From positions 744,001 to 808,000 of the forward strand of contig NZ_JAYMGZ010000001.1 of assembly GCF_037078405.1 (NCBI RefSeq): a DNA stretch of 64,000 nucleotides. Reading direction: 5' to 3'. The position numbers were made by a program, and so were the translations under genes. The notes beneath the pieces were generated by a model that saw only the letters and a program-made list of their open reading frames with translations, was not told where the DNA came from and did no database searches. Source of the DNA: Haloarcula sp. DT43 (GTDB taxonomy: Archaea; Halobacteriota; Halobacteria; Halobacteriales; Haloarculaceae). Below, one piece after another: positions 1 to 64,000 of the stretch (its first letter is position 1; each line of letters opens with the position of its first letter).

Positions 1-354
1 CTGTCGCTCTCCCGCGAGGAGGTCGCCAACGGGAACACGTACCTCGGCGCACGGGCGACCGAGAACGGCTTCGCCGACCGCATCGGCGACTCCGAGCTGG
101 CCATCGAGCGGGCCGCCGCGCTCTCTGACGACATCGAGGGCGACGGCTACGACGTGACGTATCTGGGCAGCGGCGGCGCGGCGGTCAACGTCATCGTCGT
201 CCCCGCCGGTGCCGAGACCGTCCAGGGCGCGAACAACGTCACCTACCTCGTCCACTCCGAGGACGAGACGACGTTCCGGGAGCCGGTGAAGTACTACGCC
301 GTCTGGGGCATCCCTGCCAAGGGCGACAACGCGACGGTGATTCGCAATGACTGA
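1..354 (+). CDS. S49-type (SppA-like) peptidase, C-terminal part (5' end outside window)
   Basis: The frame is open from the first base to a TGA at 352-354, so only the last 117 residues are present and the start lies upstream of the window. The visible segment resembles the end of a signal peptide peptidase SppA / ClpP-like S49 domain: a 'GARATENGFADRIGD' stretch matches the family pattern in which a short Gly-Arg element is followed by a Gly-Leu-Val-Asp turn, then an acidic helix. The catalytic Ser and Lys would be in the missing part. In this family the enzyme cleaves remnant signal peptides or membrane proteins at the cytoplasmic membrane. The stop overlaps the start of the downstream DUF4350 gene by 8 bp, so the two are probably co-translated and may act together at the membrane. 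Confidence 0.6.
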   Translation: MSLSREEVANGNTYLGARATENGFADRIGDSELAIERAAALSDDIEGDGYDVTYLGSGGAAVNVIVVPAGAETVQGANNVTYLVHSEDETTFREPVKYYAVWGIPAKGDNATVIRND

Positions 355-1387
355 GGGCCGCATCGTCAAACCGCTCGCCGTGTTCATCGTCGTCCTCGTC
401 GTGATACTGGGCGGGACGTTCCTGCTCGCGGTCGCCGGCCCGGGGTCGTCGGGGCCGCCCGACGGCGCGTCCATCGACGGCCAGTCGCCGTCGCAGTACC
501 AGCCCGACGCGGTCAACGCCCCCGTCGACCCGGAGGACGGGGAGATATCCGTCGACGCCGACGGGGAGGACAAGCGAATCCTCGTCGACACGAGCCACGG
601 CAACCAGGTGTCCGAGTCACAGCTCGAACCGATTACCGAAGCCGTGTTCGAGGCGGGCCACACCGTCGAGTACGGCACGTCGGGCACCGGCGGGTTCGCC
701 GAGTCGCTGGGGCAGTACGACGGCGTGCTCGTCGTCCAGCCGCTCGGGAGCTTCTCGCCCGAGGAACGCGAGGCGCTACGGGAGTACACCGAGGACGGCG
801 GGCGCGTCGTCGTCCTCGCCGAGCCGACGCAGACGCAGCTCTCGACCGGCTTCACGCAGTCGACGACGACGGTGTCGTTCGGGGCCAACAACGCCACCGA
901 GCAGTACGGCGTCCGGATGGGTGCCGAACAGCTGTACAACGTCGACGACGCGGCCAACGACAACAACTTCAAGGCCATCTACGCGACGCCGAGCGGCGAC
1001 GGCGAACTGACCGACGGCGTCGAGACGATAACCTTCGACACCGCCGGCTACGCGGTCGTGAACGGGGACGCCGAGACGACGTTCACCGCGGCCGAGGGCA
1101 CCCGGACGCTGGAGACGCGGCGCACCGGCACGTACCCGACGGTCGTCCGCAACGACAACATGGTGTTCGTCACCGACTCGACGTTCATCCGGAGCTCCGA
1201 GATATACGACGCCGACAACGAGGTGTTCGTCGGGAACTTACTCGCGTTCCTCCTCGAGGGCGAGGCACCGGGCGGTGACGCGCCGGACGCCGGGTTCGTG
1301 ACCGACGGCGGCTCCGCCACCCCGGCCGAAACGCCGGCAGCGCCGACCCCCGAACCGACCCCGACGCCCACCCCGAGCGGGTTCTGA
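347..1387 (+). CDS. DUF4350-type membrane-anchored protein
   Basis: The product has 346 residues. One hydrophobic helix at about residues 8-32 acts as an uncleaved anchor or signal sequence, leaving a large domain outside the membrane. After an acidic Pro-rich stretch comes a Rossmann-like domain (about residues 75-280) with an 'ILVDTSHGNQ' strand and a 'GGRVVVLAEPTQ' strand, the pattern of DUF4350 proteins related to glutamine-amidotransferase-like/IFT52-like folds. The C-terminus is a Thr-Pro-Glu rich tail, typical of haloarchaeal surface-linked proteins that are O-glycosylated, although that modification is inferred. The ATG sits inside the end of the preceding peptidase gene (8-bp overlap), indicating an operon. 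No enzymatic function is known for the family, so I do not assign one. Confidence 0.6.
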   Translation: MTEGRIVKPLAVFIVVLVVILGGTFLLAVAGPGSSGPPDGASIDGQSPSQYQPDAVNAPVDPEDGEISVDADGEDKRILVDTSHGNQVSESQLEPITEAVFEAGHTVEYGTSGTGGFAESLGQYDGVLVVQPLGSFSPEEREALREYTEDGGRVVVLAEPTQTQLSTGFTQSTTTVSFGANNATEQYGVRMGAEQLYNVDDAANDNNFKAIYATPSGDGELTDGVETITFDTAGYAVVNGDAETTFTAAEGTRTLETRRTGTYPTVVRNDNMVFVTDSTFIRSSEIYDADNEVFVGNLLAFLLEGEAPGGDAPDAGFVTDGGSATPAETPAAPTPEPTPTPTPSGF

Positions 1388-1401
1388 CCACTCCCGCGGC
1401 G

Positions 1402-1923
1402 CTACCGCTCGCCGATACGCACCGTCGTCTCGCTGTACAGGCCGCGTTCGGCGGCGTCGGCCACGCTCAGCCCCGCGCCGATGGTGTACTCCCCGGCCGG
1501 CGCGGGCTCCCACTCGTCGTCGCTGACCCGGAACAGCCGGTCCCAGCGCCGCCGGAACCGCTTTCGCTCGCCGCGGTCGAACCGGAGGCTGCCGGCCTCG
1601 TCGGGCACGCTGTCGACGTGGGACGCCTCGGGCACCCCGTCGACGTACCAGGTCCAGGGTCGCGGCGAGTCCGTCGGGAGCGTTATCGGCACCGGCAGCG
1701 CGTTCTTCATCGTCACGACGAACGGCACCTCGGCTCCCGCGGTCCGGGGGGCCTCGACGTCGACGGACACCGCGCGATAGCGGAGCCACGTCGGCACCAG
1801 CCGGTCGCTCCAGGCCCTGCCGTCGATGCTGCGCGTGGCCCGTGGCTGCGCCTCGCGCTCGGTCGGGGCCTGTGGCTCCGCGTCGTCGCGGTGGAGCGCC
1901 CCCGAGTCGTAGATGCGACGCAT
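1402..1923 (-). CDS. conserved haloarchaeal protein, possible BsuPI-like beta-sandwich
   Basis: The product has 173 residues from an ATG at 1923. An upstream extension of the frame to 2061 has poorer, Arg/Ser-rich composition, so I prefer the inner start. The body reads as beta strands: a 'VSVDVEAPRTAGAEVPF' strand, 'VVTMKNALPVPITLPT', then a Trp-rich segment and a C-terminal 'PAGEYTIGAGL' strand. That layout (a 'tolerance of conventional opposing forces' type sandwich with a final Gly-Glu-Tyr turn) is reminiscent of intracellular proteinase inhibitor BsuPI-like domains, but the similarity is only by pattern. It has no signal peptide. It converges with the DUF4350 gene and is divergent from the histidine kinase. 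Function unknown. Confidence 0.5.
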   Translation of the reverse strand: MRRIYDSGALHRDDAEPQAPTEREAQPRATRSIDGRAWSDRLVPTWLRYRAVSVDVEAPRTAGAEVPFVVTMKNALPVPITLPTDSPRPWTWYVDGVPEASHVDSVPDEAGSLRFDRGERKRFRRRWDRLFRVSDDEWEPAPAGEYTIGAGLSVADAAERGLYSETTVRIGER

Positions 1924-2129
1924 TGCCGGAGTGTCGGCCGGCACACGCAAAAGCGTTCTCCGGGTCCCGACCGACTGCGTTCGAGTGAACCGACTGACAC
2001 AGGACGGGCGAGCCGCCGGAATAGCGGGGCTGTTCGGACCCGTCTCCAGGGGACAAGCCATGCGTGTGACACACAGCCAAACAGGCTAAGTGGCCTGCCA
2101 CCCGAGATGTCACCAAGCTATTCGTCCCG

Positions 2130-4475
2130 ATGACTTCGACACGCGACACGATTCGGCTACTGCACGTCGACGACGAGCCGGACTTCGCGGCGACGGCCGC
2201 CGCGTTTCTGGAGCGCGAGAGCGACCGCTTCAGCGTCGAGACGGCGTCGAACGCCGACGAAGCGCTGGCATGGCTGGACGCGGCGACGTTCGACTGCATC
2301 GTGTCGGACTACGACATGCCCGGACGCAACGGCATCGAGTTCCTCGAAGCCGTCCGGGAGGAGTACCCCGACCTCCCGCTCATCCTGTTTACCGGCAAGG
2401 GGAGCGAGGAGGTCGCGAGCGACGCCATCTCGGCCGGCGTCACCGACTACCTGCAGAAAGACGGCGGGACGGACCAGTACACGCTGCTCGCGAACCGGGT
2501 CGAGAACGCGGTGGCGGCGAGGCAGTCGGCGACGGCGGCAAAGCGGCGGCGACACCGCCTCGAACAGATTCTCAAGACCGTCCCGTCGTGTGTCGTGCAA
2601 CTCGACCCCGACGGGCAGTTCGTCTTCGCCAACCAGCGCGCCGTCGACGTCCTCGGCCTCACGCAGTCGGAAGTGACGGACCGGACGTACAACGACCCTG
2701 AGTGGGAGATTCGGGACCTCGACGGCGAGCCGATACCGGATGCGGAACTGCCGTTCCGGCGGGTGCTCGAAACCGGCGAGCCCCTGTACGACGCCCGGCA
2801 CACGGTGCGCTGGCCCGACGGCACGGAGAAGGTGCTCTCGGTCAACGGCGCGCCGCTGTTCGGCGACGACGGCCGCGTCGAGAGCGTCGTGTGCACGCTG
2901 ACTGACATCACCGGCAAGCGCGAGCGGAAGCGGGACCTCCAGGAGACCGAGCAGCGACTGCAACTGGCCCTGGAAGCCAGCGAAACGGGCGTCTGGGAGT
3001 GGAACTGTGCGACGAACGAGGTCACGTGGAACGACACGCTCGAACGGCTGATGGGGTTCGAGCCCGGGGCGTTCGACGGCACGCTGTCGGCCGTGTTCGA
3101 CGTGATACACCCGGCGGACCGCCCCGACGTCCGCGAGCAAATGACCCAGGCGGTCGAGACGGACAGCGTCTACGACGGGGAGTTCCGGGTCATCGACGCC
3201 GACGGCGACGTGCGGTGGGGCTCCGTCCGGGGACAGCCCGTCGAGCACGACGGGGACACGCTGATGGTCGGCGTTCACCACGACATTACCGAACAAAAGG
3301 AACGCGAGCGCGAACTGGAGGTGATGGAGCGCCGGCTCGAGGCCATCCTGGAAAACACCACGACCCCGATGTTCATGAAAGACGACGAAGGGAAGTACAT
3401 CTTCGTCAACCACGGCTACCGGGAGCTTACGGGTCTGGCCGACGAGAAAATCGTCGGCCGGACGGATTACGACCTGTTCCCCGAGGAGATGGCCGACAGG
3501 GTGTGGGCAAACGACCGCGCGGTCCTCCAGACCGGGCATCCGCTGGAAGTCGAGGAAGAAATCGTCGTCGACGGGGAGACGTACCAGTACCTCTCGGAGA
3601 AGGTCCCGATATACGACACGGGCGAGCGGTCCGACCCCGACAGCCCGGTCGCCGTGTTCGGCGTCGCCAGCAACATCACCGACCTCCGGAGCAAGGAACA
3701 GAAGCTCCAGCGCGAGCGCGACCGGCTCGCCGAGTTCGCCAGCGTCGTCTCCCACGACCTCCGCGGCCCCCTGGGCGTGGCACAGGGACGACTCCAACTC
3801 GCCCGCTCGACTGACGACGAGTCCCACTTGGAGCAGATGGCGACCGCCCTCGAACGGATGGAGCGCATCATCGACGACGTGTTGCTCCTGGCCCGCCAGG
3901 GGCGGGACATCGGGGAGACCGACCCGGTCTCGCTCCGCGAGGCGGTCGAAGACGCCTGGGAGATGGTCTCTCGGGGCGGCCGCGACGGGACGCTCGCTTT
4001 CGCCGACCTCGACGAGCGGGACGTGACGATTATCGCCGACCGGCCGCGCCTGCTGCAACTGCTCGAAAACCTGCTCCGAAACAGCGTGGCGCACGGCTCC
4101 ACGAGCAGTCGGACAGGGGCCGACGACAGCGGCTCCGAGCGCGGTTCGCCGGAGCCACAACAGGCACAGACCGACATAGACCACGGTTCGACGAGCAGCC
4201 AGACGAAGCCAGCGGACGCCGCCGACGGCGAGGGCGTGACCGTCACCGTCGGCACCACCGAGGGCGGCTTCTACGTCGCCGACGACGGGCCCGGCCTCCC
4301 GGAAGTGGACCGCGAGGCGCTGTTCGAGCCGGGCTACTCGACCGCCGACGACGGCTCCGGGTTCGGGCTGGCAATCGTCGACCGCATCGCCGAGGCCCAC
4401 GGCTGGTCGGTGGACGTGGGCGAGAGCGACGACGGCGGCGCGCGCTTCGAAATCACCGGCGTCGAGTTCGAGTAG
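2130..4475 (+). CDS. receiver - PAS x3 - histidine kinase hybrid sensor
   Basis: The product has 781 residues and no transmembrane segment, so it is a cytoplasmic sensor kinase. An N-terminal receiver domain (about 1-125) has the acidic pair at D14-D15 and phospho-acceptor Asp60 in 'SDYDMPG'. Three PAS domains follow (about 145-265, 275-395 and 405-530). The HisKA dimerisation box has the phospho-accepting His542 in 'VVSHDLRGPLG'. The HATPase domain has an N-box ('LENLLRNSV'), G1 ('DDGPGL') and G2 ('GSGFGLAIV'). Between the N-box and G1 lies an insertion of about 60 residues containing two copies of an 'HGSTSS(R/Q)T' unit (His655 and His685). This is an unusual low-complexity expansion inside the ATP-binding domain. 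No cognate response regulator gene lies next to it. Signal unknown; the PAS domains suggest redox, light or small-molecule sensing. Confidence 0.85.
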   Translation: MTSTRDTIRLLHVDDEPDFAATAAAFLERESDRFSVETASNADEALAWLDAATFDCIVSDYDMPGRNGIEFLEAVREEYPDLPLILFTGKGSEEVASDAISAGVTDYLQKDGGTDQYTLLANRVENAVAARQSATAAKRRRHRLEQILKTVPSCVVQLDPDGQFVFANQRAVDVLGLTQSEVTDRTYNDPEWEIRDLDGEPIPDAELPFRRVLETGEPLYDARHTVRWPDGTEKVLSVNGAPLFGDDGRVESVVCTLTDITGKRERKRDLQETEQRLQLALEASETGVWEWNCATNEVTWNDTLERLMGFEPGAFDGTLSAVFDVIHPADRPDVREQMTQAVETDSVYDGEFRVIDADGDVRWGSVRGQPVEHDGDTLMVGVHHDITEQKERERELEVMERRLEAILENTTTPMFMKDDEGKYIFVNHGYRELTGLADEKIVGRTDYDLFPEEMADRVWANDRAVLQTGHPLEVEEEIVVDGETYQYLSEKVPIYDTGERSDPDSPVAVFGVASNITDLRSKEQKLQRERDRLAEFASVVSHDLRGPLGVAQGRLQLARSTDDESHLEQMATALERMERIIDDVLLLARQGRDIGETDPVSLREAVEDAWEMVSRGGRDGTLAFADLDERDVTIIADRPRLLQLLENLLRNSVAHGSTSSRTGADDSGSERGSPEPQQAQTDIDHGSTSSQTKPADAADGEGVTVTVGTTEGGFYVADDGPGLPEVDREALFEPGYSTADDGSGFGLAIVDRIAEAHGWSVDVGESDDGGARFEITGVEFE

Positions 4476-4493
4476 CGGGCGGTCGCCGCCGGC

Positions 4494-5791
<1,298 letters not shown>

Positions 5792-5795
<4 letters not shown>

Positions 5796-6853
5796 CGTCG
5801 CTCCCCTGCGTCGACCGTACTGTCGTCCCGCCCCCTCACTTCGACCTCGTAGTCGAGTTCGCCGTCCAGGTCGCCGGTGTAGGCCAGACAGGCGGCCGCC
5901 CGGTCGGTGGGCCCGGCTCGCTCGCCCGTTTCGGGGTCGACCAGCGCCGGGCGCGTGCGGGTACAGGCCTCCTCGGCGAACGGACACCGGGGGTGGAAGC
6001 TACAGCCCGACGGGACCTCTACGAGGTCCGGCATGGTCCCCGGAATCGTCTGGAGGCGGTCCTGCCGGTCGCCGATGCGGGGGATGGCGCTCATCAGCCC
6101 GACCGTGTAGGGGTGTTTCGGGTCGTAGTACAGCTCCTCGACGGACGCCTTCTCGACGGCACGGCCGGCGTACATCACCATCACCCGGTCGCACAGCTCC
6201 GCGATGACCCCGAGGTCGTGGGTGATGAGCTGGATGGCCGTGTCGTACTCGTCGGCGAGCCGTTCCAGCAGGTCGAGAATCTTGGCCTCGATGGTCACGT
6301 CCAGCGCCGTCGTCGGCTCGTCGGCGATGAGCAGGTCGGGGTCACAGGACAGCGCCATGGCGATGACGACCCGCTGTTGCATCCCGCCGGAGAACTCGTG
6401 GGGGTAGTCGTCGTACCGGGCCGCCGGCTCCGGGATGCCCACGTCGTCGAGCAGGCGGACGGCCCGGTCGCGGGCGGCCGCGTCGTCGTAGTCGAGGTGG
6501 TGGCGTATCGCCTCGGCTATCTGCTCGCCGACGGTGTAAACGGGGTTGAGCGCGGTCCCCGCGTCCTGGAATATCATGGCGACGCCGTTGCCGCGGATAT
6601 CGCGTACCGCAGACTCGGACAGGTCTAGGAGGTCAGTGCCGTCGAAGCGGACGGTCCCGCCCTCGATGCGGCCGGGGTCCTCGATGAGGTCCATCACCGA
6701 CAGCGCGGTGACGCTCTTGCCCGCGCCGCTCTCGCCGACGACGCCGAACTTCTCGCCGCGGTCGATGCGAAAGGAGAGGTCCTCGACGGCGGTGACGACG
6801 CCCTCCTCCGTGTAGAAGTTCACCGTGAGGTCCTCCACTTCGAGCAGGGCCAT
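5792..6853 (-). CDS. oligopeptide/dipeptide ABC transporter ATPase (OppD/DppD type)
   Basis: The product has 353 residues from an ATG at 6853 that overlaps the stop of the upstream permease gene by one base (TGATG). Walker A is '[12 protein letters not shown]', the Q-loop region is '[13 protein letters not shown]', the signature is 'FSGGMQQR' and Walker B is '[12 protein letters not shown]'. The C-terminal '[14 protein letters not shown]' cysteine segment is typical of the oligo_HPY domain of peptide and nickel importer ATPases. It pairs with the downstream DppF-type ATPase to form the nucleotide-binding heterodimer. The 4-bp ATGA overlap with that next gene shows tight translational coupling. 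Confidence 0.9.
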
Positions 6854-7890
6854 CAGACCTCGCCCCCGCGGGCCACGTCCTCGCCCTCCTGTGCGTCGAG
6901 CGCGTCGTTGATGCCGTCGCCGATGAGGTTCATCGACATGACGAACAGGAAGATGGCACCGCCGGGGAAGACGGTGACCCACCAGGGAATCGACCCGCCC
7001 GGCCCCTGGACGATGGTCTCGCGGGTCTGGTCCAGCATCGTGCCCCACTCGGCCGACCCTGGCGGGAGGCCGAGGCCGAGGAAGCCGAGCGCCGCGACGC
7101 CGATGACGACGGTGCCGATGGACAGCGACGCCTGCACGACCAGCGGCGCGACGGCGTTGGGGACGACGTGTCTGAAGATGACCCGCCGGTCCCGCGCGCC
7201 CAGCGCCTTCGCCGCCGTGACGTACTCGTTTTCCTTGACCTTCAGAATCTCACCGCGTATCAGCCGGGCGTAGCCGGCCCAGCCGATGGCGGTAAAGGCG
7301 AGTACCAGTTCCCAGTAGCCCTTGCCCAGGACGGCGACGATGATGAGCGCGAGCAGGAGGCCCGGGAACGCGAAGATGAGGTCGAGTATCCGCATCATCA
7401 CCTCGTCGACCCAGCCGCCGTAGTAGCCGGCGACCGCGCCGTACACCAGCCCGATGGCGGCGGTGACGAGGACGACGATGAAGCCGATAGAGAGGCTGAA
7501 CCGGCCGCCGTACAGCACGCGGGAGAACACGTCCCGCGCGGAGCCGTCGGTCCCGAAGGGATGGGCCAGCGACGGGGCCTCGTAGGCGGTCACGTCCAGC
7601 CCCTGGACGTAGAGGATGGCGTCGGGCCGGTAGGGCGCGAGCGCGAACGGCTGGACGGTGACGCCCGCGACCGTAATCGGGCGGGCGAACACCGCCAGCA
7701 GCGCCATCGCCGTGACGACGTACAGGCCGAGCATCGCGCTGCGGTTCCGGCGGAACTCGCGCCAGGCGCGGGCCCAGCGGCTCTCGGTCCCCGTGTCTCT
7801 CGTCTCTGTCCAGTCCGACAGCGGTTCGCGGCGCTCGACGGCGTCGGCGTCGAACCCCGTTATCCGGATGCGTCCTCTGTCAGTACTCAT
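6853..7890 (-). CDS. oligopeptide/dipeptide ABC transporter permease (DppC type)
   Basis: The product has 345 residues. A long charged N-terminus (about 1-45) precedes a first membrane helix ('GLYVVTAMALLAVFA'). The periplasmic-type loop carries the 'HPFGTDGSARDVFSRVLYG' segment diagnostic of DppC/OppC permeases. Five further helices form the BPD_transp_1 domain, with the EAA-type coupling motif around 'EYVTAAKALGARDRRVIFRH'. It overlaps the upstream DppB-type gene by 4 bp (ATGA at 7887-7890) and the downstream ATPase gene by 1 bp. It forms the membrane channel together with the DppB-type subunit. Confidence 0.9.
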   Translation of the reverse strand: MSTDRGRIRITGFDADAVERREPLSDWTETRDTGTESRWARAWREFRRNRSAMLGLYVVTAMALLAVFARPITVAGVTVQPFALAPYRPDAILYVQGLDVTAYEAPSLAHPFGTDGSARDVFSRVLYGGRFSLSIGFIVVLVTAAIGLVYGAVAGYYGGWVDEVMMRILDLIFAFPGLLLALIIVAVLGKGYWELVLAFTAIGWAGYARLIRGEILKVKENEYVTAAKALGARDRRVIFRHVVPNAVAPLVVQASLSIGTVVIGVAALGFLGLGLPPGSAEWGTMLDQTRETIVQGPGGSIPWWVTVFPGGAIFLFVMSMNLIGDGINDALDAQEGEDVARGGEV

Positions 7891-8843
7891 GTATCATAGC
7901 GGATTCGCGGGTCCAGCAGGGCGTACACGATGTCGGCGAGCAGGTTCGCCAGGATAATCGTCACGCCGGTAAACAGCGTGATGGCCATGATGAGGTCGAC
8001 CTCGCGGCCGACGATAGCGCCGACGAAGGCCCGTCCCAGGCCGGGCCAGGCGAACACCTGCTCGACGACGACGGCCCCGGCGAAGATGCTCGCGGTCAGG
8101 AACGCGGCGATGGTCGTCACCGAGATGAGCGAGTTCCGCAGGACGTGTTTCAGCACGACCGTCCGCTCGGGCAGTCCCTTCGCCCGCGCCGCCGTGACGT
8201 ACTCCTTGTTCAGTTCCTCGGCCATCGACGACCGCATCACGCGCATCAGCGTCGCCGAGGAGGCCGTCCCGATGGTGACCCCCGGCAAGACGAGATACCA
8301 CAGCATCGCCGGCGACAGCAGGGGCCTGTCCGGGGCCAGCACGGGCCAGAGGTCCAGCCAGAGCGCGAACACGAGGATGAGCATCAGGCCGAGCCAGAAG
8401 TTCGGCAGGGAGATGCCGGAGAGGGCGAACACCCGCGAGAGGTCGTCGCCCAGCGTGTCCTTGTTCACCGCCGCGTAGATGCCGGCCGGGATGGCGATGA
8501 GCAGGGCGATGGCCCAGCCGAACAGGCCCAGCGCGACGGTCTCGGGGAGCCGGGCCATGATGTAGGGCAGGACCGGCTGATCGACGCTGATGACCGTCCC
8601 GAGGTCGCCCTCTAGGACGTTGCCCATCCACGTGAGGTACTGCTGCCAGACCGGGCCGTCGAGGCCGTACCTGGCGCGTATCGCCGCCTCCTCGGCCGCC
8701 GAAATCTGTGGGTTCAGGGCGACCATCTGGTCGATTGGGTCCCCCGGCGTCAGGTGGACCAGCGCGAAGGTAAACACCGAGACGCCGAACAGTATCGGGA
8801 CCGTCGCCGCCACGCGAACCGCGATGAAGCGTCTGAGGCTCAT
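7887..8843 (-). CDS. oligopeptide/dipeptide ABC transporter permease (DppB type)
   Basis: The product has 318 residues. The first helix starts directly after 'MSLRRFIAVRVAAT' and is followed by the 'LTPGDPID' turn characteristic of DppB/OppB permeases. About six membrane helices are visible, and the cytoplasmic EAA loop reads 'EYVTAARAKGLPERTVVLKH'. The gene overlaps the substrate-binding protein gene upstream by 4 bp and the DppC-type gene downstream by 4 bp. The start is therefore fixed by the operon structure. Confidence 0.9.
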   Translation of the reverse strand: MSLRRFIAVRVAATVPILFGVSVFTFALVHLTPGDPIDQMVALNPQISAAEEAAIRARYGLDGPVWQQYLTWMGNVLEGDLGTVISVDQPVLPYIMARLPETVALGLFGWAIALLIAIPAGIYAAVNKDTLGDDLSRVFALSGISLPNFWLGLMLILVFALWLDLWPVLAPDRPLLSPAMLWYLVLPGVTIGTASSATLMRVMRSSMAEELNKEYVTAARAKGLPERTVVLKHVLRNSLISVTTIAAFLTASIFAGAVVVEQVFAWPGLGRAFVGAIVGREVDLIMAITLFTGVTIILANLLADIVYALLDPRIRYDT

Positions 8844-10780
8844 GTCTCCCGGTCCAGGTACGCCACCTGCTGGTCCGTCGGGTCGTGCAGGCCGTAGGGC
8901 AGGATGCCACTGGAGAACGTGTACGTGTTGTGTCCGACGTAATCGGTCGACAGCGCGGAGACGTTCGTCCCGAAGACGGTGTAGCTGTTGGGGGCCTGCT
9001 CGATGAGTCCCCGCCAGACCCGGTCGTACTGCTCGCCGCGGAACTGCGGGTCCTCGACGGCGTCGACCGAGAACCGCGCCTCCGTCGCTATCTCGTTTAG
9101 GTCCGGCGTGTCCACCCGCTGGAAGTTACAGCACTGGCCGAAGTTGTCGATGGAGTTGACGGCGTCGTAGAAGCTCCCGGGGTTGAACGTCCCGGAGAGG
9201 CCGATGAGGACGATGTTGCCCTGCTGGTAGTACTCCGGGCCGAGGATGCGCTGGACGAACGTCGTGAACTCGAAGGTCTCGACGCTGACATCGAAAAACT
9301 CCGTGTTGCTCATCACCTGGGCGATGAGTTCGGCCTCGCGCACGCGGTCGTCGGAGGTGTTGGTCTCGATGGTCGCCTCGATGGGCGTCTCCACGCCGAG
9401 GTCGTCGACGGCCTCCTGCAGGAGTTCGGTCGCGGCCTCGGTGTCCTGTTCTGTCTGTGGGCGCAGTTCCTCGACCAGCGCGTCGTAGTCGGCCGACCCC
9501 TCGTCGGCGGCCAGCTCCGGCAGCGGCGTGTACGCCGGGTTCCGGTACCCGTTGTAGATGTTTTCCGCTATCTGGGCGCGGGGAAGCAGCTGATTGACGC
9601 CCCGGCGGACCCGCTCGTCGTCCCACGGCGAGACGGTGACGGGGTACTGGAGGAAGTTGTACGCCCCGGCGTTGGTCACGCTGAGCCGGTAGTCCTCCGC
9701 GCTCCGGTACTCGCCGTAGGTGTCGCTCGTGAGCCCGTAGGTGAGGTCTATCTCGCCGTTGTTGAGCGCGGCCGCGCGGGTCGCGTCGTCGGTGACGATA
9801 GCGACCGTGACCTCGTCGACGACCGGGCTCGTCGGGAACCCGTCCGGGCCGTCCCACCACTCCAGGGCGTCGAGGCCGAGGTCGTCGAGCCAGTAGTCGT
9901 CGAACGTACTGAACCGGGCGCGCTGTTCGGCCTCGTAGGACTCGAACTCGAAGGGGCCGGTCCCGATGGGCGTCAGGTCGTTGCGCGGGTCCGCCCCCCT
10001 GTCGGGGTACTCCTCGATGTGTTCCATCGGGTAGACCGTCGTCGGGAGCTGGCTGTCGGCCTCGGCGTCGGGCTCCTGCCCGTAGATGTCGACGGTGTAG
10101 TCGTCGACCGCCTCGGCGTAGAGAAAGGAGTCGAAGGTCTGGGCCGAAATCGAGGAGTTCTCCAGCACTTCGTAGGAGCGGGCGACGTTTTCGGCGGTCA
10201 TCTCCTCGCCGTTGTGGAAGGTGACTCCCTCGTGGAGTTCGGCCCGGTATTGAATCCCGAAGGTGCCGTCCGCGACGGCGTCGGGCGCTTCGTTGACCGT
10301 CAGCACCTCGCCGGCCTCGGGGTTCCTGATGATAATCTGGTCGTCGGCGACGAGGTTGCCGTCGTCGTCGGTCTCCGCCGGCACCATGTACGGCTCGTAG
10401 GCCCCGTCCTCGACTTCCCGGACGTCCATCCGCTCCCACGTCCGCGCGAGCCACGGGTAGACGGTCCCCGCGGCGTCCTGTGTGATGAGGCCCTCGTAGA
10501 CGAGCCCGTGGACGTTCCCCGACGGGGCGCTGGTGCTGTAGGACGGGTCGAAGGAATCGATGCCCGCCCCGAGACCGAACCGGAGCGTCCCACCCTCCTG
10601 AATCTCGTCGACGGAGACCTCCGCCCGCTCCCGGACCGGGTCGAGGCTTCCTCCACCCCCGCTCTCGCCGTCGCCGCCGGCGTTGCAGCCGGCGAGCGCC
10701 ACTACCGTCGACGCGCCCGCCGCTTCGAGGACGCGCCGTCGAGACACTGTACTCGTATCGGTATCTGCGTCATAAGACAT
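8840..10780 (-). CDS. ABC transporter substrate-binding lipoprotein, family 5 (peptide type)
   Basis: The product has 646 residues. The N-terminus has a twin-arginine signal ('TVSRRRVLEAAG') followed by a hydrophobic stretch and the lipobox 'ALAGC', so it should be exported folded by Tat and lipid-anchored outside the cell. The SBP_bac_5 fold is recognisable: 'GLGAGIDSFDPSYST' near the start, 'AELHEGVTFHNGEEMTAENV' in the first lobe and 'IGTGPFEFESYE' in the middle. Substrate specificity cannot be read from sequence; the family takes up peptides, nickel or sugars. It is the first gene of the importer operon and so likely the most expressed. A TATA-like box lies about 45 bp upstream. Confidence 0.88.
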   Translation of the reverse strand: MSYDADTDTSTVSRRRVLEAAGASTVVALAGCNAGGDGESGGGGSLDPVRERAEVSVDEIQEGGTLRFGLGAGIDSFDPSYSTSAPSGNVHGLVYEGLITQDAAGTVYPWLARTWERMDVREVEDGAYEPYMVPAETDDDGNLVADDQIIIRNPEAGEVLTVNEAPDAVADGTFGIQYRAELHEGVTFHNGEEMTAENVARSYEVLENSSISAQTFDSFLYAEAVDDYTVDIYGQEPDAEADSQLPTTVYPMEHIEEYPDRGADPRNDLTPIGTGPFEFESYEAEQRARFSTFDDYWLDDLGLDALEWWDGPDGFPTSPVVDEVTVAIVTDDATRAAALNNGEIDLTYGLTSDTYGEYRSAEDYRLSVTNAGAYNFLQYPVTVSPWDDERVRRGVNQLLPRAQIAENIYNGYRNPAYTPLPELAADEGSADYDALVEELRPQTEQDTEAATELLQEAVDDLGVETPIEATIETNTSDDRVREAELIAQVMSNTEFFDVSVETFEFTTFVQRILGPEYYQQGNIVLIGLSGTFNPGSFYDAVNSIDNFGQCCNFQRVDTPDLNEIATEARFSVDAVEDPQFRGEQYDRVWRGLIEQAPNSYTVFGTNVSALSTDYVGHNTYTFSSGILPYGLHDPTDQQVAYLDRET

Positions 10781-11106
10781 TCACATCTACCCCAGACTTG
10801 TGTAACGTGTTGGCTTCCCACACACTTATAGCATGACGACGCCCGCGGCCCCGAAACCGGGCGACACCACCGTCTTGAGTGGGTTTCGCCTCGGATTTCG
10901 GTCGGCTGGCCGCTCGCACGCCACCCCCGGACCGACAGCGAACGTACGTGCTCCTCGACGGGGACCGCGAATCCGCCCACCGGCGCGACGCCGGCGGTGT
11001 CGTCCCGAGCGGAACCATAGCAGTACCCCGTCGCCGTCCCCTGATTAAACCGCCGGTATCGGCAGCGGGCACAACCGCTAAGTCCGTGTGTCTGTGAGAA
11101 ACGTTA
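10781..11106. promoter_or_regulatory. divergent promoter region between importer operon and aldehyde oxidoreductase
   Basis: This 326-bp stretch has no supportable gene. On the minus strand a TATA-like 'cttata' at about 10825-10830 sits about 45 bp before the lipoprotein ATG and is a plausible archaeal promoter with a short leader. On the plus side the oxidoreductase ATG at 11107 follows a 'ccgctaagtcc' segment about 30 bp upstream, which would fit a leaderless start. These are readings by eye. Confidence 0.35.
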
Positions 11107-12768
11107 ATGATACACTCAGTGGGGCCGCTCCTGACGATTGACCTGACTGCCGGCGAGACGACCACCGGGGCCATCGACGGCGTGCTCGAACGGTACCTCG
11201 GCGGCCGCGGCGTCGGGACGCGGCTGGCCCACGAGCGGATACCCTTCGACGCCGACCCGCTCGGCCCGGAGAACCGCCTGGTGTTCTCGACCGGGCCGAT
11301 GCAGGCCGCGCAGATGAGCTTCACCGGACGGATGAACTGCACCGGCGTCTCGCCGCTGACCGACGGGCTGCTCTCCTCGAACGCCGGGGGGTTCATGTCT
11401 CGGAACTTCGCCGATACGGGCTACAGCGCCGTCGAAATTGCCGGCGAGAGCGACGACCTCGTGGTCGTGCACGTGCGCGACGACGGCGTCGAGTTCGAGG
11501 CCGTCCCCGACTTGGCCGGCGCGACCGTCCCCGAGACGCTGGCCTATCTCGACGCCGAACACGGTATCGAGTCCGACCAGACGGCGGTCATCGGTCCGGC
11601 CGGCGAGAACGCGGTCCGGTTCGCGTCTATCATGACCAGTGCGGAGCGGGCCTTCGGCCGCGGTGGCCTCGGCGCGGTCATGGGCGCGAAAAACCTCAAG
11701 GGCATCACGTTCGCGGGCGACTCGCCGCCGGCCATCGACATTCCGGCGATGCAGATGGACGTCCACCGCGACGCCGCGACGGCGGACCACATCATGAAAC
11801 GACAGGGGACCGTCTCGGTGATGGACCTCGCCAACGAAATCGACGGTCTGCCGTCCTACTACTTCTCCGAGCAGTCCTTCGCCGGCGTGGAGGGAATCAA
11901 CGGCGACGCCGTCGAGTCCAAGAAGTACAAGAAAGGCACCTGTTCGGCCTGTGCCTTCGCCTGCAAGCTCCCCACCCGCGACGAGGAGCGCGGCGTCGAG
12001 ACCGAGGGCCCGGAGTTCGAGGTGGCGATGGCCTTCGGGTCGAACTCCGGCGTCGACGACATCGTCGACGTGATGCAGTCGAACGAACTCTGTGACCGGC
12101 TGGGCCTGGACGCCATCTCCGCGGGCAACACGGTCGCGGCCTACCTCGACAGCGAGGACGCCTTCGGCGACACCGACCTGATTCACGAGACCGTCGAGAA
12201 AATCGCCCACCGGGAGGGCGTCGGCGACACGCTTGCGGAGGGCATTGACCGCTGTCACGACGACCTCGGGGTCGAGAACTGGACGGTCAAGGGGATGGAC
12301 TTCGCGGCCCACGAGGGGCGCGTGCTCCACGGGCAAGGGCTCTCGTACGCCGTCGCCAACCGCGGCGCGGACCACATGTACGCGACTTTCTACTCCGTCG
12401 AGTACCCGCTCGTCCCCGACGACCAGGCGGTCGCTCCGGAGGGGACGCTCGGCAAAGCCGACGTGCTGGTCGAGCGGGAGAACTTGATGGCGCTGAACGA
12501 CAGCGGCGTCGTCTGCAAATTCTCGCGGGACTTCATGACGCCCGAACGCTACGAACAGCTCTTCGACGCCGACTTCGAGGCCCTGCTCGCCGTCGGCGCT
12601 CGCACCGTGACGCTCGAACGCCACTTCAACAACCAGCGCGGCTTCGACCGGACGGACGACGCGCTCCCGTACTCGCTGCCCTCGTTCGAGGCCGCGCTCG
12701 ACGAGTACTACGACGCGCGCGGCTGGGCCGACGACGGCACCGTGCCCGAGAGCTCGCTACCGGTGTAG
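11107..12768 (+). CDS. aldehyde:ferredoxin oxidoreductase family tungstopterin enzyme
   Basis: The product has 553 residues. The family oxidises aldehydes to acids with ferredoxin as electron acceptor, using a tungsten bis-pyranopterin and one [4Fe-4S] cluster in the cytoplasm. Seen here: the N-terminal AOR domain ('YLGGRGVGTRLAHERI'), the pterin-contact segment 'RGGLGAVMGAKNLKGI', the cluster motif Cys-x2-Cys-x3-Cys in 'CSACAFACKLP' (about residues 279-286) and the distant fourth Cys in 'DSGVVCKFS' (about residue 470). It is somewhat shorter than the usual 600 residues but all hallmark motifs are present. It is a single-gene unit, divergent from the importer operon. Substrate unknown; haloarchaeal members of this family are mostly uncharacterised. 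Confidence 0.85.
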   Translation: MIHSVGPLLTIDLTAGETTTGAIDGVLERYLGGRGVGTRLAHERIPFDADPLGPENRLVFSTGPMQAAQMSFTGRMNCTGVSPLTDGLLSSNAGGFMSRNFADTGYSAVEIAGESDDLVVVHVRDDGVEFEAVPDLAGATVPETLAYLDAEHGIESDQTAVIGPAGENAVRFASIMTSAERAFGRGGLGAVMGAKNLKGITFAGDSPPAIDIPAMQMDVHRDAATADHIMKRQGTVSVMDLANEIDGLPSYYFSEQSFAGVEGINGDAVESKKYKKGTCSACAFACKLPTRDEERGVETEGPEFEVAMAFGSNSGVDDIVDVMQSNELCDRLGLDAISAGNTVAAYLDSEDAFGDTDLIHETVEKIAHREGVGDTLAEGIDRCHDDLGVENWTVKGMDFAAHEGRVLHGQGLSYAVANRGADHMYATFYSVEYPLVPDDQAVAPEGTLGKADVLVERENLMALNDSGVVCKFSRDFMTPERYEQLFDADFEALLAVGARTVTLERHFNNQRGFDRTDDALPYSLPSFEAALDEYYDARGWADDGTVPESSLPV

Positions 12769-13084
12769 TCGCCGGGGCCGACCCCCGGACGGGTGTTTCG
12801 ACTGCCGGTGAGACCCTCCCGGTGAAAAAACGCCGTCCCGGACGAGACGAGGTCCGAGCCGCGACTGCGGGCTCAGAATCAGGTAGTTCCGCGTCGTCGT
12901 TCGCGTCCTTCTGCGCTCATGACAGTTGCATCTACGCGCCGTTATATCATAAAAGCACTCTTTTTTACACTTCGAAATCAGTGCTTTGGGGCCCTATAAA
13001 GTGGTTATTTCGGATATCTAAATTCTTACTCTATTCGAACTGGTATTTTTGCACGGCCTAAAACGAGACGCCCGCGGGAGCCGC
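12769..13084. other. intergenic region with AT-rich core
   Basis: The 316 bp between the oxidoreductase and the regulator pseudogene hold no supportable gene. About 12,930-13,060 is much more AT-rich than the surroundings, with a T6 run (12,960s) that may terminate the oxidoreductase transcript. I see no inverted repeat that would mark an insertion sequence here. Confidence 0.4.
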
Positions 13085-13506
13085 TCAGACGGAATCCGTC
13101 CCGGACGGGGTCGATTCTGACTCGACGGGGTCCGCAGCGTCCACCGGGTCGGCGTCACACGGGAGCGTCGCCGCCAGCCGCTCGGCGACCATCGGACTGA
13201 CCAGACCGGCCATCTCCATCGCCTCGGACTCGTAGTCGTCGAGGTCGAGCACGCCACGGAAGAACCACGAGACGGTCACGTACGTCTCGTGTAGCTCCGC
13301 GGCCTCCTCGCGTCCCGACTCGTGAGCGTCACGCCGTCGTAGGGCTCGTAGGACACCAGCCCCCGCTCAGCGAGCCGCTGGCACATCTCCGTCACCGCCG
13401 CCGGCGACCGGTCTACCATCTCTCCCAGCGTCCCCGGTGACACCGGCGGTCCGTCTCGATGCTGGGCGATGTAGATTGCCAGCAGGTACTGCGGGGCCGT
13501 GCTCAT
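13085..13506 (-). pseudogene. DtxR/SirR-type metal-dependent regulator, frameshifted
   Basis: The gene is in two frames. Codons from the ATG at 13506 give a winged helix ('MSTAPQYLLAIYIAQH', 'MCQRLAERGLV', 'YDGVTLTS') that then runs into a nonsense tail stopping at 13276. The adjacent frame continues perfectly with 'EEAAELHETYVTVSWFF' and 'LDLDDYESEAMEMAG', the metal-binding/dimerisation domain, to a stop at 13085. Adding one C to the CCC run at 13314-13316 restores a continuous regulator of about 140 residues. The family represses iron or manganese uptake genes when metal is bound. Whether this is a real loss of function or a sequencing error in a homopolymer cannot be told here. Two palindromic iron-box-like sites upstream suggest autoregulation. 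The same frame extends upstream of 13506 to 13647, but the composition there is poor. Confidence 0.75.
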
Positions 13507-13847
13507 CGGTCCGGTGACTCCGGTCCCCTGCTCCCGACGAATCCGAAGGCTGCTGCCCGTCGACACCGACGAGTCCGCGTCCGTCGCGGCCGCCCGTTCA
13601 TCACTGTCTTCGGTCCGACCGCCACTTTCGACGCTGGCGGTTCTCACCTGGGAGTCCTCGTCGGCGGTTCGGCCTGCCGATAGTCGACCAACCGCCCGCC
13701 GTCAGCGGGGCATGCTGGCGCCCGTGTCCCTCTCGCCGAGGCTTCGGGCACTGCCGGCTGTGAACGCCCGTGACGGGGCCGTTGCCGGTCCGTGTGAGAG
13801 GGCTGGCTGTACCTGCGACCCGTGTCCGGCGTCGCCTGACATATGGT

Positions 13848-13861
13848 TTAGGCTTGCCTAA
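13848..13861. promoter_or_regulatory. iron-box-like palindrome (copy 1)
   Basis: The sequence is TTAGG-CTTG-CCTAA, a perfect 5-bp inverted repeat with a 4-bp spacer. It matches the TTAGGNNNNCCTAA type of site associated with haloarchaeal DtxR-family (Idr/SirR) regulators. It lies about 340 bp before the ATG of the broken DtxR gene. Confidence 0.55.
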
Positions 13862-13883
13862 CGATACAAAACCCCTCCGATTT

Positions 13884-13897
13884 TTAGGACTGCCTAA
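13884..13897. promoter_or_regulatory. iron-box-like palindrome (copy 2)
   Basis: The sequence is TTAGG-ACTG-CCTAA, the same arms as the copy 36 bp away with a different spacer. Two helically spaced copies in a stretch otherwise lacking genes (13,507-13,950) support a real operator rather than chance. The gap between this site and the regulator start holds no gene I can support. Confidence 0.55.
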
Positions 13898-13943
13898 TAC
13901 GACTGAGGGAACCGCGGACACCCATCGACTGTGTTTAGTCCGG

Positions 13944-13950
13944 TTGCGCC
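13944..13950 (+). repeat. target-site duplication, left copy (TTGCGCC)
   Basis: TTGCGCC directly abuts the left inverted repeat. The identical heptamer abuts the right inverted repeat at 18770-18776 in direct orientation, as expected of a transposition target duplication. One extra base could be shared, so 7-8 bp. Confidence 0.75.
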
Positions 13951-13983
13951 CACCTATTCGAGATTGACGAAATATAACCGTTA
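13951..13983 (+). repeat. left terminal inverted repeat
   Basis: Outer block CACCTATTCGAGATT (13951-13965), 9-bp non-matching spacer, then inner block TAACCGTTA (13975-13983). Both blocks recur inverted at the right end with the same spacing. The next 160 bp to the transposase stop are non-coding. Confidence 0.8.
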
Positions 13984-14141
13984 GAAAGCGGCATCAAGTA
14001 GTGAAATAAACGATGCTACTCGGTCAGGAAATCAACTTCTCACGAAATTGGCGGTTACACTATGTGTTTCGGTGAAAACAACGGGCGAGAGAAAGAGATG
14101 TTACTCAGTAGTCGCGGACGCCGAGAGAGCTACGTTTCAGC

Positions 14142-16307
14142 TTAAGTCACCGGTCGCAGGTAGTTTGCTACAATCGTAGAGAGTACGTCCGCCGAGATTC
14201 GTGGTGAGGTCGCGTACACGACCGAGTCGTCTTCGTCGTGGGTCTCAACATCGAAGCCCAGCTCGTACTCTTCGTGCTTGATCGCGCGGTCCACAGTCAT
14301 CCACACGTCGAACAGAAGGGACGCGTAGAGGACGTAGAACAGCCGTACACCGCCGTGACCGCTCTTCGTAAACGCGAGGAAGTCCTTCGTCTTCTCGAAG
14401 CCGATCTCTATCAGCCACCGATTCGTGTACCCGCGCTCGTGCTTAGCCTTCCGCTTCCGAACCGGATCGCTAAACGACTCGGAATCGGGTCCACGGAGCA
14501 ACTCAATGGCGTTCCCGGCATCGATGTCCGTCCGGCTCGTCGAGAACGCCACTCGGTCGGTCACCGGGTCCTCGACGTCCACGACGCCGCCATTCTCGTA
14601 GTCCCGCTTCGGGAGGCCGACCAGCGTGGTCGCGCCGTAGCCGTGCTCCTGGCTGTGCTGGCGGTAGTTCTTCACCACGGAGATGTCGCCGTCGTTCTCG
14701 CCCATCCGCGTAGTGATGTCTCCGCGACCGGGCTTCTCCTGGAGGACGGCCTTCTTGACGCTGTCCTCTTCGCGGATGTTCATCACGTACGGGATGTTGA
14801 ACTGGTCCTCAGTACGGAAGGCGTTCCCGTAGTGGAAGAGTTGCTGGACGGCGACCTGCGAGTACGCCGAGTCCATGTAAACCTCCGAGACCGTAACGAG
14901 TTCTTGCCCGCGCTCGATGAAGCGTTCGACGTGATCCTCCAGCTGGTCTTTCCGTTCGAGCGGCTCCATCGCGTAGATCAGCGGGCACGACGGGTGCGCA
15001 ATGGCGGCGGCACCGAACTCCCAGGCGTACTTGAAGTCGTCACCGCTCTTCGTCCCGTGGACGTACCGAACGACGTCGCTGATTCGTTCAGCCGCTTCCC
15101 GCTTCTCGTCGTCGTGGAAGTTGGCCGTTCGGATCTTCTCGGGGTCTTCGCCGACGAGGCACTCTATTCCCTCTTCTTCGATGTACGCGTACGTGTCCTT
15201 CTTTTTCCGGTCGCTCCACCTGTGGAACTTGGGATCGGCGATGGAGGGGATCGTGACGCGCTTCCACTTCGCGTCCGATTCGATGGTTGTCGTGTCGATA
15301 GCGAGCGGGACAGGCGAGTCGTAGAGACCGACCTGCTCGTCGAGGGCCTCCACGACACCGTCGATAGCGTCGGCGTACATGGAGAGCATTTCCCCGGCAG
15401 AGAGGCTCTTGACGAGGTCGAGGACCGTTCGACCGTGTGGCGGGTCGTCGTCATCGATCTGCTGCCACTCGAAGGTGTCTCCGCCCCCGTGGACGCTGGA
15501 GCTGGTGAGCGCGCAGTGGGCGAGGAGTTTGAAAAAGACGTTCTTGTCGTGCGAAACGCCGCCTTCCCTGTTGAACGAGTAGTTCGGCGTGATGTAGCCG
15601 ACCATCTCGTTAACGATGCGGCGGATCTGGTCCTTCGTGAGTTCCTGCGTCTCGTCACGTTCGTCGGGCACCAGGAGCTCGGTCGTCTCGATAAGTCGGT
15701 TGTTATCGTACGCCCATTCGCGGACATACGTGACCACTTCGGTGATGAACGCACGGAGATCGGGACCGAAGCGGTCGTTCCACGCCTCGTTGAAATTCGT
15801 CTGGTGCGGACACCGGCGCGTTCCGTTGAAGGTGCCGTAACCGAGTTCTCGACGGGTGTTTGGCCGGTCAGAGAGCTCGGAGACGATGTGGCTCCGGTAC
15901 TCGATGCCGCGAAGCTTCCCCCAGATATACGAGCGTACGAGGGCCTCGAAGCTGTGAATCCGGGGATGGTCACTCCATTTCCTGTCTTCGAATCGGGCGA
16001 GATCGATACCAGCAGTGGCGACGCACTCGGTGAGAGAGTGACCGTTCATCAGCCCGGCGTAGATCTGCATCGCCACATGCTTCGGACGGTTGATCCGAAG
16101 CTTCGTGAAAATTGGGTGGGGGTGATGTCCTTCGTCTTGATAGGTCTCTTTGTACGTCTGATACACTAAGTGCCGGAATTCGTCTTTCTCAGTCAGTTCA
16201 CGGCCCGGTGAGAAATAGTGAGTCGGACCTTGAGGTGAGGGAGGGGATGGACCGCAGGAAGAGGATTGGGAGGGCGATTGATAGGAGGACAGCGTTCGTT
16301 GGACCAC
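14142..16307 (-). CDS. IS4-type DDE transposase, long form (721 aa)
   Basis: The product has 721 residues from a GTG at 16307. A TATA-like 'cttatatac' lies about 30 bp upstream (16334-16342), fitting a leaderless start. DDE catalytic residues can be read: Asp338 in 'LAIDTTTIE', Asp479 in 'VYMDSAYSQ', and Glu634 inside the IS4-family signature Tyr627-x2-Arg630-x3-Glu634-x6-Lys641. The catalytic core therefore looks intact. It is much longer than typical IS4 transposases (about 350-470 residues) owing to an N-terminal region of about 330 residues, which includes a Ser/Pro-rich start and a probable DNA-binding part, and to insertions between the two aspartates. It occupies the left half of the bounded element and should act on the inverted repeats at 13951 and 18769. 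Confidence 0.85.
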   Translation of the reverse strand: MVQRTLSSYQSPSQSSSCGPSPPSPQGPTHYFSPGRELTEKDEFRHLVYQTYKETYQDEGHHPHPIFTKLRINRPKHVAMQIYAGLMNGHSLTECVATAGIDLARFEDRKWSDHPRIHSFEALVRSYIWGKLRGIEYRSHIVSELSDRPNTRRELGYGTFNGTRRCPHQTNFNEAWNDRFGPDLRAFITEVVTYVREWAYDNNRLIETTELLVPDERDETQELTKDQIRRIVNEMVGYITPNYSFNREGGVSHDKNVFFKLLAHCALTSSSVHGGGDTFEWQQIDDDDPPHGRTVLDLVKSLSAGEMLSMYADAIDGVVEALDEQVGLYDSPVPLAIDTTTIESDAKWKRVTIPSIADPKFHRWSDRKKKDTYAYIEEEGIECLVGEDPEKIRTANFHDDEKREAAERISDVVRYVHGTKSGDDFKYAWEFGAAAIAHPSCPLIYAMEPLERKDQLEDHVERFIERGQELVTVSEVYMDSAYSQVAVQQLFHYGNAFRTEDQFNIPYVMNIREEDSVKKAVLQEKPGRGDITTRMGENDGDISVVKNYRQHSQEHGYGATTLVGLPKRDYENGGVVDVEDPVTDRVAFSTSRTDIDAGNAIELLRGPDSESFSDPVRKRKAKHERGYTNRWLIEIGFEKTKDFLAFTKSGHGGVRLFYVLYASLLFDVWMTVDRAIKHEEYELGFDVETHDEDDSVVYATSPRISADVLSTIVANYLRPVT

Positions 16308-16358
16308 GTCTGGCCGGCTTTAGTTCAAGTTAGTATATAAGTCTCCTGCCCCAGAATA

Positions 16359-16529
16359 TTATTCCTCCGTCTCCTTCAGAAGGGTCAAGATTAATTCGGA
16401 TTGCTCTCTTGGGTGCGCATGGTCAGTCTTCAGTTCGAACGCTGGAATTACCTCACCACAAAAAGGACACTCCGTCTGTTCCGTTTCCTCTGCTTCTAAC
16501 GCTCTTTTGAGTATTTTCTGATCCACCAT
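16359..16529 (-). CDS. 56-residue putative zinc-binding mini-protein
   Basis: A short open frame runs from an ATG at 16529 to a TAA at 16359. It encodes 56 mostly charged residues: a Lys/Glu-rich helix, then Cys-Pro-Phe-Cys (Cys21, Cys24) and, 12 residues later, His37-x-His39. That spacing could form a single C2H2-type zinc knuckle. It lies between the HNH gene and the transposase gene on the same strand, so it may be co-transcribed with either. The balanced codon use and the plausible zinc ligands argue that it is real, but the length is small and I know no family for it. Confidence 0.5.
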   Translation of the reverse strand: MVDQKILKRALEAEETEQTECPFCGEVIPAFELKTDHAHPREQSELILTLLKETEE

Positions 16530-16586
16530 GTTTTGTTAAAATTGGTTGGGCTTTCTAACTCGGCGTGTGTTCGAACGTCATTATAC

Positions 16587-17039
16587 TCACATTACTGGAA
16601 GACAGGCCATCTCTGGCTGTTCTTCAACTTCCCCGTGACAATCTTCACACAACGAGATGAGGTTTTTAGGGGTGTTTGCTTCCTGTATTGATTCAAACCA
16701 TACAAGTTTCTCTTTGTGATGTACTTGTAATCCAACGGAGGAATCCCCACATCTCTGGCACTGATCGTTATCTCGCTCCAGAATCCATTCTCGAACGCGC
16801 TCCCATCGCCCACCGTAATTAACCTCCTTTTGAAGGATTCTTGAGCCAACTTTGCACTCGCGGCAAGCATACCGCAACTGCAGATAGGCAAAGGCCTCTG
16901 AGCCGCACTCAGGACACTCAATAACCTCATACATTCCAGATTCACCGTCTCTGGCGATTGCTGGGACATCAGATGTAGGGCGATCCTTCACTTTCGGGAA
17001 TGGGCGTTCAATCATCGATTTAGTTGAGGCCGTCGCCAT
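16587..17039 (-). CDS. zinc-ribbon / HNH endonuclease (transposon passenger)
   Basis: The product has 150 residues if the ATG at 17039 is used; alternatives are 17096 (longer, hydrophobic N-terminus) and 17015. First comes a zinc ribbon with two Cys pairs ('CPECGSEAF' and 'YACRECK'). Then comes an HNH nuclease domain with a leading Trp-Ile-Leu-x-Arg-Asp segment, the pair 'CQRCG', the catalytic-type His-His in 'LQVHHKE', an Asn ('KNLISLC') and closing 'CEDCHG'. This is the full Cys4-bound HNH pattern, so a divalent-metal DNA nicking or cleaving activity is likely. It lies inside the mobile element, divergent from the winged-helix gene. Possible roles are host or competitor DNA cleavage, aid to transposition or element defence. 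None can be chosen from sequence. Confidence 0.75.
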   Translation of the reverse strand: MATASTKSMIERPFPKVKDRPTSDVPAIARDGESGMYEVIECPECGSEAFAYLQLRYACRECKVGSRILQKEVNYGGRWERVREWILERDNDQCQRCGDSSVGLQVHHKEKLVWFESIQEANTPKNLISLCEDCHGEVEEQPEMACLPVM

Positions 17040-17151
17040 AATCCACACAATCGTTCCCATCGCTATAAATCTATATGTTGTAAAGTTCGATGTCAATTAC
17101 ACCGTTAAGAATACAAGCGTAAAGGACAACATCAACATAGAGGACAGAGAC

Positions 17152-17388
17152 GTGTCTATCACAGTGCCACACGAGTTGAACCGCGCGGACAAGCGTATCC
17201 TGCGCGCCCTTGAGGACGGTGTCCGGAATCCGAGTTGGCTGGCTGAAAAACTGGATTACTCCCGGCAGTATGTCCACCAGCGCCTCCAGCTACTCGTTGC
17301 AGCCGAGTACGTGAACAACCTCGGGCACGGTCTCTATGAGCTGGAAGAACTACCTAACGGGTTCGGTCAGGATTCAAAAGACCAGTAG
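17152..17388 (+). CDS. winged helix-turn-helix protein (transposon passenger)
   Basis: The product has 78 residues from a GTG at 17152. It consists almost entirely of a MarR/ArsR-like winged helix: helix 1 'ADKRILRALEDG', helix 2 'NPSWLAEKLDYS', recognition helix 'RQYVHQRLQLLVAAEYV' and a wing ending 'GHGLYELEE'. It is divergently oriented to the HNH nuclease gene, with 112 bp between the two preferred starts, so it could control both directions. Small winged helices of this kind are common as phage or transposon regulators in haloarchaea. No ligand-binding or metal-binding site is visible. Confidence 0.7.
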   Translation: MSITVPHELNRADKRILRALEDGVRNPSWLAEKLDYSRQYVHQRLQLLVAAEYVNNLGHGLYELEELPNGFGQDSKDQ

Positions 17389-17453
17389 CTAATCTCTTCT
17401 GAATCCTTACCGGGAACTGTTATAATACTGTAGTCTGTCGTTGCGACATACAA

Positions 17454-18122
17454 ATGCGGATTCGCCAGCGACAGCTCCTGTACGGAACAGTATTCGGGTT
17501 AGCCACGTTCTTAGTCGGTTGGTTGATTACATACGTTCTCACACCTTCTGACCTTCTGGCAGAGTTTCCACGCTGGAAGGTGACACTCTGGGTGTTCCTC
17601 AGTGCACATTTCGTTTCAATATCTGGCCTTCAGTTAGGCGGTCTCAGTTCTGCATTCACCCAGGTGGACGTTATTGCACAGGTGCCGACACTGCGGAGTC
17701 TGCGGGTCGTCCCGATCCTGTTGACCGCGCTCGGAGGAGTGATGATGGTCGAGGCTCTGAACTACACGACCCGCTTCAAGTACCTCATTCAGAACAGTGG
17801 CGCGCTCCTCACAGGATACCTCGCGGCGGGGCTTCTGGCATTCGTCGTTTCCGAAGCACAGCCAGGTGTAGCGATGATTATCGTCCTCGCTGTTCTTCTC
17901 GCTGGCGGCGCGTACCTCGGCGGTACAGTCACTCAACGGTTCACCGCGGGTCTCCCCGTGTTCGCGGTCACATCGCTTGGCGGGGTCGTCCTGATCGGAT
18001 TACTGGTCGTCCTGGGCGGTCTCGTGGTTCTCCAGTCGATAGCCCCGCTAGTCGGGGTTTCTCTCGTCGGTGTTATCATCGGGGCCGTGTTGGCGTGGAC
18101 GGCACGGAACGTCCCTTCGTAG
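17454..18122 (+). CDS. multi-pass membrane protein (transposon passenger)
   Basis: The product has 222 residues with about six hydrophobic helices: 'LLYGTVFGLATFLVGWLIT', 'VTLWVFLSAHFVSISG', 'ILLTALGGVMMVEAL', 'ALLTGYLAAGLLAFVV', 'MIIVLAVLLAGGAYLGG' and two or more near the C-terminus. There are no charged pore motifs, nucleotide-binding sites or cysteines that would point to a transporter class. It resembles the many haloarchaeal membrane proteins of unknown function. It follows the winged-helix gene on the same strand with a 65-bp gap. Within the element it may serve an immunity, sensing or exclusion role, but that is speculation. Confidence 0.6.
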   Translation: MRIRQRQLLYGTVFGLATFLVGWLITYVLTPSDLLAEFPRWKVTLWVFLSAHFVSISGLQLGGLSSAFTQVDVIAQVPTLRSLRVVPILLTALGGVMMVEALNYTTRFKYLIQNSGALLTGYLAAGLLAFVVSEAQPGVAMIIVLAVLLAGGAYLGGTVTQRFTAGLPVFAVTSLGGVVLIGLLVVLGGLVVLQSIAPLVGVSLVGVIIGAVLAWTARNVPS

Positions 18123-18178
18123 AGCAGGACAGTTTTCCAAGCGACTAATAAGACGAGACGGGTAGCTCATGCAGACCT

Positions 18179-18646
18179 GTGACGACGTACGCCGTTCTCA
18201 GCCCGCCCGACGGCTCGACACTTTATTCCCGTGAGCGCCGCTTCGCGGCTGACCTCTGCGACCAGCTGCTCTACCTCACGCCGGACGGCCTCGACGAAGA
18301 GCCCGGCGAGGAGATCGGCGACCTCACTCCGACCGAACTGGCGAACACCGTTTACAGCTCCACGCGCGACCGCGACTGGAGCGAGGACGACGAGATGTAC
18401 ATCCTCGTAGAGCCCGCGCTGCTGGACATCGAGACTCGGAACGCGTTCCGGCGGTCCCTCCGAGTCGTCTTCCAGCGGTTTGACCCCGAGGTGTGCTTCC
18501 CTTACGACGTCCTCGAAGACGTCGGGAAGCAGGCGGCGTGGCTCACGGACTCTCTGGAGGCTGGGGAGATCGTGCCGCCGGAGGGGGTACGGCGGCAGAG
18601 CGTCACTGGGGTGGACGAGAGCCAGACAGACCTCACTTCCTTCTAG
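18179..18646 (+). CDS. unknown acidic protein (transposon passenger)
   Basis: The product has 155 residues from a GTG at 18179, 56 bp after the membrane-protein stop. It is acidic and soluble, with no signal peptide and no membrane segment. Two thirds of it is predicted helical ('ERRFAADLCDQLLYL', 'LDIETRNAFRRSLRVVFQRF'). It carries two Cys far apart and no recognised motif. It is the last gene before the right inverted repeat, and its GC content is higher than that of the two preceding genes, nearer to the chromosome average. I do not recognise the family. The start might be later, but no better ATG exists near the beginning. Confidence 0.5.
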   Translation: MTTYAVLSPPDGSTLYSRERRFAADLCDQLLYLTPDGLDEEPGEEIGDLTPTELANTVYSSTRDRDWSEDDEMYILVEPALLDIETRNAFRRSLRVVFQRFDPEVCFPYDVLEDVGKQAAWLTDSLEAGEIVPPEGVRRQSVTGVDESQTDLTSF

Positions 18647-18693
18647 AATTCTGGTAGCTCTGCCGGGTTCGTCGTTACTTAGCAGAGGCGATT

Positions 18694-18717
18694 GACAATA
18701 TTGTCCGAAGTTCGGAC
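18694..18717. repeat. two adjoining palindromes next to the element's right end
   Basis: GACAATATTGTC (18694-18705) is a perfect 12-bp palindrome. It overlaps GTCCGAA-G-TTCGGAC (18703-18717), a perfect 7-bp inverted repeat. They lie 20-43 bp inside the right terminal repeat and after the last passenger gene. They could be a terminator or a transposase/regulator binding site; there is no counterpart at the left end. Confidence 0.5.
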
Positions 18718-18736
18718 GTGTAGAACCGTGATGGTC

Positions 18737-18769
18737 TAACGGTTATCAGCCCCCAATCTCGAATAGGTG
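18737..18769 (-). repeat. right terminal inverted repeat
   Basis: Read on the minus strand: CACCTATTCGAGATT (18769-18755), a 9-bp spacer, then TAACCGTTA (18745-18737). This is an exact match of both blocks and of the spacing at the left end. Confidence 0.8.
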
Positions 18770-18776
18770 TTGCGCC
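18770..18776 (+). repeat. target-site duplication, right copy (TTGCGCC)
   Basis: It is identical to 13944-13950 and directly adjoins the right inverted repeat. Confidence 0.75.
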
Positions 18777-18874
18777 GATTTGATATCGCTGTATATGATT
18801 TATCAGGCCGAGCGCGGGCCCGCTCCCGCTCAGCCGTGGACGGTCGACAGCGGCCGTCAGCCGGTGTGACGGCG

Positions 18875-19783
18875 CTATTCGAGGAACTCGGAGATAGACT
18901 CGAAGGAGTCGGCGGCCAGCGTCTCGGCGACGGCGTCCCCGTCGACGCCGCTTATCTTCTGGGGATACTTCCGTCCGAAGTAGCTCACGATGTTCTCGAC
19001 GTCACGAGTCAGCAGTTCCCTCGCGTTCTCGTGGTCGGTCGGGACTGCTTGGGGCCAGTCGAAGACGACGACGCCTTCGTTCGTCACGAAGACGTTGTAC
19101 TCGCTCATGTCCGCGTGGACGTATCCCTCGCGGTAGGCCGCCTGCATCTCTTCGAGAACGAGGTCCAGAATCGGCAGTACCTGTTCGGGTTCGAGTTTCG
19201 TCCGGGAGAGTTCGACGCCGTCTATCTTCTCCATCACGATTGCGTGCCGGTTCGTGTCGACCGGCTGTGGGACCGACACCTCGGGATACAGCGTCTCCAG
19301 GGCGTCGTACTCCCGCTCGGCGGCCTTCCGGGCAGTGTAGAGCCACGAGACGTGGTCCCGGTCGGCGGTGTACTCCCGCTCTTTCATGACCTCGCGGAAG
19401 TTGGTGTACCCCTCGCGGTGGTACTTCAGGGCCACCGGCTTGTACGACTGGGCCTCGTACACGTCGCTTTCCTTGCCCACCCCCAGCGGCGACCCGACGC
19501 CTTCGATGGTGTCGCGTTCGGCGAAGGTGTGGAGCGCGAGCGTGTCGTACCCCTCGAAGGTGAGCTTGAACCCCTCGTACTGGATGGTCTTCCGTTCGAC
19601 CAGCCCCCGGTCCGCACACCGGTCGAGTCGATAGTCGACGTCTTCCGCCGTCAGCCGGGAGAACTCGGTCAGCTTCTCGCGGGCGACGAACTCCGAGAAC
19701 CGCATCCCCTGCTCGACGCCGGAGAGCAGATGGAAGTCCTCGGGTTCCAGCTCCGCCATCACTGAAGCCACGTTCTGGACCAT
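18875..19783 (-). CDS. rio2: RIO2-family atypical serine kinase/ATPase
   Basis: The product has 302 residues. RIO2 is needed for late maturation of the small ribosomal subunit in archaea and eukaryotes. The N-terminal winged helix (about 5-85) typical of RIO2 is present. Next come the ATP-loop 'GVGKESDVYEA' (101-111), the ATP-lysine Lys120 ('VALKYH'), the catalytic Asp225 in 'VHADMSEYN' and the metal-binding Asp242 in 'VVFDWPQ'. Length and motif order match archaeal RIO2. It is a single-gene unit on the minus strand; its 3' end faces the inserted transposon, which lies about 100 bp beyond the stop, so the gene is intact. Confidence 0.92.
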   Translation of the reverse strand: MVQNVASVMAELEPEDFHLLSGVEQGMRFSEFVAREKLTEFSRLTAEDVDYRLDRCADRGLVERKTIQYEGFKLTFEGYDTLALHTFAERDTIEGVGSPLGVGKESDVYEAQSYKPVALKYHREGYTNFREVMKEREYTADRDHVSWLYTARKAAEREYDALETLYPEVSVPQPVDTNRHAIVMEKIDGVELSRTKLEPEQVLPILDLVLEEMQAAYREGYVHADMSEYNVFVTNEGVVVFDWPQAVPTDHENARELLTRDVENIVSYFGRKYPQKISGVDGDAVAETLAADSFESISEFLE

Positions 19784-20365
19784 TAGCGTTCTCTACTCGG
19801 TGGACTGGTAAAAGGCCGACGCGTTCGCCGGATAGCGTAGATAAATCACTTGCCGCTATACTAAATGCCACGTTTGTCTCGGCTTTGGTTCAGCAACGGC
19901 TGACACGTCTACTGATTGAGTCGGTCGTGGGTCTGGTGTTGCTGAGGTAGTGCGGTGTTCGGGGCCGCTGTCTGTTCGAATAGCACGCCACTGCATCTCG
20001 GCACTGGAACTACGGGGTCGGTCGTTCGACCGAAACCGCAGTCCGGTGGTTGGTCGCCAGATAAGGAACCCTTTAGTCCACAGACTCACCTGTCCCCGTC
20101 TGGTACTATTTGTCTGTTACTGCTACTGTACTGCCGTGTCTGTCACTCAAAACTCGGCTGATGGTTCACGAAAACGGGCGTTAGACGGTCGAAAACTCCC
20201 TTCATTTTCGATATATCTGAAAGAAGCAGTAAGTTGGGCATCGGTTCGAAAATACGCACCTAACCGCGGTGGCTGTATATGTAATGCGAACGGCGATTGC
20301 GTTTGTCGACCGTACGTTCCCTAAATTACTTTCTACTTTTACTCATCTAAGCACAAACGTGTCGC
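19784..20365. other. intergenic region, no supportable gene
   Basis: The 582 bp between divergently oriented RIO2 and the membrane glycosyltransferase-like gene contain only short, unconvincing frames on both strands. The last 50 bp (around 20,320-20,355) are AT-rich and probably hold the plus-strand promoter. A decayed mobile element cannot be excluded but no terminal repeat is visible. Confidence 0.4.
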
Positions 20366-21751
20366 GTGAGCAGACGAAACAAAGGCCGGCTCAGGGACCT
20401 GCTTCGGTCCCTCGCCTTCCATCCTCGCGACCGGCGGCTCGCGTTCCCGGTGTTGTTCGCCGTCGGTGCTGAGCTGTATTTCATACTGACAATCACACTC
20501 GGTTCCGCTCGTCCTCCAATGGCCCCCGACGCTGGCATCTTCCAGCATCTCGGCTGGTATCTGACACGAGGTGGTCGGCTGTACGTCGACGCCTGGGAGC
20601 CGAAGCTCCCGCTGTCCTACGAAACGACCGGCGTTCTGGCGCTGCTGTCCGGCGGTGATATGTACCACCTCCACCTCCTCAGCGTGGTGCTGATGAGCGT
20701 GGCAGTGTGTGCAATCGTCGGGCTCGTCGTGATACTCGTCTACGACATCACCGGCGACGACATCGCTGCGCCGCTGGCCGGCCTCTCGATGTTCCTGTTG
20801 CCGGGGTTCGCCGTCCGACCGGCGTATGGCTTCAAAGCGAAGTACCTCCTCGTGCTCTGTGGGCTCCTGGCGATATACCTGTACACGCGCGGGTACCCGG
20901 CGCTGAGCGGCGTGGCCGCGGCGGCCAGCGTCGGGTACTGGCAGGCTGGGGCCATCTTCCCGCTCGTCGTGCTCGGACTGGCCATCCAGCAGCGGGACGT
21001 GGAGGCGCTCGAACGCGTCGTCGCCGGGGGCCTCGGGTTCACCGTCGTCATGCTCGCGCCGGTGTTTCTCCTCTGGCACTCGGCCTCCGAGATGGTCGTG
21101 CAGGTGTTGCTCGTGCCGCTACAGACGGAGGAACAGACGTCGCTGCTCACCCGACTCGTCGCTGGCGTCATCCACTTCAAGTGGGCGTCGCCGGTCGTGG
21201 CGCTCGGTGGCCTCGGTCTCGCACGCACCGCCCGAGGCTGTCTCACGGGCGAGGACGGCGTCGTCGGGCGTACCGACTGGTGGATTCCGGTCGGCGCGGC
21301 GTGGTTCGCGTTCCTGATATTCTTCGTCGACTTCGAGACCGGCGGCTACACCGACCTCATTCCGGGGCTTGCGTTCGTCGCAATCGGCGTCGGGATAGTC
21401 GCGACGACGCTTCGTGACCACCATCAGAAGCAGTCTCTCGCCGTGGCGCTCGGGCTGGTCCTGGTCGTGAACGTCGCCGTCCTCGGCAGCGTCGGCATCG
21501 TCTTCACGCCCGTCGATACCCCGGGACCGGTGCCGATGTCGGACCTCGAGACCACCGACCTCCCGGACGCCTACGAGGGGAGCGAGTCGGCACCCGACGT
21601 CCGGTACATCTACTGGCAACAGCTCGAACCGTCAGCGTGTCACTACCGGCTCTCGGTGATGGAACTGCGGTGGCTCGACCGGGTCGACTCGACGACGAAC
21701 AGCCGCTGTCTCGACCTCGGTGCCGCCAGAGCCAGACTGGCCAGGGGGTAG
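20366..21751 (+). CDS. GT-C-like multi-pass membrane protein (possible DolP-mannose glycosyltransferase relative)
   Basis: The product has 461 residues from a GTG at 20366. About ten membrane helices are visible. The first extra-membrane loop after helix 1 carries acidic residues in 'PPMAPDAGIFQHLGWYLTRG', and the next segment reads 'YVDAWEPKLPLSYETTG'. An Asp-rich first loop followed by a conserved 'D-x-W-x-x-K-P-P' type turn is the layout of family 39/ArnT-like GT-C transferases that use dolichol-linked sugars, a common theme in haloarchaeal glycosylation. The C-terminal soluble part (about 385-461) ends with two Cys. The catalytic pair is not certain. The stop abuts the stop of the convergent AI-2E family gene without any gap. 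Confidence 0.6.
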   Translation: MSRRNKGRLRDLLRSLAFHPRDRRLAFPVLFAVGAELYFILTITLGSARPPMAPDAGIFQHLGWYLTRGGRLYVDAWEPKLPLSYETTGVLALLSGGDMYHLHLLSVVLMSVAVCAIVGLVVILVYDITGDDIAAPLAGLSMFLLPGFAVRPAYGFKAKYLLVLCGLLAIYLYTRGYPALSGVAAAASVGYWQAGAIFPLVVLGLAIQQRDVEALERVVAGGLGFTVVMLAPVFLLWHSASEMVVQVLLVPLQTEEQTSLLTRLVAGVIHFKWASPVVALGGLGLARTARGCLTGEDGVVGRTDWWIPVGAAWFAFLIFFVDFETGGYTDLIPGLAFVAIGVGIVATTLRDHHQKQSLAVALGLVLVVNVAVLGSVGIVFTPVDTPGPVPMSDLETTDLPDAYEGSESAPDVRYIYWQQLEPSACHYRLSVMELRWLDRVDSTTNSRCLDLGAARARLARG

Positions 21752-22933
21752 CTACGACTCCGTGTCGTAGTCCGCGAGCGACGTTTGCGTCGTTTCGACC
21801 GAGCCGGTGATGACGTAGGGGACGATGATGCGGAAGAACTGGGCGACGAGGACCAGCAGAATCGGGCCCAGGAAGATGCCGTAGAAGCCGAACGCGATGG
21901 GACCGAGGATGTACGCGAACATCAGCAGGCCGACGTGGGTCAGGTCGCCGCTGACGTACGGCCGAATCAGGAAGTCCGGGATGGTGTCGACGACGACCAG
22001 CGTGACCACGAGGAAGAGAGCGACCCAGGCCAGGGCCGTCGCCTCTCCGGAGACGACCGCGGAGACCCCGAGCAACACGGCGACGGGCAGGTAGACGATT
22101 TTCATCCCGACCACGGGGATGAGGCTCCCGATGCCGGTCAGCGCGCCGACCAGCGGCGCGAACGGAATCCGCACCGCACCGGGCGCGACCAGGTTGTACA
22201 GCGTGAACACGAAAATCCCGATGACGCCCGTCACCAGCGCGTTCAGGATGTTCCCGAAGAGAATCGAGGAGAGCTCCTCGTCGACCGCCGCCGCGTACTC
22301 CCGGAGGACGCCCGACCCGTCGAAGGTGTCGAGGAACCAGCCGACGAGCCGCGGGCCGTCGGTGAGCAGGTAGTACGTCCCCGCGAGCATGATGAACACG
22401 CGGAGCAACAGCGACGTGAGCAGACTCACCGAGCCGACGAGGGTGTCGGAAACGCGCCCCAGCCACGACTGGACGGTCGCGTTCCGAAGCAGGTCGAACA
22501 CCTCGGACGGGCCCATCGTCAGCAACTCGCTGAAGCCGAGGTCGGCGAGCGGTCCCGGCAGCGACCCGCCCTGGAGTTCCTGAAACTGGGAGAGGTACGC
22601 CGCGCCCAGACCGCCTTCGCCGAAGAACGCCTGCAACTCCGGGATGACGAGGACGAGCGTGTAGCCGACCAGCGTCACGAACGGCAGGAGAAAGAAGAAG
22701 ATGGTGGCGGCCGCGTGTATCTGCTTCTGATAGGGGACGGCCCGTTTCAGGAACGACTCGGGCAGCGGGAGCCGCCCGAGCCGCCGATAGATGGGGCGGC
22801 TGGCGTAGTACAGGAAGACGGTAAACACGAGCGTCGGGAGGAACTGCGACAGGACGAGGCCGACGACCACGAGGAGCGCCACGCCGGCCAGAGCGAGGAG
22901 GGCACGCCGTCCGAGGGCGGTACTGTATTGCAT
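21752..22933 (-). CDS. AI-2E family (PerM-like) membrane exporter
   Basis: The product has 393 residues from an ATG at 22933; the longer frame start is less likely because an AT-rich promoter-like stretch lies at about 22,955-22,975. The architecture is that of the AI-2 exporter superfamily (formerly UPF0118): two N-terminal helix pairs, a long amphipathic segment, then helices with the conserved Gly/Pro-rich 'GIGSLIPVVGMKIVYLPV' region and a C-terminal 'GPIAFGFYGIFLGPILLVL' helix pair. Members export small molecules or act as Na+/H+ antiporters. The substrate is unknown. The gene is convergent with the upstream membrane protein gene. Confidence 0.85.
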   Translation of the reverse strand: MQYSTALGRRALLALAGVALLVVVGLVLSQFLPTLVFTVFLYYASRPIYRRLGRLPLPESFLKRAVPYQKQIHAAATIFFFLLPFVTLVGYTLVLVIPELQAFFGEGGLGAAYLSQFQELQGGSLPGPLADLGFSELLTMGPSEVFDLLRNATVQSWLGRVSDTLVGSVSLLTSLLLRVFIMLAGTYYLLTDGPRLVGWFLDTFDGSGVLREYAAAVDEELSSILFGNILNALVTGVIGIFVFTLYNLVAPGAVRIPFAPLVGALTGIGSLIPVVGMKIVYLPVAVLLGVSAVVSGEATALAWVALFLVVTLVVVDTIPDFLIRPYVSGDLTHVGLLMFAYILGPIAFGFYGIFLGPILLVLVAQFFRIIVPYVITGSVETTQTSLADYDTES

Positions 22934-23030
22934 ATGTTTTCGATACGACTTTTCGACAAAAAATAAAACCACCGGTGGGGCCGGTTTCCGCCGACGGAAG
23001 ACGGGCGGCGGTTCCTCGCCTGTGGGGCGA

Positions 23031-23450
23031 TTACAGCCCCTCGAACTGCGTAATCGCGTCCCGCCAGTCCTCGGGAATCGAGCGTGAGGTCTCCGCGTCG
23101 CGGTCGTACGTGAGCACCGTCGTCTCGCCGGTCGCGGCCACGCCGTCGCCGGTCCGGACCTCGTACTCGAAGGGGAAACTCTTCTCGCCCAGACGGGGCA
23201 CCCGGACGGCGACGGTGACGGCGTCGCTGATGTGGACCGGTCGGACGAAGTCGACTTCGAGGTTGGCGATGACGATGCCGGTCCCCGACTCCCCGCCCGA
23301 GAGCAGGGCCTCGTCGGCGCTGACGACGTCGTGCAGATAGTCGATGCGGGCCTCCTCGAGGTAGGTTCCGTACGTCGCGTTGTTGACGTGGCCGTAGGTG
23401 TCGATGTCCGTGTATCGGACCTCGACGTCGGTCGTGTACTCGAAGCTCAT
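23031..23450 (-). CDS. hot-dog fold acyl-CoA thioesterase (4HBT family)
   Basis: The product has 139 residues. The start at 23450 overlaps the MsrA stop as ATGA (4 bp). The catalytic segment has Asp in 'VRYTDIDTYGHVNNATYG', which is the 4-hydroxybenzoyl-CoA thioesterase signature (D-x-D-x-x-G-H-V-N-N). It is followed by the long central helix 'LEEARIDYLHDV' and the antiparallel strands of the hot-dog sheet. It hydrolyses acyl-CoA thioesters in the cytoplasm; the chain specificity is unknown. Co-translation with msrA has no obvious biochemical reason. Confidence 0.85.
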   Translation of the reverse strand: MSFEYTTDVEVRYTDIDTYGHVNNATYGTYLEEARIDYLHDVVSADEALLSGGESGTGIVIANLEVDFVRPVHISDAVTVAVRVPRLGEKSFPFEYEVRTGDGVAATGETTVLTYDRDAETSRSIPEDWRDAITQFEGL

Positions 23451-23971
23451 GCCAGCAACTCCGCGTGTTTCTGCCGAAGCTTCTCCAGTTTCGGCGGGAT
23501 GGTCAGCTGGCAGTAGCTCTGGTTCGGGTTCTTCTCGAAGTAGTCCTGGTGGTACTCCTCGGCGGGGTAGAAGGTTTCGAGCGGCTCGACCTCGGTGACG
23601 ATGTCGCTGTCGTAGCCGGGCTGTATCTCCTCGACGAACGCCTCGACTGCCTCGCGCTGGGCCTCGTCGTGGTAGAACACGGCCGAGCGGTACTGGGTAC
23701 CCACGTCGTTGCCCTGTCGGTCCTTCGTCGTGGGGTTGTGCGTCGTGAAATGCACCGCCAGCAGGTCCTCGTAGCTCACGACGCTGGGATCGTAGGTGAC
23801 CTGCACGCACTCGGCGTGGCCGGTCTCCTCGCGACAGACCGCCTCGTAGCTCGGGTCGGCGACGTGGCCGCCGGCGTACCCCGACACCACGTCAGTCACG
23901 CCGTCGACCTGTTTGAACACCGATTCCGTACACCAGAAACACCCGCCCGCGAACGTCGCTTGTTCGGTCAT
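23447..23971 (-). CDS. msrA: peptide methionine-S-sulfoxide reductase MsrA
   Basis: The product has 174 residues from the ATG at 23971; an upstream in-frame start at 23998 is less likely. The reaction is reduction of methionine-S-sulfoxide in proteins using thioredoxin or an equivalent. The active-site motif Gly-Cys-Phe-Trp-Cys is at residues 10-14 (catalytic Cys11). Typical downstream segments are 'GYAGGHVADPSYEAVC', 'GHAECVQVTYDP', 'THNPTTKDRQGNDVGTQYRS' and the resolving-type Cys in 'NQSYCQLTI'. It overlaps the thioesterase gene by 4 bp, so the pair is an operon. Confidence 0.95.
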   Translation of the reverse strand: MTEQATFAGGCFWCTESVFKQVDGVTDVVSGYAGGHVADPSYEAVCREETGHAECVQVTYDPSVVSYEDLLAVHFTTHNPTTKDRQGNDVGTQYRSAVFYHDEAQREAVEAFVEEIQPGYDSDIVTEVEPLETFYPAEEYHQDYFEKNPNQSYCQLTIPPKLEKLRQKHAELLA

Positions 23972-24011
23972 CACCCGACATACGTGCCCGGCGTACAAAA
24001 CTCACGGGCCG

Positions 24012-25649
24012 CTACCGGTCGACCTCGCCCATGATGGTGTCCAGGCTGCCTATCGTCGCCACGAGATCGGGGACGTACTCGCCGCGGGCCATCTCGGACA
24101 GCGCCTGGAGATGCGAGAAGGAGGGGCCCCGGATTTTGAACCGGGCGGGGGACTCTGTCCCGTCGGAGCGGATGTAGATGCCGAGTTCGCCCTTGGCGGC
24201 CTCGACGGCGCGGTAGATTTCGGCGTCGGGGTCGGGCCGGAGCGTGCGGGGGACGTTCGCCTGTATCTCGCGGTCGCCCTCGGGCCAGTCCTCCAACAGG
24301 TCGACACATTGGCGGATTATCTTCGCGGACTCCTCCACTTCGCGCAGGCGCACGAGCACGCGGCTGAAGTTGTCGCCGTCCTGCTCGGTGACGACCGACC
24401 AGTCGAGTTCGTCGTAGTAGCCGTACGGGTCGTCCCGGCGGAGGTCGTAGTCGACGCCGGAGGCACGCGCGACCGGGCCGGTACAGCCGTAGGCTTTCGC
24501 GGTCTCGGCCGGGAGGTGGCCCGTGTCAATCGTCCGGAGCTGGAGAATCTCGTTGCCGGTGAGCATGTCGTGGTACTCCCCGAGCTTGTGGGGCAGGTCG
24601 TCGAGGAACGCTCGTATCTTCTCGAAGAACGCCTCGCGGGGGTCGGGCAGGTCCCAGGCGACCCCGCCCAGCCGGAGGTAGTTGAACATCAGCCGCTGGC
24701 CGGTGAGGTCTTCGAGGATGTCCTGGACGAGTTCGCGGTCCCGGACCCCCCACTGGAAGACCGCGGTGAACTCGCCGACCACGTCCAGCGCGTACGTGGC
24801 CACCGCGAGCATGTGCGAGAGAATCCGCGATAGCTCCCCGCCCATCGTCCGGATGACCTGCGCGTACTCGGGGACCTCGATGTCGGCGAGGTCCTCGGCC
24901 GCGCGGGCGTAGGCCCACTCGTTCAGCAGGCCGGCTCCGCCCCAGTCCCAGCGGTCGGGGTACGGCATTATCTGGTGGCGGTAGGTGCCCTGTTGGCACA
25001 TCTGCTCCTCACAGCGGTGGATGTAGCCGATGTCGGGGTCGACAGCCGCCACCTGTTCCCCGTCGAGTTGGGCGTTCAGGTGCAACACCCCGTGGGTCGA
25101 GGGGTGGTGTGGGCCCATGTTGAGATGCATCGTCTCCGGCCCCTCGCGGCGGTCTTCGAGCAGGCGCTCGTGCTCCCGGAAGGAGACTATCTGTGGCCGG
25201 TCCTGGTCGTAGTCCCGGCGTAGCGGGTGGCCCTGCCAGGTCTCGGGCAGGAGGATGCGGCGGCAGTCGGGGTGGTCGTCGTAGTCGATGCCGACCAGGT
25301 CGTAGGCCTCCCGCTCGTGCCACGCCGCCGTCGGGTAGACGGGGGCGGCCGACTCGCTGACCGGGGACGCCTGTGGCGTCGGCACGACGACCGACAGTTC
25401 CTGTGTCGGGTCGTCGTACTTCCGCAGGTGGTATATCGTCTCGAACCGGTCGGCGTACTCCTGGGCCGTGACGCAGGCACAGTGGTCCAGGTCGGCCTCG
25501 GTTCGCAGCGTCGAGAGGACTGCCTGCACCTCGTCGGCGCGGACGACGACGGCCGGGGCGTTCTCGTGGTGCTCGGTGTCGAGGACGCGGTCGGCAATCG
25601 GCTCGACGAGCGGGTGGGTGTCGTCGGTGCGGTGGACTGTCCGGGGCAT
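24012..25649 (-). CDS. nuoCD: NADH dehydrogenase-like complex I subunit, NuoC-NuoD fusion
   Basis: The product has 545 residues (ATG at 25649). Residues about 1-165 are NuoC-like, ending in the 'AAWHEREAYDLVGIDYDDH' motif and 'LLPETWQGHPLRRDY'. The rest is NuoD (49-kDa) with 'MGPHHPSTHGVLHL', 'IGYIHRCEEQMCQ', 'MPYPDRWDW' and the C-terminal 'SLDTIMGEVDR'. In complex I this fused subunit frames the quinone site; the His-His pair and the Tyr of 'GTYRHQ' expected there are present. The other nuo genes (A, B, H, I-N), normally adjacent in haloarchaea, are absent here. This is therefore either a relocated gene or a paralogue. Divergent from an HTH-10 regulator, 88 bp away. Confidence 0.88.
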   Translation of the reverse strand: MPRTVHRTDDTHPLVEPIADRVLDTEHHENAPAVVVRADEVQAVLSTLRTEADLDHCACVTAQEYADRFETIYHLRKYDDPTQELSVVVPTPQASPVSESAAPVYPTAAWHEREAYDLVGIDYDDHPDCRRILLPETWQGHPLRRDYDQDRPQIVSFREHERLLEDRREGPETMHLNMGPHHPSTHGVLHLNAQLDGEQVAAVDPDIGYIHRCEEQMCQQGTYRHQIMPYPDRWDWGGAGLLNEWAYARAAEDLADIEVPEYAQVIRTMGGELSRILSHMLAVATYALDVVGEFTAVFQWGVRDRELVQDILEDLTGQRLMFNYLRLGGVAWDLPDPREAFFEKIRAFLDDLPHKLGEYHDMLTGNEILQLRTIDTGHLPAETAKAYGCTGPVARASGVDYDLRRDDPYGYYDELDWSVVTEQDGDNFSRVLVRLREVEESAKIIRQCVDLLEDWPEGDREIQANVPRTLRPDPDAEIYRAVEAAKGELGIYIRSDGTESPARFKIRGPSFSHLQALSEMARGEYVPDLVATIGSLDTIMGEVDR

Positions 25650-25737
25650 CTCAGTGGTCGGGCTTCGCCGGCCGCGTCCCTCGGCCTGTCCCCTCACTGC
25701 CGAGGTTGTTTTAAGTTCGACAGCGGAAACGCCCGGT

Positions 25738-26412
25738 ATGAAGTACGTCTCGCTCTCGCTGTGGATGGCCCCCGAGGTCCGGCATCCGATGCACCAGTTC
25801 GTCGTCGAGCACGACGGCTACGAGGCCAGCTACCTCCTCCGGGGCAACGACGTGGGGACCGACCTCCAGACGCTGCTGTTTCACGTCGACGGGTTCCCGC
25901 CGGAGCCATACCGGGCGGCGCTGGAGCGGGCCGACACCGTCCGGGAGTACGCTATCTCGCCCTGTCCCGACGAGACGTTCTACCTCTACGTGCAGGACTC
26001 GCCCTCGGCGACCGGCCACGACCTCGTCGAGGCGCTCACGCGGGCCGGCCTCGTCATCGTCTCGCCGGTGGCCTACCGGGCCGACGGCACGGTCGCGCTC
26101 ACGCTGGTCGGTCCGGGCGGGACGGTCCAGCAGGCCGTCGAGACGGTGCCGGACGGCGTCTCCGTCGACGTGCGGGAGGTCGGGGAGTACGACAGCCGAC
26201 GGCTCGACACCGGCGCGGCGCTGACCGACCGGCAGTTCGAGGCCGTCGCCGCCGCCGTCGACTGCGGGTACTACGCCGACCCCCGCGAGGGCGGCGTCGA
26301 CGACGTGGCCGACGAACTCGGCTGTGCGCCTGGGACCGCCGCCCAGCACCTCCGGAAAGCCGAGGCCCATGTGATGGCTGACCTGCTCGACCAGCGGAAC
26401 GGGTCCGGGTAG
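25738..26412 (+). CDS. HTH-10 (bacterio-opsin activator type) transcription regulator
   Basis: The product has 224 residues from the ATG at 25738; a TATA-like 'gttttaag' lies about 30 bp upstream. The C-terminal HTH-10 domain reads 'LTDRQFEAVAAAVDCGYY', a Pro-Arg turn, then 'VDDVADELGCAPGTAAQHL' as the recognition unit. The N-terminal part (about 1-150) is the small-molecule or redox sensing-like domain found in Bat-type regulators. It is divergent to the nuoCD-like gene and may regulate it, which is inferred only from position. Confidence 0.8.
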   Translation: MKYVSLSLWMAPEVRHPMHQFVVEHDGYEASYLLRGNDVGTDLQTLLFHVDGFPPEPYRAALERADTVREYAISPCPDETFYLYVQDSPSATGHDLVEALTRAGLVIVSPVAYRADGTVALTLVGPGGTVQQAVETVPDGVSVDVREVGEYDSRRLDTGAALTDRQFEAVAAAVDCGYYADPREGGVDDVADELGCAPGTAAQHLRKAEAHVMADLLDQRNGSG

Positions 26413-26491
26413 CCCAGGGCCACGCCGTGCCAACGCCGCGGGCAAATCGCAGGCCCACAACGCATATCGCACCGCGCCACCAAGACCGGCT

Positions 26492-27286
26492 ATGTCACTG
26501 GCCGACCTGGAGTGGCGCGTCGTCGGCGAGGAAACGCGGCCCGGCCCGATGACGATGGGGCTGGAAGCGGCCGCCGCCGAGACCGTCGCCGCGGGCGGGC
26601 CGGCGACGGTGCGAGTGTACACCTGGCCCGACACGCTGTCGCTGGGCTACGGGCAGGACCCCGACACCGTCGACTGGGACTACTGCGAGCGCGAGGGCAT
26701 CGGCGTCACGCGACGGCCCACCGGCGGCGGGGCGATATACCACGACGGCGTGGCGGACGTCTCCTACGGCATCGTCGCGCCGGCCGACGCCGTGCCGGGC
26801 GACCTGATGGCGTGTTACGAGCGGTTCTGCGAGCCGGTGCTCGCGGCGTTCGAGCGCCTGGGCGTCGACGCCGCCTTCGCCGACGACGAGCGAGCGGCGG
26901 TCCACCAGCCGGCCTGTTACCTGCGGCAACTCCACCCGGCCCACGACATCGTCGGCCCGGACGGCCGGAAGCTCAGCGGGAACGCCCAGTACCGACAGAA
27001 AGACGCCGTCATCCAGCACGGCTCCCTGTCGGTTTCGTTGCGGCCGGAGCGACACTGCGGCTGTTTCACCGCCGATCCCGACCCGGCGCGGTTCACGGAG
27101 CGCGTCGGGGCGATAGACGAGTACGCCGACGTCGACCGCGGCGAGGTCGTCGAGACGCTCCAGTCGACGCTGGCCGAGTGGGTCGATGCGACCGAGGGCT
27201 CGTGGACGGACAAGGAGCTGACCCGCGCACGCGAGCACGCGGAAGAGAAGTACGACACCGACGAGTGGATTCGACGGTCGCCATGA
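26492..27286 (+). CDS. lplA: lipoate-protein ligase A family protein
   Basis: The product has 264 residues. The family attaches lipoyl groups to the lipoyl domains of 2-oxoacid dehydrogenases or glycine cleavage H protein using ATP and lipoate. Seen: the lipoate/adenylate loop 'RRPTGGGAIYHDG', the catalytic lysine context 'GRKLSGNAQYRQKDAVIQHG', and an N-terminal strand with 'WPDTLSLGYGQ'. It ends with a TGA at 27284-27286. The same frame continues after this stop into a katG relic, which belongs to a different gene. Confidence 0.88.
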   Translation: MSLADLEWRVVGEETRPGPMTMGLEAAAAETVAAGGPATVRVYTWPDTLSLGYGQDPDTVDWDYCEREGIGVTRRPTGGGAIYHDGVADVSYGIVAPADAVPGDLMACYERFCEPVLAAFERLGVDAAFADDERAAVHQPACYLRQLHPAHDIVGPDGRKLSGNAQYRQKDAVIQHGSLSVSLRPERHCGCFTADPDPARFTERVGAIDEYADVDRGEVVETLQSTLAEWVDATEGSWTDKELTRAREHAEEKYDTDEWIRRSP

Positions 27287-27388
27287 GATACTCCGGAGCG
27301 GTGGGAGGCGTCCCGCGTCGACGACTTCGTCGACGCGTGGCACAAGGTGATGCGGCTCGACCGGTTCGACCTCGAATACTCCGAGTAG
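27287..27388 (+). pseudogene. katG: relic of the catalase-peroxidase (katG) C-terminus
   Basis: Directly after the lplA TGA, and in the same frame, 33 codons encode a peptide whose last part reads 'DDFVDAWHKVMRLDRFDL' and then stops at 27386-27388. The pattern 'F-V-x-A-W-x-K-V-M-x-L-D-R-F-D-L' is the extreme C-terminus of bacterial and haloarchaeal KatG. No start codon, no upstream KatG domain and no ribosome-binding features belong to it. This is a leftover of a deleted katG gene, presumably brought next to lplA by a deletion endpoint. Confidence 0.65.
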
Positions 27389-27401
27389 CGGTCGCCCGCG
27401 T

Positions 27402-28151
27402 TCAGAGGGTTTCCTCGACGAACTGGGAGACGAGTCGGTCCTCGGCGGTCCGGAGCTGGTACTGCACGGTCGAGCGCGGCTCGTCCAGTATCGACGCGAG
27501 GTCCTTGACTGAGACCGCTCGCGGCCGCTCGTAGTAGCCGTGGGTCACGGCGGCTTCGAGCACCCGCCACTGCTGGGGCGAGAAGTTCGTCGCGACCCGT
27601 TCGGTCGCCTTCCAGTTCCCGGCGCTGGTGATGTGAGACACCGAGAGCGTGACGCCGTCGCGCAGGCTCGCCTCGATTTTGTCGTAAACCTCGCCGATGG
27701 GGGCAGCCCCCGGATAGAGGACGCGCCAGCGGTACTCGTTGCCCGTCCGGCGGGATTCGAAGACGGTGCCCTCGCGGACGTGCCGGTGGAGGAAACTCGG
27801 CAGCGACTGACAGCCGCTGATTTCCCGGCGGAGCGTGTACACCGTCCGTGTCGTCTCACTGCGGTCGAGCACGTGGTACGTCCGCGTCGTGTCACAGCTC
27901 ACCACATCGAAACACTCGTTGCAGCGGTCCTCGTCCAGAAAGACGTCGTCGAACGCACGCAGGGCCTCGGGCGTCCCTTTCGCGTGGTCGAGTCGCCACA
28001 TGTGGTCGTCGCCGACGAAGATGGCCGAGGACCACACCGAGAGACTCTCGTGTTCTCGGAACACGTCCATCAGGCTGTCGGTGCCTGCGTCGAACTGCAG
28101 GACGAACTCGAACTCGCGCGTCTCTTCGACCGTCGGCTGAGTCTCGGTCAT
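27402..28151 (-). CDS. HTH-10 (bacterio-opsin activator type) transcription regulator
   Basis: The product has 249 residues from the ATG at 28151. The C-terminal HTH-10 domain is clear: 'FSPQQWRVLEAAVTHGYYE', 'PRAVSVKDLASILDEPRSTV', then 'QLRTAEDRLVSQF'. The N-terminal two thirds resemble the BAT (GAF-like) input domain seen in haloarchaeal Bat-like proteins and contain three Cys ('DEDRCNECF', 'VVSCDT') that could be redox or metal sensing. A TATA-like 'cttatagta' lies about 30 bp upstream of the start. It converges on lplA and the katG relic. Confidence 0.8.
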   Translation of the reverse strand: MTETQPTVEETREFEFVLQFDAGTDSLMDVFREHESLSVWSSAIFVGDDHMWRLDHAKGTPEALRAFDDVFLDEDRCNECFDVVSCDTTRTYHVLDRSETTRTVYTLRREISGCQSLPSFLHRHVREGTVFESRRTGNEYRWRVLYPGAAPIGEVYDKIEASLRDGVTLSVSHITSAGNWKATERVATNFSPQQWRVLEAAVTHGYYERPRAVSVKDLASILDEPRSTVQYQLRTAEDRLVSQFVEETL

Positions 28152-28361
28152 TTGGCTATTACTAAATTTGGAACTGTACTATAAGTCGATTCCTAGTGCG
28201 CTGCTATCACTTCGATCTGTCTACTTAGCTATTGATAAAGTGAGCTGTCGATTCACCGTGGCCCTCACGTCTGCAGTGACGGGACGACGAGGGCGGACTG
28301 GGCAACAGCCGTGACAACAGATCCACGTCACCGTTTTGTGGCACCCCGGCCAAGCGATGAC

Positions 28362-28676
28362 ATGGTCTCGTCTCCCGCTGATGACGACCCTTCCGACACC
28401 TCCACTGACCCTCCGGCAACCGACGGCAGCGCCACAGCCCTTTCAGAGGAAGAACTGTACGCGGTTGTCCGTGTCGCGGCCGAAGACGCGGTGCTCGGCG
28501 CGCTCGGGACGCTCATGCTGGTCGGTATCGGCGTCGTCCTGGCCTCCTGGGGTACGGCGTTACTACTGTCGGCAAAACCGCTCTCGGCGGCTATCGGTGT
28601 GGTACTTGTCCTGTTCGGTGCATACCTCGCGCTATCGAGCCTCCGCATAATCCCGCCCGTTCGCGAGTGGGTCTGA
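28362..28676 (+). CDS. small two-helix membrane protein
   Basis: The product has 104 residues from the ATG at 28362; a GTG 51 bp upstream is a possible alternative. An acidic, Ser/Thr/Pro-rich N-terminus (about 40 residues) is followed by two hydrophobic helices ('[22 protein letters not shown]' and '[19 protein letters not shown]') joined by a short Lys/Pro turn. Such proteins are frequent in haloarchaea and have no known role. It lies 40 bp ahead of endonuclease IV on the same strand. Confidence 0.5.
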
Positions 28677-28716
28677 CTCCGGAACCTCTTTTGTCGGGTA
28701 TCACCGACCGGTGTGC

Positions 28717-29550
28717 ATGGTACGAGTCGGGGCACACACCTCTATCGCCGGCGGCGTCTACAACGCCGTCGAGGAACAGGTCGAGTACAGCGGCAACTGC
28801 GGGCAGATATTCTCCCACTCGCCGCAGGTCTGGCAGGACCCGGACATCGACGACGGTGAGGCCGAACAGTTCCGCGACCTCGCCGACGAACACGGGGTCG
28901 GCCCGTGGGTCATCCACTCGTCGTACCTGGTGAACCTCTGTACGCCCAAAGACGACCTCCGCGAGAAGTCCCTCGATTCGATGCAAAAGGAGGTCGACGC
29001 CGCCGCGAAACTGGGCATCGAGTACGTCAACGTCCACCTCGGGGCCCACACCGGCGCGGGCGTCGACGGCGGGCTGGACAACGCCGCGAGCGTGCTGGAC
29101 GACCTCGACGTGCCAGACGGCGTCACCGTGCTGGTCGAGTCCGACGCCGGCAGCGGGACGAAACTCGGCGGCGACTTCGAGCATCTGGCGACCGTCCGCG
29201 AGCGCACCGACCAGGACATCGAGTTCTGCCTCGACACGGCCCACATGTTCGCCGCGGGCTACGACCTCTCGACGCCCGAGGCGGTCGCGGCGACGCTCGC
29301 CGAGTTCGACGACGTAGTCGGCTTCGAGGACCTCGCCTGCGTCCACCTCAACGACTCAAAACACGAGTGCGGGACGAACAAGGACGAGCACGCCCACATC
29401 GGCGAGGGCCACATCGGCGAGGACGGCATGCGCGCGTTCGTCACCCACGACGCTATCCGCGACGTGCCGCTGGTGCTTGAGACGCCGACCGAAGACGGCC
29501 GGAGCTTCGCCTGGAACATCGAGCGCGTCAAGGACCTCCGCCGAGACTGA
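28717..29550 (+). CDS. nfo: endonuclease IV (apurinic/apyrimidinic endonuclease)
   Basis: The product has 277 residues from the ATG at 28717. It cleaves DNA 5' of abasic sites in base-excision repair and binds three zinc ions in an AP-endonuclease TIM barrel. Metal-binding segments in order: '[11 protein letters not shown]' at the N-terminus, '[15 protein letters not shown]' (His), '[15 protein letters not shown]' (Glu), '[14 protein letters not shown]' (Asp, His), '[17 protein letters not shown]' and '[11 protein letters not shown]', and finally '[10 protein letters not shown]' (Glu). All ligands expected of the family are present. Length is normal. Confidence 0.95.
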
Positions 29551-29592
29551 GCGACCGCGGTACTTTTGGGGTCGACCCGACTTCCAAGACCT

Positions 29593-30384
29593 GTGCGCAG
29601 GTTCTCCGCCGACTACCTCGAAACCACCCGCCGGGGCATGTGGAGCGACTCCCGCGAGGCCCTCTCGGACCTGCGGCTGGGCGAGTGCGAGCGCGTCCTC
29701 GACGTGGGGTGTGGCACCGGCGAACTGACCCGCGTCCTCCGCGAGGAGACCGACGGGACCGTCGTCGGGCTCGACGCCGACACGGACCTGCTGACCGCCG
29801 CCGGAGACCCGGCCGTCTGCGGGGACGCGACCCGGCTCCCGTTCGCCGACGACACCTTCGATTTGGTGGTGTGTCAGGCGCTGCTCATCAACCTCCCGGA
29901 CCCCGTGCTCGCGGTCCGGGAGTTCGCCCGCGTCGCCACCGACCGGGTGGCCGCCATCGAGCCGAACAACGCCGCCGTCACCGTCGAGTCGACCGTCGAC
30001 GCCGAACCGGTGCTGGCCCGCCGCGCCCGCCGATTGTTCCTCGACGGGGTGCGGACCGACGTCACCCTCGGCAGCGACGCAGCCGACGTGTTCCGCGACG
30101 CCGGCCTCTCGGTCGTCTCGACGACGCAGTACGACCAGGAACGGCGCATCGAGCCGCCCTACGACGACGCGGCGATGGCGGCAGCCCGGCGGAAGGCGAC
30201 CGGGACCGGGCTGGCCCACGACCGCGAGACGATTCTCAACGGCGAGACGACGCCAGCCGAGTACGACGCGCTCCGGGAGCGCTGGCGGTCGATGGGGCGG
30301 GACGTCGTCGAGCAGATGCAAGAGGAGACCTACGAGCGCCGCGAGACGGTCCCGTTCTTCGTCACCGTCGGCGCGGTTGCCTGA
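29593..30384 (+). CDS. SAM-dependent methyltransferase (class I)
   Basis: The product has 263 residues from the GTG at 29593; an in-frame TTG at 29566 is less likely. Motif I is 'RVLDVGCGTGELTR', motif II region 'VVGLDADTDLL', motif III 'CGDATRLPFADDTFDLVVC', and post-motif helix 'LPDPVLAVREFARV'. This is a type-11 (UbiE/ubiquinone-like) methyltransferase fold. The substrate cannot be deduced; the C-terminal 100 residues lack a known substrate-binding signature. It follows the endonuclease IV gene on the same strand with a 42-bp gap but is unrelated functionally as far as can be seen. Confidence 0.8.
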   Translation: MRRFSADYLETTRRGMWSDSREALSDLRLGECERVLDVGCGTGELTRVLREETDGTVVGLDADTDLLTAAGDPAVCGDATRLPFADDTFDLVVCQALLINLPDPVLAVREFARVATDRVAAIEPNNAAVTVESTVDAEPVLARRARRLFLDGVRTDVTLGSDAADVFRDAGLSVVSTTQYDQERRIEPPYDDAAMAAARRKATGTGLAHDRETILNGETTPAEYDALRERWRSMGRDVVEQMQEETYERRETVPFFVTVGAVA

Positions 30385-30564
30385 CCCGGTCGCTCCTGTT
30401 TTTCCGGACCCGGAACCCCGGGCGCGCCGAGACTGCCGATGCTGGTGCACACGAGCACGCCGACTCCGCCCCGGAACAGCCATTCGAACTGTTTCGCGGG
30501 CGCGAGGGACGACAGGGAACCCATGGCCGAACGTACCCGGCGCGGGCCCATAGAGCGGGAGTCG

Positions 30565-31353
30565 TCACCCGTCGATGGTCACGACGCCCTCGTCGGTCGC
30601 GACGGTGTAGCGCGTCGCGGGGTCGACCGTCAGGCTGACCAGTCCGGTGTCGAGCGCGTCCGGACGCTCGAACCGGGCAACAGTCGCGCGGGCGGTGTAG
30701 TCCGCGGTGTAGGCGCAGGGCCGGGTGTAACAGCCGTAGGCGTGGATACCATCGTCGGTCGCCGCGACGCGTTTCAGGTGGGGCAGTATCGACCCCGACC
30801 CCCAGCCGGTCTGGACGACGAGGACGGCGCGGCGCTCGAAGTCTGTCTCGGATACGAACGCGCGGATATCGTCCCACTCGGTACCGATTCGGTCGACGTC
30901 CTCGGCGTCGGTCAGCAGCGTCGCGTAGAGTTGCTCGCCGGACGGGTCGTCGCCGGGCGAGAACTGGAGCCCCTCGTCGCGAAACACCGTGCCCCGCGCC
31001 GGCCGCTGCTGGAACGAGAGCGACGGCTCGGCCGGCATGTTCGCACAGAGGTACAGGGCGTCGTAGTCCTCGTCCCGTCCGTCTCCCGTGCACTCGGGCT
31101 CCTCGACGTCGTAGGGTGGCGTGTCGACCCGCTCGACACCCTCGGGGAGACCGTTCGGCGTCCCGGTCGGTGGTCCGCCCTCGGTGTCGGTCGGCGTGCC
31201 CTCGTCGGTCCCGCTCCGAGGCGTCGACTGGGTCGGCGTCGTCTCGCCGCCGCCGCTCCCGCCGGAGCCCTCCCCGGGAGCCAGACAGCCGCCGAGGGCG
31301 GTCGCCGCGAGGCCGCCGACCAGGCCCAGCGTCTCGCGTCTCGTTCGGTGCAT
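30565..31353 (-). CDS. Tat-exported lipoprotein of unknown function
   Basis: The product has 262 residues. The N-terminus has a twin Arg ('RTRRETLGLVGGLA') and a lipobox ending in Cys23 ('ALGGC'), so it should be lipid-anchored on the outside. A Thr/Gly/Pro-rich linker (about 24-75) leads to a compact domain (about 85-262) with six Cys-containing strands ('YLCANMPAEPSL', 'YGCYTRPCAYTADY'). I do not recognise the domain. Two nearby Cys in 'GCYTRPC' could form a disulphide outside the cell. Confidence 0.7.
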   Translation of the reverse strand: MHRTRRETLGLVGGLAATALGGCLAPGEGSGGSGGGETTPTQSTPRSGTDEGTPTDTEGGPPTGTPNGLPEGVERVDTPPYDVEEPECTGDGRDEDYDALYLCANMPAEPSLSFQQRPARGTVFRDEGLQFSPGDDPSGEQLYATLLTDAEDVDRIGTEWDDIRAFVSETDFERRAVLVVQTGWGSGSILPHLKRVAATDDGIHAYGCYTRPCAYTADYTARATVARFERPDALDTGLVSLTVDPATRYTVATDEGVVTIDG

Positions 31354-31498
31354 ACCACACGCTCCGTGCGGTGCGGGTGTATCCCTTCCGTACGCTCAAA
31401 ACCGTGTTGTAGCTGTGCGCCGTCGCGGTGGCCCCAGCGGTCGCGCCGGTAGGCCCTTGTCCGGCGACCGTCTATCGAACGGTGAGCCGTCTGCACCG

Positions 31499-31651
31499 AT
31501 GATTCCACCGCTCGTCCGCCGCTGTCCCGACTGCGGTCACCTCGGCTGGAGCCGCCGGTTCGCCGTCGTCGAGGACGGTGCTCCGCGACGCGTGGCGTGT
31601 CCCGACTGCGGCCACGAGTTCGCCGTCGCCGACGGGCCGTGGCTGCAGTGA
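31499..31651 (+). CDS. small zinc-ribbon protein (50 aa)
   Basis: The product has 50 residues (ATG at 31499). Two Cys pairs, 'CPDCGHLGW' and 'CPDCGHEF', spaced 24 residues, form a treble-clef or zinc-ribbon. The short length and the lack of other domains match the very many small haloarchaeal zinc-finger proteins, some of which affect translation, biofilm or stress. It lies between a lipoprotein gene and a DUF-type gene, with 32 bp to the end of the latter. Confidence 0.7.
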   Translation: MIPPLVRRCPDCGHLGWSRRFAVVEDGAPRRVACPDCGHEFAVADGPWLQ

Positions 31652-31683
31652 CGTCCGGGCTCTCCCGCGCTCGCCAGCTCCGG

Positions 31684-32334
31684 TCAGACCACGTCGCCGC
31701 GGACCGTCGCCCCTTCCTGCCGTTTCCGGTACTCCTTGACCGCCTCGGCGGCCTCGCCCGCCTCGTCGTCGTCCAGCCCGAGCATCGACAGCGACTGCGA
31801 CAGCGTCGGGAAGACGAACTCGTTGTCCCGGAGCTTCCGGAAGGCCTCGGCCGAGCGCTCGCCGTCGAGCCACAGGCAGGCCCCGCGCGGGTCCAGTATC
31901 TGCTCGTAGTCGTCTCGCATCGTCGCTCCCTTGAGCCGCTGGGTGACGTTGTCCTCGAAGGAGGCGTTACACACCTCCAGGTGGACCGGCTCGTCGTCGT
32001 CCAGGAGGTGGGCGGCCAGACACTTCTCGGGCGCGGCGTGGCCGTTGGCGTTCGCCCGGATGTACTCGGGATACTCGTCGGCCCACGCGGCCCGGACGGT
32101 CTTGCCGACGCCGTCGACGCCGTGACTGCGCTGGAACTCCTCGGCGCGCTCCGGGGCGTCCTTGAACAGGATGTCCTTGGTGACGTAGACGTCCAGCCGT
32201 TCGACCGGGTCCAGCCCGAGTGCGGCGTCGCCGTACACCCACACCTCCCGGACCGGGACCGGCATCGTCTCCGACTCGACCGTGGCGACGATTTCCTCGA
32301 CCCGCTCGACTGCCTCCGGACGGTCCAGACTCAT
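31684..32334 (-). CDS. conserved haloarchaeal protein, unknown function
   Basis: The product has 216 residues from the ATG at 32334. It has a well-behaved acidic sequence with an 'EVWVYGDAALGLDPVERLDVYV' strand-turn-strand reminiscent of the start of nucleotidyltransferase folds, although the GS-x10-D-x-D motif is not evident. A Cys-containing 'HLEVCNASFEDNVTQRLK' segment and a C-terminal helical region follow. No signal peptide. I do not recognise a defined function. The gene is divergent to ncsA (194 bp apart). Confidence 0.6.
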   Translation of the reverse strand: MSLDRPEAVERVEEIVATVESETMPVPVREVWVYGDAALGLDPVERLDVYVTKDILFKDAPERAEEFQRSHGVDGVGKTVRAAWADEYPEYIRANANGHAAPEKCLAAHLLDDDEPVHLEVCNASFEDNVTQRLKGATMRDDYEQILDPRGACLWLDGERSAEAFRKLRDNEFVFPTLSQSLSMLGLDDDEAGEAAEAVKEYRKRQEGATVRGDVV

Positions 32335-32528
32335 TGCCCCCTCTACCGGTTCGGTGGCCTAAACGCTGACTCTCCGGGCGCAAACACTGATGGCCTGTGC
32401 TGTCTCCCGGGCGACATGTCGGACCGGCGACGGCCCACCTCGTCGACGACGAACCCCACGGCGCGTGGCTGGCCTGGCGGGGCTGAGACGAAACCCTCTC
32501 ACCACTGGGGCCACGACTCCTCGTCACG

Positions 32529-33521
32529 ATGGAGTGCGACAAATGCGGCGAGAACGCGGTGTTACACGCGGCCTATTCCGGGCTCCACCTCTGTGAGTCA
32601 CACCTCTGCCGAGCGGTCACGAAGCGGGTCCGGCGTCGCATCCGCGAGGACGGTCTCGTGCCAGACGACGCCACGGTCGAGGACCCCGAGACGTGGGTCA
32701 TCGGGCTCTCCGGCGGCAAGGACAGCGTCGTCCTCACGCAGATTCTCCACGACACCTTCGCCGAGGACCCCCGCATCGAACTCGTCGCGCTCTCGATTCA
32801 CGAGGGTATCGAGGGCTACCGCGACGCGAGCCTGGATGCCTGCGAGGAGCTGACCGACGACCTGGGCATCCGCCACGTGACCGTCTCCTACGCCGAGGAG
32901 TTCGGCGTCCAGATGGACGACGTGGTCGAGGACGACCCGGAGGGGATGGCCGCCTGCGCCTACTGTGGCGTGTTCCGCCGCGACCTCCTCTCGAAGTACG
33001 CCGAGGAACTCGACGCGGACAAGCTGCTGACCGGCCACAACCTCGACGACGAGGCCGAGACGGCGCTGATGAACTTCCTCGAGGGCGACGTGGAACAGAT
33101 AGCCAAGCACTTCGAGGCGTCGCTGGGCCCGTTCGACGACGGCGACGCGTCGACCGAGCGCACCCGCGACGCGCAGGACCACCACATCCCCCGGGCGAAG
33201 CCGCTCCGTGACATCCCGGAGAAAGAGGTCGCGCTGTACGCCCGCTTCGAGGACCTGCCGGCACACATCACCGAATGCCCCCACGCAGACGAGGCCTACC
33301 GCGGCGAGATACAGGAGCTCATGCTCGGCCTGGAGGAGAACCACCCCGGAACCCGCCACTCGATTATGGCCGGCTACGAGAAGCTCGCGGCGCTGGCCGC
33401 CGACACCTACGGCGGCGAGAACGGCGACACCGACTACGGCGAGTGCGAGAACTGCGGCGCGCCGACGGCGCGGGACCTCTGTCGGAAGTGCAATCTGCTG
33501 GACGCGCTGGAAGCGGTCTGA
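32529..33521 (+). CDS. ncsA: tRNA 2-thiolation enzyme NcsA/Ncs6 (TtcA family)
   Basis: The product has 330 residues. It forms the 2-thio group of wobble uridine in tRNA Lys/Glu/Gln, with a ubiquitin-like SAMP as sulphur donor in haloarchaea. An N-terminal zinc finger ('CDKCGENAV' then Cys22) precedes the ATP-pyrophosphatase motif 'SGGKDS' at 61-66. The catalytic 'CAYCGVFRR' motif and 'TGHNLDDEAET' follow, and a C-terminal zinc ribbon ends 'CENCGAPTARDLCRKC'. All Cys needed for the [Fe-S]/thiolation site are present. It is a single-gene unit, convergent with ftsZ2. Confidence 0.93.
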   Translation: MECDKCGENAVLHAAYSGLHLCESHLCRAVTKRVRRRIREDGLVPDDATVEDPETWVIGLSGGKDSVVLTQILHDTFAEDPRIELVALSIHEGIEGYRDASLDACEELTDDLGIRHVTVSYAEEFGVQMDDVVEDDPEGMAACAYCGVFRRDLLSKYAEELDADKLLTGHNLDDEAETALMNFLEGDVEQIAKHFEASLGPFDDGDASTERTRDAQDHHIPRAKPLRDIPEKEVALYARFEDLPAHITECPHADEAYRGEIQELMLGLEENHPGTRHSIMAGYEKLAALAADTYGGENGDTDYGECENCGAPTARDLCRKCNLLDALEAV

Positions 33522-33579
33522 CGCCGCGCGCCGCTCGTCGCACAATACGTGGGCCGGAAAACGGAAAGGAGAACCGCGG

Positions 33580-34818
33580 TTACTTGTTCGTCCGGATGAC
33601 GTCGAGTCCGTTGTTCTTCTCGCGCTGGTCCTGCCCGCCGTCGGTCTCGCTGTAGCCGGCGTTGCGACCGCCGCTGTTCTGACTCCCGCTGTTCGGGGCG
33701 GGGCTGTCGAAGCTCTCGACGTTGTCGGAGGCGTCGAAGGAGGTGTCGTCGCCGACTTCCTGAATCGCCTCGCGGGACTTGTTGGCCTGCTTCTGGGTCG
33801 TCGGGCCGAGCACCTGGGCCGACTGGACGCCGGTCATGATGGCCATGACCCGCACCTTGCCCTTGTACTCTTCCTGGATGCGCGCGCCCCAGATGACGTT
33901 GGCGTTGGCCTCCAGGCGCTCGGTGATGTTCTGGGCGATGCCCTCGGCCTCCTTCAGCGTGAGGTCCGGGCCGCCGGTGATGTGGACCAGACCGCCGCTC
34001 GCGCCGCGGTAGTCCACGTCCAGCAGCGGGTGGTTCATCGCGTCCTTGACGACCTCCTCGGTCTTGTTCTTGTCCTGGGTCTCACCCACGAGCATCACCG
34101 CGACGCCGCCCTGGTTCATGATGGACGTCATGTCGGCGTAGTCGAGGTTGATGAGGCTCGGCTGGGTGATGGTCTCGGAGATGCCCTTGACGGTCTCGGC
34201 GATTATCTGGTCCATCACGGAGAACGCCTTGCCGATGGGCAGGTTCGGGACGTAGTCGAGCAGGCGGTTGTTGTCGAGGACGATGATGGAGTCCGCCTCG
34301 TTGCGGAGCTTCTCTAAGCCTTCCTCGGCCTTGACCGTCCGCGCCCGCTCGACGTTGAACGGCGTCGACACCATGCCGACGACGATTGCGCCCTGTTCCT
34401 TGGCAATCTTCGAGACGACGGGGGCCGCGCCGGTCCCGGTGCCGCCACCCATGCCGGCGGTGACGAACACGAGGTCGGCGTCGCCCAGTACTTCCTTGAT
34501 GGTCCCCTGTGCCATCTCCGTGGCGCGCTCGCCCATCGACGGGTCACCGCCGGCCCCGAGGCCGTTGGTGAGGGACTTGCCGACCAGAATCTTCGTGTCG
34601 GCCTCTATCATCTTGAGGTGCTGCTTGTCCGTGTTGATGGCCACGGTGTCGGCGCCCTCGACGCCGATGTTGTACAGGCGGTTGACCGTGTTGTTGCCGG
34701 CCCCGCCACAGCCGACGATGACGATGCGCGGGTCGCCGAACCCGTCGACATCCTCGTCGGACATCCGCTTCTGTTCCTGCTCGTCGCGTTCGAGGGCCTC
34801 GTTGACGATATCCTGCAT
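33580..34818 (-). CDS. ftsZ2: cell division GTPase FtsZ2
   Basis: The product has 412 residues. It is a tubulin homologue that assembles at mid-cell and, in haloarchaea, acts after FtsZ1 in constriction. The N-terminus '[11 protein letters not shown]' is typical of FtsZ2, while FtsZ1 begins differently. The GTP-binding '[11 protein letters not shown]' tubulin signature, '[13 protein letters not shown]' and the T7 segment '[11 protein letters not shown]' are all intact. A flexible Asn/Ser/Gly-rich tail precedes the C-terminal '[11 protein letters not shown]' peptide, probably the binding site for partners such as SepF. It begins 2 bp after the cdrS stop, so the two are one operon. Confidence 0.95.
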
Positions 34819-34820
34819 CG

Positions 34821-34997
34821 TTACACCTTGGCCCAGGACCGCTTCTTCTCGGAGGCCTGCTCGGAGCCTTCCTCGGCGAGCATCTCCCGGACCGCCGAGC
34901 GAATCGCTTCACTCCGATTGGGGTACTCGCCCGTCTCGACCATCTGTTCGACCTCTTCGATCTGCTGCTTCGGAATCCGTAGTGTCACACGCTCCAT
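34821..34997 (-). CDS. cdrS: ribbon-helix-helix regulator CdrS
   Basis: The product has 58 residues. It starts with the beta strand '[11 protein letters not shown]' followed by helices '[11 protein letters not shown]' and '[13 protein letters not shown]', the ribbon-helix-helix fold of a dimeric DNA-binding protein. In Halobacterium salinarum the equivalent gene cdrS is co-transcribed with ftsZ2 and controls division. Here the same order is present with a 2-bp gap. The Lys/Arg-Ser-Trp tail ('KKRSWAKV') is unstructured. The promoter and operator candidate lie upstream at 35,111-35,166. Confidence 0.9.
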
Positions 34998-35110
34998 GTT
35001 TGGTAGTTTCCCCTTGGGTAAGACGGCCCGGACGGGGTCTGTTTACGACCCGCACGAGTGTTTACACAGCGAAACCGCAATACGAGAGCGTCATCCCCTC
35101 GCGTTCGCCG

Positions 35111-35136
35111 CTGTGTAAGACGACCGTCTTACGCAG
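35111..35136. promoter_or_regulatory. palindromic operator candidate of cdrS-ftsZ2
   Basis: Arms CTG(T/C)GTAAGAC and its complement (11 bp with one mismatch) surround a 4-bp spacer. On the minus strand the site lies about 22-47 bp after a TATA-like box at 35158-35166, so it would cover the transcription start of cdrS. A repressor such as CdrL or CdrS itself could bind here. Several GTTTAC/GTAAAC words recur nearby. Confidence 0.5.
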
Positions 35137-35157
35137 AATAACCCACTGACCCTGATG

Positions 35158-35166
35158 TATTAAAAC
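35158..35166 (-). promoter_or_regulatory. TATA box candidate of cdrS-ftsZ2
   Basis: The minus strand reads GTTTTAATA here. A long leader of about 135 nt to the cdrS ATG would result, leaving room for the operator palindrome. Confidence 0.45.
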
Positions 35167-35234
35167 TTACGGGCAGTGTCATACACTTTCCCGTTTACGG
35201 TATCTGGGCCCTTCTGTGGTGCGTAAACGACGGT

Positions 35235-35861
35235 TCAGGTCTGGTCGAGTACGTCCGCCGCGGGGGTCCGCCGCCCACAGCCCGGACAGAAACCCCAGTC
35301 CGACCGGAGCTCGTCGCCGCAATCGCAGAACACTCTGCGGGACGCCTTCTCACCGCAGTTCGGGCAGTAAACGTGGTCAGAACCCAGGTTTTCGCCACAT
35401 TGCGCGCACGTCTTACGTTGTTCCACGTCGGCCCGGTCCTCTGTCTCGGCCTCTGTCTTACGCCCGTCCGTCCCGGGTGCTTGGTTGTCGCCGCGGGGTT
35501 GTCCGCTTTCTGCACTCCCGCTCCGCTCAGCGGCGCGCCCTCGCTCGGTTTCGGCGCTCGCGGCCTCTGTGTGACTGCCGTCTAACGAGATGTTTACGTT
35601 GACGTCCTGGGGCTGCGAGCGCGGGCGTCGCGCCCCCAGCCGGTCGGCGATGATGCTGTCGACACGCTCTTCGATGAGTTCGTCGATGGTCTCGGCGTCG
35701 GAGTCCGGCACCGACGCGGCCGACGGCGATTCCGTGGCTGACGGTGACGCGTCCCCGAGATACTCCCGGAGCGCCTCGCGCATGACCTCGCTCTTCGAGG
35801 CGTCGAACGCCTCCAGTTGGTCGATGAGGTCGTCGTCAGCGCGGAACGTTATCTTACTCAT
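35235..35861 (-). CDS. cdrL: ribbon-helix-helix / zinc-ribbon regulator CdrL
   Basis: The product has 208 residues from the ATG at 35861; a TATA-like 'gattaaaata' lies about 30 bp upstream. The N-terminal ribbon-helix-helix reads 'SKITFRADDDLIDQLEAF' and 'SKSEVMREALREYL'. A long disordered, acidic and Ser/Glu-rich linker follows. The C-terminus has two double zinc ribbons: 'CAQCGENLG', 'CPNCGEKAS', 'CDCGDEL' and 'CPGCGRRT'. This RHH plus zinc-ribbon architecture matches CdrL (cell division regulator, long) of Halobacterium, which acts on the cdrS-ftsZ2 promoter. It lies directly upstream of cdrS on the same strand, separated by 237 bp. Confidence 0.85.
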   Translation of the reverse strand: MSKITFRADDDLIDQLEAFDASKSEVMREALREYLGDASPSATESPSAASVPDSDAETIDELIEERVDSIIADRLGARRPRSQPQDVNVNISLDGSHTEAASAETERGRAAERSGSAESGQPRGDNQAPGTDGRKTEAETEDRADVEQRKTCAQCGENLGSDHVYCPNCGEKASRRVFCDCGDELRSDWGFCPGCGRRTPAADVLDQT

Positions 35862-36128
35862 CGAGTTCGGACGTGTGTTGTACATGATGGTATTTTAATC
35901 TTCCCGCGATGTCTGACGCCCGTCAGCTATCGGCCCGACGCTCGGCCCGCTCTTCTCAGTCGGGTCCCGCCCGTAGACTGTCTTTCCCTCTCTCGCGGTC
36001 CGACGAGCGGCGGGTCAGACGTGTCTGACGGCCGGCCGGTGTGCCACTCCGCGTCGTGTGACCGTCCGGCGAACCCTCTGTGAATAACAATCCTTAAGTC
36101 CGGACGGCGGGGTATCTTCGGGTGTCGA

Positions 36129-36202
36129 CCGCCCTTAGCTCAGACTGGTAGAGCAGTCGACTGTAGATCGACTTGTCCCCCGTTCAAATCGGGGAGGGCG
36201 GA
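36129..36202 (+). tRNA. tRNA-Tyr (GTA anticodon)
   Basis: The acceptor stem CCGCCCT/AGGGCGG (36129-36135 with 36195-36201) carries the C1:G72 pair typical of archaeal tRNA-Tyr, with discriminator A at 36202. The D-arm contains AGCTCAG and GGTAGAGC. The anticodon stem GTCGA/TCGAC encloses the loop CTGTAGA with anticodon GTA at 36163-36165. The T arm is CCCCG-TTCAAAT-CGGGG. There is no intron, and CCA is not encoded. A TATA-like 'ccttaag' lies about 30 bp upstream. Confidence 0.97.
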
Positions 36203-36262
36203 CTTGGTTTTCAGTCGAACTGTGGCTGATAGCGTCCGCGATGTCGCCGTCGAACCACGTTC

Positions 36263-37444
36263 TCAGAACCGTTCGCTCATCGCCGCCAGCCCGGCGTTCG
36301 CGTCGACGGCCGCGCCCTGCTCACCGAGCGCGTTGCCAAGCGCCGCGAGCAGGTAGCTGACGTTCTTGCGGCGCGCGGAGTGGCCCATGCAGCCGATACG
36401 CCAGACGTCGCCCTCCAGCGCGCCCAGGCCGCTGGCGATTTCGAGGTCGTACTCGTCCAGCAGGTGCTGGATGACCGCGTCGTCGTCGACGCCGTCGGGG
36501 ACGCGGACGGTGTTCAGGCTCGGGAGCCAGAACTCCTCGGGGGCGTTCATCTCCAGTCCCATCCCTTCGACGCCGGCTTTCAGCGCACTAGCGACGCGCA
36601 GGTGCCGGTCCCAGCGGTTCTCGATGCCTTCCTCGGCGACGAGTCGGAGCGCCTCACGGAGCGCGTACACGTTCGTAATCGGGGCCGTGTGGTGGTAGGC
36701 CCGCTCCTCGCCCCAGTACCCCTCCAGCAGGGAGAGGTCGAGGTACCACGACCGGGGGTCCTCCTCGCGCGCGAGGACCTTGTCCATCGCGTCGTCGTTG
36801 AGGGTCAGCGGGCTCGCGCCCGGCGGACAGGAGAGGCACTTCTGGGGGCCGGCGTAGGCCACGTCGATGTCCCACTCGTCGACGCGGAGTTCGACGCCGC
36901 CCAGCGAGGTCACGGTGTCGGCGACGACCAGCGCGTCGTTCGCGTGGGCGATGTCGGTCAGTTCGGGCACCGACGGCTGGAGGACGCCGGTGCTGGTCTC
37001 GGCGTGGACGAACCCGAACACGTCCGGGCTGTGTTCGTCGAAGGCGGCTTCGACCGCGGCGGGGTCCAGCGGCCGACCCCACGGTGCGTCGACGGTGACG
37101 ACCTCGCCGCCCGCCCGCTCGGCCATGCTCGCCATCCGGTCGCCGAAGTAGCCGTTGGTCGGAACGAGCATCGTATCGCCCGGCTCGACGACGTTCCCGA
37201 TGGCCGCCTCCATCGCCGCGGAGCCGGTTCCGGAGACCGGAATCGTCCACTTGTTGTCCGTTCGGAACGTGTACCGCAGCAACTCCTGGACCTCGTCCAT
37301 GATTTCGACGAACGAGGGGTCGAGGTGGCCGACCAGCGGCGTGCTCATCGCCCTGAGTACGCGCGGGTGCACGTCGCTCGGGCCGGGACCCATCAGTGTT
37401 CGGTCCGGCGTTGTCAACTCACCGACAGCAGGTGGCTCGTCCAT
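36263..37444 (-). CDS. class V aminotransferase (serine/alanine-glyoxylate aminotransferase-like)
   Basis: The product has 393 residues. It is a PLP enzyme of the serine-pyruvate / alanine-glyoxylate family, transferring amino groups between alanine or serine and glyoxylate. Seen: the N-terminal 'LMGPGPSDVHPRVLRAM', the cofactor region 'VSGTGSAAMEAAIGN', 'VVADTVTSLGGVELRVDEW', and the PLP Lys202 in 'YAGPQKCLSCPPG'. The C-terminal 'WRIGCMGHSARRKNV' contains the Arg expected to bind the carboxylate. It might act in glyoxylate disposal, perhaps tied to malate synthase elsewhere in the window (inference). Confidence 0.9.
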   Translation of the reverse strand: MDEPPAVGELTTPDRTLMGPGPSDVHPRVLRAMSTPLVGHLDPSFVEIMDEVQELLRYTFRTDNKWTIPVSGTGSAAMEAAIGNVVEPGDTMLVPTNGYFGDRMASMAERAGGEVVTVDAPWGRPLDPAAVEAAFDEHSPDVFGFVHAETSTGVLQPSVPELTDIAHANDALVVADTVTSLGGVELRVDEWDIDVAYAGPQKCLSCPPGASPLTLNDDAMDKVLAREEDPRSWYLDLSLLEGYWGEERAYHHTAPITNVYALREALRLVAEEGIENRWDRHLRVASALKAGVEGMGLEMNAPEEFWLPSLNTVRVPDGVDDDAVIQHLLDEYDLEIASGLGALEGDVWRIGCMGHSARRKNVSYLLAALGNALGEQGAAVDANAGLAAMSERF

Positions 37445-37683
37445 ATCACGTGTTACTCGATGACTGGATTGTAAATGCCGCGGTCAGTTCTCTGGCGGCC
37501 ACGTGGCCCCGATAGGCAGGCGGTTCGCATAACTATCTCCCAATTGTCACTCCCACGGTGGGGAACTCCTCGCTGCCCCTACCCGTACCCATAATCGCAA
37601 CCGCAGGACGGCGGCGACCTGTAATCCGTGAACTATCTGCCCTGTTTTTATCCTCGTCCTGCAAAGGAGGTGTGTGGTCGTCG

Positions 37684-37833
37684 ATGGGATTGTTCGATAA
37701 CGCTGCGTCCCCTGGGGAGGAACCGAGACGCCGGTACACCTGTCTGGTGTGTCGGGCGTCGTTCGACGTTCAGTACCACTCCTGTCCGGACTGCGGTGCG
37801 TACGACATCCGCCGGACGAAGTGGCTCAAGTAG
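37684..37833 (+). CDS. small zinc-ribbon protein (49 aa)
   Basis: The product has 49 residues (ATG at 37684). Two CxxC pairs, 'YTCLVCRASFDVQY' and 'CPDCGAYDIRR', form a zinc ribbon. It has the size and composition of widespread small haloarchaeal zinc fingers of unknown role. It lies 121 bp upstream of the aldo/keto reductase gene on the same strand; the 239 bp before it hold no gene. Confidence 0.65.
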   Translation: MGLFDNAASPGEEPRRRYTCLVCRASFDVQYHSCPDCGAYDIRRTKWLK

Positions 37834-37954
37834 CCCCCGGCGTCCACGTTGGCACGTCCACCGGACCGCCTGCTATCGGGCTACACGCCCTTTTTTGCCC
37901 GGAGTGTTGTCCCGTACCACAGCCACCAAGTAACCGCCGGCAGTACGGTCGGAC

Positions 37955-38944
37955 GTGAACCGACGACAGTTAGGTACGACGGGGTACGACGTGACAGATG
38001 TCGGACTGGGCACCTGGAACATCGGCGGCGACTGGGGCGACGTCTCCGAAGAGGAGGGCCGGGAGACGGTCCGGACCGCGCTCGACGCGGGCATCGACTT
38101 CGTCGACACCGCCGACGTGTACGGCGACGGCTTCAGCGAGCAGCGCATCGCCGAGGTACTCGACGAGCGCGGGGTCCGCGACGAGGTGACCGTCGCGACG
38201 AAGGCCGGCCGCCGGCTCGACCCGCACACCGCCGACCGCTACAACTACGACAACCTCTCGGAGCACGTCGACCGCTCGCGGGAGTACCTCGGGGTCGACT
38301 CGCTCGAACTCCTGCAACTGCACTGCCCGCCGACGGACGCCTACTACCAGCCCGAGACCTTCGACGCGCTGGCGCGGCTGCGAGACGAGGGGAAGGTCGA
38401 CCACTACGGCGTCAGCGTCGAGCGGGTCGAAGAGGCGCTGAAAGCCATCGAGTACCCGGGCGTCGAGACGGTCCAGATAATCTTCAACATGTTCCGCCAG
38501 CGGCCCGTGGAGCTGTTCTTCGAGGAGGCAAAGCGCCGCGACGTCGGCGTCATCGTTCGCGTCCCGCTGGCCTCCGGGCTCCTGACCGGCAACCTCTCGC
38601 GGGACATGGAGTTCCCCGAGAACGACCACCGGAACTTCAACATCGAGGGAGAGGCCTTCGACCGTGGCGAGACCTTCGCCGGTCTCCCGGTCGACGCGGG
38701 CTTCGACGCCGTCGACGAACTCCGCGACCACGTCCCCGAGCGGATGACGATGGCCCAGATGGCGCTGCGCTGGATTCTGGACCACGACGCGGTGTCGACG
38801 GTCATCCCCGGCTCGACCAATCCGGACCACGTCCAGGACAACGCGGCGGTCAGCGAGATGGCCCCGCTGTCGAACCAGGTCCACGGTGCGGTGCGTGACA
38901 TCTACGAGGAGCACGTCTTCGACGCGGTCCACCATCGCTGGTAA
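37955..38944 (+). CDS. aldo/keto reductase
   Basis: The product has 329 residues from a GTG at 37955. It is an NAD(P)H-dependent reductase of the AKR superfamily, TIM barrel. The tetrad can be read: Asp51 and Tyr56 in 'DTADVYG', Lys83 in 'VATKAGRR' and His123 in 'LQLHCPP'. The C-terminal cofactor-binding 'VIPGSTNPDHVQDNAA' is typical of the potassium-channel-beta-like group (AKR12/AKR11). Substrate unknown. Downstream is an 86-bp palindromic repeat and then a convergent HTH-10 gene. Confidence 0.9.
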   Translation: MNRRQLGTTGYDVTDVGLGTWNIGGDWGDVSEEEGRETVRTALDAGIDFVDTADVYGDGFSEQRIAEVLDERGVRDEVTVATKAGRRLDPHTADRYNYDNLSEHVDRSREYLGVDSLELLQLHCPPTDAYYQPETFDALARLRDEGKVDHYGVSVERVEEALKAIEYPGVETVQIIFNMFRQRPVELFFEEAKRRDVGVIVRVPLASGLLTGNLSRDMEFPENDHRNFNIEGEAFDRGETFAGLPVDAGFDAVDELRDHVPERMTMAQMALRWILDHDAVSTVIPGSTNPDHVQDNAAVSEMAPLSNQVHGAVRDIYEEHVFDAVHHRW

Positions 38945-38955
38945 CGCGTCGCGGC

Positions 38956-39041
38956 CTATAGTAACAATTGAAACGATTTACACACTGATCGCACTGCTCT
39001 CGTGCGATCAGGTGTGCATTGATTTTCAATGGCTACTATAG
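38956..39041. repeat. 86-bp imperfect palindrome, MITE-like
   Basis: The sequence begins CTATAGTAACAATTG and ends CAATGGCTACTATAG. When folded, the two 39-40 nt arms match at roughly 80 percent, with a near-perfect central part (CACA-CTGATCGCAC pairing with GTGCGATCAGGTGTG) around a 7-nt loop. Ends of the type TAGTA...TACTA flanked by TA suggest a TA-target element (IS630/Tc1-like) that left a small non-autonomous derivative. It lies 12 bp after the aldo/keto reductase stop, so it may also act as that gene's terminator. Confidence 0.55.
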
Positions 39042-39177
39042 TTCTCCCCCAGCAGAGCTTACGTGGGCCACAGCCGATTTTCGTCTCCTACGCGGTCGGA
39101 CGGTACGGCCTACGGGTACCTCGGTGTTGTCGTCGACGTGATACCAGAATGATATATTGTGCTCGCAGGCAGCGGGG

Positions 39178-39837
39178 TCAGTCGAAGCCGTCGAAGTCGA
39201 CGAACAGCGCGTCCTCGACGAGGGCGTCGGTCGCGCGCCTGAGCCGTTCTGAAGCGGCCTGGTGCGTGATGCCCAGTTCGTCCGCGAGTTCCGCCAGGCT
39301 CACCTCGCGGGGGACCTGGAAGTAGCCGCGGTCGGACGCCTCGGCGAGGATTTCGTACTGTGCGGACGTGAGCCCGTAGCGGCCCGCGGGGTCTTCGTCG
39401 AGTTCCCGTATCGACGACACATCGAACGCGAGGTTGTGTTCCGCACAGAAGTCGTGGGTCTTGGAGAACAGCGACCGGCGCGGATACAGCACGCGCAGTT
39501 TCCAGGCGGTCCCCTGGCCCACGGCGTCGAGAATCGTCGCCTCCGAGTTGGTGAGCATCTGGACGATGAGGTCGACGTGGTCGACCCACTCCATCCTGAA
39601 CAGCCACTCGTCCTCGAAGTCGCCCAGCAGTTCGACGTTGTCGACGGTGGGGTCGGCTCCGAGTGTCCGCTCGATGTCCTCGCGCTGACTCCCGCGGACC
39701 CACAGCATCGGCATGAGCGCGTCGTCACCGCTCGTGACGATTCGCTCGATTTCGAACTGCAGTTCCGGTAGCTGCTCCAGGGAATGGTTGAGCGCGAGGT
39801 CGCTGGCGGGAACCGTCCCGGAGACGATGGTGGGCAT
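39178..39837 (-). CDS. HTH-10 (bacterio-opsin activator type) transcription regulator
   Basis: The product has 219 residues from the ATG at 39837; the longer frame to 40053 overlaps a plausible plus-strand gene and is rejected. The N-terminal domain (about 1-150) is the sensor typical of this group ('LALNHSLEQLPELQFEIERI', 'RMEWVDHVDLIVQMLT'). The C-terminal HTH-10 domain reads 'LTSAQYEILAEASDRGYFQ', 'REVSLAELADELGITHQ', then 'SERLRRATDALVEDALF'. It converges with the aldo/keto reductase, with a palindromic repeat between. Targets unknown. Confidence 0.82.
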   Translation of the reverse strand: MPTIVSGTVPASDLALNHSLEQLPELQFEIERIVTSGDDALMPMLWVRGSQREDIERTLGADPTVDNVELLGDFEDEWLFRMEWVDHVDLIVQMLTNSEATILDAVGQGTAWKLRVLYPRRSLFSKTHDFCAEHNLAFDVSSIRELDEDPAGRYGLTSAQYEILAEASDRGYFQVPREVSLAELADELGITHQAASERLRRATDALVEDALFVDFDGFD

Positions 39838-39979
39838 GGATACCCGAACTGCGAGTGGCACGGTGGTATGTCTTTCCGTTGACTTATCCGGCCGGGTGTC
39901 ACGCGACCGCTTCCTCGCCCGGACGACTGCGTGTGCAAGCACGTCGGTGATGTCCGTCACGCCGGTAGCGACGACCGCA

Positions 39980-40225
39980 ATGTCTACTATCCAACTGACC
40001 GACGACGACATCGGCAAGACGGTCGTCACGAGCACCGGCGACGAGGTCGGCATCGTCAGCGGGTACCGGTACGGTACCGCCTACGTCGACCCCGACCCCA
40101 ACCTGAAAACGACGCTCGTGACGAAACTCGGCTGGGAGGACACCGACGACGACGGCTATCCGCTCCAGACCGAGGCCGTCGCCACGATTACCGACGAACA
40201 GATACGACTCAGCTCGGACCTGTAG
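39980..40225 (+). CDS. PRC-barrel-like small protein (81 aa)
   Basis: The product has 81 residues (ATG at 39980). The sequence reads as a single small beta barrel: 'DDDIGKTVVTSTGDEVGIVS', 'GTAYVDPDPNLKTTLV' and a final strand with 'VATITDEQIRL'. This matches the compact PRC-barrel type domains that are frequent in haloarchaea and in RimM/photosynthetic H subunits. The function of the free-standing form is unknown. It is divergent from the preceding HTH-10 gene and 87 bp from the copper-protein gene. Confidence 0.55.
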   Translation: MSTIQLTDDDIGKTVVTSTGDEVGIVSGYRYGTAYVDPDPNLKTTLVTKLGWEDTDDDGYPLQTEAVATITDEQIRLSSDL

Positions 40226-40312
40226 CTGTCGGAGGCCGAGTGTCGGGGTACCGCACCGCCACTAACTTTTCGCGGCCGGAGAACGACGGAGCCGTAGCGG
40301 AGACCGTCGTCG

Positions 40313-40660
40313 CTACTTGACCATCGCTTCACAGGCCTCGGCACACTCCGCCAGGACCTTCGCACAGGCCCGGCAGTGGTCGTGGTCGTGCTGTCGACAC
40401 TCCTCGGCACACTCCCGACAGACCGTCGCACAGAGTCCGGCCAGCGCCTCCCGGTGAGGGGACCCGCGTGCGAGGAGTTTGCAGTGAAGCGATGCGACGT
40501 CCGTCACGTCACGGCAGCGGCGGACACATTCGGTCATGCCGTCGCGTCCCGCACACTCGTCGGCACACCACTCGCACACTTCGACTGCTTGCCGACACAG
40601 GTCCAGGCACTCGCGTTCGCGCTCACTCAGATGCGTCGCCTCGGTGAGGGGTTGTGACAT
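40313..40660 (-). CDS. four-helix Cys-rich protein (DUF326, copper-storage Csp3-like)
   Basis: The product has 115 residues from the ATG at 40660. It has 14 Cys placed on helices in 'CLDLCRQAVEVCEWCADEC', 'CVRRCRDVTDVASLHC', 'LCATVCRECAEECR' and 'HCRACAKVLAECAEACEAM', along with His in 'HDHDHC'. The i/i+3/i+4 arrangement lining the inside of a four-helix bundle is that of cytosolic copper-storage proteins (Csp3). No signal peptide, so it acts in the cytoplasm. An inverted TCGCAT/ATGCGA repeat lies about 20-50 bp upstream. The copper role is inferred by family. Confidence 0.75.
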   Translation of the reverse strand: MSQPLTEATHLSERERECLDLCRQAVEVCEWCADECAGRDGMTECVRRCRDVTDVASLHCKLLARGSPHREALAGLCATVCRECAEECRQHDHDHCRACAKVLAECAEACEAMVK

Positions 40661-41140
40661 TGCAGTCGCTGTTACCGTCTCTCGCATACGACACTGTAGC
40701 TTGCATGCGAAAGTCAGCGCCGGGTCGCGGGAGCCTCGCGGCCGGCTCCGAGCCCGATGTCGTCGAACCGGCTCGGAGAACTAGTGCCGGGAGGGGAAAA
40801 CCCGGCTGACACCGTCCCGTACAGGGGAGCAGGGGACGGTGGGCGTCGGGAGAGTACGAGCACGCACCGTGCTCGCGTACGCTCCTCGCACCCATTCGGT
40901 GTTTGTTATACGGCTCTTACGCAGCGACACTGGGCAGACCGAGCGGCAGGGGGACACTAAATCCGCTCTGGCCGACGGCCGCTCCAGCCGGGTACCGCCA
41001 GCACATGCGCCGTCAACAGGTCCCCTGGCGGTCGGACACGGGGTTTGCGACCGACTACTCGACCGTTACCGAGTGGATACGTCGGGCTCGGACCGCCACG
41101 GTCCAGCCGACGAAGCCGCCCTCTGGCGGACGGCCGTACC
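40661..41140. other. 480-bp intergenic region, no supportable gene
   Basis: Only short overlapping frames without homology-like features are visible. A short imperfect hairpin ('gtacgagcacg ... tgctcgcgtac', about 40,850-40,880) could be a terminator for either side. I see no RNA gene. Confidence 0.35.
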
Positions 41141-41476
41141 TTACTCCTCCGTCGTGAGTTTCGGCCCGGGCTTCCAGGTGTTGCCTTCGAGAACGACGAG
41201 GTCGTACCGTTCGAGCACCTGGAGCGTATCGACGACCGCCTGGGCGTCGAAGGAGACGGTCATGTCCTCGGGCAGTTGCTGTGCAATCGCGCTGCGTGTC
41301 CCACCGTTCATCCGGACCACCGTGTCGAGCAACTGTTCGAGATCGTCCAGCAGCGAGACGAGCGATGTCGACCCATCGTCATCTGTTGCCAGTTTCGACA
41401 TGACTTCGTCGTAATTCCCGGAAATCTCCATCGATACCGATACGGTCTCGTCTTCGATGTCTTCTTCGTCTCCCAT
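41141..41476 (-). CDS. hypothetical acidic protein (111 aa)
   Basis: The product has 111 residues from the ATG at 41476. It starts with a very acidic stretch ('GDEEDIEDETVSVSMEIS') and then two amphipathic helical segments ('LVSLLDDLEQLLDTVVRM', 'DAQAVVDTLQVLERYDLVVL'). The last part resembles a winged-helix-like end ('YDLVVLEGNTWKPGPKL'), so it might be a small regulator or a scaffold protein. No Cys or membrane segment. It stands alone beside an AT-rich region. I do not recognise the family. Confidence 0.5.
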   Translation of the reverse strand: MGDEEDIEDETVSVSMEISGNYDEVMSKLATDDDGSTSLVSLLDDLEQLLDTVVRMNGGTRSAIAQQLPEDMTVSFDAQAVVDTLQVLERYDLVVLEGNTWKPGPKLTTEE

Positions 41477-41876
41477 AGAGGCAAATGTGTACACACTTGC
41501 AGAAATATGTTTCTATACCTGGAATGACGTGTGTATCTTGCCGTTGCTTCTCTGCAAAATAATTCCTAGAATATGGTTCCGAAATCGAAATTATGGTTAT
41601 AATTTGAGGGAATTAGGAATCAAAAATACTTAAATAACTCCATTTTGTGCCCAAACAAGCTGCATATATGGGTATAATTCTATAATTATCTCTCAGAGTG
41701 ATTAGATAGATGTATTTAATTTCTATTTGGGGATAACTCGTCACCTCCTTCTTATCGACGAACACCGCATACCACTGGGTCGCTCGAATGTTCCTCCAGC
41801 CGCAGTTCCGCCGTAGTCGCTCCGGAGTGGGATTCCCCGGGCAAACGCTTAATTGAAATCCGGCCCCAGACCGGGT
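41477..41876. other. AT-rich intergenic region before the acyl-CoA dehydrogenase gene
   Basis: About 400 bp without a gene. About 41,560-41,740 is strongly AT-rich for this genome and contains the inverted ATTCCTA/TAGGAAT pair about 60 bp apart. The last part includes a 'cttaattg' (about 41,849) that could serve as the TATA box for the ATG at 41877. An old insertion remnant is possible but no repeats at the borders are seen. Confidence 0.4.
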
Positions 41877-43040
41877 ATGATTGATTACTTCGGCCTCGGG
41901 GACGACCTCGGCGAGGAAGAGCGGCTGGTCCGTGACACGGCCCGCGACTTCGTCGAGAACGAGGTCAAGCCGGAGGTCGGACAGCACTGGCTTGACGGCA
42001 CGTTCCCGACGGAAATCATCGCCGAGATGGGCGACCTCGGCTTCTACGCCCCGAACCTCGACGGGTACGGACTGCCGGGCGTCAGCGAGACGGCGTACGG
42101 CCTCCTGATGCAGGAACTGGAGGCCGGCGACAGCGGCCTGCGCTCGATGGCCAGCGTCCAGGGCGCGCTCGTCATGTACCCGATTCACGCCTACGGCAGC
42201 GACGCCCAGAAGGAGGAGTGGCTGCCGGCGCTCGGCAGCGGCGAGCGGGTGGGCTGTTTCGGCCTGACGGAACCGGAACACGGGTCGGACCCGTCGGCGA
42301 TGGAGACGACGGCCGAGCGCGACGCCGACGGCTACGTCCTGAACGGCTCGAAGACCTGGATTACGAACGCGCCCATCAGCGACCTCGCGCTGGTCTGGGC
42401 GAAGGTCACGTCGGCCGACGACGACCCCGTCCAGGGCTTCCTGGTCGAGACCGACCGCGACGGCGTCACGACGACCGAAATCGACGGGAAGCTCTCGCTG
42501 CGTGCGTCGATTACGGGCGAGATACGCCTCCAGAACGTTCGCGTCCCCGAGGCGAACGTCCTGCCGGGCGTCGAGGGGATGAAGGGGCCGCTGTCCTGTC
42601 TCACGCAGGCCCGCTACGGCATCGCCTGGGGGACGGTCGGGGCCGCGATGGACTGTTTCGAGACCGCGCTGGAGTACGCCACCGACCGCGAGCAGTTCGG
42701 GCACCCCATCGCCGGCTACCAGCTCCAGCAGGAGAAGCTCGCGGAGATGGCGACGCAGATATCGCTGGGTCAGTTGCTCGCTCACCGACTCGCCGACCTG
42801 AAGGAGCGCGGCGACCTCCGCCCGGAGCAGGTGTCGATGGCCAAACGCAACAACGCGCGGATGGCCCGCGAGCAGTCGCGCGTGGCCCGCGAGATGCTCG
42901 GTGGCAACGGTATCACGGCAGATTACTCCCCGATGCGTCACCTGACGAACCTCGAAACCGTGTATACCTACGAAGGAACCCACGACATCCACTCGCTCAT
43001 CGTCGGGCATGACCTGACCGGCATCCCGGCGTTCGAGTAG
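41877..43040 (+). CDS. acyl-CoA dehydrogenase, glutaryl-CoA dehydrogenase-like
   Basis: The product has 387 residues from the ATG at 41877. It is an FAD-dependent acyl-CoA dehydrogenase. The FAD/substrate segments are 'CFGLTEPEHGSDPSAMET', 'NGSKTWITNAP' and 'REQFGHPIAGYQLQQEKLAEM'. The sequence 'SGLRSMASVQGALVMYPI' carries the Arg that binds the distal carboxylate in glutaryl-CoA dehydrogenase. The catalytic base is the Glu in 'TYEGTHDIHSLIVG', placed as in that enzyme. Together these favour oxidation (possibly decarboxylation) of a dicarboxyl-CoA such as glutaryl-CoA. It is the first of two plus-strand genes before a LarA-like gene, 81 bp apart. Confidence 0.85.
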   Translation: MIDYFGLGDDLGEEERLVRDTARDFVENEVKPEVGQHWLDGTFPTEIIAEMGDLGFYAPNLDGYGLPGVSETAYGLLMQELEAGDSGLRSMASVQGALVMYPIHAYGSDAQKEEWLPALGSGERVGCFGLTEPEHGSDPSAMETTAERDADGYVLNGSKTWITNAPISDLALVWAKVTSADDDPVQGFLVETDRDGVTTTEIDGKLSLRASITGEIRLQNVRVPEANVLPGVEGMKGPLSCLTQARYGIAWGTVGAAMDCFETALEYATDREQFGHPIAGYQLQQEKLAEMATQISLGQLLAHRLADLKERGDLRPEQVSMAKRNNARMAREQSRVAREMLGGNGITADYSPMRHLTNLETVYTYEGTHDIHSLIVGHDLTGIPAFE

Positions 43041-43121
43041 CGCGGTCCCGGCCGGGAGGCGCGCGTGCCTGCGGCCGGGTCCGACCCCGGTTTTTGTATA
43101 CCTCGGTGCTAACCGTTCGCT

Positions 43122-44420
43122 ATGGACTTCCCCGACCGAGGCGACGTGGACCACCTCATCGACCCACAGCCGCTGCCGGACTTCGCCCGCGTCCGCTACG
43201 AACCGGAGACCGACGCCGTAGCGGACCCGCCGGCCGCGGCCCGAACAGAACTCGACCGGCTCGACTTCGACGGGCTGGAGCCGGGTGCGACCGTCGCCGT
43301 CGCCGTCGGCAGCCGCGGCATCCACCGCATCGACGACGTCGCCGACGCCGTCGTCGCGGCGATACGTGACCGGGGGTTCGAGCCCGTCGTCGTCCCGGCG
43401 ATGGGGAGCCACGGTGGAGCGACGTCCGAGGGCCAGCGCGAGGTTCTGGAGAGTCTCGGCATCACGGAGTCGCGGCTCGACGCCGACATCGACGCCCGGA
43501 TGGACACCGAGCAGGTCGACACCGTCACGGTCGGCGATACGGCGATGCCGGTCCACGTCTCGACGGCGGCGCGGGCGGCCGACGCCGTGGTCGTCCTGAA
43601 CCGGGTGAAGCCACACACCAACTACAGCGGCCGCGTCGAGAGCGGCCTGACGAAGATGGCCGTCGTCGGGCTGGGCAAGCAACGCGGCGCGAAGGCGTTC
43701 CACTCGACCGCTATCGAGGCGGGCTACGCCGAGACGCTCGACGCCGCCCTCCCGGTCGTCGAAGCGGCCCTGCCGCTGGTCGGCGGCGTGGCGCTGGTCG
43801 AGAACTTCCACGAGGAGACGGCCCACATCGAGGCGATTCCGGCGGGGTCGTTCACCGACCGCGAGCCCGCCCTGCTGGAGCGGGCCTACGACGAGCTGGC
43901 GACGCTCCCGGTCGACGACATCGACCTGCTCGTCGTCGACGAACTCGGCAAAGACGTCTCCGGCGCGGGGATGGACACCAACGTCGTCGGCCGCTACCGC
44001 GTCCTCAACGCCCCGGACCCGGACGAGCCGGCCATCAATCTGCTGTACGCCCGTGGACTCACAGACGCCACGAAGGGCAACGGCATCGGTATCGGGCTGG
44101 CGGACGTCACCCGGAAAGCCGCTGTCGACCAGCTGGACCTGCGGAAGACGTACGCGAACGCGCTCACGAGCGGGTCGACGGCGAAGGCGAAGCTCCCGCT
44201 CGTCGCGCCGGACGACGAGTTCGCCGTCCGGACGGCGCTGTCGGCCCTCGGCGGGTACGACCCCGAGACCGTCCGCATCGTCTGGATTCGGAACACGCAG
44301 GACCTCTCGACGCTCCGCGTCTCCGAGCCGCTCGTCGAGGCCCTGCCGACCGCCGCCACCGTCACCGACCGGGTGTCACTCTCCTTCGCCGACGGCACGG
44401 CGTCGTTCACGCGCGATTGA
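43122..44420 (+). CDS. LarA-like (DUF2088) nickel-pincer racemase-family protein
   Basis: The product has 432 residues. The N-terminal DUF2088 domain and C-terminal LarA-like domain are visible. 'VAVGSRGIHRIDDVADAVV' and 'VPAMGSHGGATSEGQREVLE' match the segments that position the substrate in lactate racemase, while 'NRVKPHTNYSGRVESGLTK' is the conserved Lys/His-containing stretch. True LarA uses a nickel-pincer nucleotide bound at a Lys near 'KPHT'. Members of this broader group have other substrates, including other 2-hydroxy acids. It converges with the D-lactate dehydrogenase-type gene just 54 bp away, which supports a hydroxy-acid role. Confidence 0.75.
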   Translation: MDFPDRGDVDHLIDPQPLPDFARVRYEPETDAVADPPAAARTELDRLDFDGLEPGATVAVAVGSRGIHRIDDVADAVVAAIRDRGFEPVVVPAMGSHGGATSEGQREVLESLGITESRLDADIDARMDTEQVDTVTVGDTAMPVHVSTAARAADAVVVLNRVKPHTNYSGRVESGLTKMAVVGLGKQRGAKAFHSTAIEAGYAETLDAALPVVEAALPLVGGVALVENFHEETAHIEAIPAGSFTDREPALLERAYDELATLPVDDIDLLVVDELGKDVSGAGMDTNVVGRYRVLNAPDPDEPAINLLYARGLTDATKGNGIGIGLADVTRKAAVDQLDLRKTYANALTSGSTAKAKLPLVAPDDEFAVRTALSALGGYDPETVRIVWIRNTQDLSTLRVSEPLVEALPTAATVTDRVSLSFADGTASFTRD

Positions 44421-44474
44421 GAGACCAGTCGGCGTACCGGCCCGCCGCGAGTCGCCGGCCAGCGACTGCGCCCG

Positions 44475-47400
44475 TCACACCGACCCCGTCGTCGCGTCCG
44501 ACACTCGCTCGGCGACGACCTCGATGGGATGGGGTGGGATGTCGTCGACGCCGTCGCGGTCGCCCAGTTGCGAGCGGCAGGACCCGCCCGGCGCGACGAC
44601 GCGGTCGCCGTCGCTCTCATCGACCTTGTCGAACAGCAGCCGCCCGATGGTCTTCGACAGGTCGTAGTGCTCGTCGTGGTAACCGAAGCTCCCGGCCATG
44701 CCACAGCACGTCGAGTCCAGCGGGTCGACCTCGTAGCCGACCCGTCGCATCACGCCGACGGCGTGGTGGTCCTTGTTGGTCCCCTTCTGGTTGCAGTGGC
44801 CGTGGTAGCTGACCGCGCCGGCGGCTCCGAGCGACCGGTCCTCGACCGGCAGGGCGTCGTCGAGCCGGTAGGTGTCGAGGTACTCCAGCACGCCGTAGGC
44901 GCTGTCGGCCACCTGCGAGACCGCAGGGCCGTCGAGCAGGTCGCGGTACTCGTCCTGGAACATCACCGCGTCGGAGGGCTCGACGAACACGACGTCCCAG
45001 TCGTCGTCGACACGCCCTGCGAGCCGGTTCGTGTTCGCCTCGGCGCGCTCACGCGCCAGGTCCAGCATCCCGGAGGAGTACGCGGCCCGCCCGGACGGCG
45101 CGGTGTCGTCCGGGATGGCGACGTGGACGCCAGCGGCTTCGAGGGTCTCGACGGCGGCCTTGCCGGCGGCCGGGTACGAGTAGTTCGTGTACGTGTCGGG
45201 GAACAGGAGCGCCTTGCGGTCCGCTTCGGCCCGCGAGACGGCCGAGCCGCCGCGCGCGTCGAACCAGTCCCGGAGCGTCTCCCGCCGGAAGGTCGGGAGT
45301 TCCCGCTCCGGCGCGATGCCGAACACCCTCTGCATGACCGCCCGCGCGCCCGGGATGTCCGTCGCCCAGTTCGAGACCGGTGCCAGCGCCGACCCGATTT
45401 TCGAGGCGGTGTCGATGTTGGCGAACAGCCGCTCTCGGAGGCTGGTCCCCTCTGCCTGGTGGTGCTGGTGTTTCAGTTCGGTCTTGAGCTTGGCCATGTC
45501 GACGCCGGTCGGACAGTCGCTCTTGCAGCCCTTACAGCCGACACAGAGGTCGAGCACCTCCTCCTGGAAGCGGTCCGAGTGCATCTCGCCCTCGTCTAAG
45601 TCCCCGCTGATAGCCGACCGGAGGAGGTTCGCCCGCCCGCGCGTCGTCTGGACCTCCTCCTCGGAGGCGCGATAGGTCGGACACATCACGTCTCCGTCGG
45701 TCTGTCGGCAGGTGCCACAGCCGTTACACAGCTCGACGAGGTGTGAGAAGCCGCCCTCGTCCTCGAAGTCGAGCGTCGTCTGTGGCTCCAGGGACTGGTA
45801 CTCGGGGCCGTACCGGAGGTTCTCGCGCATGTCCGCGCCGACGCCTCGCTCGGCGTCGGGGCCGATGTCGTCCGGCCCGTCGCGGTAGACGACGTTGCCG
45901 GGGTGGAGCCACCACTGCGGGTCGAAGGCCGTCTTGACCTCTTTGAACGCGTCCCAGAGGTCGTCCCCGTACATCTTGGGATTGAACTCGGTCCGGGCCA
46001 TCCCGTCGCCGTGCTCGCCGGAGAACGACCCGTTGTGTTCCAGCACGAGGTCGGTCACGTCGTCGGCGATGGAGTGCATGTCCTCGATGCCCGACATCTC
46101 CTTCAGATTGAGAATCGGGCGGATGTGGAGCGTCCCCGACCCCGCGTGGGCGAAGTACGCGGCGGAGGTGTCGTGGTCGGCCAGTATCGCCTCGAACTTC
46201 TCGACGTACTCGGCCAGTTCGGCGGGCGGGACCGTCGCGTCCTCGATGAACGGGTACGGCTTGGGGTCGCCGTCCATCGACATCAGGAGCGGAATCGCCG
46301 CCTTCCGGAGCTTCCAGAGGTCGTCCTGGTCTTCTTCGGTGTAGGCTTCTACGACCTCGAAGGCCGCCCCCTCGTCCAGGAACCGCTCGTTGGTCCGAGC
46401 GATGGCCGCCTCGAAGTCGTCGTGCAGTTCCGAGTCGTATTCGAGCATCAGCGCCGCCGCCGCACGGTCGGGAATCGGCTCGACGTACTCGGCGTAGCCG
46501 TCGGAGCCGGCCGCGAGCCTGAACACCTCGTCGTCCATCAACTCGACCGCGCTGACGTCGTACTCGAGCGCGACCGGGACGGCCTTCATCGCGTCCGCGA
46601 GCGTGTCGAAGCAGTACAGCGCCAGCGCCGTCTCCTCGGGGACCGTCACCAGCGAGAGTTCGGCCTCGACGATGACGCCCAGCGTCCCCTCGCTGCCGAC
46701 GAACAGCTTCGCGAGGTTCATGACCCGGTCCCCGTCGTCGTTCTCGTAGACGACGCGGTCGAGGTTGTAGCCCGACACCCGGCGCTTGAGCTCGGGGTAG
46801 CGGGCCTCGATTTCCTCGGCGTTCTCCTCGACGATTTCGCGGACCGTCCGGTAGATGTCGGCCTCGCGGTCGTCCTTGCTCACGATGTCCTCCCACTCCG
46901 GCGAGTCGATGACCACCTCGCGGGCGTGGATGAGCGACCCGTCCGAGAGAACGGCCTTCACCGCGTCCGTGTAGGCGTCGGTGATGCCGTACCGAACCGA
47001 GTGGGCCCCGGTGGAGTTGTTGCCGATGCCGCCGCCGACCGAGGCGCGGTTCGACGACGCGGGGTCCGGCGCGAACTTCAGGCCGTACTCGGCCAGGGCG
47101 TCGTCAAGGTGGTCCTGCACCACGCCCGGTTGGATGTGCGCGGTCTGTTCGTCCGGGCGGACGTCGAGAATGCCGTCCATGTGTCGGGACATGTCAAGGA
47201 CGACACAGCCCGGCCCGACAGTCTGGCCCGCGAGCGACGACCCGGTCCCGCGGGGCATCACCGGGACGCCGTGGTCCGTCGCCACCTCGACGGCCGCCCG
47301 CACATCGTCGACGTCGGTCGGATACACGACCCCGGCCGGTTCGGCCCGATAGATGCTCCCGTCGGTCGCGTACAGAATCCGCGCGTACTCGTCGAACTCG

Positions 47401-47519
47401 ACCCCACCGGAGACCCGCGAGCGGAGTTCCGCCGCCAGGTCCCGATATTCGTCCACGTCCGGTCGGTCGAGGTCCAGTTCCTGTGCTGACCAGGTGTCCT
47501 CGACGTTGTCAATCGCCAT
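44475..47519 (-). CDS. fused FAD / iron-sulphur D-lactate (2-hydroxyacid) dehydrogenase
   Basis: The product has 1014 residues from the ATG at 47519. The N-terminal FAD_binding_4 domain (about 55-195) contains 'VMPRGTGSSLAGQTVGPG' and 'GIGNNSTGAHSVRYG'. The FAD oxidase C domain follows (about 230-550). A [4Fe-4S] pair domain (about 605-690) has 'CNGCGTCRQTDGDVMCP' and 'CVGCKGCKSDCPTG'. The C-terminal CCG domain contains 'YHGHCNQKG' and 'STCCGMAGSFGYH'. This is the GlcD-GlcF type fusion seen in D-lactate dehydrogenases (Dld2-like), oxidising D-lactate or a similar acid and passing electrons to the membrane chain. It lies next to a LarA-like gene, convergent. Confidence 0.88.
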   Translation of the reverse strand: MAIDNVEDTWSAQELDLDRPDVDEYRDLAAELRSRVSGGVEFDEYARILYATDGSIYRAEPAGVVYPTDVDDVRAAVEVATDHGVPVMPRGTGSSLAGQTVGPGCVVLDMSRHMDGILDVRPDEQTAHIQPGVVQDHLDDALAEYGLKFAPDPASSNRASVGGGIGNNSTGAHSVRYGITDAYTDAVKAVLSDGSLIHAREVVIDSPEWEDIVSKDDREADIYRTVREIVEENAEEIEARYPELKRRVSGYNLDRVVYENDDGDRVMNLAKLFVGSEGTLGVIVEAELSLVTVPEETALALYCFDTLADAMKAVPVALEYDVSAVELMDDEVFRLAAGSDGYAEYVEPIPDRAAAALMLEYDSELHDDFEAAIARTNERFLDEGAAFEVVEAYTEEDQDDLWKLRKAAIPLLMSMDGDPKPYPFIEDATVPPAELAEYVEKFEAILADHDTSAAYFAHAGSGTLHIRPILNLKEMSGIEDMHSIADDVTDLVLEHNGSFSGEHGDGMARTEFNPKMYGDDLWDAFKEVKTAFDPQWWLHPGNVVYRDGPDDIGPDAERGVGADMRENLRYGPEYQSLEPQTTLDFEDEGGFSHLVELCNGCGTCRQTDGDVMCPTYRASEEEVQTTRGRANLLRSAISGDLDEGEMHSDRFQEEVLDLCVGCKGCKSDCPTGVDMAKLKTELKHQHHQAEGTSLRERLFANIDTASKIGSALAPVSNWATDIPGARAVMQRVFGIAPERELPTFRRETLRDWFDARGGSAVSRAEADRKALLFPDTYTNYSYPAAGKAAVETLEAAGVHVAIPDDTAPSGRAAYSSGMLDLARERAEANTNRLAGRVDDDWDVVFVEPSDAVMFQDEYRDLLDGPAVSQVADSAYGVLEYLDTYRLDDALPVEDRSLGAAGAVSYHGHCNQKGTNKDHHAVGVMRRVGYEVDPLDSTCCGMAGSFGYHDEHYDLSKTIGRLLFDKVDESDGDRVVAPGGSCRSQLGDRDGVDDIPPHPIEVVAERVSDATTGSV

Positions 47520-47621
47520 ACAAGCAATCAGGGGCAATAATCATTAAAGTCTAGGGCATGCGGTGACATCGTTCTCTATCTGGCCCGCCAGCTATTTGCC
47601 CCGGGGCGTCGGATGCGGTGT

Positions 47622-48002
47622 ATGGTCAGTGCAAGCGTGCTCCACATGTGCCTGAACGTCGCCGACGCGGCGGAATCGATTGCGTTCTACGAACAGTTCG
47701 GCTTCGAGGAGTCCTGGCAGTTCACCACGCCGGACGGCGAGACGACGAACTACTACGTGGCCGACGACAGCGGTGTCGAACTACAGCTCTCGGAGACGGA
47801 AGGTGAGACGAGCTTCGAGATGGGGACCGGCTGGGACCACCTCGCGCTCGGCGTCGACGACGTCGACGCGACGGTCGAGCGCATCGACCACCACGGGGTC
47901 GTCAAAGAGCCAGGCCCACAGCCGGAAGCCGGCGCGTACACGGCCTTCGTCGCGGACCCCGACGGTCACCACGTCGAACTCATCGAACCGCTCGACGACT
48001 GA
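47622..48002 (+). CDS. VOC (glyoxalase/bleomycin resistance) family protein
   Basis: The product has 126 residues from the ATG at 47622. One complete vicinal oxygen chelate unit pair: 'VLHMCLNVADAAESIAFYEQ' (first metal His), 'DDSGVELQLSETEG' (Glu), 'DHLALGVDDVDATVERI' (His) and 'FVADPDGHHVELIEPL' (Glu). It resembles lactoylglutathione lyase-like proteins, but haloarchaea lack glutathione, so the actual substrate is unknown. It is convergent with the malate synthase gene, 43 bp away. Confidence 0.85.
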   Translation: MVSASVLHMCLNVADAAESIAFYEQFGFEESWQFTTPDGETTNYYVADDSGVELQLSETEGETSFEMGTGWDHLALGVDDVDATVERIDHHGVVKEPGPQPEAGAYTAFVADPDGHHVELIEPLDD

Positions 48003-48045
48003 ACCGCACCCACGGCGTTTCGAATGACGAAACGGAACGGCCCCG

Positions 48046-49353
48046 TCAGTTCCCGACGGCGGTCGCCCGCTCGACCACGTCGGCCCCGTACATCTCCTCC
48101 AGCTCTTCGTGCTGGTCCGGCCGGTGCTCGTAGACGTCCTGGAACAGCGTAATCGGCGTCTGGGCGGCCTGGTAGGTCGCCTCGTCCCACATCCGGTCCT
48201 TGCTGACCTTGACCTCGACGCCGTCGATGACCAGCGTCGCGGACTGGGTCATTGCGATGGCCCCCTTGCCGGCCTCCTTCGCGGCCTCGAACTCCTCCAT
48301 GGAGTCGACGATGTCGTTCATGCTGGGGACGTACGCGGTCCGGTCGAGCAGTTCCTCGGTGAGTTCGTCCTCGTCCAGTTCCAGTCGCTCACCGCCGGCT
48401 CGCAGGACGTAGCCGCCGTCGCCGTCCGGCTCCAGCGAGAGGTCGTCGCCGTCGTACACCTGTTTGCCGTCCGCCTGTTCGAGCTCGACCTCCTGGCCGC
48501 CGGCTTCGAGTAGCCAGCTCCCGGTCTTCGGCGGGAGCGGGGCCGTGTTCGCCTCGACGACCTGGCCCGGCGTCAGCGACCAGATGCCGGTCATCCCCTT
48601 CGCGCGGTTGTCGGTCATCCGCTCCTGGTACCCCTCGACGTCGCGGATGTCGTCGTAGGGGCCGTCGACGGCGATGAGGCCAGCGGCGCTGGCACCCCGG
48701 GAGGTGTTGTGGCGCAGTTCCGGCCACGGCGGGAGTTCGCCGGTGGGCGTCATCGCGCGCATGTCCTTCGTGTAGTCGACCTCGCCGTCGACCAGCAGGA
48801 ACATGCGTTCGAGGTTGTTCGAGGGCTTGCCCATCTCGTCGCGGAGATCACCCATCGCCAGCTCGGCCTCGCCGCTCTCGACGATGACCGACATCGAGAG
48901 GCTCCCCTCTTCGAGCCCGTGCTCGTTCTCGATGATGGTGAAGAACTCGTCGGCCTTCTTCCAGTCGTCGATGTCCCCAACCTCCGGGATGACGAAGCCA
49001 TCGATGTGCTCGACGGCACCGTTTTCGGGGTCTGTTATCTCCAGCATCTGCTGGAAGCCCTGGTAGCGGGTCGTCGGCGACTCGCGGTGCCAGACGACGC
49101 GCGGATGTATCTCGCCGGGGAAGTCGGCTCCCTGTTCGGAGACCACGTCGATGATGTTCTCGACGCCCTCCTCGCGCATGTTCGGGGCCGTCGCGTCCTC
49201 GTTGTCCGGGACCCAGACGTCCGGGGCCTGCAGGCCGCGGAGCTGGCCCGCGCTTCGCAGCATCTTCGCTGAATCGTCCTCGCCGTCCACCGCTGTCGGC
49301 GAGGTAAAGAACGTTCTGACGAACTCGCGCTCGTAGTGTCGGGTCACACTCAT
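48046..49353 (-). CDS. aceB: malate synthase (haloarchaeal type)
   Basis: The product has 435 residues, close to the 433 of the Haloferax enzyme. It condenses glyoxylate with acetyl-CoA to malate. It is the short haloarchaeal form, not the A or G type: 'RHYEREFVRTFFTSPTAVD', 'GEIHPRVVWHRESPTTRYQG', the acidic 'GFVIPEVGDIDDW' segment and 'GMTGIWSLTPGQVVEANTAP'. In Haloferax the gene is next to isocitrate lyase; no isocitrate lyase is present in this window. A TATA-like 'gatttaag' is about 32 bp upstream of the start. The divergent IclR gene is a candidate regulator. Confidence 0.92.
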   Translation of the reverse strand: MSVTRHYEREFVRTFFTSPTAVDGEDDSAKMLRSAGQLRGLQAPDVWVPDNEDATAPNMREEGVENIIDVVSEQGADFPGEIHPRVVWHRESPTTRYQGFQQMLEITDPENGAVEHIDGFVIPEVGDIDDWKKADEFFTIIENEHGLEEGSLSMSVIVESGEAELAMGDLRDEMGKPSNNLERMFLLVDGEVDYTKDMRAMTPTGELPPWPELRHNTSRGASAAGLIAVDGPYDDIRDVEGYQERMTDNRAKGMTGIWSLTPGQVVEANTAPLPPKTGSWLLEAGGQEVELEQADGKQVYDGDDLSLEPDGDGGYVLRAGGERLELDEDELTEELLDRTAYVPSMNDIVDSMEEFEAAKEAGKGAIAMTQSATLVIDGVEVKVSKDRMWDEATYQAAQTPITLFQDVYEHRPDQHEELEEMYGADVVERATAVGN

Positions 49354-49749
49354 AACTCACCTCAAAGAACCCAACGGAACCGCTTAAATCTACCGTCCAC
49401 GACCGGCCGAGACGCCGGCGAACATCCCCGTCCCATCGCCTCTCAGCCGATTCGATAATACGAAACGCACACGATAGCTGACTATTCGTCGCGTGACCGC
49501 CGGATGAGTGACGGGACGTGACCGTTCGTCGGTAGCCAGAGCGCGCTCGGTCGCTACGGCATCGGACTGCCAGCGAGTCCGACTGTCGCCGCCGTGTCGC
49601 TCACCCCCGTTTTTCGTTTCGTCATTTCGAACGGTTTCGGCGGTCTCCGGCGTGTCGGACGCCAGTTCCGGTCCGTCAGTAGCCACGGCAGAGGCGTTGA
49701 CACCGTCGATACGGCAATTTTATTCGCGTGGCAGTAGAACCGGTATCCA
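49354..49749. promoter_or_regulatory. divergent promoter region, malate synthase / IclR
   Basis: The 396 bp have no supportable gene. On the minus side a TATA-like 'gatttaag' lies near 49,386-49,393. On the plus side 'aattttatt' at about 49,714-49,722 is about 30 bp before the IclR ATG, so both genes are probably leaderless. No clear palindrome for an IclR operator was seen. Confidence 0.35.
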
Positions 49750-50514
49750 ATGACACGGGCGAAAACGGACTCGGTCCGGGCGACGCGGACCTCGCTGGCG
49801 GTACTCTCGGGTATCAAGTCCCTCGGCGGGAGCGCCACGCTGGCCGAACTCGCCGACTCGCTGGAGCCGGCCAAGAGCACGATATACAAGCACCTGCTGA
49901 CGCTGGAAGACGAGGGTCTGGTGGTGGAACGGGACGGCGAGTACCGCATCGGGCTCCGGTGGCTGGAGTTCGGCGGCATCGCGCAGCGCTACGACGGCAT
50001 CTACGAGGTGGCAAAGCCCGAGGTCAGGCGGATGGCCGTCGAGACCGGTGAACTGGCGAACCTGATGATAGAGGAGCAGGGCTACGGCATCTACATCCAC
50101 ACGACCAGCGGCGACCAGGCAGTCGCGCTCGATACGCGCCTCGGGAAGCGCATCCACCTCCACAAGACCGCCATCGGCAAGGCGCTCCTGTCGAGTTTCG
50201 ACGACGACCGGGTCGCGGAAATCATCGACACCCGCGGGCTGCCGGCCGAGACGGACAACACCATCACCGACCGCGAGACGCTGTTCGCCGAACTCGAAAC
50301 CATCCGCGAAACGGGGGTCGCCGACGACACCGAGGAACGGGTCGACGGGACCGGCTGTGTCGGCGTCCCAATCGACACCGGCGACCGCCGGGAAGCCGCT
50401 ATCAGCATCACCGCCCCCATCAACCGACTGCAGTCCCCGGGCCGCAAAGCCCAGCTCGTCGACACGGTGGAACAGGCCGCCAACGTCATCGAGGTCAACC
50501 TGGCCCACGGATAA
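49750..50514 (+). CDS. IclR family transcription regulator
   Basis: The product has 254 residues. The N-terminal winged helix (about 10-70) reads 'TSLAVLSGIKSLGGSATLAE', 'LADSLEPAKSTIYKHLLTLE' and 'GLVVERDGEYRIGLRWLEFG'. The IclR effector domain (about 75-250) has 'LTRRM-like' helices replaced by 'VRRMAVETGELANLMIE', the 'LGKRIHLHKTAIGKALL' segment and 'RVDGTGCVGVPID', which is the small-molecule pocket. In haloarchaea IclR-type proteins control sugar and carboxylate genes. It is divergent from malate synthase and may control it (inference). Confidence 0.88.
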   Translation: MTRAKTDSVRATRTSLAVLSGIKSLGGSATLAELADSLEPAKSTIYKHLLTLEDEGLVVERDGEYRIGLRWLEFGGIAQRYDGIYEVAKPEVRRMAVETGELANLMIEEQGYGIYIHTTSGDQAVALDTRLGKRIHLHKTAIGKALLSSFDDDRVAEIIDTRGLPAETDNTITDRETLFAELETIRETGVADDTEERVDGTGCVGVPIDTGDRREAAISITAPINRLQSPGRKAQLVDTVEQAANVIEVNLAHG

Positions 50515-50877
50515 CGGCTCGTCCGGTCCACCGCGGCTGTCTCGACGGCGACTGACGCAGTCTAATAACAGTACAGTTGTTATCCGGCGACCAGGCCCGG
50601 CCAGCCGCGGTGGTGTTCGAAGCCGGGACAGTCTGACGACCGCTCGTCTGTCGACGCACCGAAAGTCGTCTCGACACCATCTATATGTCGATTCTAGCCT
50701 ATTTGGCTCTTTATCTCCAAAATAAAAGAATATTTGGTCTTAAATTGGTTTCATAGTTTTGTAGAGGCGCTATTTACCTCTATATTATTCAATCTATGTA
50801 GAAGACGAACCTTTCGTATGTGAATGCCCTCATGAGAACGATGATGACCGTCGAGTGGCCGGAGCGGCCATGGATGG
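50515..50877. other. intergenic region with AT-rich part, no supportable gene
   Basis: About 363 bp lie between the IclR gene and a small membrane-protein gene. About 50,690-50,820 is AT-rich. No repeated ends or open frame with good codon composition is visible. Confidence 0.35.
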
Positions 50878-51213
50878 TCACCGGCTGGACAGACTCACCG
50901 CGAGAACGACGAAGTACGTCGCCAGGCCCCAGCACGCCGCGGCGACGACGAGCGGACCCAACAACACCGCGAGGCCGGCGGCACACACCAGGAGCGCGAC
51001 CGCCGACGCCGTCCGCACGCCACGGCGTTCCCACAGCGACGCGACGGGCGTGTCCAGCACGAACAGCGCCTCGACGCCCAGCGCGCCGGCCACGCCGACG
51101 GCGACGGCGGCCCCGGACCGGAGCGTCTCGACCGCGGCGGTCCAGTGCAGGTACGCGAGGAGCACAAGCCCACAGAGCAGGGCGAACGCGGCGTCGCGTC
51201 GATACTCGGGCAC
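50878..51213 (-). CDS. small membrane protein (111 aa)
   Basis: The product has 111 residues if translation starts at the GTG at 51213; the same frame extends to 51303 with an implausible Cys/Arg-rich beginning. Four hydrophobic helices: 'AAFALLCGLVLLAYLHWTAAV', 'GAAVAVGVAGALGVEALF', 'ASAVALLVCAAGLAVLL' and 'AAACWGLATYFVVLAVSL'. No recognisable motif. It is divergent from the GH13 gene, starting 92 bp from it. Confidence 0.5.
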   Translation of the reverse strand: MPEYRRDAAFALLCGLVLLAYLHWTAAVETLRSGAAVAVGVAGALGVEALFVLDTPVASLWERRGVRTASAVALLVCAAGLAVLLGPLVVAAACWGLATYFVVLAVSLSSR

Positions 51214-51305
51214 AGGGGCGGTACAGGCCGCAGTCGGAAAGCGCTGCTGCCGGGGACCTTTTCGGCGACCCCAACTACAAAGACACTGACAATCGCAGTG
51301 CACCT

Positions 51306-53303
51306 ATGCACCATCCTGGACCGCCGCGGTTCGTGGCGACGGGCGACGAGGTCGAACTCGCGCCCCGGGACCCGGACCCGGCGGCGGACTACAGTTGGCA
51401 CATCGCGCGTGCGCCGGTACAGTCTACTGCTACACTCGGTGACGACCCGGTCGAACACTTCGTCCCCGACACGCCGGGCAGGTACATCGTCCGCCTCACC
51501 GCGCCGGACGGCAAGCACGACCTCACCGTTCGCGCGTTCCCGGGGCGGCTCGAATCCAGCGGGCCACACACCTCTGGGCGGTCCGGTCGCTCCGGCGGGG
51601 GACGCGGGGGCGTCTCCGGCGGGCGAAGCGGCTCCGGCGGGAGCGACGCGTACACACTCGCCGAGGACGGCAGCGACGGCGACGGTGGCGGCGGTCGCCC
51701 GCGCCTGACCCTGCGGCCGGCCATCGAGGGCGACGAGGCCGTCGTCCGCGCGGACCGCAGCCCCCACCCCGAAGGGACCGAGACGGCCGCGGACCTCGCC
51801 GTCGAGTTCCTGTTCGACGACCGCGACGACATCGACGCCGACGCGGTGACCCGGGACGGGACGGACCTCCGGATTCCCCTCGACGCGCTCCCGGAGCGCG
51901 CCCGCATCCACGGCGTCGCGGTCGGGGACCACGGCTACAGCGTGCCCGACGCCGTCGAGTTCACGCGCACCGCGGACGGGGTCGAGACGGTGGCCAGCGG
52001 GGCCGGCGTCGCCGCCGCCCGCCCGTACGACGCGCCGGACTGGGCCGAGGACGCGGTCATCTACGAGATTTACGTCCGCACGTTCGCCGGCGACAGCGAG
52101 CAGTCGCCCTTCGACGCTATCGTCGACCGCCTGGACTACCTCGATTCGCTCGGCGTCGACGTGCTCTGGCTCACGCCGGTCCTGCAGAACGACCACGCGC
52201 CCCACGGCTACAACATCACGGACTTCTTCGACATCGCGTCGGACCTGGGCACCCGCGAGGACTACGAGCGGTTCGTCGACGCGGCCCACGACCGCGGGTT
52301 CAAGGTCTTGTTCGACCTCGTCTGCAACCACTCGGCGCGCACCCACCCGTACTTCGAGGCCGCGCGAGACGACCCGGACAGCGAGTACCGCGACTGGTAC
52401 GAGTGGCGCACCGAAACCGAACCGGAGACGTACTTCGAGTGGGAACACATCGCCAACTTCGACTTCGACCACCTGCCGGTCCGGCGGCACCTGCTCGACG
52501 CGGTCGCCCAGTGGGCCGAACTGGTCGACGGCTTCCGGTGTGACATGGCCTGGGCCGTCCCGAACAGCTTCTGGCGCGAGATTCACGACTACTGCAAGGA
52601 CCGCGACGGCGAGTTCCTGCTGCTCGACGAGACTATCCCGTACATCCCGGAGTTCCAGGCCGGGCTGTTCGACATGCACTTCGACTCGACGACCTACGCC
52701 GCGCTCCGGCAGGTCGGCGGCGGTGCCGACGCCGGGGCCGTCCTGGACGCCATCGACGAGCGGGCGCGCATCGGCTTCCCGGAGCACGCGTCGTTCATGC
52801 TGTACGCGGAGAACCACGACGAGACGCGCTACGTCGTCGACTACGGGCGCGACGCCGCCGAGGCCGCCGCGGGGGCGCTGTTCACGCTACCGGGCGCGCC
52901 GCTGCTGTACGCCGGCCAGGAGTTCGGCCAGCGCGGCCGGCGCGACGACCTCGCGTGGGGCCACACCGACGAGGCGCTCCAGTCGTTCGTCGCCGACCTC
53001 TCGGCGGCCAGGCACGCCCGGCCGGCGCTGTCGGCCGACGCGGACCTCGTCCGCATCCCGTACGACGTGCACGAGGGCCCCGCCGACCGCGTCGTCGCAT
53101 ACGCGCGGACGACCGGCGCGGACGCGGCCGTCGTGGTGCTCAACTTCGCCGGCGAGCGGGCGACCGTCGGACTGCCGGTCGAGGCCGACGAAACCGACCT
53201 CGTGTCCGGCGAACCGCGCGGGGCCACCGGCGACGGGGCCACGACCGTCACGGTCGACAGCGTCGGCGTGTTCCCGACCGCCGACGGCAATCTGCATCGG
53301 TAG
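51306..53303 (+). CDS. GH13 alpha-amylase family enzyme
   Basis: The product has 665 residues from the ATG at 51306 (the upstream continuation of the frame is a shadow). The N-terminal beta domain (about 1-75; 'RYIVRLTAPDGKHDLTVRAF', PKD- or immunoglobulin-like) is followed by a Gly/Ser-rich linker (about 85-125) and a second beta domain. The GH13 barrel (about 245-600) then follows: 'VDVLWLTPVLQN', 'HGYNITDFF', the catalytic nucleophile Asp413 in 'GFRCDMAW', acid/base Glu442 in 'LLLDETIP', Asp505 in 'AENHDETR'. No signal peptide, so it is cytoplasmic. It likely cleaves or transfers alpha-1,4-glucans. It heads the glucan cluster. Confidence 0.85.
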   Translation: MHHPGPPRFVATGDEVELAPRDPDPAADYSWHIARAPVQSTATLGDDPVEHFVPDTPGRYIVRLTAPDGKHDLTVRAFPGRLESSGPHTSGRSGRSGGGRGGVSGGRSGSGGSDAYTLAEDGSDGDGGGGRPRLTLRPAIEGDEAVVRADRSPHPEGTETAADLAVEFLFDDRDDIDADAVTRDGTDLRIPLDALPERARIHGVAVGDHGYSVPDAVEFTRTADGVETVASGAGVAAARPYDAPDWAEDAVIYEIYVRTFAGDSEQSPFDAIVDRLDYLDSLGVDVLWLTPVLQNDHAPHGYNITDFFDIASDLGTREDYERFVDAAHDRGFKVLFDLVCNHSARTHPYFEAARDDPDSEYRDWYEWRTETEPETYFEWEHIANFDFDHLPVRRHLLDAVAQWAELVDGFRCDMAWAVPNSFWREIHDYCKDRDGEFLLLDETIPYIPEFQAGLFDMHFDSTTYAALRQVGGGADAGAVLDAIDERARIGFPEHASFMLYAENHDETRYVVDYGRDAAEAAAGALFTLPGAPLLYAGQEFGQRGRRDDLAWGHTDEALQSFVADLSAARHARPALSADADLVRIPYDVHEGPADRVVAYARTTGADAAVVVLNFAGERATVGLPVEADETDLVSGEPRGATGDGATTVTVDSVGVFPTADGNLHR

Positions 53304-53406
53304 CCCGTCGAGCGGTCCTGCCGGGGGCCGTCAAGTCAGTACGCCGAGATATCACTAATTTGTACGAACCACAGGAGTTTATAGAGATTGGTCTGCTTTG
53401 ATAGGT

Positions 53407-56400
53407 ATGCGGCTTTCGACAGCGCTCAACGAGTACAAGCGAAATCGTCACGAGCGCTTTCCAGAGGAACGAAGGACTGTTTCAGGCTCTTTCTCCGGAC
53501 ACGGTGACCGCCTCGTCCACGTCGGCGAAGACGGCACGCTGAAAGACTACTCCGATTCACTCTCCGGTCTCTCCGGTATCGACCGCTCCCGGCTCGGGGT
53601 GATGCTCGGGGACGAGACGCGGTGGTTCAGCGACCTGGAGACTATCAGACAGCACTACTACCGCGAGACGCGGCTCGTCGAGACCGAGTACGACGCGGGG
53701 TCGTTCACGGTCCACCAGTACGACCTGACGCTGGGTCGGGCACACGTCACGCACGTCGCGATGCGCGGGGCCGTCCCACAGGACGCCAAACTCGTGGCGT
53801 TCGTCACGCTGGCTCCCGACAGCAGCGACAGCGGCATCGGCTCGCTGATTCACGAGGACGCCGGCCCCCGAGACTCCCGCGTCCTGGAGGTGTACCACCG
53901 GAAGGAACACGACTACCTCGCCTCCTCGACCGGGCTGGAGGCCGTCGCCGGGCAGCGGCCGGAGCGCCTCGTCGAGATGCTGGAGGACAGCCCCGTGACC
54001 TTCCCCCGGTCGGACCCGGTCGAACGGCGCGACCAGACGCGGCTCACCGGCGACTTCCTCGTGACCGCGCCGCTTGACCGCTCCGGGCGCAGCAAGGACA
54101 CGACGCTCGTCAGCCAGCTCTCGAACCACGACGAGGTCGACCGCGAGACGGCGCTTCTGGACCTCGCCGACTGCGTCCGGGAGCACACGACCGCCGACGA
54201 CCTCCGGCAGGCCGGGCGGGAGCGAACGCGCATCGACGTGGCCGAGTCGATGCCCCGCTCGGACACGATACGGATGGACCTGCGGGTGCTGGACCTGCTG
54301 TCCTCGCCGTCCGGCGGCCGCATCGCGGCCCCCGAGTTCGACCCCTTCTACTCGAACTCCGGCGGCTACGGCTACGTCTGGTTCCGCGACGACGCCTCCG
54401 TCTCCCGGCACCTGCTCGAAGCCGGCGACCGGATCGACATCGACACCGACGGGATGCTGACAGAGAGCGCGCAGTTCCTCTGTGACAGTCAGCTCCCGGA
54501 CGGCCGCTGGCCCCACCGCGTCTGGGCCGACAGCGGGGCCATCGCACCGGGCTGGGCCAACGCGAGAGTCGAGCACAACGCCGAGTCGCCCGAGTACCAG
54601 GCCGACCAGACCGCGACCGTCACCGCCTTCCTCGCGACGTTGCTGCGCACGCACCGCAGCAAGATGGACGCCGAACTGACGGCGACGGTCCGGGAGACTA
54701 TCGAGGCGGCCGTCGATACGCTCGTCGAAGACATCGCGGCCAACGACCTGCCCGAGCCCTGCCAGAACGTCTGGGAGGACGCCGTCGGCCAGTTCACGCA
54801 CACCACCGCGACGTTCATCGAGGCCTTCGCCGCGGTGGCGCGCGCGCCGATGGCCGAGTCGGTCCGCGAGCGGAGTCTGACGGCGGCCGACCGACTGCTC
54901 GACGGGCTCGATACCCTCTGGGACGGCGACCTCGGCGTGTACGTGATGGGGCTGACCAACGGGACGCCGGACCACCGCATCGACGCCGCGGGGCTCCACC
55001 TCGCGGACGCGTTACAGGAGTACGACAGCGTCGACTCGGCCACGCTGACCGACGACCACCTCACTCGCCTGGCCGACCACGTGAGTACGACGCTCGACAC
55101 GCTCTTCCGGAACCCCACCGAGAGCCGGGTCGCGGGGCTGGCCCGCTACGAGGGCGACCGCTGGCGGACCGGCCACCAGGACAACGAGAAGATATGGACC
55201 GTCACGACGGCCATGGGGACGCTCGCCGCCGCCCGCGTCGGCGACATGCTGAACGAGCGGGACATGCGCGGCGACGCCTACCTCGACCGCGCGAGCGACC
55301 TGTACGAACTGCTCGATGACGACGGGCCGCTCACGACCGACGCCGGCTACCTCGCCGAGCAGGCCTTCGACGACGGCGACCTCGACAGCGCGACGCCGCT
55401 GGGCTGGTCGCACGCGCTCCGACTCCACGCGACCGCCCGGCTGGGCGAACTGAACGCGCTCCCGACGACGTCGGCAAGCACCGAGGGGCCCAGCGAGCGG
55501 CCGACCTGGACGACCGGGGAGAAGTACGGCGTCGGCACCGTCGCCGACCACGACGCGTCGGACCCCTCGCGGGTGTGGTTCACGCTCACCGAGGGCGCGC
55601 TGACGGAGGCCCGCTACCCGCAGGTCGACCTGATGAACCTCCGGACGCTGGACTTTCTCGTCCGGTGTACGGACGAGACGGACTACGCCGTCCGGACCCA
55701 CCGGGAGAACCGCCGGACCGACGACACCGTCCGGCGTCGCGTCGAACCGGTCGATGACGAGGCGCTGCTCTATCGCCACGTCTTCACCGAGACCGGCGAC
55801 GGTCGGGGTCACCAGTGGACGCTGACCGTCGACTACGCGACCGACCCCGAACACGACGCCATCGTCGCCGACGTGTCCTTCAGCGCCGACGACGGCAACG
55901 CCTACGACGTGTTCTCCGTCGCCGACATCGCGCTCACGAGCACGGTGTCGGAGGACCGCGCCATCAGGTACGGCCAGCCCGGGAGCTACCACCTCGTCGG
56001 TCGGAACCCCCTGGCCTACACCGACGAGACGGACAACGACCTGCTCGTCGACGAGAACGGCGACGCCTACTCCATCGCCGTGGCGATGGCCGCGGCCGGG
56101 CGCTTCGACTGGGCGACCGTCGGCGCGGCCGGCAGCGACCGCCTGGACGGGCTGTACTCCGACGGCGAGCTCCCGGACCCCGTCGAGTCCATCGACGGAA
56201 CGAACCTCGTCCTCATCGGCCGGCTGGACTCGGGGAGCCGCATCAACGACACGGTCGCGCTCGGGTTCGCGCGCCAGGCCGACACCGCCGCCGCGCTGGG
56301 CGAGGCCGACGGCGCGCTCGACCGCGGCTACGAGACGGTCAGCGCCGAGTACGCAGACACCTGGGCCGAGTTCCTCGCGGACAAGCGACTCCCGGACTCG

Positions 56401-57942
56401 GTCGCCGACGACGAGACGCTGGCGAACCAGTACAGAACGGCGCTGATGACGCTGCTCGCGGTCGAGGACAAGACCTACCACGGGGCCTCTATCGCCTCGC
56501 CGTCCGTGCCGTGGGGCGAGGCCGTCCACGCCGAGGAACCCAAGGGCTACGGCTACAACTTCGTCTGGTCGCGGGACCTGTATCAGGTGTTCAGCGTCTT
56601 CGACGCCATCGGGTCGCTGGACATCGCCACCGACCAGCTGGAGTACATCTACGAGTACCAGCAGGACGAGGCCGGCTTCATCCCGCAGAACACCTACGTC
56701 AACGGGACGACCCGCTGGGGCGGCGAGCAGATGGACAACATCTCGTTCCCGCAGGTGATGGCCTACCGGCTCGCCGAGGCCGGCGTCGACTTCGAGGACG
56801 TCGAGTACGGCTACGAGAACGTCCGGCGGTCGGCAGAGTACGTCGTCCGCCACGGCCCCGAGACCGCACAGGAGCGCTGGGAGGAGGAGGCCGGCTTCTC
56901 GCCGTCCTCGATTGCGGCCGAAATCGCGGGGCTCGCGTGCGCGGCGAAGCTCGCGCTCGACACCGGCCACCAGGCCGACGCCCTCGTCTGGCTGGCCCTG
57001 GCCGACCAGTGGGCCAACAACGTCGAGGCCTGGACCGCGACCGAGACCGGGACCGAGCGCCACACCAACACGCCCTACTACACGCGTATTACCCTCGACG
57101 GCAACCCCGACGCGGGCCACCTCCGCACGCTCGCCAACGACGGCCCGACGCTCGACGAGCGCAACATCATCGACGGCGGGTTCCTCGACCTCGTGCGGCT
57201 GGGCATCAAGCCCGACGACGACGAGGCCATCCGGAACTCCGTCGCCGAGGTCGACGACACCATCAGCGTCGACACCGAGTACGCACCCGGCTTCTACCGG
57301 TACAACGGCGACGGCTACGGCGAGCGCGGCCGGGGCGACCAGGGCGCGCCGTGGACAGTCGAACACAAGGGGAAGGGCCGGCTCTGGCCGCTGCTGACCG
57401 GCGAGCGCGGCGAGTACGAACTCCACCGTGACGACCCGGACATCCGGCCCGAGAACTGCCTCCGGATGATGCAGGACGTGGCGAACTCCGGGCGGATGCT
57501 CGCCGAGCAGATATGGGACCGGGGCCACGCCACCGACTACGGGTGGGAGTTCGCCAAGGGGACCGGCTCGGCGACGCCGCTCGCGTGGTCGATGGCCCAG
57601 TACGTGCGGTTGGCCCACGGCATCAGCGCCGGCGAACCGGTCGAGACGCCCACGTTCGTCGAGGAGCGATACCGCGAGCGACGGGCGCACACCCACGACC
57701 GGAGCCCGGCACTGCGCGTCGACACGCAGTTCCGCGGGAACGAACTGGTCGTCTCCGGCGAGACGACCGGCGTCTGTGTCGTCGTCAAGACCCCTGCCGA
57801 CATCGTGTACATCCCCGTCGAGGACCGGGCGTTCGAGGTCGCGGTCGACGTCGACCCCGGCGAGAACCAGGTCATCGTCGCCGCCGCGGACGACGAGGAC
57901 CTCGTCACCGCCGGCACGACCGTCTGGCAGCTCAACCTCTAG
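53407..57942 (+). CDS. tandem glucoamylase: two GH15 catalytic modules in one protein
   Basis: The product has 1511 residues from the ATG at 53407, about twice the usual size of archaeal GH15 enzymes. A TATA-like 'gtttata' lies about 28 bp upstream. Each half has an N-terminal beta-sandwich and an (alpha/alpha)6 barrel with the GH15 features. Module 1 (about 1-680): 'GYVWFRDDASVSRH', catalytic acid Glu near 456 in 'WEDAVGQF', and base Glu near 649 in 'LAEQAFDDG' then 'ATPLGWSHA'. Module 2 (about 700-1511): 'FVWSRDLYQVF', acid in 'RWEEEAGFSPSS' (about 1158) and base in 'LAEQIWDRG' (about 1366) followed by 'ATPLAWSMA'. Both halves therefore look active. They release glucose from alpha-glucan ends. 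No signal peptide, so cytoplasmic. Confidence 0.85.
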   Translation: MRLSTALNEYKRNRHERFPEERRTVSGSFSGHGDRLVHVGEDGTLKDYSDSLSGLSGIDRSRLGVMLGDETRWFSDLETIRQHYYRETRLVETEYDAGSFTVHQYDLTLGRAHVTHVAMRGAVPQDAKLVAFVTLAPDSSDSGIGSLIHEDAGPRDSRVLEVYHRKEHDYLASSTGLEAVAGQRPERLVEMLEDSPVTFPRSDPVERRDQTRLTGDFLVTAPLDRSGRSKDTTLVSQLSNHDEVDRETALLDLADCVREHTTADDLRQAGRERTRIDVAESMPRSDTIRMDLRVLDLLSSPSGGRIAAPEFDPFYSNSGGYGYVWFRDDASVSRHLLEAGDRIDIDTDGMLTESAQFLCDSQLPDGRWPHRVWADSGAIAPGWANARVEHNAESPEYQADQTATVTAFLATLLRTHRSKMDAELTATVRETIEAAVDTLVEDIAANDLPEPCQNVWEDAVGQFTHTTATFIEAFAAVARAPMAESVRERSLTAADRLLDGLDTLWDGDLGVYVMGLTNGTPDHRIDAAGLHLADALQEYDSVDSATLTDDHLTRLADHVSTTLDTLFRNPTESRVAGLARYEGDRWRTGHQDNEKIWTVTTAMGTLAAARVGDMLNERDMRGDAYLDRASDLYELLDDDGPLTTDAGYLAEQAFDDGDLDSATPLGWSHALRLHATARLGELNALPTTSASTEGPSERPTWTTGEKYGVGTVADHDASDPSRVWFTLTEGALTEARYPQVDLMNLRTLDFLVRCTDETDYAVRTHRENRRTDDTVRRRVEPVDDEALLYRHVFTETGDGRGHQWTLTVDYATDPEHDAIVADVSFSADDGNAYDVFSVADIALTSTVSEDRAIRYGQPGSYHLVGRNPLAYTDETDNDLLVDENGDAYSIAVAMAAAGRFDWATVGAAGSDRLDGLYSDGELPDPVESIDGTNLVLIGRLDSGSRINDTVALGFARQADTAAALGEADGALDRGYETVSAEYADTWAEFLADKRLPDSVADDETLANQYRTALMTLLAVEDKTYHGASIASPSVPWGEAVHAEEPKGYGYNFVWSRDLYQVFSVFDAIGSLDIATDQLEYIYEYQQDEAGFIPQNTYVNGTTRWGGEQMDNISFPQVMAYRLAEAGVDFEDVEYGYENVRRSAEYVVRHGPETAQERWEEEAGFSPSSIAAEIAGLACAAKLALDTGHQADALVWLALADQWANNVEAWTATETGTERHTNTPYYTRITLDGNPDAGHLRTLANDGPTLDERNIIDGGFLDLVRLGIKPDDDEAIRNSVAEVDDTISVDTEYAPGFYRYNGDGYGERGRGDQGAPWTVEHKGKGRLWPLLTGERGEYELHRDDPDIRPENCLRMMQDVANSGRMLAEQIWDRGHATDYGWEFAKGTGSATPLAWSMAQYVRLAHGISAGEPVETPTFVEERYRERRAHTHDRSPALRVDTQFRGNELVVSGETTGVCVVVKTPADIVYIPVEDRAFEVAVDVDPGENQVIVAAADDEDLVTAGTTVWQLNL

Positions 57943-57993
57943 GGTCGCCGATAAGTAGTTACCACTTTATAATTCGGGGCTGACTGTGGGGGT

Positions 57994-58941
57994 ATGGACG
58001 CGATAGTTCTAGCCGGCGGCTACGCGACACGACTGTGGCCGATTACGCGGCGACGACCGAAGATGCTGCTCCCGGTCGGTGAGACGACCGTTATCGACGG
58101 CGTCTTGCAGTCGCTCGAAGCCGACGACCGGGTCGACACGACCTACCTGAGCACGAACGAGGCCTTCGCCGCGGACTTCGAGGCCCATATCGACGAGATG
58201 GGGTACGAGAAGGTCCAGCTCTCCGTCGAGAGCACGGAGGGCGAAGACGAGAAGTTCGGCGTCGTCGGCGCGCTCGCACAGCTCATAGACCGCGAGGGCA
58301 TCGACGACGACCTGTTCGTCATCGGCGGCGACAACCTCATCGGCTTCGATCCCGCCGAGTTCCTGGACTTCTTCGAGTCCCACGACGGGCCGGCGCTGGC
58401 CGCCTACGACGTCGGCTCGCGGGAGCGGGCAAAGTCCTACGGGCTGGTCGAACTCGACGGCGAGCGCGTCGTCGACTTCCAGGAGAAGCCCGACCACCCC
58501 AAGAGCACGCTCGTCTCCATCGCCTGCTACGCGTTCCCGGCCGACTCGCTCCGGTTCGAGGAGTACCTCTCGGGCGACAACAACCCCGACGAACCCGGCT
58601 GGTACATCGACTGGCTCCAGCAACAGGAGTCGGTGTACGCGTTCACGTTCGACGACGTCTGGTTCGACATCGGGACCCCGGAGTCGTACTTCGAGGCGGT
58701 CGAGTGGAAGCTCGACGGCGGGTCGCTCGTCCACCCCGACGCGACCGTCGAGAACTCCGAGATTGGCGACACCGTCCACGTGATGGCCGGGGCGGACGTG
58801 ACCGACAGTACCCTCGACCGGACCATCGTCTTCCCCGACGCCGAGGTCCACGACTGCGACCTCGACGAGACGATTCTCGGCGAGCGCGTCGGCGTCGAGG
58901 GATTCGACATGGCGGGCTCGCTCGTCATCAACCGCCGATGA
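57994..58941 (+). CDS. sugar-phosphate nucleotidyltransferase
   Basis: The product has 315 residues. It makes NDP-sugars from NTP and sugar-1-phosphate. The nucleotide-binding motif is 'DAIVLAGGYATRLWPIT', the metal-site aspartate is in 'FVIGGDNLIGFD', and 'VVDFQEKPDHPKST' is the conserved strand-loop. The C-terminal beta-helix (about 240-310, 'VENSEIGDTVHVMAGADVTD') is left-handed hexapeptide-like. In this cluster it is a candidate for making the NDP-glucose used by the neighbouring GT4 enzyme. A TATA-like 'ctttataatt' (about 57,963-57,972) is a promoter of its own, 51 bp after the GH15 stop. Confidence 0.88.
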   Translation: MDAIVLAGGYATRLWPITRRRPKMLLPVGETTVIDGVLQSLEADDRVDTTYLSTNEAFAADFEAHIDEMGYEKVQLSVESTEGEDEKFGVVGALAQLIDREGIDDDLFVIGGDNLIGFDPAEFLDFFESHDGPALAAYDVGSRERAKSYGLVELDGERVVDFQEKPDHPKSTLVSIACYAFPADSLRFEEYLSGDNNPDEPGWYIDWLQQQESVYAFTFDDVWFDIGTPESYFEAVEWKLDGGSLVHPDATVENSEIGDTVHVMAGADVTDSTLDRTIVFPDAEVHDCDLDETILGERVGVEGFDMAGSLVINRR

Positions 58942-59034
58942 CTCGTCCGCGTCGGCGACCGACGCCGCTGTGGGCTCCTGTTGCCCCCCGGACCGCTGGC
59001 GAAGGACTAAGTGACACAGCGTCGTCTACTCGCC

Positions 59035-59385
59035 ATGAGTGAGTCATCCGATACCATGGGCCAATCAGAGACCGAGCACGTCACGTTCGAGATGACCATC
59101 GACGACGGCCGGACCCGAATCGACGTCTCGGGCGACCGCGACACGGCCGTCGTCGTCCGTTCGAAATCGGGCGAGAAGATATACCTGCCCCCGGAGGACT
59201 TCGACCGGCCGCCGGAGGACAGACAGACGCCCTACGACAGCCCCTACCAGTCGGCCGACGGGACCGCCGACAGCCCGTACCGGACCCGGACCGATACAAC
59301 GTCCGTGACGGGGCTGGAGCCGACCGCGGACGGGTACCTCATCGTCCACCCGGAGCCGGTCACGGACGTTCGCTTTCTCAGATAG
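59035..59385 (+). CDS. conserved small haloarchaeal protein (116 aa)
   Basis: The product has 116 residues from the ATG at 59035; an ATG at 59056 is an alternative. The N-terminal half has two short beta strands ('EHVTFEMTIDDGRTRIDV', 'DTAVVVRSKSGEKIYLPP'). The middle has a Pro/Tyr/Asp-rich repeat of 'DSPY' type ('TPYDSPYQS', 'TADSPYRTR'). The last part, 'TADGYLIVHPEPVTDVRFL', forms another strand. Proteins like this occur beside glycan genes of haloarchaea but have no assigned function. It is convergent with the GT4 gene, only 14 bp away. Confidence 0.55.
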   Translation: MSESSDTMGQSETEHVTFEMTIDDGRTRIDVSGDRDTAVVVRSKSGEKIYLPPEDFDRPPEDRQTPYDSPYQSADGTADSPYRTRTDTTSVTGLEPTADGYLIVHPEPVTDVRFLR

Positions 59386-59399
59386 GCGGCGGCCGCCCG

Positions 59400-60455
59400 T
59401 CAGGCCTCGTCTAAGACCTCGTGGTAGAACTCGACGTGTTCGTCGGCGACTTCCTCCCAGGTCCGGACGTCGTACTCGATTGGCGTCGACAGCGACAGCG
59501 CGTGTTCGATGCCGTCGGCGATTGAGTCCGAGTCCGGCTCGACCTCGATGACGCAGTTCTCGTTCAACAGCTCCGCGGCCCCGCTCTCGCAGGCGACGAC
59601 GCGCGTCCCGACCGAGAGCGCCTCGACGATTGTGATGCCGAACGGCTCCGCCAGCGACGGCGAGACGAACAGGTCGGCGCTGTTGTAGTAGTCCCCGAGT
59701 TCCGACTGTGGGAGATACCCCGGGAAGTACACCCGGTCGTCGATTCCCAGCAGTTCGGCGAACCGTTCGAGCTGTTCGGTGAGGTGGCCCGAGCCGCCCA
59801 GCACCAGGCTGACGTCGTCCCGGTCGAGCTTCGAGAGCGCGTACAGCAGGTACGACAGCCCCTTCTGGTCGGTGTGGCGGCCGACGAAAAACAGCATCTT
59901 CCCGTCGATGCCAAGCTCCGATTTGATGTCACGGCCCGTCGGCTCCACCGACGAGAACCCGTTGTAGATGACCGTCGAGTCGGCGTCGTACTGCTCGCGG
60001 ATGCGCCGCTGCGTGAACTTGCTCACCGCGACGACGTGGTCCGACCGGTTGGCGACGCGCTGTTCGGTCTCGACTTCCCGCTGTGGCGGGTTCACGTTGC
60101 GGTCCGCCGACAGCGAGTGAAACGTCGATATCCACTCGACCTCGTGGGACGCTTTGGCCCGCGAGCCGGGGTTGTAGCCGAACCAGTCGTTCGTGTGGAT
60201 GATGTCGGCCTCGGCCGCCCGGTCGGCGAACTCCCCGGCCAGCCGGCCGATGCGCGTGATGATGTCGCCGCTGCCCGTCGGCACGCCGTGGATGCCGTCG
60301 CGGTCCGGCGGCGCGTACTCGTCGGGCAACACCAACTCGAACTCGACGTCGTCTCTCGGTTCGAGCTGTTCGAACAGCTCCCCGATAGCGGTATCAAGCC
60401 CGCCGGTGATGTTAGGTGGGAACCCCCAGCCAAGCATCAGCACGTTCGGTGGCAT
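59400..60455 (-). CDS. GT4-type glycosyltransferase (glycogen-synthase-like)
   Basis: The product has 351 residues from the ATG at 60455. It is a GT-B fold transferase. The N-terminal domain starts 'MPPNVLMLGWGFPPNITGGL', the acceptor-side motif of retaining starch/glycogen synthase-like GT4 enzymes. The linker 'FFVGRHTDQKGLSYLLYAL' contains the Arg and Lys that bind the nucleotide phosphates. The nucleotide-sugar site 'PSLAEPFGITIVEAL' contains the E-x7-E motif. It is shorter than GT5 glycogen synthase and lacks its starch-catalytic domain. Its position among glucan enzymes suggests it builds an alpha-glucan or a glucosyl lipid. Confidence 0.82.
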   Translation of the reverse strand: MPPNVLMLGWGFPPNITGGLDTAIGELFEQLEPRDDVEFELVLPDEYAPPDRDGIHGVPTGSGDIITRIGRLAGEFADRAAEADIIHTNDWFGYNPGSRAKASHEVEWISTFHSLSADRNVNPPQREVETEQRVANRSDHVVAVSKFTQRRIREQYDADSTVIYNGFSSVEPTGRDIKSELGIDGKMLFFVGRHTDQKGLSYLLYALSKLDRDDVSLVLGGSGHLTEQLERFAELLGIDDRVYFPGYLPQSELGDYYNSADLFVSPSLAEPFGITIVEALSVGTRVVACESGAAELLNENCVIEVEPDSDSIADGIEHALSLSTPIEYDVRTWEEVADEHVEFYHEVLDEA

Positions 60456-60643
60456 CTCTGTAACTGGCTCCCTCGTAGCATCATATGGATACAATATATA
60501 TGTTTGCGTGCGCCGTCGCTGGCGTCTGACACGTTCCTGTGGGGACCACTCGCAGCTCCGGGGACGTGAGCGTTCTCGCCCTCCGCGCCACCGGTCTCCA
60601 GCGACCCGTCCCATTGAAATGCCTGTCAGGGCAACAGACGCGT

Positions 60644-62134
60644 ATGACATTCCAACGACAGAGCGGGGTGTTCCTGCACCAGACGTCACTCCCGGGGCCA
60701 CACGGCATCGGCGACCTCGGTGCCGGCGCGCGGGCGTTCGTCGACTTCCTCGACCGGGCCGACCAGTCGCTGTGGCAGTTCTGCCCGCTCGGCCCCACGT
60801 CGAGCGTCCACGGAAACTCCCCGTACCAGTCGTCGTCCGCCTTCGCGGGCAATCCCCTACTCGTCGACCTCCGGGCCCTCGTCGACCGCGGCTATCTCTC
60901 CGAGGCCGAGGTCGAACCGCCCGAGGACGTCTCGCCGCACCGCGTCGCGTACGACCGCGTGACCGAGTTCAAGACGGCCCGGCTCCGGACCGCCTACGCC
61001 GCCTTCGAGGAGAACGCGGACGACGCGGACCGGCAGTCGTTCGCCGAGTTCTGCGACCGCGAGGCGGGGTGGCTGGACGACTACGCGCTGTTTACGGCCC
61101 TGAAAGCCGAGTTCGACGGCGCGGGCTGGATGGATTGGCCCGACGACATACGGACGCGCGAACCGGACGCGCTGGAGCGGTACCGGGACGAACTGGCCGA
61201 TGACGTCCGCTATCACAAGTTCGTCCAGTGGTGTTTCGACAGCCAGTGGCGGGCACTGGCCGAGTACGCGGCCGAGCGGGACATCGGTCTCGTCGGCGAC
61301 CTCCCCATCTACGTGGGCCTCGACTCGGCGGACGTCTGGGCCTATCCCGAGGTGTTCCGGCTCGACGACGACCACCAGCCGGCGGAAGTAGCGGGCGTCC
61401 CGCCCAATCCCGGCGACGACGGCCAGCGGTGGGGGAACCCCGTCTACGACTGGGAGACGCTGCGCGAGGACGGCTACGGCTGGTGGGTCGACCGGTTCGA
61501 GCGGCTGTTCGACCTCGTGGACGTCGCCCGCATCGACCACTTCAAAGGGTTCGACGAGTTCTGGTCGATTCCCGCCGAGGCCGACGACCCGGCCGCCGGG
61601 CAGTGGCGCGACGGCCCCGGCGCGCACTTCTTCGAGACGGTCGAGGCCGAACTCGGCGAACTGCCCTTCCTCGTCGAGGACCTGGGCTTTCTCGACGAGG
61701 GCATCGTCGCGCTGCGCGACCGCTTTGGCTTCCCCGGCATGCGCGTGCCCCAGTACGCCGACTGGTGCGAGGAGGGCCACATGTACCAGCCGATGCACTA
61801 CCCCGAGCAGTCCGTCGGCTACACCTCGACCCACGACACCGACACCGTCGTCGGCTACTACCGGGACCTCTCGGACCGGCAACGGGACTGTCTGCACTAC
61901 AACCTCGGCACCGACGGCGAGGAAATCAACTGGGACCTCATCGAGGCGGTGTGGAACTCGAACGCGGCCGTCGCGATGACGACCGTCCAGGACCTGCTCG
62001 GCCTCGACAGCGACACCCGGTTCAACGTCCCCGGCACGGCGACCGGGAACTGGCAGTGGCGGGTGACCGAGGCGGCCCTCGACGAGGAGGTCGCCGAGCG
62101 GCTCCGCCGGGTCACCGACAGGACAATCCGCTGA
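60644..62134 (+). CDS. malQ: 4-alpha-glucanotransferase (amylomaltase, GH77)
   Basis: The product has 496 residues from the ATG at 60644. It transfers maltosaccharide segments between alpha-1,4-glucans and releases glucose. GH77 hallmarks: the N-terminal 'SGVFLHQTSLPGPHGIGDLG', 'WQFCPLGPTSSVHGNSPYQS', the nucleophile Asp298 in 'ARIDHFKGF', acid/base Glu345 in 'FLVEDLGFL' and Asp398 in 'STHDTDTV'. The '250s loop' region with 'VGVPPN-like' sequence is 'AEVAGVPPNPGDDGQRWGN'. All catalytic residues are present. It is divergent from the GT4 gene, 188 bp apart, with AT-rich promoter sequence between. Confidence 0.93.
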   Translation: MTFQRQSGVFLHQTSLPGPHGIGDLGAGARAFVDFLDRADQSLWQFCPLGPTSSVHGNSPYQSSSAFAGNPLLVDLRALVDRGYLSEAEVEPPEDVSPHRVAYDRVTEFKTARLRTAYAAFEENADDADRQSFAEFCDREAGWLDDYALFTALKAEFDGAGWMDWPDDIRTREPDALERYRDELADDVRYHKFVQWCFDSQWRALAEYAAERDIGLVGDLPIYVGLDSADVWAYPEVFRLDDDHQPAEVAGVPPNPGDDGQRWGNPVYDWETLREDGYGWWVDRFERLFDLVDVARIDHFKGFDEFWSIPAEADDPAAGQWRDGPGAHFFETVEAELGELPFLVEDLGFLDEGIVALRDRFGFPGMRVPQYADWCEEGHMYQPMHYPEQSVGYTSTHDTDTVVGYYRDLSDRQRDCLHYNLGTDGEEINWDLIEAVWNSNAAVAMTTVQDLLGLDSDTRFNVPGTATGNWQWRVTEAALDEEVAERLRRVTDRTIR

Positions 62135-62140
62135 GCGCGG

Positions 62141-62992
62141 TCAGAACTGCAGGATGCCGTCTTCGGTGACGACCGTATCGAGCAGGCGGGTCGGCGTCTC
62201 GTCGTAGCCTGGGTTCCCGATGTCGAACCCCTCGGGCGGTTCGAGCATCACGTCCGACCCGGACCGGAACGTGTTCGTGAAGGTGAAGCCGCTGCCGATG
62301 AACTTCGAGGACGACCCGACGACGGTCACGGGCACGTCGAGTTCGTTCGCCGTGGCGGCCAGGGGCAGCGTCCCGACGCGGTTGTACACCGTGTCGTCGA
62401 TGAGGCAGTTCATCCCGACGAACACGCGGTCGGCCTCGGAGAGGTAGTGGCCCGCCGCGCCGTCGACGATGAGCGTCACGTCGGCCCCGTCCCGGTCGGC
62501 CAACTGGCGGGCGGTGCGACGGCCCAGGAAGTGGGGCCGCGACTCCCTGGCGTAGAGGTGAAACTCCTTGCCGGCGTCGAGCGCCGCGTTGAACGTCGCC
62601 ATCACCGTCGAGGAGTTCTCGTGTGTCATCAGCACGTCGCCGTCGTCGATGAGCGTCGCCGCCCGCTCGGCCGCGCGGTCCTTGCTGGTCTCTATCTCCG
62701 TGACGACCGCCTCGATTGCCTCGAGCAGTCGCTCCTTGGCCTCCGGGACGGAGTCGGGGTCGGCCTCTCGCAGGTCCGTGACGATGCGCTGCTGTGTCGT
62801 GTACAGCGGCGCATGCGAGCGGTTCGCCCGCTGGAGCGCGCTGCTGTTTTGCTCGACCACGCGGAGGAAGTCCTCGACCGTGTGGCACTCGCGGTCTGTC
62901 AGTTCACGGAGCGCCTCGGCGGCCTTCACGGCGGCAATCGAGGAACTCTGTGTGTCCATCTCCTCTATCTGCCGCACGGTCTCGTTTATCAT
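62141..62992 (-). CDS. eIF2B/ribose-1,5-bisphosphate isomerase-family paralogue lacking catalytic Cys
   Basis: The product has 283 residues from the ATG at 62992. Helical N-terminus (about 1-100, 'IAAVKAAEALRELTD') and Rossmann-like C-terminal domain of the eIF2B-alpha/MtnA/R15P isomerase family. In active isomerases the substrate motif is T-H-C-N-S, and the sequence here is 'LMTHENSSTVMA': the catalytic Cys is a Glu. The second conserved element, normally 'GADxI..NG' with catalytic Asp, reads 'VGMNCLIDDTVYNRVGT' here, with Asn in place of the first Asp. The protein is thus unlikely to be a normal isomerase. It may be a binding or regulatory relative. It is convergent with malQ. Confidence 0.7.
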   Translation of the reverse strand: MINETVRQIEEMDTQSSSIAAVKAAEALRELTDRECHTVEDFLRVVEQNSSALQRANRSHAPLYTTQQRIVTDLREADPDSVPEAKERLLEAIEAVVTEIETSKDRAAERAATLIDDGDVLMTHENSSTVMATFNAALDAGKEFHLYARESRPHFLGRRTARQLADRDGADVTLIVDGAAGHYLSEADRVFVGMNCLIDDTVYNRVGTLPLAATANELDVPVTVVGSSSKFIGSGFTFTNTFRSGSDVMLEPPEGFDIGNPGYDETPTRLLDTVVTEDGILQF

Positions 62993-63050
62993 GCCTCTAC
63001 CTGTGGCTGCCACCCATATAACGGTACAGCCGTCACCCGGTCTCTCGGCC

Positions 63051-64000
63051 CTACCCGACCACGTCTTCGTCAGTCGGTCCCTGGCCGTCGAACTCCGCCA
63101 CGAGTTCGTCCACCCGTTCCGGATCCTCGGCGGCCGGGAGCCGCCGCTCGGCGGTCCGGCAGTCGGCGTCGACGCCCAGTGCCGCACAGACCCGGTCGGC
63201 CGTCGCCGCGGCCATCTGCCGGTAGGTGGTCAGTTTGCCGCCGACGATGCTCGCCGCGTTGTCGACGCCGTCGTCGGCGTGGTCCAGCAGGAAGAACCCG
63301 CGCGAGATGCCGCGGCCGCAGCGCTCGTCCTCGTCTGGCGCGTACAGCGGCCGGACGCCCCACCAGGTCCGGACCTCGGGCGCGTCCGCGACTGGGGGGA
63401 GCATCGCCGCGCACTCCTCGATGCTCTTCTCGACTTCCCACTGCTCGGTCTCGTACTCGTCCGGGTCGCGGACGGGCACGCTCGTCGTCCCGAGGACGAC
63501 CTCGCGCTCGTGTGGGACGACGATGTCGCCGTCGTCGGGGTCCCGACAGCGGTTGAGCACCGGCCCGAGGGCGTCGTACTCGACGGAGACCATCACGCCC
63601 CGCGTCGGCCGCATCTCCACGTCGAGGCTGGCCATCGCGGCGAACTCGCCGGCCCAGGCCCCGGTCGCGTTGACGACGTAGTCGGCCGCGACGGTGTTGT
63701 CGACCGCCCCGCCGACCCGAACGCCGGTCACTCGCCCGCCGTCGACGAGCACGTCCTCGACGGGTGCGTGCGGGTGTATCGCCGCACCGTGGTCGCGGGC
63801 GTCGGCGGCGTTCGCAGCGACGAGCCGCGACGGGTAGATGACGGCGTCCGGGACTTCGAACGCGCGCTCGACGTCCTCGGCGAGGTCGGGGACTCGCTCG
63901 CGGGCCGCGTCGCCGTCCAGCGTCTCGACGGGGATGCCGATTTCCTCGCAGGCCGCCCGCTTGGCCTCGAAGTGGTCGGGGTCGTCCTCGGCGAGCTGGA
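63051..64000 (-). CDS. glpA: FAD-dependent glycerol-3-phosphate dehydrogenase, GlpA/GlpD type (5' end outside window)
   Basis: The reading frame is open to the window edge at 64000, so the N-terminal FAD-binding start lies outside. Visible residues include the substrate-domain 'DYVVNATGAWAGEFAAMA', 'MRPTRGVMVSVEYDALG', the FAD loop 'EREVVLGTTSVPV', and 'VRTWWGVRPLYAPDED', then the C-terminal 'ASIVGGKLTTYRQMAAATADR', a canonical G3P dehydrogenase signature. The product oxidises glycerol-3-phosphate to dihydroxyacetone phosphate at the membrane. Typical GlpA is followed by glpB and glpC, but the next gene downstream is the eIF2B-family paralogue, 58 bp away. Partial gene. Confidence 0.85.
   Translation of the reverse strand, partial: QLAEDDPDHFEAKRAACEEIGIPVETLDGDAARERVPDLAEDVERAFEVPDAVIYPSRLVAANAADARDHGAAIHPHAPVEDVLVDGGRVTGVRVGGAVDNTVAADYVVNATGAWAGEFAAMASLDVEMRPTRGVMVSVEYDALGPVLNRCRDPDDGDIVVPHEREVVLGTTSVPVRDPDEYETEQWEVEKSIEECAAMLPPVADAPEVRTWWGVRPLYAPDEDERCGRGISRGFFLLDHADDGVDNAASIVGGKLTTYRQMAAATADRVCAALGVDADCRTAERRLPAAEDPERVDELVAEFDGQGPTDEDVVG

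Follow-up and report, generated by a model that had tools for sequence, protein, structure and literature searches.

A palindromic, gene-less MITE of haloarchaea with CTAG target sites and a probable IS630-type helper

Short repeats that carry no gene and share their ends with insertion sequences have been described in several microbes, and the case nearest to the one reported here is RUP of Streptococcus pneumoniae. As far as the consulted portion of PMC2229807 goes, RUP is about 100 bp long, lacks genes, has IS630-like ends, targets TA and has copies in IS elements. Its helper, IS630-Spn1, was deduced from end similarity, as is ours, and according to the same portion no other bacterial repeat has ends that match an IS. 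Correia/NEMIS elements of Neisseria, described there too, have TA ends, lengths of about 107 and 155 bp, and stable stem–loop transcripts. Of full-size elements, two are directly relevant in the sections of PMC2170065 that we draw on: the transposase of ISY100, a bacterial member of the IS630 family, suffices for excision and for insertion at TA, which is duplicated, and IS630 of Shigella sonnei prefers the TA within 5'-CTAG-3' (Tenzen and Ohtsubo 1991, cited in PMC2170065). Among haloarchaea themselves, the MITEs, SMRs and PATEs surveyed in Haloquadratum are transposase-free repeats present in tens of copies (PMC3119063).

The element that we describe belongs to this general kind. By comparison of descriptions, it is set apart from RUP in being haloarchaeal, palindromic over its whole length, and targeted to CTAG rather than plain TA; Correia/NEMIS, likewise compared by description, differ from it in host. 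The CTAG preference it has in common with IS630 of S. sonnei, which is, however, bacterial and of full size. Neither the sequence nor the family was found described in the literature searched (main texts, ISfinder aside), and so, while the kind is known (RUP/IS630-Spn1; the CTAG preference of IS630), the family itself is apparently undescribed. Possibly it is identical with one of the five Haloquadratum MITE families of PMC3119063, compared by main text only: the string CTATAG is absent from that text, and the sequence tables lie in supplements.

The palindrome and its neighbours

In the window (the whole 64,000-nt stretch of DNA analysed), the 86 bases at 38956–39041 have CTATAG at both termini and constitute a nearly complete palindrome, predicted to form one long imperfect hairpin. 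The predicted folding energy is −39.1 kcal/mol for RNA (z = −8.1) and −21.1 kcal/mol for DNA (z = −6.4), and in neither case did any of 200 shuffles reach this stability. The 86-bp palindrome with CTATAG ends noticed in a preliminary description of this DNA is thus real. The 18-nt terminal arms are 89% complementary, which is to say that terminal inverted repeats are present, and a perfect inner stem of 10 bp closes a loop of 7 nt. That description was right that the arms pair over nearly their whole length, but its boundaries need correction: the outermost C and G belong to the target, each is followed inwards by one TA of the target duplication, and only the 80 bp in between are mobile, too few to encode a transposase and containing no gene. 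For the window copy the boundaries are set by analogy, from two other copies for which an empty site is available (see below). The parts, and what each assignment is based on, are as follows.

37955–38944, + strand: aldo/keto reductase gene (PF00248), upstream neighbour, outside the element (domain match)
38956, no strand: C of the target CTAG, lying outside the element (other copies have CTAG as their empty site)
38957–38958, no strand: TA, left copy of the target duplication (analogy with the empty sites of two other copies)
38959–39038, + strand: MITE body, 80 bp, TAGTAAC...GCTACTA, a nearly complete palindrome (fold, copies, empty sites of other copies)
38959–38973, + strand: left terminal inverted repeat TAGTAACAATTGAAA, resembling an IS630-type left end (arm pairing, end comparison)
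38985–39011, no strand: inner perfect stem CTGATCGCAC/GTGCGATCAG with its 7-nt loop (pairing kept through double changes among copies)
39024–39038, − strand: right terminal inverted repeat TAGTAGCCATTGAAA, resembling an IS630-type right end (arm pairing, end comparison)
39039–39040, no strand: right-hand TA of the target duplication (from the empty sites of other copies)
39041, no strand: G of the target CTAG, lying outside the element (other copies have CTAG as their empty site)
39178–40053, − strand: HTH_10/BAT regulator gene, downstream neighbour, outside the element (domain match)

Between the aldo/keto reductase stop codon (last base 38944) and the repeat there are 11 bases, and between the repeat and the 3' end of the oppositely oriented regulator gene 136. 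This closeness to a stop codon, together with the very stable fold, is what commends the idea that the repeat serves the aldo/keto reductase gene as a local transcription terminator or RNA hairpin and has been maintained in that role; the preliminary description, too, had suggested a terminator. We consider this highly improbable. The bases that follow the hairpin are TTCTCCCCC, with no T-run; positions 38700–39250 contain no terminator-like site (stem plus T-run, a bacterial-style rule only), and positions 38500–39500 no Rfam match up to E = 1. Six annotated plasmid copies occupy varied, mostly intergenic settings and are not regularly found right behind genes. Those loci among L170–L197 that contain the aldo/keto reductase gene of other Haloarcula are without the MITE: in a blastn search of that set only L195 and L196 were hit, both of them retrieved as MITE copies. 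Finally, the sequence is not unique, but recurs in the source genome, in the genus and on plasmids. A reading as terminator alone was therefore rejected, given the many copies elsewhere and the lack of a terminator-like site. The gap between the two genes (38945–39177), MITE included, is 233 bases in the window versus about 1.6 kb in several other Haloarcula; in H. japonica, the extra DNA at this place contains a 328-aa gene of the Pfam BrkB family (L172:2201-3187).

Copies, empty sites and the CTAG target

The source genome has six matches to the MITE: four full-length copies (that of the window and three at 99–100% identity to it), a half copy of 48 bases, and one match at 81%. Their flanks are unrelated to each other. 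Matches occur in 26 of the 32 Haloarcula genomes searched, with up to about 30 per genome (29, 30, 22 and 28 in the high-copy genomes G001, G006, G015 and G020). Beyond Haloarcula, a pattern search that demanded one exact end listed matches in Halomicrobium, Natronomonas, Halovenus, Natronosalvus, Natrinema and others; about 35 chance loci from bacteria and other non-haloarchaeal sources were excluded from the counts. Plasmids of many haloarchaeal genera carry the element as well (174 places in 50 plasmid records), and it is absent from the 50,697 phage records searched. Its length is constant: among the loci collected, 86 of the 92 distinct end pairs spanning <95 bp span exactly 86 bp. The preliminary description had proposed counting copies in the genome and its relatives, and had reasoned that a unique sequence with no related element would be only local; the many copies in source genome, genus and plasmids, and the existence of full-length elements with similar ends, rule this out. 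The palindrome is one copy of a gene-less MITE widespread among haloarchaea.

Two exact empty sites, both of other copies, reveal how the element sits in its target. In H. amylolytica the MITE is found as CTCGGTG-CTATAG..CTATAG-TGACTGG behind a gene that resembles, by eye, a TBP gene; H. hispanica has CTCGGTG-CTAG-TGACTGG at this place, and most other Haloarcula have CCAG. On plasmid pHH400 of H. hispanica, another copy interrupts a stretch that is continuous in Natrinema zhouii, where the site again reads CTAG; homologues of the interrupted stretch in some other plasmids are annotated as IS5 transposase. A filled site thus has the form C-TA-[80 bp]-TA-G. Since 82 bases have been added to CTAG at both sites, the element comprises 80 bp plus a duplicated TA, and its target is the TA of CTAG, which is duplicated on insertion. 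This bears out the earlier surmise of a TA-target MITE. Other comparisons were less informative: L158 gave a rough fit only, its relatives having CTGG; the empty site of L003 could not be aligned; plasmid comparisons for L355 and L351 gave no empty site, nor did L362; and the window copy has no alignable empty site, the flanks of relatives diverging directly past the aldo/keto reductase stop codon. The MITE occupies apparently the same point of an IS5-like remnant in pHH400 (L349) and in H. amylolytica (L084), through either common ancestry or repeated use of one CTAG.

The preference for CTAG is general among copies. Among the matches listed, the base outside the TA is C at 68 of 83 MITE ends, a count confined to ends that lie opposite an exact match and so free of the selection made by the search pattern. 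In 26 copies derived by similarity, a set biased towards full-length matches, it is C at 51 of 52 ends.

The TA duplication bears also on two classes from the Haloquadratum survey, the Small Mobile Repeats (SMRs) and the PATEs, which the repeat recalls in size (SMR-A is about 110 bp) and in its strong palindrome (PMC3119063). SMRs and PATEs are described there as lacking target duplication, while the present element duplicates TA; PATEs, moreover, are defined by the lack of terminal inverted repeats and by near-terminal palindromes of IS605 type, and here terminal inverted repeats are present. The ends of our element resemble those of an IS630 element instead, and we regard membership in either class as extremely remote.

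Each insertion of the MITE consumes one CTAG, and CTAG is scarce in these organisms: the window has 12 where 63 are expected. According to the consulted part of PMC6471742, the motif is depleted in haloarchaea, a conserved orphan methylase probably acts on it, and genomes of other bacteria and archaea are short of it as well; the depletion is called an open question there. Because of the scarcity in those other genomes, insertion of IS630 elements and MITEs cannot explain the depletion in general. Methylation of CTAG might either guide the insertions or block them.

A candidate IS630-type helper

The preliminary description had advised looking for a full-length element with the same ends and a transposase. 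One was found that is of IS630 type, with similar ends and the same target. The IS630-family transposase, PF13358, is matched in 114 of 293 genomes from the order, and we examined 50 IS630 loci, 30 of them returned by the search and 20 hand-picked for diversity; two elements truncated at the edge of their locus were left out. In 31 of the 50 loci the ends are of the type TATAGTA(A/G)NNGTTAGAA, mostly 1059 bp apart from TA to TA. These elements, whose relatives are annotated ISNpe3 and ISNamo16, are ∼1055 bp long and encode a transposase in two frames, both of which match the IS630 model NF033545; the two-ORF transposase also hits PF13358. Size and coding capacity distinguish them from the MITE, while ends beginning TATAGTA(A/G)..., TA duplication and CTAG target are common to both. 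The likeness, measured on the outermost 32 bases at either end, amounts to 23/32 identical positions on the right and 21/32 on the left; for the inner 21 positions, shuffling gives p = 0.0003 and p = 0.0065, respectively. An empty site is available here also: comparison of Haloferax lucentense with H. alexandrinus, on plasmid flanks 99.8% identical, shows CTAG with the TA duplicated, and the base outside the TA is C at 48 of 62 ends of these IS elements (one is N).

In our judgement, it is very likely that the repeat is an 80-bp non-autonomous MITE of the IS630/Tc1-mariner type, moved in trans, and that the mover is most likely a transposase of the ISNpe3/ISNamo16 type. Such a transposase would recognize the TAGTA(A/G)... 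ends, excise the MITE and insert it at a CTAG, within the TA, which is thereby duplicated. In so doing it would convert CTAG to CTATAG on each side, and use up the site. Movement by cut-and-paste is suggested by analogy with the bacterial ISY100, for which it is established (PMC2170065), and mobilization by this particular type by the resemblance of the ends. The window copy came to rest 11 bases behind the aldo/keto reductase gene, probably with no specific role there. What emerges for a MITE spread over many haloarchaeal genera is a target rule and a probable type of helper.

The helper could instead be a different transposase, for example of an IS630 subgroup with ends nearer TAGTARCMATTGAAA, that has since been lost from the genomes analysed. 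Several observations lend this some weight. Neither PF13358 nor the helper protein is matched in the source genome, though its four full-length MITE copies are nearly identical, and a helper inside that genome was accordingly rejected. Within the genus, helper genes of at least 90% identity and free of stops occur in only 4 of 32 genomes (G029, G011, G018 and G013), which have few MITE matches (3, 6, 1 and 3, respectively); in the four high-copy genomes the gene is lacking or broken, with no intact one found. This absence would be explained if the helper had been lost, or if it came from a related IS630 subgroup outside the loci examined. The inner repeats of MITE and IS also match imperfectly, differing at several positions (ATTGAAA versus GTTAGAA), so that the true helper could belong to a different IS630 subgroup. 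Against a different helper, the MITE and the ISNpe3/ISNamo16 type agree in TA duplication, CTAG target, first bases and left/right asymmetry; the seven other IS630 end types fit far worse (4–8 of 22 positions, versus 14 and 16 of 22); and no better-matching ends were present among the 50 IS630 loci. We think a different helper unlikely, and the ISNpe3/ISNamo16-type transposase the probable one.

A helper that bears the MITE's own 18-nt ends was sought and rejected. In H. hispanica, 80 ends with at most two mismatches resolve into 35 short pairs and no unexplained long pair; MITE-like ends 0.3–4 kb apart were not found beyond those that two MITEs explain. In the haloarchaeal loci inspected, unpaired exact ends are those of diverged, truncated or interrupted MITEs, or else the sequence runs off the contig.

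Conservation of the fold, and variant copies

Among 82 distinct 86-bp copies, uncorrected for relatedness, pairing at the fold's 35 pairs is intact in 95.7% of cells, as against at most 94.4% in shuffles. Double changes that preserve pairing affect 10 of the 35 pairs and 56 cells, whereas 500 shuffles gave at most 9 pairs and 25 cells. Most of them lie in the central stem, and as they seem to track a small number of lineages, there are fewer events than cells. These compensatory changes are the least explained feature of the MITE. One tentative reading, which we rate as rather doubtful, is that the full-length palindrome is the working part, the element being selected to remain an 80-bp foldback that needs its hairpin. 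It draws on the central-stem pairing kept through double changes and on a 123-bp variant (below) in which the stem still pairs. Were this so, the hairpin, as a DNA cruciform or as RNA, might serve mobilization, protection of the host from read-through, or control of the helper. Gene conversion from arm to arm would yield the same pattern as selection.

The 123-bp variant occurs in the Natrialbaceae MAG Tc-Br11_E2g14 (L085, L136, L155 and L167). Its ends are identical to those of the MITE, and its central stem is different and longer, and still pairs by eye. Longer end-to-end spans of 414, 168 and 169 bp were considered as parent elements and rejected, because nested insertions explain them: these are MITEs with other elements inside. 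One such insertion is a second palindromic element of ∼80 bp with ends TACGG...CCGTA, seen within copies of the 80-bp MITE in Halomicrobium katesii (L097 2736–2903; L117 1611–1779) and also in L087 near 206. Another, unrelated and of ∼330 bp, is nested at the centre of a MITE copy in H. katesii (L112 6067–6480). In H. amylolytica (L008 1501–1675), two MITEs stand in tandem, separated by 3 bases, one of which is N in the assembly.
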